From a virus: 50,750 nucleotides of DNA. The DNA is taken from positions 1 through 50,750 of the IMG/VR virus record IMGVR_UViG_3300032050_000202; one strand, 5' to 3'. Shown in pieces: positions 1 through 50,750 of the stretch. The notes below the pieces were generated by a model. That model saw only the letters and a program-made list of their open reading frames with translations. It searched no databases and was not told the origin of the DNA. The position numbers were made by a program, and so were the translations under genes. Positions within the stretch are counted from its first letter, which is position 1. Each line of letters opens with the position of its first letter.

Positions 1-462
1 GTCCAGCTCGCTTGAAAGGCAGCGCCGGGGGTCTTTATCGTGACGGCTGACGGCGTAGAAGTCACCGATGTCACCGTTGAGGATCACGATGTCAGGCTTC
101 TGCTTCTTGCCATATTCCACCGCAGCCCCGACCGCCTTCTCGTCGTGGTAGGGGATGTGGATGTCGGAGAGGATCAGAGCCTTGTGTTTGCCCTTGATGA
201 CCAGATCAGGACGGTTCTCCGAGATTGACCTCGGCATGATGTTCTGCTGCCAGCCGAGTGGCTTCTTGTGCTCAGTCTGGAGGTAGGGCTTCTTCCGGCT
301 TTTACCTCCGGCGGCACCTCTCAGCTCACGGATGAGAGTTCGTGCGGCGTCAACGCTGGTGAACACCAGCGGGTATTCGTTCACCAGCTTGCGGGCGACT
401 GTGCGGTTCGGAAGGTCGGGGAATTCCGCGAGTACTTCCTTGGCGATTTCGTATTTGGTCAT
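1..462 (-). CDS. Metallophosphoesterase (calcineurin-like), truncated by the window edge
   Basis: The ATG at 462 opens a frame with no stop before position 1, so only the first 154 residues are visible. Residues 95-106 carry the first metallophosphoesterase metal motif (LILSDIHIPYHD, with D100 and H102). Residues 128-133 carry the second (NGDIGD, with D131). The first ~50 residues look like a small helix-turn-helix-like domain (LPNRTVARKLV, then AARTLIRELRG), a common N-terminal addition in phage members of this family. Family knowledge: such enzymes are metal-dependent phosphoesterases acting on nucleotides, proteins or nucleic acids, and the substrate cannot be told here. It is the last visible gene of the leftward virion/lysis operon, 3 bases after the lysin stop. 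The later metal-binding histidines lie outside the window. Confidence 0.9.
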   Translation of the reverse strand, partial: MTKYEIAKEVLAEFPDLPNRTVARKLVNEYPLVFTSVDAARTLIRELRGAAGGKSRKKPYLQTEHKKPLGWQQNIMPRSISENRPDLVIKGKHKALILSDIHIPYHDEKAVGAAVEYGKKQKPDIVILNGDIGDFYAVSRHDKDPRRCLSSELD

Positions 463-465
463 GCG

Positions 466-960
466 TCAGATGTTGATTCGGATTCTGCTGCGAATGTTGC
501 TGACGTTGCGCTTCTTGCGAAGAACAGCGCCCCCTTCACGGGAACCTGCCCCGTCCGTGTTCCCTTCAATGGTTGTCACCACGCCGTTCTTGTCCGGCGA
601 AGATTCCGCGATGCCGATGTGGCTGAACTTGAAGATCACGATGTCCCCCGCCTGGATGTCATTGCCGTGAGGCTTCTTGGTGTGGGTCTCACTCCCCTGC
701 TCACGGCTCCAGTTCTCAAAGTCCCAAGCTCCGGCAGTCCGTGGACGCTTGAAAGTCTTGCTCTCCTTGGTTCCCGTTTCTGCCAAGCCTTCACGGATCA
801 ACCAGCAAATGAAGGCGGCACACCAAGGCCACCCTTTCTTGGGGTCGAGCCAAGTGGCTGACTTGTATTGGTCAACACGGGGGCCGCAGTTTGTGCCGTT
901 GACTTCGGAGACGCCAATCTCCTTGCGGGCTAGTTCGATGAGTTTTTCTCGAAGGGTCAT
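466..960 (-). CDS. CHAP-domain peptidoglycan hydrolase (endolysin)
   Basis: A 164-residue protein. The CHAP papain-like fold is shown by the nucleophile in GWPWCAAF (C47), the catalytic histidine in FSHIGIA (H114) and the polar third position in IEGNTDG (E132/N134). The start at 960 is chosen because it forms an ATGA overlap with the upstream DUF1353 gene; the frame could extend 18 codons further but would then run deep into that gene. CHAP enzymes are amidases or endopeptidases that cut peptidoglycan peptides. The single-domain architecture without a wall-binding module suits a lysin of a diderm host. The gene order holin-like, DUF1353, CHAP makes this the lysis cassette. A virion-borne hydrolase is the main alternative. 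Confidence 0.9.
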   Translation of the reverse strand: MTLREKLIELARKEIGVSEVNGTNCGPRVDQYKSATWLDPKKGWPWCAAFICWLIREGLAETGTKESKTFKRPRTAGAWDFENWSREQGSETHTKKPHGNDIQAGDIVIFKFSHIGIAESSPDKNGVVTTIEGNTDGAGSREGGAVLRKKRNVSNIRSRIRINI

Positions 961-1427
961 TCCCAGAATTTGAGCTTGCCCTTGGGTCCGAGGAGGGCGA
1001 CAGCCGTTCCCCATGCCTGGGCTTTGCTCGCCCTTAGCCCGTATCTGAGAAGTTGCAAGCGGAAATGTTCGTGGATGATCACCGCAGGGGGAAACTTGGG
1101 CAGCTTTCCTTCATACTGCTTCTTGAGCCATAGACTCCCTCCCGTAAGCAGGTCACACAGGTAGTCGTGCTCCAAAGAAGGGACTTCGCAAAGACCGTCT
1201 GGGGTATAATACAGCGGAGGTCCCCAAAGAATTGGAGGAGTGCTCGCCTTGTTGAAGGTGTAACCTGCTGGGATTGTGTAACTTAGGTGCTGGTACCCAG
1301 GAACCAGGATGTCAAAACTATGCGGCGTTCTTGTCTCCCACAATGGACCTTTTGCCCAAGGCCAGATTCCATAGAACGGATCTGGATCTCTGAGGGCGAT
1401 GATCTCAGGATGGGGCAGGTCTTTCAT
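957..1427 (-). CDS. DUF1353 family protein
   Basis: A 156-residue protein with the DUF1353 hallmark: a PAG-type turn followed by a KASTPP segment and an EHDYLCDLL segment (around residues 53-92), whose histidine and aspartate are conserved in the family. No signal peptide or membrane segment is evident. DUF1353 proteins occur in many phages, often beside lysis or tail-tip genes, and have no established activity. A peptidase-like role is sometimes suggested but is not shown by this sequence. It overlaps both neighbours by ATGA-type junctions (stop over the lysin start; its start over the holin-like stop), so it is translationally coupled within the lysis module. Confidence 0.8.
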   Translation of the reverse strand: MKDLPHPEIIALRDPDPFYGIWPWAKGPLWETRTPHSFDILVPGYQHLSYTIPAGYTFNKASTPPILWGPPLYYTPDGLCEVPSLEHDYLCDLLTGGSLWLKKQYEGKLPKFPPAVIIHEHFRLQLLRYGLRASKAQAWGTAVALLGPKGKLKFWE

Positions 1428-1708
1428 GGTGCTTTGTAGTTGGAAATAGCCGCCAGCTTGACCTCGATGGCAGAAAAATCTTTTCTGAACTCGTTCATGT
1501 CCCCCCTAAGCTCCTTCATCTCGCTGAGCATGACGCTATGCACCTCAACCCTTGTGCTGATCTGCTGGACGGTCTGGTTGAGCTGCGCCAGCTGCCCAGG
1601 AAGAGGCTGGATGGTGGCCCACCAGGAACCGATGGCCGCCGTTCCAAGAATGAGCTGCCAGGGAGTCACCCCAAAGGATTTGAAGAAGCGGTTCATGGGT
1701 TCAGGCAT
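1424..1708 (-). CDS. Small one-TM, coiled-coil protein; holin or spanin candidate
   Basis: A 94-residue protein with one hydrophobic segment at about residues 17-33 (WQLILGTAAIGSWWATI) followed by an amphipathic heptad-like helix to the C-terminus (LAQLNQTVQQISTRVEV onward). N-in, periplasmic coiled-coil topology is typical of phage inner-membrane spanins and of some class III holins. It sits one gene before the CHAP lysin, which supports a lysis role, but no family could be recognised. A second Met at residue 5 is an alternative start. Confidence 0.6.
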   Translation of the reverse strand: MPEPMNRFFKSFGVTPWQLILGTAAIGSWWATIQPLPGQLAQLNQTVQQISTRVEVHSVMLSEMKELRGDMNEFRKDFSAIEVKLAAISNYKAP

Positions 1709-1712
1709 GGGG

Positions 1713-2429
1713 TCACAGGGTGTTGTAGGTTAGCAGGATGCCCAAAAGGTAGACATCCCCATTAAAGGTATCATTGCCATCTCTTTGCAGTTGGAAACGC
1801 CAGAAATCACTGGGAGCACTCGGATCGTATAGCACGGAGAAAGTGTCGTACCGAATCGGATTATCTACCGATGATGTTGTGGGGGTAAAAGTAGTCCCGA
1901 GTCCAACATCAGGAGATTGGTCAAAAGGAGATGCCTGAACACGAAGTACCCAATAAACTGCCCCCGTTGCAGTAGGGTATGAAGGATTTCTCCAGACTGC
2001 CTTGCAAGTAATGGGCTGCAAGGTGTTTGCATCTGGGGGGAAAAAGAGGTCAAACTCAGCTACATGCGTTTGGTTGCTGTTCGGAAACCGAAGCACTTGG
2101 TAAGCATAACCATTTATAGGGGAATAGGTATACTCCTCCGCAGGATGGGGAGAAGTGCCATACATTTGCGACAGCGGGACAAAAATTTGCTTCGTAGCTT
2201 CCCTCAACGCCACCGGATCTCCATTCACGGTGATGGCCGGGGCATCCAGAGTCCCGTCGTCAGCAATCGTGGCTAGACTTCCCTGGATGACGGTACCTCC
2301 CGTGCCATTGGCCCGCAGGATCGCATTGTCCGTTGATCCAGTTGTTCCGGTGAAGCCTGTTGTGTTTGTCTGGTACTCGATGGCGAGAGTCACTCCACCG
2401 CTTTGTGAGACTGTGATGGTTGGCGTCAT
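1713..2429 (-). CDS. Virion protein, probable fibre or baseplate component
   Basis: A 238-residue protein, not recognised by family. Residues ~26-65 contain a Gly/Thr-rich low-complexity run (FTGTTGSTDNAILRANGTGG) that resembles the repeat unit of the 499-aa fibre encoded downstream on this strand (ILKGNGxGG). This suggests a shared fibre shaft or neck module. The C-terminal ~140 residues are rich in aromatic and beta-prone sequence (YWVLRVQASPFDQSP and similar), consistent with a compact beta-sandwich. Its ATG at 2429 overlaps the upstream stop (ATGA). Position between fibre genes and the lysis cassette supports a tail or host-recognition role; no enzymatic motif is visible. Confidence 0.65.
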   Translation of the reverse strand: MTPTITVSQSGGVTLAIEYQTNTTGFTGTTGSTDNAILRANGTGGTVIQGSLATIADDGTLDAPAITVNGDPVALREATKQIFVPLSQMYGTSPHPAEEYTYSPINGYAYQVLRFPNSNQTHVAEFDLFFPPDANTLQPITCKAVWRNPSYPTATGAVYWVLRVQASPFDQSPDVGLGTTFTPTTSSVDNPIRYDTFSVLYDPSAPSDFWRFQLQRDGNDTFNGDVYLLGILLTYNTL

Positions 2430-2785
2430 GGGCGTGCAATGTCGGGGTAAACTTGAATCTGGCCCTGCATGTAAGTCTGCACGACCCCGGTGTTGTCCGT
2501 CGTTTCAAACTGCCAGACGTAGGTTCCGGCTTTCAGCGGAAGAAACTGCACCGGAACCAGAAAGCTCCAGGCATTCGCGTCCACAATGCTGAGCTGGCTG
2601 GCATCGCTGGAGTCCAGCTTTGCGCGAACCTGCGTGGAAGTCCAGGTGTCCCGGAACCAGATGCGGGCGCTCTGAACCGCAGCCAAAGGAGCGGGGTCAA
2701 AAACGAGCGATGGGATGCCTTCCCAGGAGTCCCCTTGGACAAAGGACAGGTTTTTATCAAGCACGCTGGAGGTTGCCGGGGTCAT
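2426..2785 (-). CDS. Small predicted beta-sandwich virion protein
   Basis: A 119-residue protein beginning with a segment (LSFVQGDSWEGIPSLVF) typical of phage proteins that open with a short beta-strand platform. An Ig-like pattern of alternating strands follows, ending in AGTYVWQFETTDNTG. Similar small proteins lie next to tail fibre genes in many phages. No specific family is claimed. It is coupled to the next gene by an ATGA overlap and sits among fibre-type genes. Confidence 0.6.
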   Translation of the reverse strand: MTPATSSVLDKNLSFVQGDSWEGIPSLVFDPAPLAAVQSARIWFRDTWTSTQVRAKLDSSDASQLSIVDANAWSFLVPVQFLPLKAGTYVWQFETTDNTGVVQTYMQGQIQVYPDIARP

Positions 2786-2808
2786 TGCCCTGCAATTCTA
2801 CCACGCCG

Positions 2809-3228
2809 TCACGCATTATCAATGATCTGTGCGGCGGCAAACCAAGCGTCCACCTCGGCCTCAGTCTTGTTCATCGCTTGCCGGAAGGTTTCCACAGTCG
2901 GATGATTGCGACGGACGTTGGAAGATTCCTTCCACCAAGTCGTGGCTTTGAACTTCTCCTCGGTGTCTTGGATGGAGTTGATCCACGCGCCGATCTGAAC
3001 ACAGAGGTTGTAACCGAGAGTGATCTTGAGGGAAGCCAGCGTCACCTTGATGGGTTCAGGCTGGGGAATTGGCCTGTTTTCCCATGCGGCCTCAATCTCG
3101 GCCATCGTCGGCTTGGGCGTGCCGTCAAGCATGGTCAGTCCCTCGTAGCTTTCAGGGTCGAGCTTGAAATGAGCGCCGGGGCGGGCGAGCGCGACGGCTT
3201 CGGCAAGGTTGGCGGATGAGATTGGCAT
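2809..3228 (-). CDS. Hypothetical protein of the fibre gene cluster
   Basis: A 139-residue predominantly helical protein containing PTMAEIEAAWENR around residues 40-53. That motif resembles short phage proteins that follow tail fibre genes and are thought to be fibre-associated or assembly proteins. The second half is charged and helical. It follows the repeat-rich fibre gene directly (its ATG is one base from the fibre stop). A chaperone or accessory role for the fibre is inferred only from position. Confidence 0.6.
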   Translation of the reverse strand: MPISSANLAEAVALARPGAHFKLDPESYEGLTMLDGTPKPTMAEIEAAWENRPIPQPEPIKVTLASLKITLGYNLCVQIGAWINSIQDTEEKFKATTWWKESSNVRRNHPTVETFRQAMNKTEAEVDAWFAAAQIIDNA

Positions 3229-3229
3229 G

Positions 3230-4729
3230 TTAAGCGGCTACCTCCATGAGGATGATCGTTGAGGATGCACGGGAGATGGTGGCACCGTCCGTGTCGGTGC
3301 CGGAACGGTTGAGGTAGACGGCCCCGGTTGAGTGACTGGCAAGTTCGATCTCGTAGGTTAGTGCCGACGTTGACGCCGGACTGTCCACATAGTTGATCGT
3401 AATGGCGTTCATGGCCCCCGCAACACCGGGGTTGCCCATGGCCGTGACCCTTGTTCGACTTCCTGCCGCATCGCCCTGAATAAGCACAGATCCAGACTTC
3501 ACCAACCGCAGGTTCGCGTAGTTGCTTGTTGCCCCGCCAATGGACAGGAAAGCCATCACCAACACCCTTGAGGTGTTTGCTGATGGCGTGATGCTGGCGG
3601 TGAACACGCTCGAAAAGCTGGTGCCGGTAACGCTGGCCGTGTCCGTCTTGGTCGCCTGGACAACCTGAAGAATTTTGCCTCCACCGCTCGCCGTGGCGGA
3701 CAGCGTGGTGCCGCTCATGGACAGACCCGAGCCAAGGCTGATCTCCTCAAAGTCGCCAGCGCCCGACGCGCTCCCACGGCCAAGCAACCTTGAGGCTGCG
3801 GAAGCCTGCGCGAGATTCGACAGAGGCAGGTCGCCAGTCACCCCCGTGCTCAACGGCAGCCCCGTGCAGCTCGTCAGCGTGCCGCTGGAAGGCGTGCCGA
3901 GCGGGCCACCGGAGATGAGCACAGGATAGGACGCCCAGGAGCCTGAGTGGAAGCTGCGCCGAACAAGGACTCCTGGCGTGGAGTATCCAACGCTGTTGAT
4001 CGTGGTCGTGCCGTTGCGGACGAACACAGAGTAGGCCGCCCCCTCGGACGGCGTTGGATCAGTCACCGTGCAGCTTGCCGTGGTGATGTAAAACCCGTTG
4101 TTCTCCGCCGTGAAGTTTGACGATTTAATCTCGGCAATGCCTTGGTAGTCGGTGTTGGCCGTCGCGGTAGAGAACCCGCCGCTGCCGTTGCCCTTCAAGA
4201 TGCTGCTGCCTGAAGTGGCTGGGGCGTAGTCCGTGCCAGATGATGCAGAGGAAAACCCTCCTGACCCGTTGCCCTTCAACAGCGCCGTGCCGCTGGTCGC
4301 CGGGGCGTAGTCGGTGCCTGCGGCTGCGCTGGAGAACCCGCCAGCCCCGTTGCCTTTGAGGATGGCCGAACCCGACGTTGCCGGGGCGTAGTCGGTGCCC
4401 GACGCGGCACTTGAGAATCCCCCGGCACCGTTGCCTTTGAGGATGGCTGAACCGCTGGTTGCAGGGGCGTAGTCGGTGCCCGACGCGGCATTGGAGAAGC
4501 CCCCCGTGCCGCTCCCCTTCAAGATGGCCGTCCCCGATGTCGCAGGAGCGTAGTCCGTGCCGGACGAGGCGTTGGCAAACCCGCCGCTGCCGTCCCCCTT
4601 GAGGATGCTGGTTCCAGAAGGGGCTGTCTGGGTGGCGACGGTACCAAGGTCCATGGCCGTCCTCATGCCCGCCTTGTTGGCGGCCTGCATGAAGGCATCG
4701 ACGTCTGTGCTGGTTGTAAGGTCGGGCAT
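3230..4729 (-). CDS. Repeat-containing tail fibre or spike protein
   Basis: A 499-residue protein. After an N-terminal ~36-residue segment that may attach it to the particle, residues ~37-196 consist of six 27-residue repeats of the form ATSGxAILKGNGxGGFSxAxSGTDYAP, a pattern typical of fibre shafts. Residues ~200-350 hold a Gly/Ser/Thr-rich connector with GTPSSGTLTSCTGLPLSTGVTG, also common in phage fibres. The C-terminal ~150 residues (KILQVVQATKTDTASVTG onward) form a beta-rich tip with few charged residues, the likely receptor-binding part. Gene position after the FN3 protein and before other small fibre genes fits host attachment. Confidence 0.85.
   Translation of the reverse strand: MPDLTTSTDVDAFMQAANKAGMRTAMDLGTVATQTAPSGTSILKGDGSGGFANASSGTDYAPATSGTAILKGSGTGGFSNAASGTDYAPATSGSAILKGNGAGGFSSAASGTDYAPATSGSAILKGNGAGGFSSAAAGTDYAPATSGTALLKGNGSGGFSSASSGTDYAPATSGSSILKGNGSGGFSTATANTDYQGIAEIKSSNFTAENNGFYITTASCTVTDPTPSEGAAYSVFVRNGTTTINSVGYSTPGVLVRRSFHSGSWASYPVLISGGPLGTPSSGTLTSCTGLPLSTGVTGDLPLSNLAQASAASRLLGRGSASGAGDFEEISLGSGLSMSGTTLSATASGGGKILQVVQATKTDTASVTGTSFSSVFTASITPSANTSRVLVMAFLSIGGATSNYANLRLVKSGSVLIQGDAAGSRTRVTAMGNPGVAGAMNAITINYVDSPASTSALTYEIELASHSTGAVYLNRSGTDTDGATISRASSTIILMEVAA
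4141..4621 (-). repeat. Six tandem ~81-bp coding repeats in the fibre gene
   Basis: Six consecutive units of about 81 bp encode the 27-residue shaft repeat. Units differ by silent and Ala/Ser/Thr/Gly substitutions, and units three and four are nearly identical in protein, which suggests recent unit duplication. Recombination between units could change shaft length. Confidence 0.85.
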
Positions 4730-4735
4730 GGCTTC

Positions 4736-5464
4736 TTAGGGTCTCAAGTATATGCTGGTTCCGTCAGGACGCAAATAGGTGGTGGTTCCGCCGGGGCGTA
4801 AGTAAGTCGGAGGAGCGGCGGGCGTCGTGACCACAACTGTCAGGATGTTGCTGGTCAGCCCTTGAAAGGCTCCGGCAAATGGGGTGACGCGATACTTGTA
4901 GGTGTCAGCGGCTGTTTCCGTCACTCCAAGTTCGAGAAGCACCACGGTGTCCAGAAGAGACCAGGATGAACCACCGTCGTCCGAACGCTCCACCTCGTAG
5001 CTGTCCGCCCCCGGAACACTTGTCCACTCCAGCGTGAACTCTACGTTGGTGTCTGCGGTTCCTGGCCCCGTGAGAACCGGGGCTTCAGACTCCCCCGGCA
5101 AAATAACACTGGCTGTATTGCTACTCGGCCCCTCCCCGGCATCGTTGAATGGAACAATTATGTAGTAATACGTCTCCCCCGAGGCGGCGAAAACATTGTC
5201 CGAGGCGGATAAGGTGTTCGGTCCTGTTGAGAAAACAGGGCTGTCAATTCCCGGAACAGGTGGGGTATTTGTGCCTCGATAGACATTGTAACCAAACCCT
5301 GCTGACCCAGTTTTATTACTGGCCGTCCAGTCGAGCAACGCAACTGTGCTGCCGAGAACCGCCTCAACCGTCAGCACAGGAGCCACTGTTGGCGGCGTCA
5401 ATGTCCCGGCTCCCTGGTAGGGAGCGATCTGGATGGCTCGGTAGATGTAGCCAAGGAGATTCAT
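4736..5464 (-). CDS. Fibronectin type III-domain virion protein with YLRP tail repeats
   Basis: A 242-residue protein with two FN3-like domains. The first is at about residues 25-120 (VLTVEAVLGSTVALLDWTAS, then FGYNVYRGT and ETYYYIIVPFNDAGEGPSS). The second is at about 125-215 (FTLEWTSVPGADSYEVERS, then DTYKYRVTPFAG). FN3 domains in phage tail or fibre proteins are thought to bind cell-surface carbohydrate weakly. The C-terminus carries three YLRP units separated by GGTTT and DGTSI, an unusual short repeat that could dock the next fibre. The stop of the upstream gene overlaps its start (TGATG). Confidence 0.85.
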   Translation of the reverse strand: MNLLGYIYRAIQIAPYQGAGTLTPPTVAPVLTVEAVLGSTVALLDWTASNKTGSAGFGYNVYRGTNTPPVPGIDSPVFSTGPNTLSASDNVFAASGETYYYIIVPFNDAGEGPSSNTASVILPGESEAPVLTGPGTADTNVEFTLEWTSVPGADSYEVERSDDGGSSWSLLDTVVLLELGVTETAADTYKYRVTPFAGAFQGLTSNILTVVVTTPAAPPTYLRPGGTTTYLRPDGTSIYLRP

Positions 5465-5868
5465 CAGGTGAAGCTGCCCACGGCAACAACCGAAACGTCA
5501 GCGCCAGTCGTCACCTTCCAGGCTCCCGAGGAGCTGAGAATGCCAAGAGGCACGAAGAAGGGAATGACGCTGGGAAGAGGGTACGTCCCGCCCCCAACAA
5601 AAAGGGTGATGGCCGAGCCAGCACCGTCCTTGATGCTGACGGCTCCCGGAGCGTCCGTGGCGGGGACGATCAGCAGCCCGGCCAGCAGGTCGCCAGCGGC
5701 ACCGGAGCCTCCAAGAACCTGATCGGTCTGGCTGGCGGCGACTGTTTCGTAGGACATTCCTCCCTGGACGGCGGCGGCTTTGGCGGCGGCACCGAAAGTC
5801 TCAAAGCCAGTCGTGTAAAACTGGTGGTCAAACGTGTCACGAAGAGGGACTCCAATTTCTGCGCTCAT
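5464..5868 (-). CDS. Small virion protein downstream of the capsid gene
   Basis: A 134-residue protein rich in Gly, Ala, Val and Ser with few charges. The second half (ITLFVGGGTYPLPSVIPFFVPLGIL) looks beta-rich. Its place right after the major capsid gene and a terminator fits a head decoration, head-completion or neck protein, but no family is recognisable. Expression would depend on read-through of the terminator at 5873-5914 or on an unseen promoter. Confidence 0.6.
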   Translation of the reverse strand: MSAEIGVPLRDTFDHQFYTTGFETFGAAAKAAAVQGGMSYETVAASQTDQVLGGSGAAGDLLAGLLIVPATDAPGAVSIKDGAGSAITLFVGGGTYPLPSVIPFFVPLGILSSSGAWKVTTGADVSVVAVGSFT

Positions 5869-5872
5869 AGTG

Positions 5873-5914
5873 GGAAAAGAAGGGCGGGTACCCTCTGGTG
5901 AAGATACCCGCCCT
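5873..5914 (-). terminator. Rho-independent terminator after the major capsid gene
   Basis: A perfect 10-bp inverted repeat (5881-5890 against 5905-5914, AGGGCGGGTA/TACCCGCCCT) with a 14-nt loop lies 25 bp beyond the capsid stop. Read leftward it is followed by TCTTTTCC. This would separate the abundant capsid transcript from the fibre and lysis genes. Confidence 0.8.
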
Positions 5915-5938
5915 GTTGAGGTTATTCAAGTCCCGAGA

Positions 5939-7123
5939 TTACGAGGTCGGGCAGGAGGTGGTGCCGAGGCTGTCCGGGCAACGGAGGACACGGATGCCGT
6001 AGCCGTAGTTCGGGATCTGCGCCTGATAAGCGGCACGGAGGCGAGCGCTCCAGAAGCCGTTATCCATGTACTTGTTGCAGGTCTTGTCATACTGGTTGAT
6101 CCACTGGATCTCACCAGCGAAGTCCCAGGGCTTGAAGGTCGTGCCGCCACCGATGGAAGCCAAGGGCTTCTGGAGGTACTTGCGGACCACCTTCGGGTGA
6201 TAGACGATGACATCTTCATACAGGGCGGCCTCGTAGGCGGGGTTGACGACGGCGATGCCGTCCTCGTCCGCGATGTAGAAGGGAACCCGGGTCCAGGAAC
6301 CATCTTCCTCCAGGTCCCAGCGGGGAGCCTTGTCGTCGATGATGTGGTAGAAGCCGGAGTACACGCGCTTGACGCCGAAGGGCTTGAGCAGCTCCTTGGG
6401 CTCGGCCCAGCGGTAGTCCTGACGAACGGAGTCGTTGCCCTTGATGAGCGCACGCTGCTGTTCACCGGACATGAACACCGTGAAGATGGGCTGGCCGTCG
6501 ATCTGACCGTAGGCACCTTCCTCGCCAGCACCGTCATGGATCATCTTCCAGCGAACGGCGTCGAGGGCATCCTGATGGATCTGGCTGGTGGGAGCCGTGC
6601 CATCGAAGTCGCCAGCCGAGCCTTCAACGAGGGCACCGCCAGCAAACACCAGCTTGTTCTCGTCGGGAAGCGCGGCGACATACTCATCGCGGTTGCGGTC
6701 TTCCCACAGGTCGATGACGTTCTTCTCGAAGTTGCGCTTGATCTCGCGGACCTGATCCTGGAAACGGTATCCCATGCGGGCGTCCGTGATGCAGATCGGG
6801 TCGGAGTCCACGACGAACTCGTAGAGGGAGGCCGTCTTGATGAGCTGGCGGCTCTGGAGAGTCGCGGCGTCGGGAAGACAGGCGTTGGAGGGGTTGGGGG
6901 TGCCGCCCTGGACGGAGGGAGCGACCTGGACCCAGCCAGCACCGCCGGAGGGGATGGTGCGCTGGTAGATCACCTTGGAAATGGTGGAGCCCATTTCATC
7001 GGGGAAGAAGTCTTTCTCCAGCATGGCGTTCCACGGGGAGGTAAGACGGCCCCGGCGAGCGATGTCGCCGGAGATACGATTCGATTCACGCGCCAGATAG
7101 GCGTTTACTGCTTCGCAAGACAT
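5939..7123 (-). CDS. Major capsid protein
   Basis: A 394-residue protein assigned by context and composition. It follows portal and scaffold-like genes, is followed by a strong terminator as expected for a highly expressed gene, and has an even acidic/aromatic composition with no enzymatic motif. The N-terminal ~60 residues are helical and charged; the centre has a long helix (FQDQVREIKRNFEKNVIDLW) of the spine-helix type. The C-terminal third (YIADEDGIAVVNPAYEAALYEDVIVYHP) is beta-rich and resembles capsid P/A-domain sequences. An HK97-like fold is expected for all tailed phages but is not proved by motif here. It starts with ATG at 7123 without an SD sequence. Confidence 0.8.
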   Translation of the reverse strand: MSCEAVNAYLARESNRISGDIARRGRLTSPWNAMLEKDFFPDEMGSTISKVIYQRTIPSGGAGWVQVAPSVQGGTPNPSNACLPDAATLQSRQLIKTASLYEFVVDSDPICITDARMGYRFQDQVREIKRNFEKNVIDLWEDRNRDEYVAALPDENKLVFAGGALVEGSAGDFDGTAPTSQIHQDALDAVRWKMIHDGAGEEGAYGQIDGQPIFTVFMSGEQQRALIKGNDSVRQDYRWAEPKELLKPFGVKRVYSGFYHIIDDKAPRWDLEEDGSWTRVPFYIADEDGIAVVNPAYEAALYEDVIVYHPKVVRKYLQKPLASIGGGTTFKPWDFAGEIQWINQYDKTCNKYMDNGFWSARLRAAYQAQIPNYGYGIRVLRCPDSLGTTSCPTS

Positions 7124-7316
7124 AGGGGTAGTTTATGGGGGTTGGGTTTTTCAGGCTTGTGCCGGAAAGGGGAGGGTTCCCTGTGGGAACGCGGAAAATC
7201 AGGTTGCCGCCTGGAGCACCGACGACTGGGTTTGTTGCTCCGATCTTTGTTTGCCCCTCAGAGGAGGAAGGACTGACTCAACTCTACTATATGCACATTC
7301 AAGCATATAGGCAAGT

Positions 7317-7356
7317 GCGAGTTTAAAGTCGCGCTTTGATGTCGAGCTGCGACTTT
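7317..7356 (-). terminator. Hairpin after the AlkB-like gene; possible weak terminator
   Basis: An 8-bp perfect inverted repeat (7325-7332 AAAGTCGC against 7349-7356 GCGACTTT) begins in the stop codon of the AlkB-like gene. Read leftward it is followed only by AAACTCGC, so the U-tract is minimal and termination would be weak. The rest of the 231-bp gap to the capsid gene (7124-7354) shows no ORF. It may hold a capsid promoter, but I see no convincing boxes. Confidence 0.4.
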
Positions 7357-7867
7357 ATTCCTTGCGGAACACCACGGACATCCGCAGCTCCTCGACGGGC
7401 TCCACGGAATGCCGCCACTGGTAGCGGATCTCGTCCCTCATCACGACCAGACTTCTGGGCGGAAGGACGATGGCATAGCTCTCCGTGTTGCTCATGAGCC
7501 GCATCGTGGCGGGGGAGCACATGGAGAGGACGGCGATGACCGGGCCGCACCGGGGTTCATCAATGTGAGGGGCGATCTGCTGCCCCTTCTGATACTCGTT
7601 GACCGTGATGGAATGGGCAACGAAATCCAAAATCTTCTGCTGGTGAAGCCGCAGGCAGAGCACGGAGATGGACTCCGGGATGGACTTGCTCACCATGTTT
7701 GTCCGGTAGGCGGACTGGCAGCCAAACCTGCGGATGGAATTGCGCTCCCGAACGCAGAGCCTGGGTGGTGTCGGGGGAACCTGCTGAAGGATCGCCGTCT
7801 CCTCTTCAGGAGTGGCAAACCCTTCAATCAGGGACAACCCAAGCTCTGCCAGTTCGGTAGGGATCAT
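7355..7867 (-). CDS. AlkB-like 2-oxoglutarate/Fe(II) dioxygenase
   Basis: A 170-residue protein with the AlkB core. NEYQKGQQIAPHID gives the iron ligands H101 and D103, H153 in YQWRHSV is the third ligand, and R162/R168 near the C-terminus (LRMSVVFR) match the 2-oxoglutarate-binding RxxxxxR pattern. AlkB enzymes remove alkyl groups from bases by oxidative demethylation; some viral members act on RNA or serve as nucleobase hydroxylases. It is unusual that the gene sits between the scaffold-like protein and major capsid genes, with a TGATG overlap to the former, so it would be made late with virion proteins. Packaging in the virion or repair of genomes during assembly is inference. Confidence 0.88.
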   Translation of the reverse strand: MIPTELAELGLSLIEGFATPEEETAILQQVPPTPPRLCVRERNSIRRFGCQSAYRTNMVSKSIPESISVLCLRLHQQKILDFVAHSITVNEYQKGQQIAPHIDEPRCGPVIAVLSMCSPATMRLMSNTESYAIVLPPRSLVVMRDEIRYQWRHSVEPVEELRMSVVFRKE

Positions 7868-9000
7868 CAGGCACCTTTCATCGCGGCTTCCAGACCACTC
7901 ATGAAGTCCTCAGGTTCCTCCGAGGGAGCCGATGGAATCGAACCCGACTTGGCCTTCGGTGCCACGCCGCCGCGCTTGGCGATGGACGCCTTGAGTTCAC
8001 CAATCTCCTTGATCGCCGCCTCATACTTTTCCTTGAGGGCTGGCAGGAGCACGGCTGCCTGGGTGGCGTAAGCCTGGATCTCCGGGGGAGCGTCCTGGAG
8101 GTCTGAGTTGAGGGCGTCCTGGGAGAGCTTGTCCAGGTCGCCACGGATGGACTCAGGCAGCGACTTGGAGAGGCTGTCCCAAACCTTCCTGGCGGACTCG
8201 GCCCGGACTGCCTTGGTCTGTTCCGCCTGCTTTGCCTGCTCCTCCTGACGCTTGGCCTCGACATACTTCAGTGACTCCTTGGCCTGGGCCTTCACCTGTT
8301 CACTGCGAAGGTAGAGGTTGCGGGCGTCATCCAGGGTTTTCTTGAACTCAAACTTGTCGAACTCGTTCATCCCCGAGGCAAGCTCCGCGAGCTGGGCGTT
8401 GCGCTCAAGCACGTTTTCCTGCATTGCGGCCTTGGCAATCGTGGCGATGGGGATCTCGTACTTTTGTGAGAACGCCTCGATCAATGACTCTGCGGCGGCA
8501 AGGGGCTGCGCGATGTTGTTGCGGTACTCCTCCGTCTGAGTGACATCCAGAAGCGCCATCTTGGACTCATATCCAGAGAGCTTCTCCTTGTAGGACTCCA
8601 GCTCCTTCTTGACGGCCTCGATCTCCGCCGTGTTCTGAGGAGTCTGAGGCTTGGATCGAAGCTCCTCCAATTCCTTCTTCAGGTTGTCCCTCTCCGTTTC
8701 AATGACCCGCTTGGCTTCCTTCTGTGCCTTCCAGTTGATCTTGGTCTTCTCACTGGCGGATTTAGGGAGGTCCGCCAGATCGGGATCGGCCTCCTCTTCC
8801 TTGGCAGCGGATTGCTCCTCTTCCTTGGCGGGTTCCTCAGGGGTTGCGTCCGGGTCCTCGGAGGTCTTGAAAAGACCCTCAAGAAAGCTGGAGGAATCCA
8901 GATCCTCGGGCGGAGGGGAGGCGTTCTCCGGGTTGGTTCCAACGGCGGCGGAGGCTTCCCCGCTTTCGATCATCTCCTGGCTTGCTTCGTTGTCGTTCAT
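7867..9000 (-). CDS. Capsid scaffold-like protein
   Basis: A 377-residue, highly charged protein with long Glu/Lys/Ala-rich helices. The N-terminal ~90 residues are acidic and disordered. Residues ~90-160 and ~225-270 look like coiled coils (KKELEELRSKPQ, VEAKRQEEQAKQAEQTKAV), and a Pro/Ser-rich linker leads to a short amphipathic C-terminal tail (EEPEDFMSGLEAAMKGA), typical of the scaffold segment that contacts the shell. It lies between portal and major capsid genes, the standard position of scaffold genes. No protease domain is visible. Confidence 0.8.
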   Translation of the reverse strand: MNDNEASQEMIESGEASAAVGTNPENASPPPEDLDSSSFLEGLFKTSEDPDATPEEPAKEEEQSAAKEEEADPDLADLPKSASEKTKINWKAQKEAKRVIETERDNLKKELEELRSKPQTPQNTAEIEAVKKELESYKEKLSGYESKMALLDVTQTEEYRNNIAQPLAAAESLIEAFSQKYEIPIATIAKAAMQENVLERNAQLAELASGMNEFDKFEFKKTLDDARNLYLRSEQVKAQAKESLKYVEAKRQEEQAKQAEQTKAVRAESARKVWDSLSKSLPESIRGDLDKLSQDALNSDLQDAPPEIQAYATQAAVLLPALKEKYEAAIKEIGELKASIAKRGGVAPKAKSGSIPSAPSEEPEDFMSGLEAAMKGA

Positions 9001-9012
9001 GGCGTGGTAGGG

Positions 9013-9288
9013 TTACTGTCGGGGTTTGATGTGCTCCCATTCCAGGGGAGTGTTTCTGGAAATCTTCTTCGTCGGCGTTGCCAGGGCGATCAGGTCATTG
9101 ATGGCCTTGTTGTACCCCGCCATGCTGGCGTGCCGGAGGGAGATGGTGGCGAGATCATTGGTGTTGAAGGAGGTTGCGCGGGACTCCTCCTTCAGCACCT
9201 CAATGGCGTCCTTGAGCGCACCTTCCTTCAAAAGCGCGGCAAGCTCCGTCATCGCGGTGGGTGAACGGTACCAGTCTTCGGTGGTCAT
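9013..9288 (-). CDS. Small helical protein between portal and scaffold genes
   Basis: A 91-residue, mostly helical protein (LAALLKEGALKDAIEVLKEES) with no recognised family. The pattern of a short N-terminal strand and two helical hairpins resembles small phage proteins found beside portal genes. Start and stop are tightly packed: its ATG overlaps the stop of the 59-aa gene upstream (ATGA), so translation is coupled. Confidence 0.6.
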   Translation of the reverse strand: MTTEDWYRSPTAMTELAALLKEGALKDAIEVLKEESRATSFNTNDLATISLRHASMAGYNKAINDLIALATPTKKISRNTPLEWEHIKPRQ

Positions 9289-9464
9289 TCCTTCACCTCC
9301 TCAACAACAAGTTTGAGCAAATGCGCCAGAGCCCTCTTGAGCTTGGACTGCCTGTAATCCAAGGCGACAGCCCTGCCCTTCCCCTCGGTGACAACCGATG
9401 GCTGGTAGATGCTGACCGTCTTGGTCTCCGTGTTTACCTTGAGGACGAATATGTGTTCTGTCAT
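9285..9464 (-). CDS. 59-residue protein in the portal-scaffold interval
   Basis: The ATG at 9464 opens a 59-codon frame ending in TGA at 9285-9287, overlapping the next start. It begins MTEHIFVLKVNTETKTV and ends in a helical tail, LAHLLKLVVEEVKE. It fills the gap between portal and the 91-aa gene exactly, with ATGA coupling, which is good evidence that it is translated. Function unknown. Confidence 0.6.
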   Translation of the reverse strand: MTEHIFVLKVNTETKTVSIYQPSVVTEGKGRAVALDYRQSKLKRALAHLLKLVVEEVKE

Positions 9465-9467
9465 GTG

Positions 9468-11726
9468 TCAAATCCTTGAACTTCTGGCGATCCTAGCAGC
9501 AGCTTCCGCGTCTGCAAGGGCCATGGCCTGACGAGTTTGCTCCTCTTTCAGACGCATTTCCTGGGCATGTTTCTCTTCCGCGAAACGCAGTTTTGCCGTG
9601 GCTTCAGCCACTTTCTGCTCCAGGGAGAGGTTGAGTTCACCTCCCTGGGCTGGCTGTTCCTGGGGTTGAGCCTGCTGTTCCCTGGCAATCTTCTCCGAAG
9701 CCTTGACAGCGTTGTTTACGATCTCACTGATTCTCTGGAGTTCCTGCTTGAACTGCGGGGCCGCAGGGTCGCCCATGATGAACTCAAGATGCGCCGTCGC
9801 GTGCTGGTAGAGTCCAACGAGAACCTGCGCGGCCTGGGCCAGGTCTATCTGACCCTGATCCGCAGCCTGCGCGATTTCCTGGAGCTTGCCGATGTGAACT
9901 GGCAGCTGGATGACGTGAAGCTCGCTCGGAAGAACGGGAACCTGCTCGCCGTTGAGGATCTGGTTGTTCTCAAGCAGGGCGATCTTGGCTTCTGTCGGGA
10001 TGCGCTGGCCTTCTTCAGCCGGGATGTAACGATCCGCAGCCTCAACGCCAGCAAGCGTCCGCACCATGTCACGAACCACCTGACGACGGCCCTGGGGGTC
10101 AAAGTTCTGGGAGAGCTGGAAGATCTGGCCGAAGAGCGCCGTCCTGGCCGCGCTTGATCCGTTTCCAATGGCTCGAACCACCTTGGACTTCTTGATGTCG
10201 ATGGCGACAATCGCCTCCACCGGAACCCCTCGCTCGACACAACGCGCCTTGAAGTCGTTCACCGCCAAACCGCCCGGATCTTCGGGATAGTAGTCCTGGC
10301 GGATCGTCCTGCGGAGCATCTCCTTGAGCAGCCTTTCCCAGGGGTTGTAGAACAGGTTCAGGGCCGCGATGTTGATGTTGGACAGGCTTTCCAGCTGGGC
10401 CTGAACCTCAAACTTGGAGCGCTCCTTCTGCGAGTTGAGAGCCGCCTCCGTCGTGTACTGCCCGGCGTGCTGCTGGAGAAGCCCGTCCAGATCCTGCAAC
10501 CCTGGGATGAGCTGGTTGGTCAGATTGGTCTGCGGAGGAGTCACCAGATTCACCCCCTGGGGAAACACCGAGAACGGGCCGATGTGCAGGGTGCTCAGGT
10601 CTTCCAAAGCCTCCTCGCTCTGCGGCTGGATCATGATCATGCTGCTCATCAGCACTCCGTCGTACATGCGGCAGCGCAGACGGTTCAGCCCCTGGACGGA
10701 GGAGAAGATCTTTGAGCCGAGACCACGGATGGAGTGGAGGTAGCCGTTGGAGCCGACCCCGTACATGAAGAGCGCGTATGCCTGGGAACAGTCGGCGTAC
10801 ACCTTTCTGCGCTGGAAGAGGAAGTTTTTCTGGTCGAGTTCAACGTCCTCGGTGAAGACGTATTGGGACACGGAGCCGTCCAGCTCCTTGATGAGCATGT
10901 GGACCAGCTTCACCTCCGTCGCCATCGCGCCGTTGGAATATCCAACGTCCCCGTTCTTGTAGAGACGCTCCACCTTCTCCCAGTTCTCCATCGCGGCTCC
11001 ATCCCGAGGATTGGCCTGATGTGCGTTTATCAAAGCCTGCTTCACCGCCTTGACGTTCCAGCCGACTTCCTCCGCCAGCTGCTCGTCGGCAATCTTGTGG
11101 TACAGCTCATGGGGAGGGCAGCTTCTGGCAAAGCAGGCGACCTCGATCTCCTCCTCGGAGGCACGGGTCTGCCGGGGAACCAGGAAGTCGCCCAGGGGGC
11201 TGATCTGAAACCGCCAGTCCATCTCGTCATCGAAATAGGCGACAACGACCCCGTGGGCCAGATACTGCTGAACCAAGTAGAGGTAGCGCGGGAAGAACTC
11301 CGGCCATGTACGAAGCATCCTGGTGAACTCCTCCGCCATGACGTTCTCCCAGTCCGCACGCATCTGCGGGTCCCCGTACCGTGTCGGCGTGGTGATCAGC
11401 GTGTCCACCGACTCGATCAGGTCCAGGTAAGGCGAGGTTGCCCGGTGAAGCATCAGCTCCGCCTGCCCCCAGTTGACGTTGCACATCTCACCAAGACCAT
11501 TCTGCACCAGCTCCGAGGGGTCGTAGGGAGGCTCCCCGTCGATCATCGCCTGGATTCTTGCACGCTCCCTGGCCGAGAACTCATCCGCCTTCCTCAGGAT
11601 CTTGTAAACGTTCCTCGCCTGCTGGGCGTCCTTGATCCGGGCTTTCGTCAGCAGCTTCCCATCCTCGGCGGTGGGAACCAGGGGTGCGGTGCCAAGAGGC
11701 AGGGTGTCGGTGATGGTGTCGAGCAT
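9468..11726 (-). CDS. Portal (head-tail connector) protein
   Basis: A 752-residue protein assigned as portal by size, position and composition. It lies downstream of the terminase and upstream of the scaffold-like and capsid genes. It has alternating helical and beta segments typical of portals and a long Gln/Glu-rich helical C-terminus (residues ~660-752, AQPQEQPAQGGELNLSLEQ and following) that could form the barrel or crown. Its length is at the upper end for portals and matches podovirus-type large portals. It forms the dodecameric DNA channel. No SD sequence precedes its ATG. Confidence 0.85.
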   Translation of the reverse strand: MLDTITDTLPLGTAPLVPTAEDGKLLTKARIKDAQQARNVYKILRKADEFSARERARIQAMIDGEPPYDPSELVQNGLGEMCNVNWGQAELMLHRATSPYLDLIESVDTLITTPTRYGDPQMRADWENVMAEEFTRMLRTWPEFFPRYLYLVQQYLAHGVVVAYFDDEMDWRFQISPLGDFLVPRQTRASEEEIEVACFARSCPPHELYHKIADEQLAEEVGWNVKAVKQALINAHQANPRDGAAMENWEKVERLYKNGDVGYSNGAMATEVKLVHMLIKELDGSVSQYVFTEDVELDQKNFLFQRRKVYADCSQAYALFMYGVGSNGYLHSIRGLGSKIFSSVQGLNRLRCRMYDGVLMSSMIMIQPQSEEALEDLSTLHIGPFSVFPQGVNLVTPPQTNLTNQLIPGLQDLDGLLQQHAGQYTTEAALNSQKERSKFEVQAQLESLSNINIAALNLFYNPWERLLKEMLRRTIRQDYYPEDPGGLAVNDFKARCVERGVPVEAIVAIDIKKSKVVRAIGNGSSAARTALFGQIFQLSQNFDPQGRRQVVRDMVRTLAGVEAADRYIPAEEGQRIPTEAKIALLENNQILNGEQVPVLPSELHVIQLPVHIGKLQEIAQAADQGQIDLAQAAQVLVGLYQHATAHLEFIMGDPAAPQFKQELQRISEIVNNAVKASEKIAREQQAQPQEQPAQGGELNLSLEQKVAEATAKLRFAEEKHAQEMRLKEEQTRQAMALADAEAAARIARSSRI

Positions 11727-11728
11727 GG

Positions 11729-12649
11729 TCAGCGGTTAGCGGGCGGCCTTCCTGGCTTGCGCTTGACGGGAAGAGTAACCTCTTCCACCGGGATTGTCGA
11801 GGGAGAGGCGTCCTCCGCCGGGGGCTCGTCCGGGGTCTGGATGGTCTCCGCATCCTTTTCCATCTGGGCTTTGAGCAGAGCCTCCTTCCTTGTCATGATG
11901 GAGATGGTCGGCTCTTTTGGAACAAACGGCTGGTATGTCGGAGCCTCCACGACAACCCGCTCGGTGGCCGGGGGAGGCACAGCGTATCCAAGCATCTCGT
12001 CAATGACCGCCTCGTTGATCAAACGGGTGGCGACCACCGCTGAACCCGCATGACCAAGACGGAAGTTCGGATTGTACTCCGCGTTGGCAATCAGACCCGA
12101 CAAATGTGCCATGTGGAACGTTTCACGGGCCTTGAGAGACTCATGATGCGTCGTGGCGTTGAGCAGACGAGTGCGGATGGACTTGAGCAGGTTGGGTGGA
12201 TAGACTGCGGATTCCAAGAGATACGGATCTCCATCGGCAGCTCGGGTCACGCCGTTGTTGTCCTTGTACATCCTCGGGGTGTAGGCCGCGCATCCAAGGA
12301 GGGTCTTGCCGCTCTGAAGCAGTTCCGAGGCCAGCTTGTCCGCCCAATCAGGAGAAAGAGGAACCGTGTTGTGGGTCAGCAGGAACCAAGGTGCTGTCGT
12401 CTCCTTCGAGGCGATGTGCTGGAACACCTCGTTGTCCAGCATCGGCTGGTGACGATTGACCCCAGGCAGGCTGTCGTCCAGCTGGATGTCCAAGCCGTCG
12501 AACATGCGCTGGATGTCCTCCTTGCGCAGCTTCGTGCAGTAGATTTTGTAGCTGTGCTTGCTGCCAAGAGGCGACCACTTCTTCAGCAGTTGAGCCAGCT
12601 TTGCCAGTTTTGGGAATGTGGCCGATGGTGCGGCGATGGCGATGTTCAT
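11729..12649 (-). CDS. Glycosyltransferase-like protein with C-terminal AT-hook-like motif
   Basis: Start taken at 12649 (MNIAIAAPS), because an upstream extension would overlap the terminase stop without benefit; this gives 306 residues. The first ~110 residues contain a WFLLTHNTVPLSPDW segment and a following LLGCAAYTP strand, which resemble GT-A-type nucleotide-sugar transferases seen in phage structural clusters, although no clear DxD motif is visible. The C-terminal ~70 residues are Pro/Glu-rich and end in KRKPGRPP, a good match to the minor-groove-binding AT-hook core (GRP flanked by basic residues). Function is uncertain: sugar transfer to virion protein or DNA is possible. The position between large terminase and portal is unusual for such an enzyme. 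Confidence 0.5.
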   Translation of the reverse strand: MNIAIAAPSATFPKLAKLAQLLKKWSPLGSKHSYKIYCTKLRKEDIQRMFDGLDIQLDDSLPGVNRHQPMLDNEVFQHIASKETTAPWFLLTHNTVPLSPDWADKLASELLQSGKTLLGCAAYTPRMYKDNNGVTRAADGDPYLLESAVYPPNLLKSIRTRLLNATTHHESLKARETFHMAHLSGLIANAEYNPNFRLGHAGSAVVATRLINEAVIDEMLGYAVPPPATERVVVEAPTYQPFVPKEPTISIMTRKEALLKAQMEKDAETIQTPDEPPAEDASPSTIPVEEVTLPVKRKPGRPPANR

Positions 12650-12692
12650 GGTATGAATGTCGGGGGATGGAGTAGCTGGGATTCCAAGGATG

Positions 12693-14483
12693 TCAACGGT
12701 TGGCGAACATTCGTCCGAATTTAATTGCCATGTTCTTGGCCTTGCGGTTGATGCCAAAGGTTCCGTTCTCAGGGTCGGAGGCAGCTCGTGCCTTGCTGGA
12801 CATGTTCAGACGCTGGCGAGCCAAAAAAAGGCAGATCAACGCAGAATCCGCGAGGTCCGGGCTTTTGCCTGTGCGCTTCTTCATCTCCAACTTGGACTCG
12901 ACCTGCACCTTGCCTTTCTGCTTGGTGACGTAGGATCTGGCGCAGAGTTCGCGTGCCAAGGGTGGCGAGATGCCCTTGATCTGCCCGGACTGCATGTATT
13001 CGCGTCCGACGAACCAAATCTCAGAGACTTTGTTGACATAGACCTCCTTGGATGGGCGGCTGTCGGTTCCACTCGCGGGCATGTCCGAGGCACTCCCCGA
13101 GAAGTTAACTTCCAGGAAGTCCCCTCCCCAGCGAGCGCGAACCATGTCACAGAAGGGCTTACCCGCACCAGTTCCGTCGATTCCAAGGTGTTTGAGCTGG
13201 ACTCCCCGCTTCTGGCAGGCGCGAACCAGGAGATCAACGATCTGCTCAGTTCGGGAGGATGTCTTGTTGGTCGCGTCCTCCTGAAGCTCCTCGAAGTCCG
13301 TCCATTCCAAAGTCTTCAGCCCGTCCAGGTTGTAGCCGACTTTGCCAAAGTAGAGAACAGAGCGGTCTCCGCCGTTGGTGAAGGAGGGGTCGAAGCCTGC
13401 GACGAGAGTAGGAGGTTCGCGCCAAATGGCGGGGCTGTTTGCCTCGTAGCTCAGGATGTCGGCTTCCGAGAAGATGGATTCCTCGCTGCCTGTCGGACAC
13501 CAGAATCCCTTGACCATTCGGTAGTAACGAAGTGTCTTGACTCCAAGACGTTTTTGGAAGTCATCCAGCTTCTCCTGCGTCATCATGTAGGGGTAGATGG
13601 TCTTGCCTGCCTGGATGTTCGGAGACTTCTCCGCGTCAAACCGGATGCAGAATCCCTTCTTGGTCTTCCACTCGTAGTCCAACTCGGTGATGGAGTTCCA
13701 ACCTGTCTCTGGCTCACAGAACACGCCGAAGGGGTCGAAGTAGCTGTTCGGGTTCCCGATTCCGATCATCTGAAACTCGGGGTTCGCTGCCAAGTTGGAC
13801 TCGGCGGCGTTGATCAGAGCCTCGGATAGCTCGGGCAACTCGTCTGCGATCAGGATGACCCGTGTGCCTTTGAACCCGATGACCTTGCCAATGGACTCCT
13901 TGGCCTTCGACTTTTCCCCTGCAATGAGGGTCAGTCCCTGCCTGTCGGAGCGCATGTCCCCCGATTTGTAGCGGATCATGCCTGCGGAAGAGGCAAGTTC
14001 TCCTGGCATGTTGGCCTCCCCTCCAAGAAGCTGGGCTGCTGCCATCCAATACTCTTCGACTTCGCCCCAAACCCGCTGACGGGAATCCTTGAGCGAGGTT
14101 GAGGTCAGTAGCACCTTCGTCTCTGTCGGCGCGGCCATGAAGTTCACGATCCCCCAAAGCGCACCACCAATTCGGGTCTTGCCCGAGGACGCGCAGCCTG
14201 CGATGGCCAAGTATTTATGTTCACATAGGTGTTCAACCATTCGCTCGGCCCAGGGATTCCAGTCAACTTTCTTTGTTGACTTGGGGTGATTCCAGATGGC
14301 ATTGACGATGTTTTTGAAGTGGACATGTGCTCCCGGGCACTCGGGTCCCTTGATCCGGTGACGGAATGCCTGGAACTCGATGAGCAGATCAGTTGGCGGT
14401 TTCCCGTTCTGGGGTGCCCAGAGCTTGCCGTACTTCATACGGTAGCCTTGGGTCACATAGCGGGCGATCTGCTCTTCGGTCAT
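12693..14483 (-). CDS. terL: Terminase large subunit (packaging ATPase/nuclease)
   Basis: A 596-residue protein with complete terminase architecture. Walker A is GCASSGKT (96-103) and Walker B is VILIADE (209-215, with the catalytic glutamate after the aspartate). A coupling motif follows near IGIGNPNS (240-247). The C-terminal RNase H-like nuclease has acidic residues D365 (AGFDPSF), D436 (GIDGTG) and D543/D546 (SPDLADSA). It pumps DNA into the prohead and cuts it at headful or cos ends. The N-terminal ~90 residues precede the ATPase and probably contact the small subunit. The preceding 131-bp gap to the small-subunit candidate holds a small inverted repeat. Confidence 0.95.
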   Translation of the reverse strand: MTEEQIARYVTQGYRMKYGKLWAPQNGKPPTDLLIEFQAFRHRIKGPECPGAHVHFKNIVNAIWNHPKSTKKVDWNPWAERMVEHLCEHKYLAIAGCASSGKTRIGGALWGIVNFMAAPTETKVLLTSTSLKDSRQRVWGEVEEYWMAAAQLLGGEANMPGELASSAGMIRYKSGDMRSDRQGLTLIAGEKSKAKESIGKVIGFKGTRVILIADELPELSEALINAAESNLAANPEFQMIGIGNPNSYFDPFGVFCEPETGWNSITELDYEWKTKKGFCIRFDAEKSPNIQAGKTIYPYMMTQEKLDDFQKRLGVKTLRYYRMVKGFWCPTGSEESIFSEADILSYEANSPAIWREPPTLVAGFDPSFTNGGDRSVLYFGKVGYNLDGLKTLEWTDFEELQEDATNKTSSRTEQIVDLLVRACQKRGVQLKHLGIDGTGAGKPFCDMVRARWGGDFLEVNFSGSASDMPASGTDSRPSKEVYVNKVSEIWFVGREYMQSGQIKGISPPLARELCARSYVTKQKGKVQVESKLEMKKRTGKSPDLADSALICLFLARQRLNMSSKARAASDPENGTFGINRKAKNMAIKFGRMFANR

Positions 14484-14523
14484 GTTTTACGATGTAAATA
14501 CGTCTTTATTTAACAGTCAACTA

Positions 14524-14547
14524 TTCTCATTTCTGAGAAAATTTTTT
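14524..14547 (+). other. Inverted repeat plus T-run between terminase genes
   Basis: TTCTCA (14524-14529) and TGAGAA (14534-14539) form a 6-bp stem with a 4-nt loop, followed on the plus strand by AAAATTTTTT. It lies in the 131-bp gap between the small- and large-terminase genes. It could be a terminator for rightward RNA or a packaging-recognition element; neither is proved. Confidence 0.35.
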
Positions 14548-14614
14548 CTGGACTGAGCGTAGTAACCCCGGCGGGAAGGGGAAAGGGCGGGGGCACCCGT
14601 GGCGTGTCGGCGGC

Positions 14615-15136
14615 TCATGGCGCGGGAACCTCCGGCAAGTGGAGGGGGGTTCCCCCTATGGGGGGAGGGTCCATTGTCGTGGCTGGCGGGAAATTGGTGG
14701 AAAGATCGATGAACCCAGGGGACTCGTTTGATGATGTAGCAGGGAAGTTTATGGAGACTACGGAAGCGGCGGAATCTAGGCCGAACGCCTGATTGCCGAG
14801 CTTAACAGCGGTGGCGATGTCCGACCAGCTTTCCAAGGCTGGAGGTAGGGCGGCGGCAAGAGCTTGCTCGACGAGGGCCGCGACTCGTTCGCGGTGGAGT
14901 TCGCCCCGACGAGCCAAAGATTCGCCTGCAACGACCGTGGGCGGGGGGAGAGTGGGGGCGTTTGCTATCGGCACGACCTCCCTGGGCTTAGGCCATTTTT
15001 CCCGAGTGGCGCGGCGTTTAACTGTTTCATAATTGAGACCATAACGCTCCGCAGCATCCCGCAGGCTTGCACCTAAAAGGTAGGCATCGCGGATTGCCTG
15101 CCACGTCTCGGTTTCAATGCGTCTAGCTGTTATCAT
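14615..15136 (-). CDS. Terminase small subunit candidate (HTH DNA-binding protein)
   Basis: The start at 15136 gives 173 residues; the frame extends further upstream but would cross a terminator. Residues 1-50 contain a clear helix-turn-helix (AYLLGASLRDAAERYGLNYETVKRR), the usual DNA-binding module of small terminase subunits. It is followed by a basic linker, a helical middle (ALVEQALAAALPPALESW) suitable for oligomerisation, and a Pro-rich C-terminus. Position directly upstream of the large terminase supports the assignment. A transcription factor of similar build is the alternative. Confidence 0.7.
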   Translation of the reverse strand: MITARRIETETWQAIRDAYLLGASLRDAAERYGLNYETVKRRATREKWPKPREVVPIANAPTLPPPTVVAGESLARRGELHRERVAALVEQALAAALPPALESWSDIATAVKLGNQAFGLDSAASVVSINFPATSSNESPGFIDLSTNFPPATTMDPPPIGGTPLHLPEVPAP

Positions 15137-15152
15137 GTGATTATGAGCGCAT

Positions 15153-15189
15153 AAAAAAGCCCCGACCGAGCAAAAAGCAAGGCCGGGGC
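15153..15189 (-). terminator. Rho-independent terminator of the amidoligase cassette
   Basis: The stem 15159-15167 (GCCCCGACC) against 15181-15189 (GGCCGGGGC) has one G-T type wobble and a 13-nt loop. Read leftward it is followed by a six-T tract (15153-15158). It lies 17 bp beyond the last cassette gene and separates that cassette from the terminase operon. Confidence 0.85.
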
Positions 15190-15206
15190 CGATGGACCGA
15201 GGGAGG

Positions 15207-15434
15207 CTAGAGTTCGACCACGCTCCCAATCATCCACAAGGGAGAATGCCGGGAGCGGGTGGCGTGGATGGAGTACATACATGGCGTGCAACGCACGACC
15301 ACCGCAGACCCCAGACGAGCGCGGCACCTGCGCGCCTCCTCCTGGATCACCTCCCGGAGGGCAGCGCGAGCCGCCCCCAGGGTGGAAAACCGATCCGCAC
15401 TTAATAAATGACCGCTAAATTTGAGAGCGTACAT
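15207..15434 (-). CDS. Small protein, last gene of the amidoligase cassette
   Basis: A 75-residue protein (MYALKFSGHLLSADRFSTLG, then an Arg/Ala-rich helix AARAALREVIQEEARRCRAR). It starts 7 bp after the glutamine amidotransferase stop and ends just before the cassette terminator, so it is co-transcribed with it. Residues 46-55 hold VVVRCTPCMY, a CxxC pair. No family recognised. A substrate protein or accessory factor for the amidoligase is a speculation worth noting, because small proteins often accompany these enzymes. Confidence 0.6.
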   Translation of the reverse strand: MYALKFSGHLLSADRFSTLGAARAALREVIQEEARRCRARLGSAVVVRCTPCMYSIHATRSRHSPLWMIGSVVEL

Positions 15435-15440
15435 ATGGGT

Positions 15441-16358
15441 TTATTTGTCCGGCCAGTCTGGAAATTTAGACGTGCTACCTTTAAGCTCCGACGGCGCAGG
15501 CGGCTCGTTTGTCCACCTCCCCTTTTTATCGCGCCTCCAGCTGCCCCAGCGATCCGCGCCGGACTTCGGCTGCTTTGCCCCCTTGCTTGTCCACGGCTCG
15601 CCCACCTCATCCCCAAACGCCGTACTTGCCTTGCTACTAAGCGCAGCATACGCAGCCCACGGTTCGACCTCGCGTGTCTCCCACTGCCCAGACTCAGTGA
15701 GGCTGTGCCAAACATAGGGGGCGACCTCATACGGACGCGGCGTAGACTCCTGGACAATGCCCCGCAGAAGCTCAGGCGTGCTGGCAAAAGCCCAAGCATC
15801 GAGCGATGGCACCCTTGCGACGTAGAGCGGAGCACGCGAGTCACGGAGAGCGAAAAACCGCCCCTCAGGATCAGTACCGAGGATTGCAAGGTACCCGGAA
15901 AGCTCCGAGTGGAGCTTGTCAGGCCCGCCGCTTTTGGCAAGGCTCTCGACGATATGCATGGAGTCACAAGACCGCCGAGCTTTACCAGACGACTCGACAA
16001 CCCCATTATGCACGAGCGTCCAATCCTCAAAAGCGTGAGGGTGAGCATTAACGGCACCACGGGCGCACGTTGCCGTCCGAGCGTGAGCAATGAGCGCAGG
16101 CCCAGGGCCGGACCAGGCCCCCGCAACGATGCAATCAGCAGACACCTGGACGCCCCCGAGCGACTCGCGGATGGCTGGCCACTCATTCGGACCTGGCCAC
16201 TGTGCCGGACTGTCCCAGCGCTCCGAGAACGAGCCGAGCGCATACCCCCAGCCGTCCCGCTGCGTTGAGGTGAGTTGAGCGTGAGCGCGGGTAATGAGAG
16301 CGCAAAGCGCGGACTCGGACAGTTTGCTAGTATTGGTAAGGCCAAAGATTTTACACAT
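15441..16358 (-). CDS. Class II glutamine amidotransferase (Ntn hydrolase)
   Basis: A 305-residue protein. Cys2 after the initiator Met is the N-terminal nucleophile (MCKIFGLTN). The family glutaminase motifs are in order: RDGWGYA (34-40), HARTAT (92-97), NAHP (104-107) and LVHNGVVE (115-122). These bind glutamine and form the oxyanion hole, releasing ammonia. The C-terminal ~70 residues are basic and low-complexity (SKGAKQPKSGADRWGSWRR). There is no synthetase domain, so ammonia would be passed to a partner, most simply the adjacent amidoligase, whose stop is 35 bp upstream of this start. This pairing is known in bacterial and phage amidoligase operons. Confidence 0.9.
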   Translation of the reverse strand: MCKIFGLTNTSKLSESALCALITRAHAQLTSTQRDGWGYALGSFSERWDSPAQWPGPNEWPAIRESLGGVQVSADCIVAGAWSGPGPALIAHARTATCARGAVNAHPHAFEDWTLVHNGVVESSGKARRSCDSMHIVESLAKSGGPDKLHSELSGYLAILGTDPEGRFFALRDSRAPLYVARVPSLDAWAFASTPELLRGIVQESTPRPYEVAPYVWHSLTESGQWETREVEPWAAYAALSSKASTAFGDEVGEPWTSKGAKQPKSGADRWGSWRRDKKGRWTNEPPAPSELKGSTSKFPDWPDK

Positions 16359-16393
16359 AATGATTTAGATTTAGAAGGTTGATTGATAGGAGA

Positions 16394-17440
16394 TTAAACG
16401 TCTGCGCCCGATGCGTCAGGCAAGGGGGCCATGTCAGGCAAGGCGGAAGGGTGGAACTTGCGGAGGCGACCGAGCAACCACCATTTAAGGGAGGGCTCCA
16501 TCGTCGAAGCCATGATCCAGTCCGCCGCCTCTGTGGCCGTGCCGATTTCCGCGAGAGCCGCGACCGCGCCCTTATCAATCGGAGCACGGAGGAAATACAG
16601 GCAGGCCATTGCCCAAAGCCTCCACTTGTCCGGGTTGAGGGACGCCGCGCCCAGGCGGATTTCAAGTGTGCGATGCTCGCCCAGGCTGCACACGTTGACC
16701 GCCCGGTACCTGTCGGACATGTGCCAATCCGCGCCGATCAACTGGCAATAGCTATTGCCGACGCGAGACGCCGGGACGCACCAGCGCAACACGCGCTCCA
16801 CGCCGGGGACGACCACCGAGTTAATCCTCTTTTTAAGGCTCGCCGGAACAGCGCCCCCAGTGTAGAGGTCCCGAGCATCGAGGTGAACGTGACCTCCAAA
16901 AGATCTAGTCAGACGCGCCCCGAACGAGCGCAGCGCAGCGCAGACGCGGTAAAGCGGGCGCAGGTCATCCCACCTACAAACAACCGGGATTTCCAATCCG
17001 TCATGCTCCGCGTGGACGCCCCCGGCCATGATGGGCCAAGCGTGGTTACGGACCGCTTGCGACGGCTCAAGCTTGCATTCGATCTCAAATGAGACGAGCC
17101 GCCCGGGCTGATCTTTTTTTGACCTCTCCAGCACCTGGAGGGGGCCGTACTTTTTGATCCTGTCGCGCAGGGGGACCAAAAGCGGATCCTGCCGCTCCTT
17201 GATGTACCTCCGCTGCCGTTGCAGCATATTTACGAGGTACGAGCCAGTAGAGCAATGCCCCGAAAAGCTGCAAGTATAGCCCAGGAGGGCAGAGACGTAG
17301 CCACGCGCATAGTCTCGAGGATGCATGCCATGCCGGAGGAGTGAGCGGCCCGCACGGGTGGCCAGAGGAACGCGGGCTATCTTTTCGGCAGCCTCGAGGC
17401 GGGAGGCGGTACTCATGTTTGCTAAGGTGTCAAACTTCAT
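16394..17440 (-). CDS. Amidoligase (glutamine synthetase-like COOH-NH2 ligase fold)
   Basis: A 348-residue protein. After an N-terminal ~115-residue helical basic region, the amidoligase core begins with SFEIEC (117-122; acidic metal/ATP-binding strand with E119 and E121). It continues with FGGHVHLDARD (181-191; the GxHxH motif) and HRTLEIRLGAASLNPDKW (256-273; the conserved xxEIR arginine strand). These match the Amidoligase_2 family, which joins carboxylates to amines using ATP. Family members work with glutamine amidotransferases, as here, and are proposed to make peptide-like tags, wall peptides or small metabolites. The substrate cannot be deduced. A second Met at residue 9 is an alternative start. 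Confidence 0.88.
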   Translation of the reverse strand: MKFDTLANMSTASRLEAAEKIARVPLATRAGRSLLRHGMHPRDYARGYVSALLGYTCSFSGHCSTGSYLVNMLQRQRRYIKERQDPLLVPLRDRIKKYGPLQVLERSKKDQPGRLVSFEIECKLEPSQAVRNHAWPIMAGGVHAEHDGLEIPVVCRWDDLRPLYRVCAALRSFGARLTRSFGGHVHLDARDLYTGGAVPASLKKRINSVVVPGVERVLRWCVPASRVGNSYCQLIGADWHMSDRYRAVNVCSLGEHRTLEIRLGAASLNPDKWRLWAMACLYFLRAPIDKGAVAALAEIGTATEAADWIMASTMEPSLKWWLLGRLRKFHPSALPDMAPLPDASGADV

Positions 17441-17480
17441 ATTCTAGGTGTTCTATTTGTTTTTGTTCGTTGTCGGTGGC

Positions 17481-17612
17481 TCACGCGAGAGCCAAAAGGA
17501 GGAGCAGCGAGGCAAGGAGTACCCCGCCAAGGAAAAGGCGGAAAAGTTCACGGGCGACCAAGGCCCAAAGCTGGCCCGTGGTCAGAGAGTCTAGTTTGCG
17601 GCGGCGGGTCAT
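17481..17612 (-). CDS. 43-residue single-TM protein
   Basis: The ATG at 17612 overlaps the stop of the upstream gene (ATGA) and opens a 43-codon frame. The N-terminus MTRRRKLDSLTT is strongly basic. It is followed by a hydrophobic helix (LFLGGVLLASLLLLLALA) reaching the C-terminus, a positive-inside one-TM protein. The N-terminal 12 codons are an exact copy of the sequence at 17957-17992. Coupling to both neighbours in the cassette supports a real gene. It may anchor the cassette's reaction at the membrane, but that is inference. Confidence 0.6.
   Translation of the reverse strand: MTRRRKLDSLTTGQLWALVARELFRLFLGGVLLASLLLLLALA
17577..17612 (+). repeat. 36-bp direct repeat, copy 1
   Basis: Identical over 36 bp to 17957-17992. 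In this copy it encodes the first 12 residues of the 43-aa membrane protein on the minus strand. Confidence 0.95.
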
Positions 17613-17956
17613 GGCTGATCCTCCTCGGCATCTTCGCGGCACTCCATCAAGCGATCGTAAACTGTGGCCAACGCCACGTACGCCTCATCAAGCCACGCGC
17701 AGGCGGAGTTTTTTGGCCCGCAAATCATCTCCTCATCGCTAGCTCCTCGGTCCTCAAGCGCGACGATGCAAAGCAGGTTAACACCGTCAAAAAGCAGACG
17801 ACTGTGTCCCCCGTTGCGAGCGTACATTCGGCCCGTGTCAAAGGGTAGGCCAGACCGAAAAGCATTCAGAAGCTCATGCTCGGTAAGCTCGTAGAAGTCG
17901 AACGGCGACCGCTTAGCGCGGGGCACGTCACATTCGGGGAATCGGTAAATGTTCAT
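17609..17956 (-). CDS. Hypothetical acidic protein, first gene of the amidoligase cassette
   Basis: A 115-residue protein from the ATG at 17956 (MNIYRFPECDVPRAKRSPFD). A longer form from the ATG at 17992 would add the 12 residues MTRRRKLDSLTT, copied by the 36-bp repeat. The protein has a FYELTEHELLNAFRSGLPF helix and a central beta segment (HSRLLFDGVNLLCIVALED), ends acidic (MECREDAEEDQP), and has no recognised family. It is co-directional and overlaps the small membrane protein. The alternating basic N-terminus (in the long form) and acidic tail are notable. Function unknown. Confidence 0.6.
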   Translation of the reverse strand: MNIYRFPECDVPRAKRSPFDFYELTEHELLNAFRSGLPFDTGRMYARNGGHSRLLFDGVNLLCIVALEDRGASDEEMICGPKNSACAWLDEAYVALATVYDRLMECREDAEEDQP

Positions 17957-17992
17957 CGTGGTCAGAGAGTCTAGTTTGCGGCGGCGGGTCAT
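17957..17992 (+). repeat. 36-bp direct repeat, copy 2
   Basis: The second identical copy, placed immediately upstream of and in frame with the ATG at 17956. It can therefore act as an N-terminal extension (MTRRRKLDSLTT) of the 115-aa protein. Duplication of a gene start is the simplest origin. Confidence 0.95.
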
Positions 17993-18020
17993 ATGGTTTT
18001 GGTTTTTGCTGTGGACCTCC

Positions 18021-18054
18021 ATAATGAGCAGGCCGCGCCCCTTGTCAATGACAA
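18021..18054 (-). promoter_or_regulatory. Promoter with overlapping palindrome for the amidoligase cassette
   Basis: Read leftward: a perfect -35 box TTGACA (18048-18043), 16-nt spacer, -10 box CATTAT (18026-18021; 4 of 6 matches). The -35 box lies inside the palindrome TTGTCAATGACAA (18042-18054; 6-bp arms around one base), a likely operator that would block RNA polymerase. The leader to the first cassette ATG is 28 nt (to 17992) or 64 nt (to 17956). Confidence 0.6.
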
Positions 18055-18092
18055 ATTTAAAAATAATTTTCGGACACCCTAAAAGGAGACAA

Positions 18093-18160
18093 CCAGCACC
18101 AGCAGCACCGCCAGCACCAGCACCAGCACCAGCACCAGCACCAGCACCAGCACCAGCACC
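18093..18160 (+). repeat. Hexanucleotide microsatellite (CCAGCA)n
   Basis: About eleven near-perfect copies of CCAGCA run without interruption, preceded by two slightly diverged units. On the minus strand it would read GAGAGAGA-type Gly/Ala codons, but it lies upstream of the cassette promoter and is probably not translated. Such tracts change length by slippage. Confidence 0.9.
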
Positions 18161-18310
18161 GCTGCCCCTCATTACATACCCACCCGGCTTGCCTCCAGCC
18201 CCCTAGCGTCAAACGCCGATTTGCGACCTACCCCACCGACCGACAGCCCCCTCCGCCCTCCGCCGCGCCCACGGGGTAACCCAGGGCAACCGCGAAGCCA
18301 AAAAGCACGA

Positions 18311-18373
18311 TAGGCTCTCTGAAACCAACGATGGGCTCTCTGAAACCAACGAGAAGCACTCTGAAATCGACAG
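18311..18373 (+). repeat. Three 21-bp tandem repeats
   Basis: Units at 18311, 18332 and 18353: two differ by one base (TA/TGGGCTCTCTGAAACCAACGA), and the third is degenerate. The unit is a multiple of three, so it keeps frame on the minus strand, but it may equally be a protein-binding iteron. Confidence 0.85.
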
Positions 18374-18663
18374 AAACAGGCCTTCCGCGCATCCAAGGGT
18401 ATCCCCGAGAGTCTCCATGGCCAAATAGGGGTCCAAAGGCGGGGAAAAATGACAAATAAACCACCTACAATGTCATCAACGAATAAACATCCCCTCCGCC
18501 GTGGGATGGCCAAAACGCCCCGAGAGGCTGGAACCCCCCTATATTCTTCTTTTTTATTCTGTGGGAATATTATTCGTTGTTATTAAAGAAAGAAAACGCT
18601 TCGCGGGGTTCTTGGAAGCCCTCGCAACCTCTTTTCTCCTGCGTACGGCTTCAATTTATCAAC

Positions 18664-18809
18664 TACTTTTAACTCCCATTAACCCCCCATTTCCAAACTC
18701 AATTTGCTGTTGGAATGTAAAAATCTCATTTTTTGCTCTGACTTTTTTTTACGTTCATAACTCCCATATCATCGTTGACAGACGTTCAAAATTTGCTACT
18801 TTTAACTCC
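18664..18809 (+). promoter_or_regulatory. Early promoter and upstream copy of its -10 region
   Basis: -35 TTGACA at 18775-18780, 16-nt spacer, -10 TACTTT at 18797-18802, then 8 nt to the ATG at 18811. The transcript would have almost no leader. The 13-mer TACTTTTAACTCC around the -10 box occurs again at 18664-18676, and both copies are preceded by a TTCAA element, as if the promoter block were duplicated. It would drive the long rightward operon. Confidence 0.6.
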
Positions 18810-18810
18810 T

Positions 18811-19593
18811 ATGCCACGAAAAAAGCTCCCCAATCCCTCCGCTAAAACGCTCTATATGCGCCAGTACCGGGAGAGTAAACTGACCGAAGCCCAGCGCATC
18901 GAAAAAGAGTCCCGAGAACGTGTTCGAGCCTACCGAAACAACCCACAGAAGAAGCATGTCTTCCAGGCTCTCTACAACGAACGCCGTCGAGAAATCTACC
19001 GCGCACGCCAAGTCTTGGAAGCTGGGCATCCCTTGAGCTTCCGAGGCTCTCCTATTATCACAGTTGAGGACGCCCTCTACATCCTCCGTGACAAGGGTAC
19101 TAGGGATCTCATCGCCCACGACCCCAAGAAGAAACCCCCGAGGCACAAAGGACGCCCAAGGCTTCACCTCTTGGATACCCAGGCGAAGGTCAACGACAAG
19201 CTCCGCCAGATGGTCTTGGCACAAGGACTTACCCCTGCCTCCCCGCAACTTCTCCCTGACGACCCGAACAAGGAGGTGTTTACCCCTGCTCGCTGCGTGA
19301 AGATCTTGGAAACCGAGGAACAGCGCAAGGCCCGTGAAGAACGGAACGCAAAGGATCGGGAGGACTACGCAAGGAAGGACAAGAAGAGTTCTGCGGATAC
19401 CTCTTTCAAACTCCCTGCTGCCACGGCTCCTGTTCTCTCCGCCACTCCAAAAACCGAGTCAGACCTTATCATGGAGAGGCTTACCCGCAGTCTCATATCC
19501 CAGGGAAAAATGGCTCCTCCACCATCACCCAAAATCACCGAGGACACCCCCGACGAATCCATGTTTGGTGGAAAGACCTTCACTTTTGCTTGA
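18811..19593 (+). CDS. Basic early protein, probable DNA-binding
   Basis: First gene of the rightward operon, 260 residues from the ATG at 18811. The N-terminus is strongly basic (MPRKKLPNPSAKTLYMRQYRESK), the middle carries long Arg/Lys/Glu helices (ERVRAYRNNPQKKHVF, ERRREIYRARQVLEAG), and residues ~125-135 read KKPPRHKGRPRLHL, an AT-hook-like basic patch. A second charged helix (EEQRKAREERNAKDREDY) follows. No family is recognised. First position behind an early promoter and the basic composition suggest a regulator or nucleoid-type protein. Confidence 0.65.
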   Translation: MPRKKLPNPSAKTLYMRQYRESKLTEAQRIEKESRERVRAYRNNPQKKHVFQALYNERRREIYRARQVLEAGHPLSFRGSPIITVEDALYILRDKGTRDLIAHDPKKKPPRHKGRPRLHLLDTQAKVNDKLRQMVLAQGLTPASPQLLPDDPNKEVFTPARCVKILETEEQRKAREERNAKDREDYARKDKKSSADTSFKLPAATAPVLSATPKTESDLIMERLTRSLISQGKMAPPPSPKITEDTPDESMFGGKTFTFA

Positions 19594-19598
19594 TTCCC

Positions 19599-19964
19599 AT
19601 GAAAGAAGTAACCCCGTATAAGCGCACCGACAGCGTAGTTGGCCTCGATGACGAAGGAACCCTTGTTATCGTGCCTGAAAACGTCTCCGATATTTTCAAG
19701 TTCGACAACACCCCAGAGTTGGCGTGGGCTTTCCAGAACAGACGTTGGTTCTTTTGGAAACGAAAAGGACCAGGAGGCCAACACTTGATGGGTTTCCTGC
19801 GTGAGCCTAGAGCGAGACAGTCTCCCGTAGTCCGTATCGAACAAATTTATCTTGGTCCTCTCCCTTGGACGAAGAAAATCGTCTTCAAGAATGGAGACAC
19901 CAAGGACTATCGGAAAGAAAACGTGGAACTGGTGCCTCGAAAAACACCAAAAACTTCCTGGTAA
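19599..19964 (+). CDS. HNH-like fold protein lacking catalytic histidines
   Basis: The ATG at 19599 gives 121 residues. The C-terminal half follows the layout of phage AP2/HNH homing-endonuclease domains (a strand-rich segment with GFLREPRARQSPVVRIEQIYLGP, then IVFKNGDTKDYRKENVELV). The last segment aligns with the usual VDHINGDtlDNRreNL pattern, but the two catalytic positions normally occupied by His are Val/Phe/Lys. It thus looks like a domesticated, inactive HNH relative, perhaps a DNA-binding protein. Assignment is by pattern only. Confidence 0.5.
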   Translation: MKEVTPYKRTDSVVGLDDEGTLVIVPENVSDIFKFDNTPELAWAFQNRRWFFWKRKGPGGQHLMGFLREPRARQSPVVRIEQIYLGPLPWTKKIVFKNGDTKDYRKENVELVPRKTPKTSW

Positions 19965-20016
19965 ACAAAATTCTTCTTGCCAACCGTCAACCCCTAATCT
20001 AAATCACAGAACCCAC

Positions 20017-20484
20017 ATGCACACCAACATGAAAATCGTCATCAACACCTGTCACGGAGGTTTCGGACTTTCCGTTGCCGCCATCGAACGCATCGCTGAA
20101 CTCCAGGGGCGTCCTTGCTTTTGGTTCCGGGACTCCACCGCTGGATTGTCCCCGGTCCAGCACCCTAAGGAGGAATTTCTTGCCTGCGCCTACGATGTTC
20201 CCAACCCCGAGGAGATCTGGCCCCACCACGAAAAGCCTTGGAACAGTCTGACGAAGCGGCAGAAGGACGAGTACAGCAGATTCTATCAGAAGCACAGAAT
20301 CAGCGACTACGAGCAAGACCGCACCAACCCTCTGCTTGTCCAGGTTGTCGAGGAGCTTGGCGAGAAAGCCAGCGGACTCCTTGCTCGGCTCAAGGTGATT
20401 GAGATCCCTGATGACGTGGATTGGGAGATTGACGACTACGACGGACGTGAGTCTGTCCATGAGAAACACCGCTCCTGGTCTTAA
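20017..20484 (+). CDS. Conserved phage protein of unknown function (GGFGLS type)
   Basis: 155 residues from the ATG at 20017 (or 151 from 20029). It opens with KIVINTCHGGFGLSVAAIER and ends with IEIPDDVDWEIDDYDG then HEKHRSWS. I recognise the general pattern as a widespread phage and bacterial protein family of unknown role, in which these two blocks are the conserved parts. The centre has VQVVEELGEKASGLLARLKV. No catalytic motif is evident. The leader ATGCACACCAACAT is repeated at the start of the next gene. Confidence 0.75.
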   Translation: MHTNMKIVINTCHGGFGLSVAAIERIAELQGRPCFWFRDSTAGLSPVQHPKEEFLACAYDVPNPEEIWPHHEKPWNSLTKRQKDEYSRFYQKHRISDYEQDRTNPLLVQVVEELGEKASGLLARLKVIEIPDDVDWEIDDYDGRESVHEKHRSWS

Positions 20485-20525
20485 CATCCCCCACATCAGG
20501 CACTAACACGCACAACGACCGATAC

Positions 20526-20729
20526 ATGCACACCAACATCCTCCGACCCCACGAAATCCAGCAGCTCATCGACAAGCTGGAACAGCAAGCCCTCAAGCTG
20601 GAAACCGAAGCCGTTGCCAAGAAGCACGTCAACCACCATGCCTCTCAGAACGAAGCCTTGGCAGCCTCGCAGGCGGCAGCTGTCACCCGCAACCAGATCC
20701 AGGAACTCGCAGCCCTTCTTCATCAGTGA
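20526..20729 (+). CDS. Small coiled-coil early protein
   Basis: A 67-residue helical protein, Gln/Glu/Ala-rich (IQQLIDKLEQQALKLETEA), with no family recognised. It shares the N-terminal MHTN and its DNA with the gene upstream, so the starts of the two genes may have been duplicated. Its stop overlaps the next gene's GTG start (GTGA). Confidence 0.6.
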   Translation: MHTNILRPHEIQQLIDKLEQQALKLETEAVAKKHVNHHASQNEALAASQAAAVTRNQIQELAALLHQ

Positions 20730-20905
20730 AACGCCGCCGCACCAACAAGATGACCACCGCCGAGCTTTTGGCAGCGGGACATACTGAACTCGCTCTTCAC
20801 CTGCGCCAACGGCTTCAGCAGTCCCTTGAGAGCCGGAAAGCAGGCATCCGTCTGTGGAGAGCCAAGAAGCACATCAAACCCGAAAACCGATTCATCACAC
20901 CATGA
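20726..20905 (+). CDS. Small basic protein, GTG start
   Basis: 59 residues from GTG at 20726, overlapping the stop upstream; its own stop overlaps the next ATG. It is Arg/Lys-rich at both ends (KRRRTNKMTTAELLAAG, RAKKHIKPENRFITP) with a helical middle. Function unknown. Tight GTGA/ATGA coupling on both sides supports translation. Confidence 0.55.
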   Translation: MKRRRTNKMTTAELLAAGHTELALHLRQRLQQSLESRKAGIRLWRAKKHIKPENRFITP

Positions 20906-21213
20906 AAACCTTTGAATCATGCAACCGCGTTTGGCTGACGATGCCGGAGGGTGGGGAGATGCCCGCAGGTCTTTCTACCTTCGTGCGTATTCTGACCCAA
21001 GGAGAGAAGGAACGGAGCTATGGGTATAACGATGTCAAGTGCAGTGCGAAGAGTGTTTTGTGGGGCTGTTCCTGGGCAGGCTGGTATCCAGTCCACGCAG
21101 ACGGCACCGACGATCACGAAACGGCCAAACGCTTTGCCACCGGGCCTCGCTTCACCCCACGCCCTCCCCGCCCACGCATCATCCGCCGCCGATTCAGACT
21201 CTCCACCCGATGA
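20902..21213 (+). CDS. Hypothetical early protein
   Basis: 103 residues from the ATG at 20902. The N-terminal ~60 residues include VWLTMPEGGEMPAGLSTFVR and SVLWGCSWAGWYP, and the C-terminus is Arg/Pro-rich (PRFTPRPPRPRIIRRRFRLS), probably nucleic-acid or RNA contacting. No family is recognised. It overlaps the next start by ATGA. Confidence 0.6.
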   Translation: MKTFESCNRVWLTMPEGGEMPAGLSTFVRILTQGEKERSYGYNDVKCSAKSVLWGCSWAGWYPVHADGTDDHETAKRFATGPRFTPRPPRPRIIRRRFRLSTR

Positions 21214-21560
21214 TCCGAGTGTACCGCAATCTCCGCAGAAACTGTCTTTCCGTGCTACACCGCACGGAAAGAGGCTGGCGTTTGTGGAAGCACGTTGACA
21301 TAATCAACTTGGAGAACGTCCGGTTCACGGTCAGCTTGGCCGGACGGGAAAGAGTCCTGCGTGAACGACGCAAGAACGTCCACGCTTTTGTCGAAGGCGA
21401 CCTTTCCACCGCCGAGGTCCCAGGCTCAAACCCCCGGCTGGTGAATTATGACCCATATATTTTTGACTTTTTCTTTGACAAGGATACCAAACAGCCCGTT
21501 AGAGAAGCCTCACACGCTTCCGTCAGACCAGAAGGCATCCTGGCGGTAAACACAAAGTAA
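21210..21560 (+). CDS. Hypothetical early protein
   Basis: 116 residues from the ATG at 21210 (MIRVYRNLRRNCLSVLHRTE). It has aromatic and basic residues typical of a small beta-barrel; ENVRFTVSLAGRERVLRERRKNVHAFVEG reads as strands. It resembles small phage proteins of unknown role with a conserved 'KNVHAFVEG' block, but I cannot name a family. It is coupled to the gene before. Confidence 0.6.
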   Translation: MIRVYRNLRRNCLSVLHRTERGWRLWKHVDIINLENVRFTVSLAGRERVLRERRKNVHAFVEGDLSTAEVPGSNPRLVNYDPYIFDFFFDKDTKQPVREASHASVRPEGILAVNTK

Positions 21561-21570
21561 ATACACACCC

Positions 21571-21807
21571 ATGAACCTCTACCTCATCTCCCAGACCGAG
21601 AACAATCACTACGACACCTATGGCTCCGCCGTGGTCTGCGCTCCCGATGTCGAAGCCGCCCGCAACATCATTCCTGGAGGAGGCGGATGGAGCGATACTT
21701 GGTCCGACTGGGCCTCCTGCCCCGAGAACGTCAATGTCAAGTACCTCGGCGAAGCCCACCACGAAATTGAGCCGGGGGTCGTACTGGCCTCCTACAACGC
21801 TGGATAA
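21571..21807 (+). CDS. Small early protein
   Basis: A 78-residue protein starting MNLYLISQTENNHYDTYGSAVVCAPD with an alternating strand-helix pattern (VEAARNII; NVKYLGEAHHEIEPGVVLASY). This pattern is common in small phage proteins given no function. ATG without SD, preceded by ACACACCC. Confidence 0.6.
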   Translation: MNLYLISQTENNHYDTYGSAVVCAPDVEAARNIIPGGGGWSDTWSDWASCPENVNVKYLGEAHHEIEPGVVLASYNAG

Positions 21808-21810
21808 CCT

Positions 21811-21966
21811 ATGAAATATCTCCCTCTCTTTTTCTACTTTCTGCTCCCGCTGTCCTGTGTTGTCTCCGCCGCCTACATGGTGATGCACGGGATCTCCGCC
21901 TGGACGTGGGTTTGGTTCCTCCTTCTCGCTCTCATCTCCACACCCAGTAAACTCGAAGTCAAATAA
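21811..21966 (+). CDS. Small two-TM membrane protein
   Basis: 51 residues from the ATG at 21811. Two hydrophobic helices: LPLFFYFLLPLSCVVSAAYM and ISAWTWVWFLLLALIS, joined by a short loop, with a basic C-terminus (KLEVK). No family assigned. A holin-like, pore or superinfection role cannot be separated. Confidence 0.55.
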   Translation: MKYLPLFFYFLLPLSCVVSAAYMVMHGISAWTWVWFLLLALISTPSKLEVK

Positions 21967-21968
21967 GC

Positions 21969-22169
21969 ATGGAAACCTGCCACCAGACGCACCAGACCTT
22001 CCGCCAGAAAAAAGGCAACGAATATGTTGACTTTGGTGATGCCGTCACCGACAGCACCCACGCACCAGGACGGGGAATCATCCCCCTCAATGACACCTCA
22101 GCCATCATTGGAACCCGCGTATCCCGCTGGTCCGACGTTCTCAGAATCCTCACACCCTACAAACCATGA
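21969..22169 (+). CDS. Hypothetical small protein
   Basis: 66 residues (METCHQTHQTFRQKKGNEYV) ending in SDVLRILTPYKP. No motif recognised. Its stop overlaps the next start by ATGA. Confidence 0.5.
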   Translation: METCHQTHQTFRQKKGNEYVDFGDAVTDSTHAPGRGIIPLNDTSAIIGTRVSRWSDVLRILTPYKP

Positions 22170-23464
22170 ACAACGCACACGAATACACCAACGAGCAGCT
22201 TCAGGCCGCCATTGATGCGGCTTTTCCATCTGGGGCTCTTGCGGATTGCGGCGTTGGACTCGATAATTTTCCAAATCAAAGCTGCTGGGAAGACGAAGCC
22301 CCCAACCGCCTCGCCATCGCCCGCGCCTTCCTGGCCGCCCTGCCGCAGCCGGAGGCCATGACAGCTGATGAAGGAGCGACAGCGACTTCCGACCCCTACG
22401 CCCGGCTGAAGGCATACAACGAGGCCGGGGCGAGGATTAGATGTGGGCTTAAAGGGTATTTAATTGATGTTGGGTGGTCTACGTGTTCAGCTTGGCAGTG
22501 GTCCGATTCCGTTGACAAATATGAAGTCCACCCCGACGACCTGCATCTCTGCCCTGAGTATGCGCCGAAGGCCACCAATACCGACCTCGAAATGGCCCTT
22601 GGTGGTCAGATGTATTGGCGCGACCTTGCCCTTCAGCTTGCCGATGTCTGGTGGAAGTGCTACGGCATTGGAGCGTCTCTTCAGCACGGGGATTTGAACA
22701 AGGATGTCTCATTCTCCATCGTTTGCGAAAAGCATGGAGGGCGCGTATTTCATGCCGACACACCGCACAACGCATGGCTGAAGGCTGAAGAATGGCTCAT
22801 GTCACCAGACAGAGGGGCCAATGAAAGCCCCGCCCTGCCGAAGGCTGCCGAGGCCAGCGCAGAGCCGCCGAAGGCCAGCGCCGACGACGGCCCGCCCTGG
22901 ATTCCGCACGGCGGCGGACTTTGCCCGCTGAAGACTGAGGAGGTGGAGGAGTGGGAATACAGGCTGCGCAACGACGGAGTCATGAAAACAAAAGACCTTC
23001 CCATCCGTCTGGCTATCTATTGGCAGCACGACAATCACCCTCATGACATCATCGCCTACCGCGTCATCAAGTGGAAGCCCGGCCACGGCCCGCAGGCGGC
23101 CAGCAAAGCCGACGAGCCAGCCCCAGCGGAGACGAAGCAGCCCGATTACACAATCACAGCAACTCCAGGAGTCACGGTGCATGTGCCTGCCGGGCAGACG
23201 GCAAAGTTCAAGCCTGACGGGTGGAATCAGGAGGCCAAGCAGCTTCTTGATGCAGCCTTCCAGCCACCCCAGCCCTGGACGCCCCGCCCCGGCGACGTGG
23301 TGAGGCTCAAGTCTGGAGGGCCGGAGATGACGGTGAGCGCCATTGGCAGAGATCAGGAGACGGGCGGCCAGTTTTTTGTTCTCGTTTGGATGTCCCAGGA
23401 CGGCTTCTATCACACCTGTAACGCGAACTTCCTGAGCCTCACCCCAACTCAACCCGCTGCCTGA
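22166..23464 (+). CDS. Multi-module early protein with C-terminal DUF2158 (YodC-like) domain
   Basis: A 432-residue protein. Residues ~10-60 form a small helical head. Residues ~130-215 hold an aromatic-rich module. A Pro/Ala/Glu linker leads to a block containing IRLAIYWQHDNHPHDIIAYRVIKW (~265-310), similar to small phage proteins. The C-terminal ~65 residues (RPGDVVRLKSGGPEMTVSAIG, later CNANFLSL) match the YodC/DUF2158 domain, a short beta-barrel of unknown function. It looks like a fusion of several small phage modules, typical of the accessory regions of such operons. No enzymatic motif. Confidence 0.6.
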   Translation: MNNAHEYTNEQLQAAIDAAFPSGALADCGVGLDNFPNQSCWEDEAPNRLAIARAFLAALPQPEAMTADEGATATSDPYARLKAYNEAGARIRCGLKGYLIDVGWSTCSAWQWSDSVDKYEVHPDDLHLCPEYAPKATNTDLEMALGGQMYWRDLALQLADVWWKCYGIGASLQHGDLNKDVSFSIVCEKHGGRVFHADTPHNAWLKAEEWLMSPDRGANESPALPKAAEASAEPPKASADDGPPWIPHGGGLCPLKTEEVEEWEYRLRNDGVMKTKDLPIRLAIYWQHDNHPHDIIAYRVIKWKPGHGPQAASKADEPAPAETKQPDYTITATPGVTVHVPAGQTAKFKPDGWNQEAKQLLDAAFQPPQPWTPRPGDVVRLKSGGPEMTVSAIGRDQETGGQFFVLVWMSQDGFYHTCNANFLSLTPTQPAA

Positions 23465-23467
23465 CCT

Positions 23468-23785
23468 ATGACCCCCAAACCCATCTCCCGTCAACGCCTC
23501 TGGCAGATCCAGAAACGCAAGGAAGGCAAGTGTGTCACCTGCGCCAAGCCCGCCAACGGCCTCAGCCAATGTGATGAATGCGCCAAGCGCAATGGCGTTC
23601 GCCAACGACACGCAGAACGCAAGGCCCTTTGGGAAGTCGTGGACTGGACACGCACCACCAACGAACTCACCAAGGAGTTTGGTATCACGCCATCCGCAGT
23701 CAGTTACCGCCGCAAGCAGTTTGGCATCCAGTCCACAGGACGCGGTAGGCCGAGGAAACAGAAACCAACAACACCTACACCATGA
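23468..23785 (+). CDS. Zinc-ribbon/HTH DNA-binding protein
   Basis: 105 residues. A four-cysteine knuckle, CVTCAKPANGLSQCDEC (23-39), is followed by a helix-turn-helix-like segment (TTNELTKEFGITPSAVSYRRKQFGI) and a C-terminal AT-hook-like run, TGRGRPRKQK. All three are DNA-contacting modules, so a transcriptional regulator or nuclease-associated factor is likely. It sits mid-operon and overlaps the next gene by ATGA. Confidence 0.75.
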   Translation: MTPKPISRQRLWQIQKRKEGKCVTCAKPANGLSQCDECAKRNGVRQRHAERKALWEVVDWTRTTNELTKEFGITPSAVSYRRKQFGIQSTGRGRPRKQKPTTPTP

Positions 23786-24048
23786 CCCTCGCAGAATTTG
23801 ACCACATCAACCAGCTCGTCGATGACAGACGCGATATGCTGGAAGCCATCAACAGCCCATCCAAGATTGGCTTTGAGGATTCCGACGCTGAAGTATTCCC
23901 GGAAGTCGAAAACCTTTTAAAGGGAACCCTTGACAGCTACAAGGAGCAGAGGAAGCTGCTCCTTCAGATCGAGGTTGACAAAATCGAGAACACCCTCAAA
24001 GAAAAATACAACTTGGATTTGACAGTCAATCCGGAAGCCAGTAACTAA
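23782..24048 (+). CDS. Small coiled-coil protein
   Basis: 88 residues, acidic and helical (INQLVDDRRDMLEAIN; LDSYKEQRKLLLQIEVDKIENTLKEKY). No family recognised. It starts inside the stop region of the regulator upstream. Confidence 0.55.
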   Translation: MTLAEFDHINQLVDDRRDMLEAINSPSKIGFEDSDAEVFPEVENLLKGTLDSYKEQRKLLLQIEVDKIENTLKEKYNLDLTVNPEASN

Positions 24049-24056
24049 GCAGCACC

Positions 24057-24191
24057 ATGAAAGACGACACCATCAAAGCCTGCGCTGGCTTGACCCTCAT
24101 TGGTCTTGGATGCCTCGCAGTTCTTGCCAAGTTTACCCTCGTCATCGGCGCGATCTACGCCGCCGTCCACTTCATCTCGAAATACTGGTAA
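24057..24191 (+). CDS. Small single-TM protein
   Basis: 44 residues from the ATG at 24057. The single hydrophobic helix begins LTLIGLGCLAVLAKFTLVIG and continues to the end (HFISKYW). Function unknown. Confidence 0.5.
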   Translation: MKDDTIKACAGLTLIGLGCLAVLAKFTLVIGAIYAAVHFISKYW

Positions 24192-24195
24192 CACC

Positions 24196-24441
24196 ATGCC
24201 CTCCAAAAAGAACCCCAATCTGTCCGTCGGTCGCGGCGAGAAGCTCCCTGTCTCGAAAGGAGCCGGGCTCACCGCCAAGGGCCGCGCCAAGTACAACGCC
24301 GCCACTGGAAGCAACCTCAAGGCTCCCGCGCCTCACCCCAAGACCGAGGCTGACAAGGCCAGGAAAAAAAGTTTCTGCGCCCGCAGTCAGTCTTGGACTG
24401 GCGAACGCGGAAAAGCCGCACGCAAGCGCTGGGCCTGCTGA
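24196..24441 (+). CDS. Conserved phage protein, DUF6321-like
   Basis: 81 residues from the ATG at 24196. It contains the characteristic blocks GAGLTAKGRAKYNAATGSNL and RKKSFCARSQSW, which I associate with a small conserved phage family (DUF6321-like). The protein is strongly basic and probably binds nucleic acid. Function is not known. Confidence 0.65.
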   Translation: MPSKKNPNLSVGRGEKLPVSKGAGLTAKGRAKYNAATGSNLKAPAPHPKTEADKARKKSFCARSQSWTGERGKAARKRWAC

Positions 24442-24462
24442 ACAATCAACCCTTACGGCTCC

Positions 24463-24693
24463 ATGAAACCACCATACCTCCGCCCCATCCTCCTCGCCCT
24501 CCTCTGCCAAGCCTTCGGTTTCGGCCTCGTCGCCTGCAAGACCGCCGCCGAGAACGAGCGACTTGCCCGCCTGGGCAATCTCGCCATCACCTACGCCGAA
24601 CGGCGCGGGGCCATCTCGCCAGCCGATGCTGCCGACCTTCGTTCAGCGGGCGTCGTCGTCCTCAAGCCGATTGAGGTGACGGCCAGCAAGTGA
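24463..24693 (+). CDS. Small lipoprotein
   Basis: 76 residues with an N-terminal signal (ILLALLCQAFGFG) and a lipobox LVAC ending at Cys25. The mature ~50 residues are helical and Ala/Arg-rich. Phage lipoproteins of this size are usually superinfection-exclusion factors or outer spanins; position in the early operon favours the former, but neither is shown. The non-coding gap begins 1 bp after the stop. Confidence 0.65.
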   Translation: MKPPYLRPILLALLCQAFGFGLVACKTAAENERLARLGNLAITYAERRGAISPADAADLRSAGVVVLKPIEVTASK

Positions 24694-25145
24694 ACCTTTT
24701 CCTGCCGTGCCTGTGCTGGCCGACCATCAATCTCCACGATCCTTGGCGTTGAGTCATGGGAGAATGGACAGCGCGAAAGAGCACTAGGCTCACCGTGCCA
24801 CCCTGGTGAAAACGGGCTTTCGCGGCGGCAGGAATTCAATTTGAGCCTTGCTCAAACGAGGGCGACATAGAGGCGATTATCCTCGCAAAACACACGCCGA
24901 AAAGGGGGGTGACTCACCTAGCACAAAGACGAGTTCGTCCGCGCATTGAGGACGTTAATCCGCAGTGTATTGGTTCCTGAAGAATAGGAAACGCTTGGCG
25001 GTGGCAGTGGTTCAACCGTCTAGTGACAGCCCTTCACGAAAGCTCGGCCAGAGTATGGGCAATGAATTTCTACGGACTGGCTTTTCGATGCTGGCAAGCC
25101 AGGGGGTGAAACAATCCCAGAACCAGCCACACTTGTTCTCCGAGT

Positions 25146-25198
25146 CGGTTCCAAGGTGCTGACCTTTTTGACTCCTGTTCTCCCCAGGAGTGGAACCG
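25146..25198 (+). ncRNA. Predicted structured RNA, compact three-way junction
   Basis: Three perfect stems nest with almost no unpaired bases. The outer stem is CGGTTCC (25146-25152)/GGAACCG (25192-25198). Hairpin one is AAGGT/ACCTT with loop GCTG (25153-25166). Hairpin two is ACTCCTG/CAGGAGT with loop TTCTCCC (25171-25191). Only TTTG is single-stranded at the junction. No known RNA class recognised. The structure could also form in single-stranded DNA. Confidence 0.45.
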
Positions 25199-25234
25199 CA
25201 AAAGGTGGCCGGGAGAAATATATCACAAAATACA

Positions 25235-25262
25235 TTGACAGCTTTTCCCAACAAGGTATCTA
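25235..25262 (+). promoter_or_regulatory. Internal early promoter
   Basis: -35 TTGACA (25235-25240), 16-nt spacer, -10 TATCTA (25257-25262), then 8 nt to the ATG at 25271. The geometry is exactly that of the promoter at 18775-18802, again giving a nearly leaderless mRNA. Confidence 0.6.
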
Positions 25263-25270
25263 CACAACAC

Positions 25271-25462
25271 ATGACACCCACAAAATCCAAGAAAGGAGGA
25301 GCTAGATTCTCCTCCACCGAATCCAGAGTCGCCAAAGTCATCCGCGTTCGTCGCATCATGGATCTTGGCTATAACTCTGACACCGCCTGCAAACGCGCAG
25401 GCACCTCGCTCGTCAACGTCCGCAAATGGGCGAAGGAGCTTGGCATCAAATTCAACTACTGA
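25271..25462 (+). CDS. Small HTH DNA-binding protein
   Basis: 63 residues from the ATG at 25271. The N-terminus is basic (MTPTKSKKGGARF). The second half is a helix-turn-helix of resolvase/sigma type (DLGYNSDTACKRAGTSLVNV, then RKWAKELGIK). It is the first gene behind an internal promoter and the likely regulator of that block. Confidence 0.7.
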   Translation: MTPTKSKKGGARFSSTESRVAKVIRVRRIMDLGYNSDTACKRAGTSLVNVRKWAKELGIKFNY

Positions 25463-25469
25463 ACCACAG

Positions 25470-26225
25470 ATGAAAACATACACCCTCGAAGAACTGAAGG
25501 CGGCCCAGGCCAAGGGCTGCCGGATTGAATACGCCTCGCATGATTGGTATGAGATCGAGCCGTCCAGGCTGGAAGCCTTTTATCTGACCGATCCGGCACG
25601 ACCTTTCCGCATCCATCCCGCCGACGAGTGGAAGGCCAGATTGCCTCAGCTCAAGGAGGGCGCGGAGTGGGCGTGTGATGGTTACGGCATGCCGCAAGGC
25701 ATCCGTCCCCTTATTGTTGGCGAAATGCCCGCAGGAATTGCCTGCGCTAAAGGTGACCTTGGCTCTACTGGCCGCCCCGTCCCTCCCGAGTTTCTTCACG
25801 AAAGCGAACTTGCCAAGCAGCCCGAGGGCGCGTCACAGCCTCCATGCGATTGCATCGAGAAGTGTGGCAAGTTTTGGATTCAACGGTGCTCTTGTCACAA
25901 CTCGGGCGACCTTGCCAACGCAGAAGCGTGGTGCCAAGAGCAGAATCGGTATCCCGAGGCCGCGCAGGCTCCCGACTTCGGCGAGCCGTGGGAAACTGTC
26001 GCATCTGGTTCAATTAATACTTCGGGAGATCTCGATGGGGTGATTGAAATACTTTCAAATAAACGCGTCGTCGCACGGTTTTACGCGCCGGATGACAAAA
26101 ACGAAGCCGACTTCAGCCGCATCATCGCCTGCGTCAACGCCCTTCGAGGCGTCCCCGACCCCGCCGAGTTTGTGCGGCAGGCGAGGGAGAACGCGGAAAT
26201 TCTCAAAAGACTAGGACACCACTAA
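25470..26225 (+). CDS. Large early accessory protein
   Basis: 251 residues from the ATG at 25470 (MKTYTLEELKAAQAKGCRIE). The N-terminal ~60 residues resemble small modular phage proteins with HPADEWK. The middle contains a cysteine cluster (CDCIEKCGKFWIQRCSC, then CQEQ) probably binding zinc. The C-terminal ~70 residues include a FSRIIACVNALRGVPDPAEF block often seen in phage Ea22-like or related proteins. It seems a mosaic of small modules. Confidence 0.55.
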   Translation: MKTYTLEELKAAQAKGCRIEYASHDWYEIEPSRLEAFYLTDPARPFRIHPADEWKARLPQLKEGAEWACDGYGMPQGIRPLIVGEMPAGIACAKGDLGSTGRPVPPEFLHESELAKQPEGASQPPCDCIEKCGKFWIQRCSCHNSGDLANAEAWCQEQNRYPEAAQAPDFGEPWETVASGSINTSGDLDGVIEILSNKRVVARFYAPDDKNEADFSRIIACVNALRGVPDPAEFVRQARENAEILKRLGHH

Positions 26226-26231
26226 TCTCCC

Positions 26232-26693
26232 ATGAACACACCACAAACAGACACGCCGGAGACGGAAATGACGTTGCAAGAGCAGCTTATTGCCGCCCAT
26301 CGCAGGATCGGCATTGAGCACACGGAAATGCAGGTTCAACGTGACCGCGCCATCGCCGCCGAGGCCAGGGTGAAGAAGGCAGAATTAGAGCGGTCTATTT
26401 GCGAAGACAACGCCTTTGCCTTGCAGTCCAGGGTGAAGGAGTTGGAGGCACAAAAATGGCAGGACATCAAGGTGACAAAAGGCGGAGAAACTTATCCCCT
26501 TGGAACTTTGCTTCCTATGCTTGAGTCTGAAATCGCCCAAGCCTGCGCCGCCCTCCGCCTGCGCCCCATTACCGAGGCCGGGCCTGTGCCGGAGGGGATG
26601 CTTCGCATTTTTGTTCGCTGGTCATCTGACGGTTACGTCATCAACCCCATTCAAAAGTCCACCCACTTCATCGACATTTACCCACCACAATAA
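26232..26693 (+). CDS. Coiled-coil early protein
   Basis: 153 residues: a long Glu/Lys/Ala coiled coil (TEMTLQEQLIAAHRRIG to AEARVKKAELERSIC), then a compact beta segment (MLRIFVRWSSDGYVINP). No family assigned. Start of next gene overlaps its stop. Confidence 0.55.
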   Translation: MNTPQTDTPETEMTLQEQLIAAHRRIGIEHTEMQVQRDRAIAAEARVKKAELERSICEDNAFALQSRVKELEAQKWQDIKVTKGGETYPLGTLLPMLESEIAQACAALRLRPITEAGPVPEGMLRIFVRWSSDGYVINPIQKSTHFIDIYPPQ

Positions 26694-27124
26694 TGACCAC
26701 CATCGAACAAATCAAAACCGCACTTCAAACCCACATCGCGGAGGCCGAGGCGGCGACTGCTGGGCCTTGGCACACGCACGAAATGAAGTCCATTTATATT
26801 GGGAATGGATCGCCAGGTTCTTTGTGGGAAATTGTGTATTCCACAGAGGATCTAGAAGGCTTGTTAGAATACATCCAGAAACAAATAAGAAAGAACGCCG
26901 CCTTCATCGCCCACGCCCGCGCCATGTCACCCGCCGCGTGCAAGTGCCTGCTGCTGGCGATTGAGTGGTTGGAGGAGGAGGCCAAATCTACAACGCTTGT
27001 TCAACATGGGGAAGATTCTGACAATCAGCCTTATATATCTAGCTTTCCAACAAGTGAAGCATCACAAGCCAAACGCCGACTCCAATCCATCCGCCAGGAA
27101 TGGCACAACCTGACCACGAAATAA
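26693..27124 (+). CDS. Ea22-like early protein
   Basis: 143 residues. The block NAAFIAHARAMSPAACKCLL, followed by AIEWLEEEAK, matches the repeated core of Ead/Ea22-like phage proteins, early accessory proteins of unknown function in lambdoid and other phages. GPWHTHE near residue 25 is another common feature. TAATG overlap to the next gene. Confidence 0.65.
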   Translation: MTTIEQIKTALQTHIAEAEAATAGPWHTHEMKSIYIGNGSPGSLWEIVYSTEDLEGLLEYIQKQIRKNAAFIAHARAMSPAACKCLLLAIEWLEEEAKSTTLVQHGEDSDNQPYISSFPTSEASQAKRRLQSIRQEWHNLTTK

Positions 27125-27432
27125 TGCACGACGAAATCACAACCACCATCCGGGAAATCCGATCCCTGGAAGCCACCATCAAAAAGGCAATCAGAATGAA
27201 GGAAGCCCGATTCCTTAAACTCACCCACCATTGGAACGATCTAAAGCACAAGCACGGGTTGACCTTGAAAAAAGCTGCCACGCTTTCCGGCGTCTCGCAG
27301 CACACTCTAGTCAACACCTTCTACGGCTCCCGCTGCCAGTATTTCAACGCCGACCGCTGGACGCACTTCTTCAACAAACTTTTTTCGCACATTGGTAAAA
27401 AACAGCTTGCCACTGTCGAAGACGAGGAGTAG
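27124..27432 (+). CDS. HTH-containing protein
   Basis: 102 residues from the ATG at 27124. After a charged helix (IREIRSLEATIKKAIRMKEA), residues ~45-75 form a clear helix-turn-helix (LTLKKAATLSGVSQHTLVNT). DNA-binding is likely; target unknown. Confidence 0.65.
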   Translation: MHDEITTTIREIRSLEATIKKAIRMKEARFLKLTHHWNDLKHKHGLTLKKAATLSGVSQHTLVNTFYGSRCQYFNADRWTHFFNKLFSHIGKKQLATVEDEE

Positions 27433-27445
27433 AAACCCAATACCT

Positions 27446-27658
27446 ATGACTGTATACCCTGATGCCCCCGCCTTTCCAGCAACGGAAGACCACTACTTTT
27501 CCGGCATGACTTTGAGAACCTACGCAGCTATCGAGGCCATGAAAGGGATGCTTGCCAACGCCGAACTTGGTAAAAATCTTTGTGACGACGACTTGGCAAA
27601 ACAAGCAATTTCCCAAGCCGACACGCTTATGCATTATTTGGAGGAAGAGGGTCGATGA
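27446..27658 (+). CDS. Small conserved-type phage protein
   Basis: 70 residues from the ATG at 27446. It has the GMTLRTYAAIEAMKGMLAN pattern seen in many small phage proteins of unknown role, followed by a Cys/Asp helix. The following gene overlaps by ATGA. Confidence 0.6.
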   Translation: MTVYPDAPAFPATEDHYFSGMTLRTYAAIEAMKGMLANAELGKNLCDDDLAKQAISQADTLMHYLEEEGR

Positions 27659-27837
27659 AAGTCCGTAAATCCAATCAAGCAGGCAAAGGCGACCAGCTCC
27701 GCAAAGGCGCGAATCTCGAAGCCTATTGGAACAACTACGACAACATCTTCCCCCGCAAATGCAAACCAACGACGCAGACGTGCTGCGCGAAGCCCTCGCC
27801 CTCCTCACCCGATGCAGGGACAGCGCGGGCCGAATGA
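27655..27837 (+). CDS. Small protein with GKGD / YWNNYDNIF motif
   Basis: 60 residues. The N-terminal 37 match a conserved phage type (QAGKGDQLRKG, then AYWNNYDNIFP). The C-terminal 23 residues (PTTQTCCAKPSPSSPDAG) overlap the next ORF in another frame and may be untranslated or a by-product. Function unknown. Confidence 0.5.
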   Translation: MKVRKSNQAGKGDQLRKGANLEAYWNNYDNIFPRKCKPTTQTCCAKPSPSSPDAGTARAE

Positions 27838-27983
27838 CGCTCGACCTCTACAACGACATCCAAGAATTTCTCCACACAAACCAAACCTACAATACACATG
27901 AACACGACCACACCATCCTCCATCCTGACCAACACCGCTCATCCGAGAATGTCTCAGAAGTACGGCTTCATCCCGACTCATGA
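27759..27983 (+). CDS. Overlapping small protein, uncertain
   Basis: The ATG at 27759 lies inside the preceding gene and the frame runs 86 bp into the next one. The N-terminal 45 residues (MQTNDADVLREALALLTRCR) look protein-like; the rest (HEHDHTILHPDQHRSSENV) is low-quality sequence. Possibly real with a shortened end, or a shadow frame. Confidence 0.35.
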   Translation: MQTNDADVLREALALLTRCRDSAGRMTLDLYNDIQEFLHTNQTYNTHEHDHTILHPDQHRSSENVSEVRLHPDS

Positions 27984-28671
27984 GATCGTCCGTTCCTTCA
28001 ACGAGGACGGCTGGAAGCTGACTTCCGCAAACGAGGTCAAAGTCCGCAAGCCTGAGAGGGCTGGATTCCAGAAGCACCTTCTGCGCTTCACCCATGAGTC
28101 CCAGCTTGCCCTCCCTGGCGAGCGCATCGAGACGCTGTTCATCAACGCCCACGATGGGACGAGCAGCGTTCAGATTGGTTCGGGCATCTTTCGCTTTGCC
28201 TGTGCCAACGGGCTTGTGGTTGCCGACTCCACTCTTGCCGCCATCCGTCTGGGCCATCACAAGCTCTCGATGGACACCGTGCTTCACGCGGCTCACACGG
28301 TTCTCGCCCAGGCCGATAAGGTCCAGCAGACCATTGAGAACTGGAAGACCATCGACCTGACCGACGAGGAGTGCTACCACATCGCCCAGGCTGGCATCTC
28401 CCTTCGCTGGGGTGACAATCCTGAGCAGATCCCCGTGACCCCTGAACTGGTGGTTCAACCACGCCGCATGGCGGACCTCCGCAACAACCTCTGGAACGTC
28501 TTCAACCGCGTCCAGGAGAACGTGATCCGTGGGGGTCAGGTGGATTACCGCCGCCGCAACTCCCGCAACCAGTTCTTCCGCGCCCCTCGCTCCGTCAAAG
28601 CTCTCTCCGAAGACGTTCGCATCAATCGCGGACTCTGGGAAATCGCCAGCGACATTGCCCTCCACGCCTGA
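27898..28671 (+). CDS. DUF932 family protein
   Basis: 257 residues. The family pattern is clear: SQKYGFIPTHEIVRSFNEDG (~19-38), a beta core with VQIGSGIFRFACANGLVVAD, and a helical C-terminal half (LTDEECYHIAQAGISL onward). DUF932 proteins are common in phages and plasmids, where some have been proposed to act near replication or recombination; the activity is not defined. It is the largest conserved gene of the mid-operon. Confidence 0.85.
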   Translation: MNTTTPSSILTNTAHPRMSQKYGFIPTHEIVRSFNEDGWKLTSANEVKVRKPERAGFQKHLLRFTHESQLALPGERIETLFINAHDGTSSVQIGSGIFRFACANGLVVADSTLAAIRLGHHKLSMDTVLHAAHTVLAQADKVQQTIENWKTIDLTDEECYHIAQAGISLRWGDNPEQIPVTPELVVQPRRMADLRNNLWNVFNRVQENVIRGGQVDYRRRNSRNQFFRAPRSVKALSEDVRINRGLWEIASDIALHA

Positions 28672-28675
28672 TCCC

Positions 28676-28783
28676 ATGCTCCTCCTTGCTGAAGCCCCTC
28701 TCTCCTGGCCTGATGTGGCCTTTTACGCCGTCATCAACGTCCCGGTTGCCATCATCGCCTGGAAAGTATTCTCCCGCCCATGA
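28676..28783 (+). CDS. Short single-TM peptide
   Basis: 35 residues from the ATG at 28676: a hydrophobic helix (DVAFYAVINVPVAIIAWKVF) framed by short ends. The ATGA overlap to the next gene is its main support. Confidence 0.45.
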   Translation: MLLLAEAPLSWPDVAFYAVINVPVAIIAWKVFSRP

Positions 28784-29001
28784 CCCCCACCCCCCTAATC
28801 TCCCGCGCCGAGGCATCCGCCAAAGGCCACCGTTACCGTGTGACCACTCCCGATAAACCTGATTCTGCTTTCATTCAACGAGTCTGCGCCGACATGGCGC
28901 GGATTCCTGGGACGGAGTGGAGTCTGGTTGACACTGGCGGAGGCTTGGTCGAAGTCTGGCGCATCCCTCTGGTATTCCCAGAGGGCGGGATTGATGAGTA
29001 A
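28780..29001 (+). CDS. Hypothetical small protein
   Basis: 73 residues, containing GHRYRVTTPDKPDSAFIQRV and GTEWSLVDTGGGLVEVWRI, a strand-helix pattern. No family recognised. Confidence 0.55.
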   Translation: MTPTPLISRAEASAKGHRYRVTTPDKPDSAFIQRVCADMARIPGTEWSLVDTGGGLVEVWRIPLVFPEGGIDE

Positions 29002-29022
29002 CAACTAAACACCTACACGAAC

Positions 29023-29628
29023 ATGACACCTGAATTTCAAGAGTTTCCCAAGATGGCCCGGTTTTCTCGGGAGTGTATCATCACCGAAAAGATCGACGGC
29101 ACCAACGCACAAATCCTGATTACCGACGACGGCGACCTGTTCGTTGGCTCGCGCACACGCTGGATCACTCCGCAAAACGACAACCACGGGTTCGCCGCAT
29201 GGGTCGAAGCGCACAAGGAGGAAGTGCTGAAGCTTGGTCCTGGCCGTCATTTTGGCGAATGGTGGGGTTCCGGAATTCAACGCGGCTACGGACTGGAAAA
29301 AGGAGAGAAGCGCCTGAGCCTGTTCAATGTCTCTCGTTGGTGCCTTCACGGCCAGGAGCCGCAGCAAATCCCAACGGCAGACCCCCGCATTGTCAAAATG
29401 CAGGACGTTCTGCCCGAGTGCATCGGACTTGTCCCAGTCTTGGGGCGCGTCAATTTCGACGAGGTTAACCGAGCCGTTAACTTGTGGATTACAACACTCC
29501 AAGAGCACGGCTCTTATGCTTCTCCCGGATTTCTGAAGCCGGAAGGCATCGTTGTTTTCCACGTCGCCGCCAACTATGGTTTCAAGAAAACTCTCGAAAA
29601 AGACAAAACCCCCAAATCTCTTCAATAA
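29023..29628 (+). CDS. RNA ligase family nucleotidyltransferase
   Basis: 201 residues. Motif I is EKIDGTN with the nucleotidyl-accepting Lys23. Downstream signatures are HFGEWWG (76-82), RLSLFNV (97-103), EGIVVF (174-179, motif IV) and the motif V lysines near KKTL (188-191). These are the order and spacing of the small ATP-dependent RNA ligase/2',5'-type family rather than DNA ligase, which is larger. It seals RNA ends, often as a counter to host tRNA or RNA cleavage. No polynucleotide kinase lies beside it. Its ATG follows the A/C-rich leader ACACGAAC. Confidence 0.85.
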   Translation: MTPEFQEFPKMARFSRECIITEKIDGTNAQILITDDGDLFVGSRTRWITPQNDNHGFAAWVEAHKEEVLKLGPGRHFGEWWGSGIQRGYGLEKGEKRLSLFNVSRWCLHGQEPQQIPTADPRIVKMQDVLPECIGLVPVLGRVNFDEVNRAVNLWITTLQEHGSYASPGFLKPEGIVVFHVAANYGFKKTLEKDKTPKSLQ

Positions 29629-29632
29629 GCAC

Positions 29633-29812
29633 ATGAACATCACCTGCCCGCTCACCGCCCAGGAACTCCTGGACTACCTGAAGGAAGAACTTGCCAAGCT
29701 CGGCAACCACGCCACGGTGAACATCGGCTTTGACCGACACGCACAACGACCCTACACCCATATCCCTTCCGCAGACCGACCACCCCAAATCAACATTCCT
29801 ATCAAAGACTGA
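29633..29812 (+). CDS. Hypothetical small protein
   Basis: 59 residues from the ATG at 29633: a helical first half (LTAQELLDYLKEELAKLGNH) and a Pro-rich basic tail. Unknown function. Confidence 0.5.
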   Translation: MNITCPLTAQELLDYLKEELAKLGNHATVNIGFDRHAQRPYTHIPSADRPPQINIPIKD

Positions 29813-29813
29813 A

Positions 29814-30062
29814 ATGCCCACCGACTCCGAACGCCTTAAACCCCTCCTGGAACGAGGTATCCAGCGCACGCTTCCTGAGCAAGTGCAATACAGCTACCTC
29901 ACGCTTCTCATGCACCTTGAGAGCCTCCTTGCCGAGGTCAACGAGATGCACAACGAAGATCCCCAGGACGAGGACATGGCTCACATCCTGTCACGCCTGA
30001 CCAACATGGTCAGCAAGAACGTCCGCCTGAAACAGAAACTCCACTACGGAACACCTCATTGA
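29814..30062 (+). CDS. Hypothetical helical protein
   Basis: 82 residues from the ATG at 29814, mostly helical (VQYSYLTLLMHLESLLAEVN). The stop overlaps the TTG start of the next gene. Confidence 0.55.
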   Translation: MPTDSERLKPLLERGIQRTLPEQVQYSYLTLLMHLESLLAEVNEMHNEDPQDEDMAHILSRLTNMVSKNVRLKQKLHYGTPH

Positions 30063-30298
30063 AAACAGACAACTTCGCCCTCCAGCTTGCCGTTGAGCAA
30101 CTCAAGGACTCCGACACCAGCTTCCTGCTGCTGGTCAAGAACTCTGAAACACGGCAGTTCCATATTGAGTCCGCCGTCGAAAGCCCGGAGGAACTCAAGT
30201 GGATGGTCTCCCAACTCCTTGAGGAGTATGGAAAAATCCTGCCCTCCTTCGAGGGTGGCTATGACGCCCAGGAACACGAAGAATCCGAAGACGAATGA
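30059..30298 (+). CDS. Hypothetical acidic protein, TTG start
   Basis: 79 residues from TTG at 30059, inside the stop of the gene before. Acidic tail (AQEHEESEDE). Its ESPEELKWMVSQLLEEYG segment is helical. ATGA-coupled to the RuvC-like gene. Confidence 0.55.
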   Translation: MKTDNFALQLAVEQLKDSDTSFLLLVKNSETRQFHIESAVESPEELKWMVSQLLEEYGKILPSFEGGYDAQEHEESEDE

Positions 30299-30753
30299 AC
30301 CTGCTTGCCATCGACCCAGGAGCCAAAGGAGGTATTGCCTACGGCAATACGTCGGCTACCAAAGACCCGGCTCTGCACGCCATGCCGGAAACCGTGCATG
30401 ACCTTGCCGAACTGATCCGCGACTCCGAGGTTGAGCACGCATTCGTTGAACTCGTTGGAGGCTACATCGGAGGAGCAGGCGCACCAGGGAGCGCAATGTT
30501 CAACTTCGGGGAGAACTACGGCAAGATTCAGGGAATCCTTGCAGCCCTCGGCATCCCCTTCACCTTGGTTCGCCCGCAGAAGTGGCAGCTTGCTCTTTCT
30601 CTTGGCAACTCCAAAGGCATGAAGAAGCATGAGTGGAAAGCCAAGCTGAAAGCCAAGGCCCAGCAGCTCTATCCAAAACAGAAAGTCACCCTTCAAACCG
30701 CCGATGCCCTCCTCATCTGGCACGCGGCGAAACACAAACACATCACGCCGTGA
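30295..30753 (+). CDS. RuvC-like Holliday junction resolvase
   Basis: 152 residues of an RNase H-fold nuclease. The first strand is LLAIDPGAKGG with catalytic D7. The second acidic residue is E52 in AFVELVG. The third is D137 in TADALLIWHA, with H143 following. Sequence order and spacing match the RuvC/YqgF-type resolvase family in phages. It would cut branched DNA during recombination or before packaging. Starts without SD; the stop overlaps a GTG. Confidence 0.85.
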   Translation: MNLLAIDPGAKGGIAYGNTSATKDPALHAMPETVHDLAELIRDSEVEHAFVELVGGYIGGAGAPGSAMFNFGENYGKIQGILAALGIPFTLVRPQKWQLALSLGNSKGMKKHEWKAKLKAKAQQLYPKQKVTLQTADALLIWHAAKHKHITP

Positions 30754-30944
30754 AGACTGTAACCGTTTGGGGTCACTCTCCTGGGATTATCATCCCCTCT
30801 CCACATCTTTCTTCCCCTTACCGCCTCCTTGCCCGAGGCGATCAAGTTCACATCTACGTCCAGACATCCACACCACATGAAAACAACCGTCGAACAAAGA
30901 AACTTCCTGCGAAAACTCCGCGAGGCGAAAAGCAGCCAGACTGA
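30750..30944 (+). CDS. Small protein, GTG start, overlapping next gene
   Basis: 64 residues from GTG at 30750. The first ~45 (VWGHSPGIIIPSPHLSSPYR, then LLARGDQVHIYVQTS) read like a small beta protein. The final 20 overlap the next gene by 68 bp and are lower quality. Moderate support only. Confidence 0.4.
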   Translation: MKTVTVWGHSPGIIIPSPHLSSPYRLLARGDQVHIYVQTSTPHENNRRTKKLPAKTPRGEKQPD

Positions 30945-31104
30945 GATCCAGGAAACTTCCGTCATCCAGGTCAATGCCGCCACGGCCTACCTCGACAGTC
31001 TGCCCCGCCGCCGCAAGGGAGCCTTCCATCTCTTCCTCGGAACTCGCTACCTGAGCAAGATGAACCTGTCCAAGCCTGTGCTTCTTCTGACCTATGAAAA
31101 TTGA
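30877..31104 (+). CDS. Hypothetical basic protein
   Basis: 75 residues from the ATG at 30877 (MKTTVEQRNFLRKLREAKSS), Lys/Arg-rich with a C-terminal helix (KGAFHLFLGTRYLSKMN). Ends overlapping the next start by 11 bp. Unknown function. Confidence 0.5.
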   Translation: MKTTVEQRNFLRKLREAKSSQTEIQETSVIQVNAATAYLDSLPRRRKGAFHLFLGTRYLSKMNLSKPVLLLTYEN

Positions 31105-31495
31105 ACTCTGCGACCGCTACGGTTTTAGAAAACCCGACCTGAAAAACCCGATCCTGATTGACGACATCGAGCTTTCCAAGAACAAGCATGGTCAGCTTCT
31201 TGTCTCCTTCGCCACCAAGAACCACAAGTATCTTGACGTTCATTACGGCATGTCCTCATCGCATGTGAACAACGAATACTGCGACCACGGATCGGCACAG
31301 GGCTTTGAGATTTACACGCTGGAGCGGCACCGTCCCAAAGGAATGTACTTTGACTACCCTGAAGATTCCGTGACGCTCTACCTGATCCCCGAGAACAAGG
31401 AAGAGTGCGAGCAGCTCCGTGGACAGGCGTGCATCCTGCCAACCAAATGGGCCTACCAGATCTGCATCGTGACCTTCGAGGACTTCCATCCATGA
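31094..31495 (+). CDS. Hypothetical early protein
   Basis: 133 residues, beta-rich. The N-terminus MKIELCDRYGFRKPDLKNPI and a central YLDVHYGMSSSHVNN may form a small barrel. It precedes the helicase gene with ATGA overlap. No family recognised. Confidence 0.55.
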   Translation: MKIELCDRYGFRKPDLKNPILIDDIELSKNKHGQLLVSFATKNHKYLDVHYGMSSSHVNNEYCDHGSAQGFEIYTLERHRPKGMYFDYPEDSVTLYLIPENKEECEQLRGQACILPTKWAYQICIVTFEDFHP

Positions 31496-32757
31496 CCCCT
31501 CGCCCCTACCAGATTCCCGGAATCCAGAAGGCGGTTGCCGCGTTGCCGAGGTACGGAGCCTATCTGCTGGCTGATGAAACAGGGGTCGGGAAGACCGTGA
31601 CCTCCCTCTTCATCGCCAAAGAACTCTCCTGGCCTATCGCCGTGGTCTGCCCAAAGGCTGTCATTCCGTCCTGGAAGAAGGCAGCCAGCCAGATTGGTGT
31701 CGAGGTGCTGTTCATTGAGAACATTGAGCGCATCCGCGCCAGGAAAGAATACTTGGTCAAGGAAGAGGTCAAAGGCAAACGGAAGCCTCAGTGGGTCTGG
31801 AAGCTGCCCAAAGCCTGCCTCCTGGTTGTAGATGAAGTTCACCGATTTTCGGCACCGGATTCCCAGGCTGGGGAGATTCTGAAAGCAGCCCCAAAGCCCA
31901 TCCTCATGCTCTCGGCAACGTGCGCCGACTCGCCCTTGAAACTCCGCGCCATTGGCCACCACCTTGGCCTAGCCCATTGGGACGACTGGTACTCCTGGTG
32001 CTTCAAGAACGGGTGCCGGAAAGCCTTCTTCGGAGGACTGGAGTTCAAGGATGTCCGCGTGCTGCCCAAGCTGCACAAGCAAATCTTCACTGAGAAGGGA
32101 AGCCGTGTCAGAAAGGCAGACCTGCCCAACGAGTTCCCCGAGGAAACCGTCGAGACTATCCTTGTCCCTGTTGAGAACGCCAAGGCTCTCAACCAGGAAT
32201 ACATGGACGCCCTGGAACTACTGGAATCCGAGGCACCCTCTGCCGCCGTGGCTCTTCTTCGCGCTCGTCAGAAGAGCGAACATCTCAAGGTTCCTGCGAT
32301 GATCGAGATGACCGAGGACTTGCTGGAGGAGAACAACTCTGTCTGCCTGTTCATCCACTTCCGAGAATCCTTGGATCAGCTCGCCAAGAAATTCCCTGAC
32401 GCCGCCTTGATCTACGGGGGCCAGAACCCCGAGGAACGTCAGCAGCACATCGATGCCTTCCAAGACAACGAGAAACGTCTTGTCATCGCCATGATCCAGG
32501 CTGGCGGCATCGGTATCAGCCTGCACGACCTGCATGGAAACCATCCACGGGTTTCCCTCATCAATCCCGGCTACTCGGCCATTGAACTCATCCAAGCCCT
32601 CGGACGCATCCCTAGAAACGGAGGAAGAACGCCTTGCGTCCAGAAGCTCTTGTTCGCGGAAGGAACAGTGGAGGAAAGCATCCAGGAAAAAGTCCAGAAG
32701 AAGATTGACAGAATCAACACCCTCAACGACGGAGACCTAGCACCTACGAACACATGA
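31492..32757 (+). CDS. SNF2-like superfamily II DNA helicase/translocase
   Basis: 421 residues from the ATG at 31492. Walker A is ADETGVGKT (27-35), motif Ia is VVCPKAVIPSW (51-61), DEVH is at 114-117 and SAT at 141-143. The C-terminal RecA fold holds VLFIHFRESLD-type and AMIQAGGIGISLHDLHGN segments and ends in the motif VI line QALGRIPRNG. The compact size and motif layout match phage SNF2/UvsW-type helicases that remodel replication or recombination intermediates. It sits with the resolvase, methyltransferase and nuclease genes in one recombination block. Confidence 0.9.
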   Translation: MTPRPYQIPGIQKAVAALPRYGAYLLADETGVGKTVTSLFIAKELSWPIAVVCPKAVIPSWKKAASQIGVEVLFIENIERIRARKEYLVKEEVKGKRKPQWVWKLPKACLLVVDEVHRFSAPDSQAGEILKAAPKPILMLSATCADSPLKLRAIGHHLGLAHWDDWYSWCFKNGCRKAFFGGLEFKDVRVLPKLHKQIFTEKGSRVRKADLPNEFPEETVETILVPVENAKALNQEYMDALELLESEAPSAAVALLRARQKSEHLKVPAMIEMTEDLLEENNSVCLFIHFRESLDQLAKKFPDAALIYGGQNPEERQQHIDAFQDNEKRLVIAMIQAGGIGISLHDLHGNHPRVSLINPGYSAIELIQALGRIPRNGGRTPCVQKLLFAEGTVEESIQEKVQKKIDRINTLNDGDLAPTNT

Positions 32758-32885
32758 AACCCATTCACGTCTGGCAACTCGGATTCTTTGCTTTGGCCTG
32801 GAGCTGTTCCGACTTCTTCCGCGCTCTAGGCTTCTTTTTCCTCCTTCTCTTTTTTGAGTTCATCATCGACTGCTCCCGAACATGA
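32754..32885 (+). CDS. Small membrane protein
   Basis: 43 residues from the ATG at 32754. Very hydrophobic: VWQLGFFALAWSCSDFF and LGFFFLLLFFEFIID, one or two TM helices. Coupled to the next gene by ATGA. Unknown function. Confidence 0.5.
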   Translation: MKPIHVWQLGFFALAWSCSDFFRALGFFFLLLFFEFIIDCSRT

Positions 32886-33076
32886 TGTCCTACCAAGACC
32901 GCACATTCTGCAAGGCCAGGGAATGCTCCAAGTTCCCGACATGCCCCCGAGCTCTCACCGATGAAGTCCAGGCACGGGCTGACAGGTGGTGGGGCAAGCC
33001 TGGAGCGCCCATCTCGTATTTTGCCGAACCCAAGAAACTTGAATGCTATGACCCTCGCACAGAAGAACGGAAATGA
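32882..33076 (+). CDS. Small Cys-rich (zinc) protein
   Basis: 64 residues with C10, C15 and C21 (TFCKARECSKFPTCPRA) and C55, a pattern for a single zinc site. Next to the methyltransferase. Overlaps its start by ~29 bp. Confidence 0.55.
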   Translation: MMSYQDRTFCKARECSKFPTCPRALTDEVQARADRWWGKPGAPISYFAEPKKLECYDPRTEERK

Positions 33077-33539
33077 CCGAGTTTATACGCCGCCAGAAAT
33101 GGCACGCGCAATCGTAGCGCACTTCAAACCTTGTGGACAGCTTCTTGAACCCTGCTGTGGGCGTGGGGCTTTTTCCGATGCCCTGAGCTTCTATTCTCGA
33201 ACCGGATATGTGTCGGTTTTTGAGATAGATGAAGGAATGGATTTCTTGACGGCCAAAATTCCTCGCCACGATTGGACAATCACCAACCCTCCCTGGTCTA
33301 AGCTCCGCGCCTTCCTCAAGAAGTCGATGGAGTGTTCCGACAACGTGGTGTTCCTCTGTCTGGTGAATGCCTTCTTTATGAAGGCCCGCCAGCAGGACAT
33401 GAAAGACGAAGGCTTCGGCATGAAGGAGATTCTGTTCGTTCCAACACCTCCGAAGCCTTGGCCTCAAGCGGGATTCTCCCTCGGTGCCGTCCACATCCAG
33501 CGCGGCTACTCCGGCCCCGTCACACATTCTTGGCTATGA
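33048..33539 (+). CDS. N6-adenine-type DNA methyltransferase-like protein
   Basis: 163 residues from the ATG at 33048. The SAM-binding motif I is EPCCGRGAF (34-42). The catalytic motif IV is NPPW (80-83), the N6-adenine methyltransferase type. The protein lacks a clear target-recognition domain, which makes it shorter than typical methylases. Similar short NPPW proteins are common in phages and may methylate phage DNA, or be inactive relatives. The acidic residue after motif I appears as E59 (VFEIDEG), fitting the SAM ribose-binding acid. Confidence 0.8.
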   Translation: MTLAQKNGNDRVYTPPEMARAIVAHFKPCGQLLEPCCGRGAFSDALSFYSRTGYVSVFEIDEGMDFLTAKIPRHDWTITNPPWSKLRAFLKKSMECSDNVVFLCLVNAFFMKARQQDMKDEGFGMKEILFVPTPPKPWPQAGFSLGAVHIQRGYSGPVTHSWL

Positions 33540-33751
33540 CAGTCAAAGACATCCTCCAACCACTCCTCGAAAACTTCGAGCGAGAAGCCCGAGGCTACGC
33601 CAAGATGGCTCCGGTCAAAGACGGCGATAGACCGCACCAGATTACCAGTCTCCAGTTGACTTGCGGGAACATTGCTGGCAGTTACCGAGTCGCTGCCCAC
33701 GAAGTTAAGAAGATCCTTAAAAAACACGGACACAGAACACTTTCACTATGA
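33536..33751 (+). CDS. Hypothetical small protein
   Basis: 71 residues from the ATG at 33536 (TVKDILQPLLENFEREARGY). Contains TCGNIAGSYRVAAHEVKKIL, a helical DNA-binding-like stretch. Between methyltransferase and nuclease. Confidence 0.5.
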   Translation: MTVKDILQPLLENFEREARGYAKMAPVKDGDRPHQITSLQLTCGNIAGSYRVAAHEVKKILKKHGHRTLSL

Positions 33752-34887
33752 ACCAACCCCACGCTGAACGCGCACACTCCAAACGTAGTCCTTCGGGACT
33801 CGGCAAATACGCCGTATGTCCTCACTTCAAGCAGGACGAAAGCCGCCCCATCCATCCAAACACGCTCGCTGGAACGGCTGTGCATGAAGCAATCGAGCGA
33901 CGGGACACCCTTGGTCTTCCCGATGAGCTTCGACCCATGGCCAAGCTCGGCATCGACTATTGGGATACCATCCGCAAACGCGGCCCATGGAAGGAGCATG
34001 TCGAGATCAGCCTCATCATCCCTCTGGTTGACAACAAGAAAGGCCATGCCGATCTGGTGTTCATCTCCGAGGATGAAAAAGAAGGAATACTACTTGACTG
34101 GAAGGCAGGTGCCTCACTTCAGGCCGGAGCAGAAAATAACCTTCAGCAGAAGTGTTACGCTGCGGCCATCTTTGAGAAGTTTCCTAAGCTGGAGAAGCTG
34201 GAGGTTCACATCGTCTATGTCCGCCTCGGGGAAGCTGATGTCGCCACCTTCACCCGCGAAGATGTTCCTCGTATCCAGCTTGAGATCCTGGCCGTTGATC
34301 GTCGTGCTGAAGAAGCCGAGAAGTTTGAATCCGAGAACCCTCACACCAAGTTCTATCACCGTGCCGATCCTGCGGTCTGCACCTACTGCGTTAAGGCGGG
34401 CACCTGCCCCGAGCTTCATGCGCTGACTCTCCCCACCGCCCAAGCCTACGCCAAGGCCCGCCCTGAAGACCTCACCATCCCTGAAGCCTACGATCCTGCG
34501 CTCATCTCCGACCCAGATACGATGTCGAAGGCTTTGGTTGTCGCCGGAGTGATGGAACGCTGGTGTGACTCCGTGAAGCACTACGCCCTCCAGATGCGGA
34601 TGGAACAAGGCATGGAGATTCCAGGAACCACGCTGGCGTCACGCAAAGGTCGTAGCACCATCTTGAATGCCCATGAGGCTTACAAGATTGCCGAGGCTCA
34701 CGGACTCTCCCACGACGAGATCATGTCAGCCGTGGAAGTCTCCGCCACCAAGCTCAAGGATGCCATCGAGGACAAGGCTCCGCGAGGCAAGAAGAAGCTG
34801 GCGTCCACGGCCCTGGAAGACGAGCTGGTGGAAGCCGGAGTCCTCCAGGTTGGCAGCGAATCCTTCTATCTCCGCAAAACCAAGTAG
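33748..34887 (+). CDS. PD-(D/E)XK nuclease, DUF2800/RecB-like with Cas4-type cysteines
   Basis: 379 residues. The core nuclease motifs are H46 (TAVHEAIE), the acidic pair around KKGHADLVFI (D102) and LLDWKAG (D117, K119), and a QxxxY motif (Q133 to Y137). C24 (YAVCPHF) with C211, C214 and C220 (CTYCVKAGTC) matches the four-cysteine 4Fe-4S arrangement of Cas4 and AddB nucleases. It is followed by a helical C-terminal region (~260-379). As the exonuclease partner of a phage recombination system it would chew DNA ends. The next gene would be its annealing or ssDNA-binding partner by position. Confidence 0.85.
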   Translation: MNQPHAERAHSKRSPSGLGKYAVCPHFKQDESRPIHPNTLAGTAVHEAIERRDTLGLPDELRPMAKLGIDYWDTIRKRGPWKEHVEISLIIPLVDNKKGHADLVFISEDEKEGILLDWKAGASLQAGAENNLQQKCYAAAIFEKFPKLEKLEVHIVYVRLGEADVATFTREDVPRIQLEILAVDRRAEEAEKFESENPHTKFYHRADPAVCTYCVKAGTCPELHALTLPTAQAYAKARPEDLTIPEAYDPALISDPDTMSKALVVAGVMERWCDSVKHYALQMRMEQGMEIPGTTLASRKGRSTILNAHEAYKIAEAHGLSHDEIMSAVEVSATKLKDAIEDKAPRGKKKLASTALEDELVEAGVLQVGSESFYLRKTK

Positions 34888-34892
34888 ATTTT

Positions 34893-34949
34893 GGTTGCGT
34901 GGCACTCTCAATGTGCTAAGCACCACAACCGCCACCGGACGGCATCCGG
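34893..34949 (+). other. Two hairpins upstream of the ssDNA-binding candidate
   Basis: The first stem is GGTTG (34893-34897)/CAACC (34926-34930) with additional inner pairs. The second is CCGGA (34935-34939)/TCCGG (34945-34949) with a 5-nt loop. They fill the 92-bp gap between genes and may control translation of the next gene. No T-run, so not a terminator. Confidence 0.4.
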
Positions 34950-34979
34950 CATTGTTAACGAACCCACGAACTAACGTAC

Positions 34980-35651
34980 ATGGCTAAACTATCCCTGAAA
35001 CCCAATAACGAAGGCGAAACCACGGCAATCGTCGAGGCTCCGCAGATGACCACCCACCAGCTCGCCGCGAAGATGGCTCCCCCATCCGACTTTGAAGGCG
35101 ACTTCACCGCGAACGACGTGCGGATTCCCTACCTGGGCATCTGCCAGAAGAGCGGCAACCTGATGGACGACCATCCCGAATGGCTCGGTCACTTCATCTA
35201 CGACAAGAGCGTTGACCTCGGCAAGACCGTCAACGTCATCTTCTTCAAGGTGAAGAAGTTCTTCGAGGAGTCTGTGCCTTATGGCTCCGACACCATTCCG
35301 CAGAAGTTCGACACCCTTGCCGAAGCCCGTGAGGCTGGCGTGGAGTTCAAGGACTGCGCGAATCTCGACGTGCTTGTGGAAGTCCCCTCCGACTTCGACG
35401 GTGCCGAGGAGATCGAAGGCAAGTTCTACACTCCGGCTCGCTACACCGTGCGCTCCACCGCCTACGGTGCAACGGTGAAGATCCTGATGAAGGACACCAG
35501 CTTCCGTCTGAAGGGCAACCTTCGGGGCGGTTGTTACCGCCTTGAAGTGGAGAAGAAGTCCAATGGTAGCAACTCTTGGTTCGCTCCGAAGCTGGTTGCC
35601 AATGGCTTCAGCTCTCAGGCGGTTCAGGACTACATCGCCAGCAAGTTCTAA
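34980..35651 (+). CDS. Candidate single-stranded DNA-binding or annealing protein
   Basis: 223 residues. Position directly after a RecB-like nuclease and before DNA polymerase is where phage ssDNA-binding or annealing proteins usually lie. The sequence has an acidic, beta-rich core (VNVIFFKVKKFFEESVPYG) and a basic/aromatic C-terminal portion (SFRLKGNLRGGCYRLEVE, then NSWFAPKLV). No named family is recognised. The call is by context and should be read as inference. Confidence 0.5.
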   Translation: MAKLSLKPNNEGETTAIVEAPQMTTHQLAAKMAPPSDFEGDFTANDVRIPYLGICQKSGNLMDDHPEWLGHFIYDKSVDLGKTVNVIFFKVKKFFEESVPYGSDTIPQKFDTLAEAREAGVEFKDCANLDVLVEVPSDFDGAEEIEGKFYTPARYTVRSTAYGATVKILMKDTSFRLKGNLRGGCYRLEVEKKSNGSNSWFAPKLVANGFSSQAVQDYIASKF

Positions 35652-35655
35652 TCCC

Positions 35656-35793
35656 ATGAAGACGATCACCGTATCCACCTCCAAGGGATTGCTGGAAGCA
35701 GAAGTCCTTAAAAACAACGCCAAGACCGTCATTGTTCGGCTGCCCGATGGAAACATCGTCAAAAGGCACAAGACCAAGCACGTCATTGGTTGA
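35656..35793 (+). CDS. Small basic protein
   Basis: 45 residues from the ATG at 35656 (MKTITVSTSKGLLEAEVL), a small beta-barrel-like pattern with a KRHKTKH basic tail. Unknown function. Confidence 0.5.
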   Translation: MKTITVSTSKGLLEAEVLKNNAKTVIVRLPDGNIVKRHKTKHVIG

Positions 35794-35809
35794 GTAACCA
35801 ACAGCCCTG

Positions 35810-35832
35810 GCCCCGAGGCTTTGTATCGGGGC
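35810..35832 (+). other. Perfect hairpin between small genes
   Basis: GCCCCGA (35810-35816) against TCGGGGC (35826-35832), 9-nt loop, with no following T-run. It could be an mRNA stability or translation element. Confidence 0.4.
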
Positions 35833-35845
35833 ACCTTACACGAAC

Positions 35846-36043
35846 ATGCCCAACCACAAATCCAAATTCACGCTGACAATCGAAGCCCTTCAGGTGGGGG
35901 AATCCACGGAAATCAGCTATGAGATTCCCGTTCCCAACAACGTCCTCCACCCTCGCATCACCCGCCTCCGTCAGTCTCTTGGACGCGGCTTCGAGTGCCT
36001 GCGGCTTTCCCCAACCAAATTCCTTGTGAGGAGGACGGCATGA
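35846..36043 (+). CDS. Small protein preceding DNA polymerase
   Basis: 65 residues, beta-rich (KFTLTIEALQVGESTEISYE), ending in a basic tail. The ATGA-type overlap to polymerase suggests coupled translation. Unknown function. Confidence 0.5.
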   Translation: MPNHKSKFTLTIEALQVGESTEISYEIPVPNNVLHPRITRLRQSLGRGFECLRLSPTKFLVRRTA

Positions 36044-37734
36044 AACCTATCGCAGTTGACTTTGAAACATCCTGGACAAAGGATCGCAGCATCGGGACGC
36101 ACGGGACGTTCAACTACCTGAGCCACCCCGAAACGAAGATCTTTATGGTCGCCTTCTACGGAGATGGCGTTTCCTACGTTGGCGAGCCAGAAGATGCCCC
36201 CTGGGACGAGGTTCGTGGCAACCTTGTCATTGCCCACAACTATACCTTTGAACACGCCGTCTTCCGGGAATGCGAACGCCGAGGAGTCATCAAGGAGCCG
36301 CTCAATGAAACGGGATTCTGCACCGCCGACATGAGTGCTTATCTCCAGGCTCCCAGAAACCTTCTTGGAGCTGCCAGAGAACTCCTTGGAGTTTCTCTCG
36401 ACAAGACCACCCGTGACAAGTTCAAGGGAAAGGACTTCGACACACTGCCCATCGACATTCAGCTGGAGATTTCCAACTACGCTCTGATGGACGCCAAAGC
36501 CTGCTTTCATCTCTACAAGCGTTACCACCACCTCTGGCCTGAACATGAGCAGAAGCTGGCCGATCACACACGCATCATGGGGAGGCGTGGAATCAATCTG
36601 GACATCGAGCGTCTGGAACAGGGAATCCGTCACTACAAGGAAGTTCTCTGGGGACTGGAGAAGCTCATCCCTTGGTCGGGAGAAGAGAAGCTGCTTTCTC
36701 CGATTGCCCTCAAGAACGCCTGTCGCAAAGCAGGCATCCCAGCTCCTGAATCCACAGCCAAGAATGACGAGTCCTTTCAGGTCTGGGCTGACGAGTATTC
36801 CAGCAAGGTTCCGTTTGTTGCCGCAGTCAGCAAGTATCGTTCCGTGAACCGCAGCTTGGAAGTGCTAGAAGCCATGAAGATCCGTCTTGTGGGGGAACGG
36901 ATGCAGTATGGCATGAAATACTGTGGAGCCATCCCCACCTTCCGATGGGCGGGAGACTCGGGACTCAATATGCAAAACCTCCCTCGTAATGAAGTGGAAG
37001 GCGTCAACATCCGTCACATGCTGGTTCCTGCCCCAGGCAAGAAGTTCATCTCTGCTGACATGAGCCAGATCGAACCGCGAGTCAGCCTTTACCTCACTGG
37101 GGACAAATATCAGTTGGAGCAGATCCGCAATGGTATGTGTGTCTATGAGGCGCACGGACGACAAACGCTTGGTTACGATCTGCCTATTTCCATGAAGGAG
37201 GCAGCAAAGACGGATGAGAAATACAATGATTTGAGGCAATTCTGCAAAGCAAGATGCCTCTCCGCCGATACCTTGATCTTGACTTCGAGAGGATATCTAC
37301 CCATAGTGCAGGTTCAATCTACGGACAGTCTATGGGATGGCCTTGAGTGGGTTTCCCATGACGGCGTAGTGTGCAACGGAGAACAAGAAACCGAGCTATT
37401 CTATGGAGATCAATACACCCACGACCATGAACTCTTCATCAACAACCAGGAGTGCATATCCGCCAGACGGGCGATCACGGGAGAATCATCACGGGTGGAG
37501 AGGTTTCGAGCTTCAGCATCCTCCTGGAACGATGTTTGGTTTCTGGCAAGTTACCTCCTCCAAAGCTATTCGCAGCGAAAAAGGGGTCTTGAAGATCCAG
37601 TGTCGATGCACTCGCTGCAACGGCCCCGAGGAGGCCGTGGATCTTCGGAATCTGGAAAAGGGTTTTTCCGAAAGCTGTTTTCCGTGTTCCGTTCAACTCC
37701 GAGCAGCAAAGAGAAACTTGAAGAAGTGGGGTAA
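36040..37734 (+). CDS. DNA polymerase A, N-terminal part fused to intein N-half
   Basis: 564 residues from the ATG at 36040. Residues 1-~150 form a DnaQ-like 3'-5' exonuclease (AVDFETSW with D7/E9; AHNYTFEHAVF; YALMDAKACF). The polymerase region follows, with motif A as ISADMSQIEPRVSLY. The natural sequence stops at RQFCKAR (residue 405), which is the first half of motif B. Residue 406 (codon 37255) is the intein Cys1: CLSADTLILT, then TDSLWDGLEWVSHDGV, then the block B motif THDHEL (T55/H58 of the intein). The last ~70 residues overlap the endonuclease ORF in another frame and look like non-homologous tail. The other half of the enzyme is encoded separately downstream. Confidence 0.9.
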   Translation: MKPIAVDFETSWTKDRSIGTHGTFNYLSHPETKIFMVAFYGDGVSYVGEPEDAPWDEVRGNLVIAHNYTFEHAVFRECERRGVIKEPLNETGFCTADMSAYLQAPRNLLGAARELLGVSLDKTTRDKFKGKDFDTLPIDIQLEISNYALMDAKACFHLYKRYHHLWPEHEQKLADHTRIMGRRGINLDIERLEQGIRHYKEVLWGLEKLIPWSGEEKLLSPIALKNACRKAGIPAPESTAKNDESFQVWADEYSSKVPFVAAVSKYRSVNRSLEVLEAMKIRLVGERMQYGMKYCGAIPTFRWAGDSGLNMQNLPRNEVEGVNIRHMLVPAPGKKFISADMSQIEPRVSLYLTGDKYQLEQIRNGMCVYEAHGRQTLGYDLPISMKEAAKTDEKYNDLRQFCKARCLSADTLILTSRGYLPIVQVQSTDSLWDGLEWVSHDGVVCNGEQETELFYGDQYTHDHELFINNQECISARRAITGESSRVERFRASASSWNDVWFLASYLLQSYSQRKRGLEDPVSMHSLQRPRGGRGSSESGKGFFRKLFSVFRSTPSSKEKLEEVG

Positions 37735-38215
37735 GGAGACGTTAACCCCGGAGGAGAAGATTCTCCAGGAGAGATGGAATGCCATATGGCACCGATGTCA
37801 AAACCCAGAAAGCAAGCAATACAAGAACTATGGGGAGCGAGGTATTCGGCTGTCTGAAGAGTTTCAAAATGATGTGGTTTTTGTGAGGTATGTTCAGGAA
37901 CTTCCTGACTACCCGGCCACGTTGACCAAGAAAACAACACTTGATAGAATTGACGTTAACAAGGGATATGAAAGAGGAAACATTCGATTTTCAGGGCAAA
38001 AGGAGCAGATGCGAAACCTTCGCACAACGGAGTATTTGGAGTATCAAGGCAAGAGCTATGATGCTCGCACGTTCTGTGAACTCTTTCTTTCTCGGTATCG
38101 TCCGACGACCGTTGCTCGTCTTGCTGCAAAAGGAGTTGGAGTGGAAGAGATCATGCGTCGGGATAAAGAATCTGTCAGGGTTGGCAGGCGATGGGCAGTC
38201 CCAAAAAGTGTATGA
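37532..38215 (+). CDS. Homing endonuclease nested inside the split intein
   Basis: 227 residues from the ATG at 37532, in a frame different from both polymerase ORFs. The N-terminal zinc-like module has CRCTRC and SCFPC preceded by FGFWQVTSS, typical of phage AP2/HNH-type homing endonucleases. Next come RWNAIWHRCQNPESKQYKNY and GERGIRLSEEF, then LDRIDVNKGYERGNIRF with QKEQMRN, which form the nuclease core of that family. The C-terminus holds a NUMOD-like HTH (DARTFCELFLSRYRPTTVAR, then GVGVEEIM). It would cut an intein-less polymerase gene to spread the insertion. It overlaps the N-half by 203 bp. Confidence 0.85.
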   Translation: MFGFWQVTSSKAIRSEKGVLKIQCRCTRCNGPEEAVDLRNLEKGFSESCFPCSVQLRAAKRNLKKWGKETLTPEEKILQERWNAIWHRCQNPESKQYKNYGERGIRLSEEFQNDVVFVRYVQELPDYPATLTKKTTLDRIDVNKGYERGNIRFSGQKEQMRNLRTTEYLEYQGKSYDARTFCELFLSRYRPTTVARLAAKGVGVEEIMRRDKESVRVGRRWAVPKSV

Positions 38216-38834
38216 CATTCTCAATGCCGGGCCAAGAAATAGGTTTTGCACTCCATGGGCTGTCGCCCATAACTGCTTGGGACTTACCTATGGTCAGTAT
38301 GCTCGGGGTTTCCAGGCTTATGCCAAGACCTTTGGACTCAATTTGACGTTGGAAGAAGCGGACCGACAAGTAAAGCAATTCAAAAAGTCCAACCCCCTAC
38401 TAGCTGCCTTTTGGGAAAGATTGGAGCAGGGAGCCAAGTTCAGCAAGAACGAGACTTATGAGATCGATCTCCCTAGCGGCAGGAGCATGAAGTATTTCGA
38501 CATGCGGGTGACCCGTGGGAAGTATGGAGCCGAGTTCCACGCTCGTCCAGTTCAAGGAGAAGCCATGACCTATTACTCCTTCGGAAAATGGCACAACAAT
38601 GTTTGTCAGGGAACCGCTCGGGACGTGCTTGGAGAAGCCATTCTCAGAATTGAGAACCAGATAGGACTCCCAATCGTTCTCCATGTCCACGATGAAGTTC
38701 TAGTTGAAGTTGACGAAGCTGATGCTAAAGACGCCCAGATTGAGGTGGCTCGGGCAATGGCTACGTCTCCAGACTGGATGCCAGGAATCCCGCTTACCTC
38801 GGACTGCAAAATCTTTGACCGCTACGAAAAATGA
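38181..38834 (+). CDS. Intein C-half fused to DNA polymerase A C-terminal part
   Basis: The start is uncertain. TTG at 38181 is chosen because the homing endonuclease is coding until 38215; in-frame ATGs exist only further inside it (37968, 38058). The intein C-part is QKVYDILNAGPRNRFCTPWA then VAHN; the last Asn codon (38271-38273) is followed by Cys+1 (38274). The C-extein continues CLGLTYGQYARGF, completing motif B (R-x3-K-x7-Y-G when joined to the N-half). It contains motif C LHVHDEVLVE. The C-extein is 186 residues; with the 405-residue N-extein the spliced enzyme is 591 residues, normal for phage Pol A. Confidence 0.88.
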   Translation: MAGDGQSQKVYDILNAGPRNRFCTPWAVAHNCLGLTYGQYARGFQAYAKTFGLNLTLEEADRQVKQFKKSNPLLAAFWERLEQGAKFSKNETYEIDLPSGRSMKYFDMRVTRGKYGAEFHARPVQGEAMTYYSFGKWHNNVCQGTARDVLGEAILRIENQIGLPIVLHVHDEVLVEVDEADAKDAQIEVARAMATSPDWMPGIPLTSDCKIFDRYEK

Positions 38835-39013
38835 CCCCCGCCGAACAACTCGACTTCCTGGAACGCCTGTTCTCCGACCAGAAACCCATGCTCAATGCCT
38901 ACGCGGACATCTGCGAAGAGGGCGCGGGCAAGCATGAACCAGAGGAGGTGGACGAGGTGATTGCCGACATGGAGCAGCACATCAAACGGATGCGGAAGGC
39001 CACCAAGGCTTGA
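38831..39013 (+). CDS. Small acidic helical protein
   Basis: 60 residues, Glu-rich (PAEQLDFLERLFSDQ, EEVDEVIADMEQHIKR), overlapping the polymerase stop by ATGA. It lies between polymerase and primase-helicase, so it may be a replication accessory factor. Unknown. Confidence 0.5.
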   Translation: MTPAEQLDFLERLFSDQKPMLNAYADICEEGAGKHEPEEVDEVIADMEQHIKRMRKATKA

Positions 39014-39055
39014 CGCTCCCCGTTCCATACATTACAGCCACAGCCCGCAGAGACC

Positions 39056-41239
39056 ATGTTCCAGTACCTCAAAAACCTTTCCACAACACAGACCGATGAA
39101 CTCCAAATCCCGCCCGCCGAAACGAAGCTGTTGCCGGAAACCCTCAAGTCGAAGGACGACTATCGCCGCTGGTGCCTCGACAAAGACACGGACCACATCT
39201 TCGCCTCCCATTTCCACGGGATCGTGGACACCCAGCGTGTTGGAGAAGCCAATCAACCTCTTCGGATGGTTGGGTACATTGCTGACTACGACACGAACTG
39301 GACTGGTGACGCTCTGGAGCAGATTGTGGGGAACGTGGATGTTGCCCTGCGCCCCCGCTATCTGACCCGCACCTTTTCAGGCGGAATCCGCCTCTGGTAC
39401 GTCTTTGAGCAGCCAGTCATCTTCACGGATGTCAAGATCGGCATCAAGTTCACCGAGATACTGATTCGCAAGCTCAAGGCTCGCGCTGTGTTCCCCGGAT
39501 TCGATGACCAAGCTGCCCGTCAGTATTGGCAGTACTATGAGATTGGGCATTCCTGGCAGGAAGTCCCCGCTTCTGGTCCCATCTCCACCGTCCAGCTTGA
39601 GGCTTGGATGTTTGATGCCGTGAAGTCCGCCAAGGTCAAGCCCAAGCAGATCGTCAACATCCCCTTTGAGAAGATCCGCGAAGCCCTTGCTGCCAAGTAT
39701 CCTGGCGCATGGCCTGGAGGATGGGACAAGTTCGAGATCGGTTCCCGAGGCAATCGATTCTGGGACGGTGGCAATGCGACTTCCTGCATCGTCAGGGAGG
39801 ACGGCATCACCGCTTTCACAGGCGACGTTGGCTTCAAGTCCTGGGGGGATCTCCTTGGCAAGGAATGGATGGAGTCCAACACCGAGCAGGTGATCGGTGA
39901 AGCCATCAAAAGCCTTTGGTATGAGCCGACAGCCAACAAGTATTGGAGGTCAGGCACCAACATCGGCTGGCAACCTATGCAGAAGGAAGACATGAAGCTC
40001 CACATGCGTAGCTTCAACATCTCCGATGCCAAGCCCGAGGGAGAGAACATGAGTCCGATGGATCGTGTTCTTCACCTTGTTCAGACCAGCCATTGCGTCA
40101 ACGGCAGCTTCCCTTTCCACTTCAACCCGAAAGAGATTGTCCAGGTCAATGGCAGTCCTTTCCTGAACGTGGCGAAGTCCAGGCTGGCACAGCCAGACGC
40201 CAGCCGTTCTGGTGAATGGGGGGACGGCTTTCCGAACATCGCAGAGTTCTACGAGGGCTTCTACGACAGAGAGAATCACATCGAGCAGTTCGTCCATGCC
40301 ATGGGTGAACTCATGCACTTCTATCAGACGGCTTACCAAGGTGATCCCCAGCGTGGCCGCGTCCTGATTCATGCAGGCCCAGCTGGAGCTGGCAAGACCT
40401 TCAACTTGAACATCTTTGAGATGCTGTTTTCCGGCACCGAAGACGCTGCCAGCTTTCTCCTTGGCAAGGATACCTTCAATGGTTCCCTCGTCTCCGTTCC
40501 TGTTTGGACCGTGGATGATGCCGTGGTTGGCAATGACCACAAAGTCACGCTGGTCTTCTCCCAGATGATCAAGAACATTGCTGCCTGCGACAAGATCCCT
40601 GTTCGTGGCATGTATAAGGAATCCGTGCGCCTCCCCTGGCTTGGTCGCGTCGTGGTGCTGATGAACAACGACCCTGAATCCATTCGTCTGCTGCCATCTA
40701 CCGAAGGCTCGCTCATGGATAAGGTTTGCCTCTTCCAAGTGCAGAAGGCTTTCCCTGGCCGCAAGTTCCCGACAGATGCCGTTATTCGTTCCGAGATCCC
40801 TGCCTTCTGTTCCTTCCTCTTGGAAGGTAAACCCTGGCTTGAGAGCTTTGTTCCTGACCTCTTCAGTGACCCTCGCTGGGGAACCAAGCAGTTCCATCAC
40901 GAACAGCTCATCCGTGCGGCTCAGGCTTCACAGATCTCTTCCAACGTCGAGGATCTTCTGGCCCTGTGGAGGACTGGATTCTTCGCCCACAACAAGGAAG
41001 CCGCTTATTGGGAAGGCAATCCTACCGAACTCATGGAGTCCATCTCCTGCATGGAGAGCCTTAGCGGCTTGATGCGCTGTGTCGTCTCTGGTCCTCAGGC
41101 CATGGGACGTTCGCTTGCTCAGATCGAAAGCCGCGAGATCAAGGTCGGATGGCTGCAATACATGGGCGAGAACCGGAAGTATCGCATCTTCCGCGAGGAC
41201 AATGGAACCAGCAAAATCGAAGGAGGAAATCCGTTTTGA
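39056..41239 (+). CDS. AEP primase fused to SF3 helicase
   Basis: 727 residues. The N-terminal primase of the archaeo-eukaryotic type has the acidic motif YIADYDTNW (D77, D79) and the FSGGIRLWYVFE motif (107-118). A middle linker domain follows. The C-terminal D5-like SF3 helicase has Walker A GPAGAGKT (441-448), Walker B around VWTVDDA (~486-492) and a sensor region (VVVLMNNDPESIRLLP). The architecture matches phage primase-helicases that make primers and unwind DNA at the fork. It stands directly downstream of the fractured polymerase. Confidence 0.9.
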   Translation: MFQYLKNLSTTQTDELQIPPAETKLLPETLKSKDDYRRWCLDKDTDHIFASHFHGIVDTQRVGEANQPLRMVGYIADYDTNWTGDALEQIVGNVDVALRPRYLTRTFSGGIRLWYVFEQPVIFTDVKIGIKFTEILIRKLKARAVFPGFDDQAARQYWQYYEIGHSWQEVPASGPISTVQLEAWMFDAVKSAKVKPKQIVNIPFEKIREALAAKYPGAWPGGWDKFEIGSRGNRFWDGGNATSCIVREDGITAFTGDVGFKSWGDLLGKEWMESNTEQVIGEAIKSLWYEPTANKYWRSGTNIGWQPMQKEDMKLHMRSFNISDAKPEGENMSPMDRVLHLVQTSHCVNGSFPFHFNPKEIVQVNGSPFLNVAKSRLAQPDASRSGEWGDGFPNIAEFYEGFYDRENHIEQFVHAMGELMHFYQTAYQGDPQRGRVLIHAGPAGAGKTFNLNIFEMLFSGTEDAASFLLGKDTFNGSLVSVPVWTVDDAVVGNDHKVTLVFSQMIKNIAACDKIPVRGMYKESVRLPWLGRVVVLMNNDPESIRLLPSTEGSLMDKVCLFQVQKAFPGRKFPTDAVIRSEIPAFCSFLLEGKPWLESFVPDLFSDPRWGTKQFHHEQLIRAAQASQISSNVEDLLALWRTGFFAHNKEAAYWEGNPTELMESISCMESLSGLMRCVVSGPQAMGRSLAQIESREIKVGWLQYMGENRKYRIFREDNGTSKIEGGNPF

Positions 41240-41460
41240 AAACCAGGACTAAAAAGCATGACCCCTACACCGACGGCGCTCCTCCTCTGTGGGTAGTCCT
41301 TATTGTTTTACCGTTTGCCTTGGCTTTGTCGCCAATCGGAACGGGTTTCTTTATCTGGCTGTTGGGCCTATGCTTTGAGGAAGCGTTGTTCTTGATCGCC
41401 TTGCAAGTGTGTATCTTTCTGACCTTGGCTTTGTTTTGTGGAGGCGAGGACGAGCCATGA
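41236..41460 (+). CDS. Two-TM membrane protein, TTG start
   Basis: 74 residues from TTG at 41236, which overlaps the primase stop. The basic N-terminus (KTRTKKHDP) is followed by two long hydrophobic helices (LWVVLIVLPFALALSPIG; ALFLIALQVCIFLTLALF). Unknown function. Confidence 0.55.
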   Translation: MKTRTKKHDPYTDGAPPLWVVLIVLPFALALSPIGTGFFIWLLGLCFEEALFLIALQVCIFLTLALFCGGEDEP

Positions 41461-41717
41461 TGCGCCTCCCCATCGTCGTCACCCCGGCCTATATCAAGCC
41501 ACCGGGGAAAAACAAAAAAGGCCCAAAACCGATGGGGAGGAAGGCCAAGTATCCATTCATGAAGCTCAAAGTGGGGCAGTCATTCCTGCTACCGGAAAAG
41601 TTCCGGGATCGGGTTGCACCCCTTGCCGCTTACTATAAGCGCAAACACGGCAGACAATTCGCGGTTGTGCGTCTTGAGCACGACCCGGAGACAGTTGCAG
41701 TTTGTCGAATTTTGTAG
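41457..41717 (+). CDS. Small conserved-type basic protein
   Basis: 86 residues. The KYPFMKLKVGQSFLLPEKFR block is a pattern I have seen in small phage proteins that begin with a basic Lys-rich arm (PPGKNKKGPKPMGRKAK). It may bind nucleic acid; no function assigned. ATGA overlap. Confidence 0.55.
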   Translation: MMRLPIVVTPAYIKPPGKNKKGPKPMGRKAKYPFMKLKVGQSFLLPEKFRDRVAPLAAYYKRKHGRQFAVVRLEHDPETVAVCRIL

Positions 41718-41755
41718 TTGACCCTTTGGGTAAGCTACGTTAGAGCACACCACAC

Positions 41756-42361
41756 ATGAAAACGAAAACACCAAAACCGAAAAAGAAACCCGCCGCCCGC
41801 CCGATCCCGCCGCCTCCGCCCGGCTGGGAGATTGTGGGCAATGATGATCCGAGGCTGGACTGCCTGCCTTGCATCCCGCTGACTTTCGACCCCCTAAGAA
41901 GCAGAGATACTTGGAATAAGTCTAGGTTTAATGACTTTGAAAAGGTGCCTGGAGTAGTCCGAAACGAATTGATCTACGCCCTCCCCATCACCACGCAGTC
42001 GGCAACGCCCCAGGACGCCCCGGCCTCGCCGCCCATGATACGCCTGCGGTTGCCTAGCGAGAAGCCGACGAGGGAGGACGGGGACAAGGACGGGGATGTT
42101 ATCTTCTTTTTTGTTGATGGAGTAGCTACTAAACCGTGGAACGTGGTTTACGGAAACGGCGTCGTCGCATGGCTCCCTGGCCGCCTCCCCGACAGCATCC
42201 TGCCCCGCGAGCCTACCCAGGAGGAGAAGTGGCGAGCGGAGTTTGAGGAGTGTTTCCCAGACTTCGAACTGTCCAAGCAGGGAAACGGCGAATACCTGCA
42301 CGCCCATGCTGCAACGGCATGGCGCGGCTTCCTCGCCGCCAAGAAAGGGGGTGCGGAGTGA
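41756..42361 (+). CDS. Accessory early protein
   Basis: 201 residues: a basic Pro-rich N-terminus (KPKKKPAARPIPPPPPG), a central beta segment (DVIFFFVDGVATKPWNVVYG) and a C-terminal helix (GEYLHAHAATAWRGFLAA) of the DUF551-adjacent phage type. Function unknown. Confidence 0.5.
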   Translation: MKTKTPKPKKKPAARPIPPPPPGWEIVGNDDPRLDCLPCIPLTFDPLRSRDTWNKSRFNDFEKVPGVVRNELIYALPITTQSATPQDAPASPPMIRLRLPSEKPTREDGDKDGDVIFFFVDGVATKPWNVVYGNGVVAWLPGRLPDSILPREPTQEEKWRAEFEECFPDFELSKQGNGEYLHAHAATAWRGFLAAKKGGAE

Positions 42362-42543
42362 GTGAGGACATTAAAGTTGCCTTGCTGCTATGCGTCGTCT
42401 TTGTGTTTGGCGTATGCGTCGGAGTGTACCTCGATAAGGAAGCTGAAGCCGTCCGCATCGAAGCCGTCGAGCGCGGCTTTGCCGAATGGGTGCCGGACAA
42501 GGAAGGCAACACCACGTTTAAATGGAAGGAGGTGGCGAAGTGA
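42358..42543 (+). CDS. Small TM protein, GTG start
   Basis: 61 residues from GTG at 42358 overlapping the stop upstream (GTGA). A hydrophobic helix (IKVALLLCVVFVFGVCVGVY) is followed by an acidic/Arg tail. Unknown function. Confidence 0.55.
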   Translation: MSEDIKVALLLCVVFVFGVCVGVYLDKEAEAVRIEAVERGFAEWVPDKEGNTTFKWKEVAK

Positions 42544-43256
42544 GTGGCGCTTTCAAACTGACAATAACTCCTGTGTTCAACCACGAAACCAAAGAGTTTG
42601 GTTGCGTTATGGCAGACGCCAGCAGGGAAATCAGCCGCAAGATTGCCTGCGCGGAGGAGGAATCGACCAAACGTGCGCTCAAGGCTTTGGGCTGGATGCC
42701 GCCGGAAGAGGCCGCCGCCATGCGCGAGAAGATCGAACACCTTGGAAAGGCCAACTCTATGCTCCACCTCGACCTTGTGGACGCTCACGCCGAAACGGCC
42801 AAGAAGACAAAACGGGCTGAAAAGGCGGAAGCGGAGAACGCCGCCATGCGCGAGGCGATGACACATCTTGGCGAAGCCAACGCAGATCGGTTGCGGTTGC
42901 GGGAAGCTTTGGGTGATTTGTTGCTGATCTATGAAAAGGATAACACAAGCTATGATTCCTACGGCGTAGAGGGGTCTGACTGGCCCGTGTGCAATATTTG
43001 CCAAGCTGAGGGTAAGCCTGGGGTTTTTGCCTGTGGCTTGCCGCATGATGAAGGTTGTGCAGTTCACAAATTCCAGCAAGCCCTCACGGCCCCACCACCG
43101 CCAGTGGTCGCTAAGGCCGATATTGAAGCCATGCGCGAGGCTATCAGGGAGGCGTTCAACTCCTTTGCCGAAGCCCCTGAAAGCGACGCAGCTTGGTTGC
43201 TAACAGAACGCCAAACAGCCGCCCTCTCCAAACTCCAACCATTCCTGAAACCATGA
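42540..43256 (+). CDS. Coiled-coil accessory protein, GTG start
   Basis: 238 residues from GTG at 42540. Long Glu/Lys/Ala helices (EAAAMREKIEHLGKANSM, EAENAAMREAMTHLGEAN), a Cys/His knuckle (CNICQAEGKPGVFACGLP, then CAVH) and the tail SKLQPFLKP, which recurs in the protein two genes later. The function is unknown; the modular look is typical of this operon. Confidence 0.5.
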   Translation: MSGAFKLTITPVFNHETKEFGCVMADASREISRKIACAEEESTKRALKALGWMPPEEAAAMREKIEHLGKANSMLHLDLVDAHAETAKKTKRAEKAEAENAAMREAMTHLGEANADRLRLREALGDLLLIYEKDNTSYDSYGVEGSDWPVCNICQAEGKPGVFACGLPHDEGCAVHKFQQALTAPPPPVVAKADIEAMREAIREAFNSFAEAPESDAAWLLTERQTAALSKLQPFLKP

Positions 43257-43669
43257 CCAACGATCAAATCCGCCTCCACTTTGGCGAACTCAACGCCGCC
43301 GAGATGCGGCTGGCCCGCGCCATCGTGGGCTGGTATGAGGTCCGTGAGACCAAGCTCCGCGACGAAGTGTTGCGGCTGCAATCCGACAAGGAAACCCTCA
43401 TTGACTGCGCCAATGTTGTTGGCATGAGAGAAAAACTTGAAGAGGCAGTGAAAAGCACGAGAATACATTTCAGCCCGCCGGATTACACGACTGAAAACGC
43501 CAAGCTCCGCACCGCCGCTGACGGGCTGGCGGAGGCTTTGGAACAGGTGATTAGTGCCGACACGACTATTTATTGGTCTGGCGATGAGTCGCCGCCCACC
43601 AAAGAAGAGGGTGATTGTGCCGCTATTGCACGCGCCGCCCTCGCCGCCTACCAAGCCACGAAGCCATGA
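43253..43669 (+). CDS. Helical accessory protein
   Basis: 138 residues from the ATG at 43253. Helical (AAEMRLARAIVGWYEVRETK), with a central TTENAKLRTAADGLAEALEQ that recurs in small phage proteins. Coupled by ATGA on both sides. Unknown function. Confidence 0.5.
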   Translation: MTNDQIRLHFGELNAAEMRLARAIVGWYEVRETKLRDEVLRLQSDKETLIDCANVVGMREKLEEAVKSTRIHFSPPDYTTENAKLRTAADGLAEALEQVISADTTIYWSGDESPPTKEEGDCAAIARAALAAYQATKP

Positions 43670-43947
43670 GTAAGACACCACGAACAGACGCCGAACGCCG
43701 CAGGCTCAAGCGGTCCAAGACATTCCCAGCCGAGCCGGTTGACGCGGATTTCTGCCGCGCTTTTGAGCACGAGAACGCCAAGCTCCGCGCAGGCATAGCC
43801 GAGGCTGCTAGGGACGCAGATGCCGCGTTGCGCAAATGCCTGAACTACATGCTGAGGCTTCCGCTTTCTGGAAGTGACGCTGAATGCGAAGCCATGGATG
43901 ACGCACATCACGCATTGCGTAAACTTCAGCCATTCATGAAGCCATGA
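43666..43947 (+). CDS. Accessory protein with repeated LQPF-KP tail
   Basis: 93 residues. Opens with KTPRTDAERRRLKRSK, a phage-type module, contains FEHENAKLRAGIAEAA, and ends KLQPFMKP like the 238-aa protein upstream. Function unknown. Confidence 0.5.
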   Translation: MSKTPRTDAERRRLKRSKTFPAEPVDADFCRAFEHENAKLRAGIAEAARDADAALRKCLNYMLRLPLSGSDAECEAMDDAHHALRKLQPFMKP

Positions 43948-44069
43948 TCCGCCTCCTCATCCTCGTCGCCTGCCTCTCCTCCTGCTGCCGCCCTGGCCGT
44001 GCGCCCGAGGGATGGCCGTGGGAAAGGGAGGGAGGGTGCCTGAACGTGTTTTACCGACTTGGCCTGTGA
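43944..44069 (+). CDS. Very small lipoprotein
   Basis: 41 residues from the ATG at 43944. The N-terminal LLILVACLSSCC holds a lipobox with Cys10 as the likely lipid site, and the tail carries CLNVFYRLGL. Outer-spanin-like or exclusion role possible. The ATGA overlap supports expression. Confidence 0.5.
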   Translation: MIRLLILVACLSSCCRPGRAPEGWPWEREGGCLNVFYRLGL

Positions 44070-44179
44070 GCTACCTTCAAATTTTTACTTGCGCTGTGCC
44101 ATCAGCTTTGTAAGGGCCAACGCCCGAAGATCTGCCGGGTGCGAAAATAGCAGGTCACCACATACACTCTTACTTTCAC
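44070..44179 (+). other. Intergenic gap before the integrase region
   Basis: 110 bp without a gene. Contains TTCAAATTTTTACTTGC, similar to the TTCAA-TACTTT elements of the early promoters, so an independent promoter for the integrase pair is possible. An attachment site could also lie here, but none can be recognised without the host sequence. Confidence 0.35.
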
Positions 44180-44578
44180 ATGAGCAACGTACTCTACATT
44201 ACTGGTTTTTCTCCTGACGGAGATCGTCTTGTTGGCGGACTATGGAGGATGCACAGACAGGAAGGTTTCCCGCTGGACATCTCCCTCCTAGAATGTCAGG
44301 AACGGGGGCTACTCCCTGACATCATGGAGCTATTTGCCGAAGCTACCATCTACGCTGAGCTACCCATGGTTGAGGACAACGCCCCACAGTTGTTCACCCA
44401 GGAAGCCAAGATCCGATGGCTGCTATACCTACGCCAGTATCCAGAAGATGACCAATTTCAAGCTGCGGAGAAAATCTTGCTGGACAAACGTCGGAATGGT
44501 CACAAACTGAACATGCAACTACACGCACATGAACGACACTATCATCGTCAGAGGCAGAACATTCCAGCTTCATCGTGA
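44180..44578 (+). CDS. Hypothetical protein before integrase
   Basis: 132 residues (MSNVLYITGFSPDGDRLVGG), overlapping the integrase start by 50 bp. It has no motif that marks it as excisionase or repressor. Such adjacent small genes often control integrases, but this is inference. Confidence 0.55.
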   Translation: MSNVLYITGFSPDGDRLVGGLWRMHRQEGFPLDISLLECQERGLLPDIMELFAEATIYAELPMVEDNAPQLFTQEAKIRWLLYLRQYPEDDQFQAAEKILLDKRRNGHKLNMQLHAHERHYHRQRQNIPASS

Positions 44579-45647
44579 TCCAAAGTCCGGGAACTGGCGG
44601 GTTCGCAAGCGCACCAAGGAGATCAACCTGGACAAGACCACGGGGACTTCCGATCTTGCCGAAGCCCGCAAGTGGGCAAGGACGATTGCCGAGGAGCATC
44701 TTGGCAACGCCTTCCGTCTTGCCCAGGGAGCGCATACTCTGGAAGAAGTCGCCCAAGCCTACCTGTCTTTCCCCAAGGCTGTGCGTCCCTATGTCGCGGA
44801 AGCCAACGTCCAGCAGCTCCGATCCATCGTGAGGAAGGTCTATGACAAGGAACTCAATGACCTAACGGCTCGTTCCGTCACCTACCGAATCTGGGAGGAC
44901 TACGCTGCCTTTCGGCATGGTGGGAAGATGGATCTGTCCACTCCCAGACGTGAGAATGTTGGCATCACCTCGGCCATCCGTGCCGCTGCCAGCCTGTTTG
45001 CCAAAGCCCTGGACTGCCGTTACGAAGCCGCAGGCATCCGTCTGGACTTCGCCAATCTCCGCAGGATTCCTTCTCTGCCCGTTCTCAAAGTGAGGAAGTG
45101 TCCTGTTTCAGAGGACACCTTGGCGGCAATGAAGGCTGCATGGAAGAACTTGAAGGAGGCTGACATCCTGCTCTACCGAACGATTGGCCTTGCCCTGTTT
45201 GCTGGCCTGCGTTCCAGCGAGATTCAAGCAGCACGCCGTTCCTGGGTAGTGACAGACGGCACCAATGTCCGCGTCATCGTCAAAGACAGGCCGGAGGAAG
45301 GCTTCTTCAGCAAAGGCGGCACCAAGGAAGACGCTTGGCTGGCTGGCATCGTGCTGGATGATGAGTTCGCAGAACACCTTCTCGATCTGGATGGCAAGCT
45401 GGTGGATATTGGCGATGCCTCTGCCGACTGGTTCTTCGGACACAAGGCCAACGCCTGGGTTCGCCAGTTCATTCCAAAAGAACTTGACGGAAAGGGACTC
45501 CACCGCCTTCGTGGACTCTATGCAGATGCCGTGAAAGCTCGCTTCGAGTCCCAGCTTCTCGCAAGCCGTGCCGGGGTTGACGCCGCCAGGATTGCCCTTG
45601 GACACGGAAGCTCCGCAGTTACGCTTCAGCATTACCTGACTTCGTAG
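44529..45647 (+). CDS. int: Tyrosine recombinase (integrase)
   Basis: 372 residues with the full catalytic set: R228 in LALFAGLRSSEIQAA, HRLR (H325, R328), H359 in ALGHGSS and the nucleophile Y369 in LQHYL. Residues 1-60 resemble an arm-binding or AP2-like N-terminus, 70-165 a SAM-like core-binding domain. It indicates a temperate or integrating lifestyle. Its end overlaps the convergent gene by 29 bp. Confidence 0.95.
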   Translation: MNDTIIVRGRTFQLHRDPKSGNWRVRKRTKEINLDKTTGTSDLAEARKWARTIAEEHLGNAFRLAQGAHTLEEVAQAYLSFPKAVRPYVAEANVQQLRSIVRKVYDKELNDLTARSVTYRIWEDYAAFRHGGKMDLSTPRRENVGITSAIRAAASLFAKALDCRYEAAGIRLDFANLRRIPSLPVLKVRKCPVSEDTLAAMKAAWKNLKEADILLYRTIGLALFAGLRSSEIQAARRSWVVTDGTNVRVIVKDRPEEGFFSKGGTKEDAWLAGIVLDDEFAEHLLDLDGKLVDIGDASADWFFGHKANAWVRQFIPKELDGKGLHRLRGLYADAVKARFESQLLASRAGVDAARIALGHGSSAVTLQHYLTS

Positions 45648-46221
45648 CAACCTCGGGAACCTGACGCTGCCAGCAATGCTCGGGATACTCAAGACCCGTG
45701 TTGTCGATAGTTCCGAGTTCCAGCCAGACCTTGGCACGCAGAACGCAGCCGCACACGGCACAGGATTCCAATGCGCGATCCCGTGAAGTGGTCTTCTTGC
45801 CGAGGTATTGGGTGACAGCTTTGATGATGCCGCCGCAGCCCCAGCAGCCTTTGACAGACTGGTTCTTGGGGCAGGTGGAGCAAATCTTGGCTCGCCGCTC
45901 GGCTTCCTCCTTGTCAACGAAGCTTCCAGTCTGATTCTCAAGAGTCGTCATGAACCGCTTGAGGTCGGCAACTGTTAAAGACCGTTGATCGTTCCGTTTC
46001 TTCTTTCCACGGTCGCAAGGAACACGCTCGTTCTGACGACAAAGTTCATCCTGGAACCTTTCGATCCATCCCTCACCGAGGTCGAGCTTCATGGCCCTGC
46101 GGTGCTTCTCGACCACCTCCAGAAGACCGTAAAACGAAAAGGCAGTGAATACCGCAGCCGTCTCCGGCTGGACATACCGCCAATCGTTGCCTGTGCTGTC
46201 TCCTGGTCGGGTGACTTTCAT
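45619..46221 (-). CDS. Zinc-binding virion-region protein
   Basis: 200 residues from the ATG at 46221 (GTG at 46224 possible). The C-terminal half has cysteine pairs CSTCPKNQSVKGCWGCGG and ESCAVCGC, plus EHCWQ, forming one or two zinc ribbons. The N-terminal half is helical. Tail-region or assembly proteins of phages often carry such ribbons. Ends convergently with the integrase. Confidence 0.55.
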   Translation of the reverse strand: MKVTRPGDSTGNDWRYVQPETAAVFTAFSFYGLLEVVEKHRRAMKLDLGEGWIERFQDELCRQNERVPCDRGKKKRNDQRSLTVADLKRFMTTLENQTGSFVDKEEAERRAKICSTCPKNQSVKGCWGCGGIIKAVTQYLGKKTTSRDRALESCAVCGCVLRAKVWLELGTIDNTGLEYPEHCWQRQVPEVATKSGNAEA

Positions 46222-46430
46222 CACTTCTTGCCGCGCATTTTGTCAAAGGCCATCATCAAAGCTCCGCCCTTCTTGGGTGTCTCAACCTCGACTTCAGCAC
46301 CCTCATCCTCGTTCTCCACTTCGGAGTCGTTTTCCATGTCATCGCCTTCAACGGATTCTGGAAACTGCTCCAGCATCTTCATGTAGGCTTGGGAGAGGGC
46401 GTCGCGTTGGTCTTTGGATAGTCCGGTCAT
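46221..46430 (-). CDS. Small acidic protein
   Basis: 69 residues with a Glu/Asp run (ENDSEVENEDEGAEVEVE) between two short helices and a Lys-rich end. TGATG overlap to the next gene. Unknown function. Confidence 0.5.
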   Translation of the reverse strand: MTGLSKDQRDALSQAYMKMLEQFPESVEGDDMENDSEVENEDEGAEVEVETPKKGGALMMAFDKMRGKK

Positions 46431-46433
46431 AAA

Positions 46434-46832
46434 TCATTGAAGGGGGATTCCGAGCTGCTGCATGTACTTAGTGAGGGCGGAAACTTTGTCCACTTGGGAG
46501 GCATTTGCAGGGATCTTCGCCCCCTTCATGATCTCAACCGCCTGCTCATAAGCCGTGTTGGACGGAGCGTTAGCTGTGATACCTGGATCAGACTCTATGA
46601 CAAAAGGTACTCCAACGTGACCCTGAACAGCCCTGGCCGGGGCAGTCCCAAGGAGTTTGTTCAAGGCAAGTATGAGAGCCTCGCTTCCCTGAACATCCTG
46701 GATGTTTGCCATGTCGCTGACCGTTCCTGTTATGCCCATGTACCTCGGCTCATAATAGGAACGAGGACTCTCTTCATAGTACTTGCTCCCTGGAATGATG
46801 GGTCGAACAGGCGTTGGGAGATATTCAGGCAT
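46434..46832 (-). CDS. Small virion-region protein
   Basis: 132 residues. Tyr/Pro-rich N-terminus (GSKYYEESPRSYYEPRYMG), then a helical half (ALILALNKLLGTAPARA) and a Met/Gln C-terminus. It directly follows the large polyvalent protein and may be an accessory of it. No family recognised. Confidence 0.5.
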   Translation of the reverse strand: MPEYLPTPVRPIIPGSKYYEESPRSYYEPRYMGITGTVSDMANIQDVQGSEALILALNKLLGTAPARAVQGHVGVPFVIESDPGITANAPSNTAYEQAVEIMKGAKIPANASQVDKVSALTKYMQQLGIPLQ

Positions 46833-46870
46833 GAGGTATTCTAGGGGTTATCAGTTGAAAAAACAAGGCT

Positions 46871-49800
46871 TTATTTATAACCAAACCTGCGCTTAGCCTC
46901 GCGGGTGGCCTTGGAGCTGATCTCACCAAAAGCCTTGGAAAGATCCTCGTCGTCCATGCGCTCCAGCCTCGACATCTGGCGGATCATTTCCGACTTCACA
47001 ATCCTGCCACGGGCGGCAACGTAGTCCAGCCAGTCCCGGTCAGGCATGATGCCATTCTGGTTCTCAAGGATGGAACGCTGTGGGATACCAGGACCCGTTC
47101 CACGATCAAGGATGAAGTCGTAGATCCGCTTGTCGCTGCCAGTGGGAGCACCGGAAACCATCAAGGGAATCCCGTTATACCAAGCCCTGTCGTTCAGGGT
47201 GCTCCAGGCATCCGTTGGAACGTAGCCCTGGGGGTCGCCAAGGGCGTTCACCGCCCTCTCCGTCAACATGGAGCGGGCAATCGGGAGATTGAGCCAGAAA
47301 GCCCCCGTGCGGCCACGGAACCTGTCAGGACCGACAAGCATGTTCTCCATCGACTTGATGGTTCCAGAGAACGGAATGAACGGGTTGAGCTTGTAGAGGA
47401 GGTTTCCAGCGATGTTGGCTTCCGGGTTGACCTCAAGGAAGGCCCCCACCGTGTTCTTCACCCCGAAGAAAGCAGCCTGCTTGCTCCATCCGTAAGCCAC
47501 GGCGGAGAAGTAGTCGCTGAAGTCGCTCGGCAGATTCTTGTCGCCCAGCTTGCGGTTGAGGCGCATGTCATCCAGGGCACCCACGGCAAGCGCGGCAATC
47601 TTGAAAGGTTCAAGAGGACCACGCGCCCAGTTAAAGGAGATCACCTTGCCATCCTTGGTGACATACTCAAAGGAACCCTGGCGATGCCCCTTCTTGCGCC
47701 AAGCATCCTGTTCGGTCTTGTTGGACGGCCCGGCAAGCGTGACGTTGAACCCCTCGTCATCTTCGTCCCCCTTGAACAGGAGCATGATTCCGATGGCGGC
47801 GGTTCCGACAAAGGCTTCAATGAGACGCTGGCGCATCTGAGCCTGGGTCTGCATGGACTGCTGGTAGAACTGATCCGAGTTCACCTTGATTGACTTCTTG
47901 AGGAAGTAGCGAACGAATCCGTAGGGGGAGAGCCAGAGAGCGCGGTTGAAGAGGTTCACCGGAATGCCAAAGAAACCGAAGAGCATGGTTCCGAGAATCG
48001 GATTCTTGGTCTTCACAGACTGACCCACATCTCGGACAAGCTGGGCAAAGGTGTTCACCACGTCCAGCATCGGAGACTTCTCCCCGCGATGAGTCCCCAT
48101 CTCGTAGTCGGATTCCTTGTCCACATAGTTGAGAACCGCCTCCGCCTGCGCAGGACTGATCTGCTTCTGGAGAGTGAGGTAGATCCCGCGATTGATCCGG
48201 TCACTTGTGCGGAGACGTGCATTGTTCGTTGCCTGACGGAGGGCGAAGGTCAGCTGGCGGCGAAGAGTTTCTGGTTTCTCGAACGCCGTGACGACTCGGC
48301 GCATGTCACCTTTGAAGTCTTCAATGAAGACGCGATTCTCATCCGACAGCCCTTCAGGGATTTCAATATCCGAGACAAGCTGGAGGAGCTGATCTTTTGT
48401 GGCGTTACCAGTCTTGAGCAATTCGTCAGCTTTCTGGGCGAAAGCAGAGATCACCTGATTGTTGAAGTCGAGGAACGCCTGTTCCTGCGTCTGGATGCTG
48501 TACACCATCGGGACAAACTCCTTGGCGGTGAGATTGCCCGCTCCGATCAAGGCATTCATGGACTGCACCTTCAGGAAGTAGTTCTGAAGAACGGAAGACC
48601 AAACGTGGTCCGCCGTCATGAGAGTTCTGGAAATGATCCCCGTGTAGGCGGCGGCGATGGTGTAGCGGGCTTTGAGCTTGTCCATCAAAGACGCCTTGCT
48701 GCCCCTGGCGACCACACGACGAGCCGCGATGAGTTCCCCCTGGAGCGTGGTGACTTCCTGGATGACGTTGTTCATCGCCACGTTGCTGGCACCGCTGAGA
48801 AGACCAAACTCCGTCTCCCTGGCGATTTTCTTGAGGGATTCGACGGCGATCTTGCCGATGTTCAAGGCTTCATCAATCCTGCCACGGACAAGAGCCCGTC
48901 CAAGATCAAACATGACACGGTTGAGGAAAGCCCCGGCAGGGGAGATGACGTTGACGCCCAGGGTACCCAGGCCGCCAAGAGCGCTGTTGATGTAGGAGAT
49001 TCCAGCCACTTCCACAAGGCTCTTCGGGGCGCGACGGCGGCTGAGAAGCTCGTAGAGTTCCTTGAGGCCGAGGCTCACGTCATGCTGGCGACCATCCTCA
49101 ATGGCTCGGGTGATCTTCAAGTCAAGTTCCCCGAGGCTCTTGTAGTCCTCTGGACGGAAGCCCGTGTAACCAAGCTCCTTGGCAAGGGCCTGCTGGGGGT
49201 CGATCTCAAAATCACCAAGACCCTTGCGGATCAGGCTCAAGTCCTTGTCGAGCTGCTGCTTGGCCTTGCCTGTGAGAAGGAAGGGGTTGGAAACAACGCC
49301 GAAGGTGGAGGGAATGTTTTCCTGGGCGGCACGCTTGCGGAGTTCCGCCACATGCTTGTCCAAGGCTTCCGTCTTGGCCTTCTTGATGAAGTCCTCGAAA
49401 GCCGCCTGAATCCAAGACTTGGAACTGGCGATCATCGCATCGGAGTAGCCGTTGTGACGAAGGAAGTTCTCGATGGCGAGATTTCGTGCAACAGGATCAT
49501 TGGCGAGGGCAGGACGGGAAAGGATGTGCTTCACCAGCTTTTGCAGCATGGTCGGCTGCTTGCCCTCGGCGGGGAGCATGTCTGCCTCGACGCGAGCCAG
49601 ATTGTAAAGACGAAGTGCCTGTTCTTGGGTGGCCCCGAAACGAGCAGCTTCCGCCACAAACAAATCCTGTGGAAGAGGAACACGAACCTGGGCACGAACA
49701 AGAGACCTCAGGGACTCCTGCGCCGTGGTGCGCTTTTTGGGCGGGGAGGCAAGCTGCCTCTCATACCGCTTGATGAAGTTCGTCACGAAGGCGTCGGCAC

Positions 49801-50750
49801 GCTCTGCGGTCATCCTGGCGGAGGCCCCTTCCGCAAGACCGAAGATGGTGTCGATCTCCTCTTGGCTGAACCTGCGAAGAGCCTCCGATGCTTCCATCTG
49901 GGAGAGACCGCTGTTGACCAGCAGTTTTTTCATGGAAATGATGCGCCACACCGGATCAGATGCGTCGGCATTCTTCTCCTTCAGAAGCTCCTTTGCCAGA
50001 GTTTCGTTGGAGCCGTTGAGCAACGCCTCCCTGATTCGGCTGAACTTGCGATCCAGCTGGGCTTTCCGACGCTCCGTGTGGTTCTTGTAAGCGGCTTCCG
50101 CCAGTTTCTTGGCGGTGCCCTCCTCGATTCCTCCAATCTTGTCGATCTCCTCGGTGAGCTTCTGGATGAAGGAGTCGTAAGGGAGACGATCCTTGTTGAC
50201 CAGGAACTTCTTCACCAGCTTGCGAAGCTGTTCGGCTTTCTGAGGGGTCTTGTTGATGCTTGGAGCCTTTTCCTTGAGGAGGCTGGCGGCAATGCGTTCC
50301 GCATCCTTCTGCTGGTAACGGGTGAACACCGTGTAGGACCGGGAGAGGAGTTCGCTGAGAACCTTCTTGTCAATTTCAAGGCTTCCCAGCTCCTTCGTGG
50401 CCTCCTCCTTGAACTTGGCGAAGTCCCAGCCATCGGGGTTGGCAATCGCGGCATCGACAATCTTCTTGATTTTCTGATAGATTGTCTCTCCTGGTTTTTT
50501 GTTCTTGTACTTCCTGGCAAGGAACGCCTTGAGGTTCTCAATGACCTTCTTCGCCGCCTCCGTGGCGTCGTTGGCGTCTTCGGCATCCTCCACGTCGGCA
50601 TCCTCTTCCCCGGAGGAGTCATCCTCGGGAACCCCAGGCTCGGCGTCACTCTGTTCGTCCTCGGACTGGAACCACTTGTTGAGGTTCTCGTTGAGCCGCT
50701 GTTTCACTCTGGCCATCTTTTCGCGGATGGCCTCAGGGGTCGAAGGGATA
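46871..50750 (-). CDS. Large polyvalent virion protein, truncated by the window edge
   Basis: The frame is open to the window edge. 1,281 residues follow an internal Met at 50716 and twelve further in-frame codons lie upstream (IPSTPEAIREK), so the gene almost surely begins outside. The first ~600 visible residues are highly charged helix (EEDADVEDAEDANDATEAAK, then Lys/Glu-rich stretches). Around residues 900-1100 lie hydrophobic segments (GFFGIPVNLFNRALW, AFVGTAAIGIMLLF) suitable for membrane crossing. Large proteins of this type in short-tailed phages are ejected with the DNA and often carry an N-terminal enzyme domain. That domain is not visible here. Confidence 0.75.
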   Translation of the reverse strand, partial: IPSTPEAIREKMARVKQRLNENLNKWFQSEDEQSDAEPGVPEDDSSGEEDADVEDAEDANDATEAAKKVIENLKAFLARKYKNKKPGETIYQKIKKIVDAAIANPDGWDFAKFKEEATKELGSLEIDKKVLSELLSRSYTVFTRYQQKDAERIAASLLKEKAPSINKTPQKAEQLRKLVKKFLVNKDRLPYDSFIQKLTEEIDKIGGIEEGTAKKLAEAAYKNHTERRKAQLDRKFSRIREALLNGSNETLAKELLKEKNADASDPVWRIISMKKLLVNSGLSQMEASEALRRFSQEEIDTIFGLAEGASARMTAERADAFVTNFIKRYERQLASPPKKRTTAQESLRSLVRAQVRVPLPQDLFVAEAARFGATQEQALRLYNLARVEADMLPAEGKQPTMLQKLVKHILSRPALANDPVARNLAIENFLRHNGYSDAMIASSKSWIQAAFEDFIKKAKTEALDKHVAELRKRAAQENIPSTFGVVSNPFLLTGKAKQQLDKDLSLIRKGLGDFEIDPQQALAKELGYTGFRPEDYKSLGELDLKITRAIEDGRQHDVSLGLKELYELLSRRRAPKSLVEVAGISYINSALGGLGTLGVNVISPAGAFLNRVMFDLGRALVRGRIDEALNIGKIAVESLKKIARETEFGLLSGASNVAMNNVIQEVTTLQGELIAARRVVARGSKASLMDKLKARYTIAAAYTGIISRTLMTADHVWSSVLQNYFLKVQSMNALIGAGNLTAKEFVPMVYSIQTQEQAFLDFNNQVISAFAQKADELLKTGNATKDQLLQLVSDIEIPEGLSDENRVFIEDFKGDMRRVVTAFEKPETLRRQLTFALRQATNNARLRTSDRINRGIYLTLQKQISPAQAEAVLNYVDKESDYEMGTHRGEKSPMLDVVNTFAQLVRDVGQSVKTKNPILGTMLFGFFGIPVNLFNRALWLSPYGFVRYFLKKSIKVNSDQFYQQSMQTQAQMRQRLIEAFVGTAAIGIMLLFKGDEDDEGFNVTLAGPSNKTEQDAWRKKGHRQGSFEYVTKDGKVISFNWARGPLEPFKIAALAVGALDDMRLNRKLGDKNLPSDFSDYFSAVAYGWSKQAAFFGVKNTVGAFLEVNPEANIAGNLLYKLNPFIPFSGTIKSMENMLVGPDRFRGRTGAFWLNLPIARSMLTERAVNALGDPQGYVPTDAWSTLNDRAWYNGIPLMVSGAPTGSDKRIYDFILDRGTGPGIPQRSILENQNGIMPDRDWLDYVAARGRIVKSEMIRQMSRLERMDDEDLSKAFGEISSKATREAKRRFGYK

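What the first reader, a model, noticed from the sequence alone, without database searches (positions are those of the whole stretch)
36040..38834. DNA polymerase A fractured by a split intein with a homing endonuclease in a third frame
The polymerase is encoded by two ORFs in different frames, each fused to one half of an intein, with a homing-endonuclease ORF overlapping both in the third frame. All splicing residues are present: Cys1 at 37255, the block B THDH, block F with YDILNAGPRNR, penultimate His, terminal Asn and Cys+1 at 38274. Joined exteins rebuild motif B exactly (R-x3-K-x7-Y-G), so the insertion sits at the most conserved polymerase site and the enzyme would be inactive until trans-spliced. 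This is the fractured-gene arrangement described for split inteins in environmental phage data (Dassa and colleagues, 2009). This copy is a case where the N-half ORF overlaps the endonuclease by ~200 bp.
Basis: partly seen in the sequence, partly recalled or inferred. Interest (0 to 1): 0.9.

Follow-up and report, generated by a model that had tools for sequence, protein, structure and literature searches.

The report
Phage DNA polymerase split by intein
A phage's DNA polymerase gene is cut in two by a self-splicing protein element and a DNA-cutting enzyme gene read in a third frame; two diverged phages carry the same break, so it is not an assembly error, and it appears to descend from inteins that hide their endonuclease in an overlapping frame.

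Summary
PolA is encoded by two ORFs in different frames, ending and beginning in the halves of an intein at polymerase motif B, with an HNH-type endonuclease (HEN) ORF in the third frame overlapping both. All splicing residues are present and the joined exteins give a 591-aa PolA with exonuclease, A, B and C motifs.

Two diverged phages, L147 (66% identity over the N-extein) and L017 (59%), carry the same frame order and spacing (277 nt from Cys1 to the HEN 'MFG'). Sequencing error is therefore excluded. Relatives L016 and L019 have the site without an intein.

The surroundings change the interpretation. Among 85 related intein loci, 77 carry an HNH HEN and none in the intein's frame: 73 hide it in an overlapping +1 or +2 frame inside a continuous, open polymerase/intein ORF, and 4 are fractured. 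In the HEN tree the fractured cases fall inside the '+1 hidden' half, as two separate lineages. A fifth fractured polA, L124, carries a GIY-YIG nuclease.

Best reading: a mobile split intein needing trans-splicing, derived from a hidden-HEN intein whose overlapping frame broke. Splicing, cleavage and the C-half start codon are inferred. It resembles the fractured genes of Dassa 2009 but with HNH rather than EDxHD/Vsr endonucleases, overlapping both halves.

The parts
36028..36035 (+). Shine-Dalgarno of the PolA N-half (GAGGAGGA, 4 nt before ATG 36040)
   Evidence: duplex energy -11.7 kcal/mol
36040..37254 (+). PolA N-extein (405 aa): exonuclease motifs, polymerase motif A (ISADMSQIEPR), first half of motif B (RQFCKAR)
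   Evidence: PF00476 and phrog_17
37255..37734 (+). IntN (159 aa + stop), same frame as the N-extein; the fold of relatives suggests the ordered part is about residues 1-98
37403..37734 (+). N-half/HEN overlap (frame 1 and frame 2 both open)
37403..38215 (+). HNH-type homing-endonuclease ORF (frame 2); first ATG 37403, conserved ATG ('MFG') 37532
37926..38215 (+). HEN/C-half overlap (frame 2 and frame 0 both open)
38181..38273 (+). IntC core (31 aa: LAGDGQSQKVYDILNAGPRNRFCTPWAVAHN), in frame 0; the true start of the C-half is unknown (ATG 37968, ATG 38058/38061, TTG 38181, GTG 38208)
38274..38834 (+). PolA C-extein (186 aa + stop): Cys+1, rest of motif B (CLGLTYG), motif C (HVHDE)

Best explanation
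This is a fractured polA gene of a tailed phage. One ORF makes PolA-N fused to IntN; a second ORF makes IntC fused to PolA-C. The two halves associate through the split intein, which excises itself with Cys1, the block B Thr/His, the C-terminal His-Asn and Cys+1, and ligates the exteins into an active 591-aa polymerase across motif B. Between and overlapping the halves, in the third frame, is an HNH-type endonuclease gene that most likely cuts the empty motif B site in intein-free relatives, so that repair copies the whole insert. It derives from a family of continuous cis-splicing inteins that carry the endonuclease hidden in a +1 overlapping frame; loss of the shared frame, tolerated because the halves can splice in trans, made it a two-gene split intein. 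Shown by sequence: architecture, its conservation, splicing residues, purifying selection, empty sites, phylogeny. Inferred: trans-splicing, DNA cleavage, translation starts, direction of evolution.
For: The same three-frame layout is found in three phages: HEN = N+1, C = N+2, Cys1-to-MFG exactly 277 nt, inserts of 1019/1007/1004 nt, all 2 mod 3. Exteins, IntN and HEN are under purifying selection: nucleotide identity is 0.5-0.8 at codon positions 1-2 against 0.31-0.44 at position 3, with dN below dS wherever dS is computable. The record holds no PF00476 polymerase other than these two halves. The site is empty in L016 and L019, 54% identical PolAs. The ordered core of the related continuous intein matches the gp41-1 intein best (Foldseek prob 1.00, E 4e-3), and nearly all other close matches are inteins or Hint-type domains. 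Two further fractured polAs have IntC ORFs starting with ATG right at the HEN stop (ATGACTAA in L124, ATGA in L142). HEN tree: the fractured clade (100%) lies within the '+1 hidden' half (97%), apart from L142. No group I or II intron is found.
Against: No splicing, cleavage or expression data. The C-half start is unclear, with no good Shine-Dalgarno, though several other ORFs tested in this window lack one too. Relative L147 has Ser instead of His before the terminal Asn, so its splicing may be weaker. C-frame openness upstream of IntC is only weakly beyond chance (p 0.06-0.10 each). The HEN model had no significant PDB match, and no Pfam family matched the HEN.
Confidence: 0.85

Rival explanations
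1. Sequencing or assembly indels broke a normal in-frame intein with an in-frame endonuclease.
For: Two net 1-nt shifts would join all three frames. Homopolymers of 5 exist at 37578, 37663, 37878 and 38203.
Against: Two diverged phages (66% and 59% identical over the N-extein) share the same frame order and spacing. None of 77 related HNH-bearing inteins has the endonuclease in frame.
Confidence: 0.02
2. Two programmed +1 ribosomal frameshifts make one polyprotein PolA-IntN-HEN-IntC-PolA that splices in cis.
For: Both shifts are +1, and both overlaps are long enough to hold a slip site.
Against: No conserved slippery sequence was seen at the junctions. Frame overlaps differ in length among the three phages (IntN 137-161 aa). 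L124 and L142 have clean ATGACTAA and ATGA restart junctions instead.
Confidence: 0.05
3. The insert is an RNA intron (group I or II) carrying an HNH gene, removed from the mRNA.
For: Precise RNA removal would also restore polA, and the annotators of SO-1 called its related insert a type I self-splicing intron.
Against: No Rfam intron at gathering or relaxed thresholds. Intein blocks with all splicing residues are conserved at protein level, and relatives keep the whole insert open in the polymerase frame.
Confidence: 0.03
4. A dead, decaying polymerase gene; the phage uses the host polymerase.
For: The gene is broken in frame, and no other polymerase A is in the record.
Against: All polymerase catalytic motifs and splicing residues persist, and dN is below dS wherever computable in both exteins and the HEN across three diverged phages. 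The break is old and shared.
Confidence: 0.05

Closest known systems
Fractured genes with split inteins (Dassa et al. 2009; gp41-1, NrdJ-1, IMPDH-1 type); paper itself not held, known here only through citing papers and memory
   Same: Host gene in two ORFs, each fused to an intein half, endonuclease gene between them; environmental phages; the related intein core folds most like gp41-1.
   Different: HNH-type endonuclease, not EDxHD/Vsr (PMC12350094); the endonuclease overlaps both half-genes in the third frame; related to inteins with hidden endonucleases.
ShiLan domain: hidden out-of-frame HNH insertion in a phage methylase (Arsenault et al. 2025, PMC11855218)
   Same: HNH endonuclease in an alternate frame inside a mobile insertion that stays open in the host gene's frame.
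   Different: ShiLan has no splicing domain and is not an intein. Here a true intein surrounds the endonuclease; the relatives read through, while this copy is split.
Phage PolA inteins with nested HNH ORF (Sodalis phage SO-1 gp38/gp39, APSE-1 P45/P46, Pseudomonas phage MR14, Shigella phage EP23)
   Same: Homologous inteins in PolA (motif B for SO-1, EP23 and MR14) with a homologous HNH ORF in another frame.
   Different: Their polymerase ORF is continuous (cis-splicing expected); here it is broken into two genes.
NEQ068, Nanoarchaeum equitans split DNA polymerase intein
   Same: Split DNA polymerase; only PDB sequence match to the IntN profile (E 8e-4).
   Different: From general knowledge: archaeal family B polymerase, no endonuclease between the halves.

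Membership tests
Fractured gene with split intein | Host gene in two ORFs in different frames or separated, not one ORF | tested here: met
   conserved in L017, L147
Fractured gene with split intein | Each ORF carries the matching intein half with Cys1, block B T/H, block F, terminal Asn, Cys+1 | tested here: met
   penultimate His in window and L017, Ser in L147
Fractured gene with split intein | Free-standing homing-endonuclease gene between the halves | tested here: met
   frame 2 ORF 37403-38215, PHROG 3377 E 4.6e-26; it overlaps rather than lies between
Fractured gene with split intein | Endonuclease of the EDxHD/Vsr family described in 2009 | tested here: not met
   window HEN matches HNH-endonuclease PHROGs; L124 has GIY-YIG; EDxHD attribution from PMC12350094
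Fractured gene with split intein | Protein trans-splicing | not testable with these tools
   needs co-expression of the halves
Hidden-endonuclease intein (SO-1, MR14 type) | Endonuclease ORF out of frame with the intein, homologous HNH family | tested here: met
Hidden-endonuclease intein (SO-1, MR14 type) | Intein and polymerase frame continuous and open across the endonuclease | tested here: not met
   N frame stops at 37732; neither half's frame is open across 37732-37925
Group I or II intron | Recognisable intron RNA structure | tested here: not met
   no Rfam match

The most novel reading that the evidence does not exclude
Natural split inteins of the fractured-gene kind can arise from a previously undescribed, widespread class of phage inteins that carry their endonuclease hidden in an overlapping frame. 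Once the shared frame breaks, the endonuclease keeps its own ORF and the intein halves must splice in trans. This has happened in at least two lineages here (window/L017/L147 and L142), and L124 with a GIY-YIG endonuclease may be a third.
Probability: 0.6. Interest if true: 0.78.

Novelty: new variant of a known kind. Interest (0 to 1): 0.66.

Why it matters
It gives a concrete route by which natural split inteins may arise: from overlapping, hidden-endonuclease inteins to two-gene fractured polymerases. It also shows an essential replication enzyme kept in pieces over large divergence. The survey suggests that in this phage intein family the endonuclease is never in the intein's frame, so annotation that reads only the host frame misses it. 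The halves are new candidates for natural split-intein tools.

Tried and rejected
Sequencing error: rejected (L017, L147). RNA intron: rejected by Rfam at both thresholds. In-frame endonuclease broken by two indels: rejected, since 0 of 77 HNH-bearing relatives have it in frame. Single-protein scans with IntN and HEN gave nothing close: L014 is an unrelated in-frame LAGLIDADG intein, L015 a free-standing HNH gene. A DNA pattern for the IntC end refound only the L017 contigs. Codon-position identity in the overlaps gave only a weak sign of double constraint. No single C-half start codon is conserved with a Shine-Dalgarno in all three phages. Fold search of the HEN model found nothing significant. 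Nucleotide search in cultured phages: no match. Dassa 2009 is not held, so the comparison with it rests on citing papers and general knowledge.

Full report
1. The observation. The window is an IMG/VR virus record of 50,750 bp. At 36040 a strong Shine-Dalgarno (GAGGAGGA) precedes an ORF that encodes a family A DNA polymerase N-half (PF00476, phrog_17) and continues through Cys1 at 37255 into an intein N-half that stops at 37732-37734. A second ORF in frame 2 (open 37370-38215) encodes an HNH-type endonuclease (phrog_3377 'HNH endonuclease', E 4.6e-26). A third, in frame 0 (open 37926-38834), encodes the intein C-half and the polymerase C-half. The exteins join to 591 aa with all expected motifs: exonuclease VDFET, motif A ISADMSQIEPR, motif B RQFCKAR|CLGLTYG, motif C HVHDE. 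No other PF00476 polymerase is in the record.

2. It is not an error. A search with the joined exteins found two intein-free relatives (L016, L019; 54% identical, motif B ...KAR|V/T LGLGFG) and L017/L018, two contigs identical across the stretch compared, with the insert. L017 has the polymerase N-half in one frame, the HEN at +1 and the C-half at +2, as in the window. A HEN search found a third phage, L147 (58 kb contig), with the same layout. In all three the distance from Cys1 to the HEN 'MFG' is exactly 277 nt and the insert is 1004-1019 nt, always 2 mod 3. N-extein identity is 66% (L147) and 59% (L017). Codon positions 1 and 2 are 53-83% identical against 31-44% at position 3 in N-extein, C-extein, IntN and HEN, with dN below dS wherever dS could be computed. 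The layout is old and maintained.

3. Overlaps. Shuffling synonymous HEN codons, the N frame stays open past the 'MFG' further than expected (200, 206, 134 nt; p = 0.0002, 0.011, 0.077). The C frame upstream of the HEN stop does so only weakly (p = 0.09, 0.06, 0.10). The middle of the HEN (37732-37925) has stops in both other frames, so no single shift can join the halves.

4. The family. Known phage PolA proteins with homologous inteins (MR14, SO-1, EP23, VT223, EBPR siphovirus 2, Javan255; APSE-1 and Caulobacter phage RW at another polymerase site) have one continuous polymerase ORF, while the HNH endonuclease is read in a different frame inside it. A profile scan of viral contigs (80 loci kept of 323 confirmed) and of bacterial genomes (8 loci), together with the cultured phages, gives 85 unique intein loci. 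Of these, 77 carry an HNH endonuclease: none in the intein frame, 47 at +2 and 26 at +1 with the intein frame open across the whole endonuclease, and 4 fractured (window, L017, L147, L142). In 60 of the 73 hidden cases the openness has p < 0.01 by synonymous shuffling (5.5 stops expected on average, none seen).

5. Structure. A continuous hidden-HEN intein (L103) is predicted with high confidence at residues 1-98 and 259-289 and as disordered (pLDDT about 30) in the stretch read through the endonuclease. Its best PDB match is the gp41-1 intein (probability 1.00, E 4e-3), and nearly all other close matches are inteins or Hint-type domains. The window keeps just these parts: about 98 ordered IntN residues and a 31-aa IntC core. 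The HEN model is confident (pLDDT 89) but had no significant PDB match.

6. Other fractured cases. L142 (motif C site) has its N-half stopping at 4253, an HNH HEN at +1, and an IntC ORF starting ATG AAA GTT TAC GAT at an ATGA overlap with the HEN stop. L124 (polymerase gene, after 'AKPATLG') carries a GIY-YIG nuclease (Pfam E 1.7e-10), with IntC starting inside ATGACTAA. In a tree of 58 HENs the +2 hidden group is one side of a branch (97). The window/L017/L147 clade (100) lies in the +1 half, and L142 lies elsewhere in that half. Fracturing by HNH-bearing inteins thus happened at least twice on this tree. That the ancestor was hidden, not fractured, is inferred from the nested position and the numbers.

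7. Mechanism and rivals. Best reading: trans-splicing split intein plus a homing endonuclease, derived from a hidden-HEN intein. The C-half start is unresolved. ATG 37968 and ATG 38061 lie in positions conserved in the other phages, but their conservation may come from the HEN codons. TTG 38181 matches an ATG in L017 but not in L147. Several other ORFs tested here lack Shine-Dalgarno sequences too. RNA splicing is disfavoured, double frameshifting is not excluded but has no conserved slip site, and decay is disfavoured by selection on both exteins.

8. Comparison with what is known. Fractured genes with split inteins are known (Dassa 2009, not readable here). Their endonuclease family is given as EDxHD/Vsr by a citing paper (PMC12350094), whereas here it is HNH or GIY-YIG. 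A hidden out-of-frame HNH is described for the ShiLan methylase insertion, which is explicitly not an intein (PMC11855218). Ten literature searches found no paper describing inteins whose endonuclease is hidden in an overlapping frame, although single GenBank records annotate such ORFs (SO-1 gp39, APSE-1 P46). The library is partial, so this is not proof of novelty.

Noticed in passing
L001-L013, L067-L155: 73 inteins, mostly in phage PolA, carry an HNH endonuclease hidden in a +1 or +2 frame inside a continuous polymerase/intein ORF; the offset follows the HEN tree. L097 and L104 have it in what look like helicases.
   Followed up: yes
L124 4001-5091: Fractured polA with a GIY-YIG endonuclease; IntC ORF starts in ATGACTAA at the endonuclease stop.
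   Followed up: partly
L142 4001-4963: Independent fractured polA at the motif C site with an ATGA junction between HEN stop and IntC start.
   Followed up: partly
L147 4677-4745: Intein ends ...TPSAVVSN|C: Ser in place of the usual penultimate His.
   Followed up: no
L004, L006: GenBank notes for related inserts look misleading: SO-1 calls the insert a type I self-splicing intron, VT223 names the whole polymerase CDS 'endonuclease'.
   Followed up: no
window 46871-50716 (-) and 48089-50749 (+): A 1281-aa ORF with no Pfam or PHROG match, with a long open frame (at least 887 aa) on the opposite strand.
   Followed up: no
window 16394-17440 (-): Putative amidoligase (PF12224, E 8e-9) in a phage record.
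   Followed up: no
window starts 33748, 34980, 38831, 39056, 44529: Several ORF starts tested lack a recognisable Shine-Dalgarno, while the PolA start has a strong one; the host may initiate often without it.
   Followed up: no
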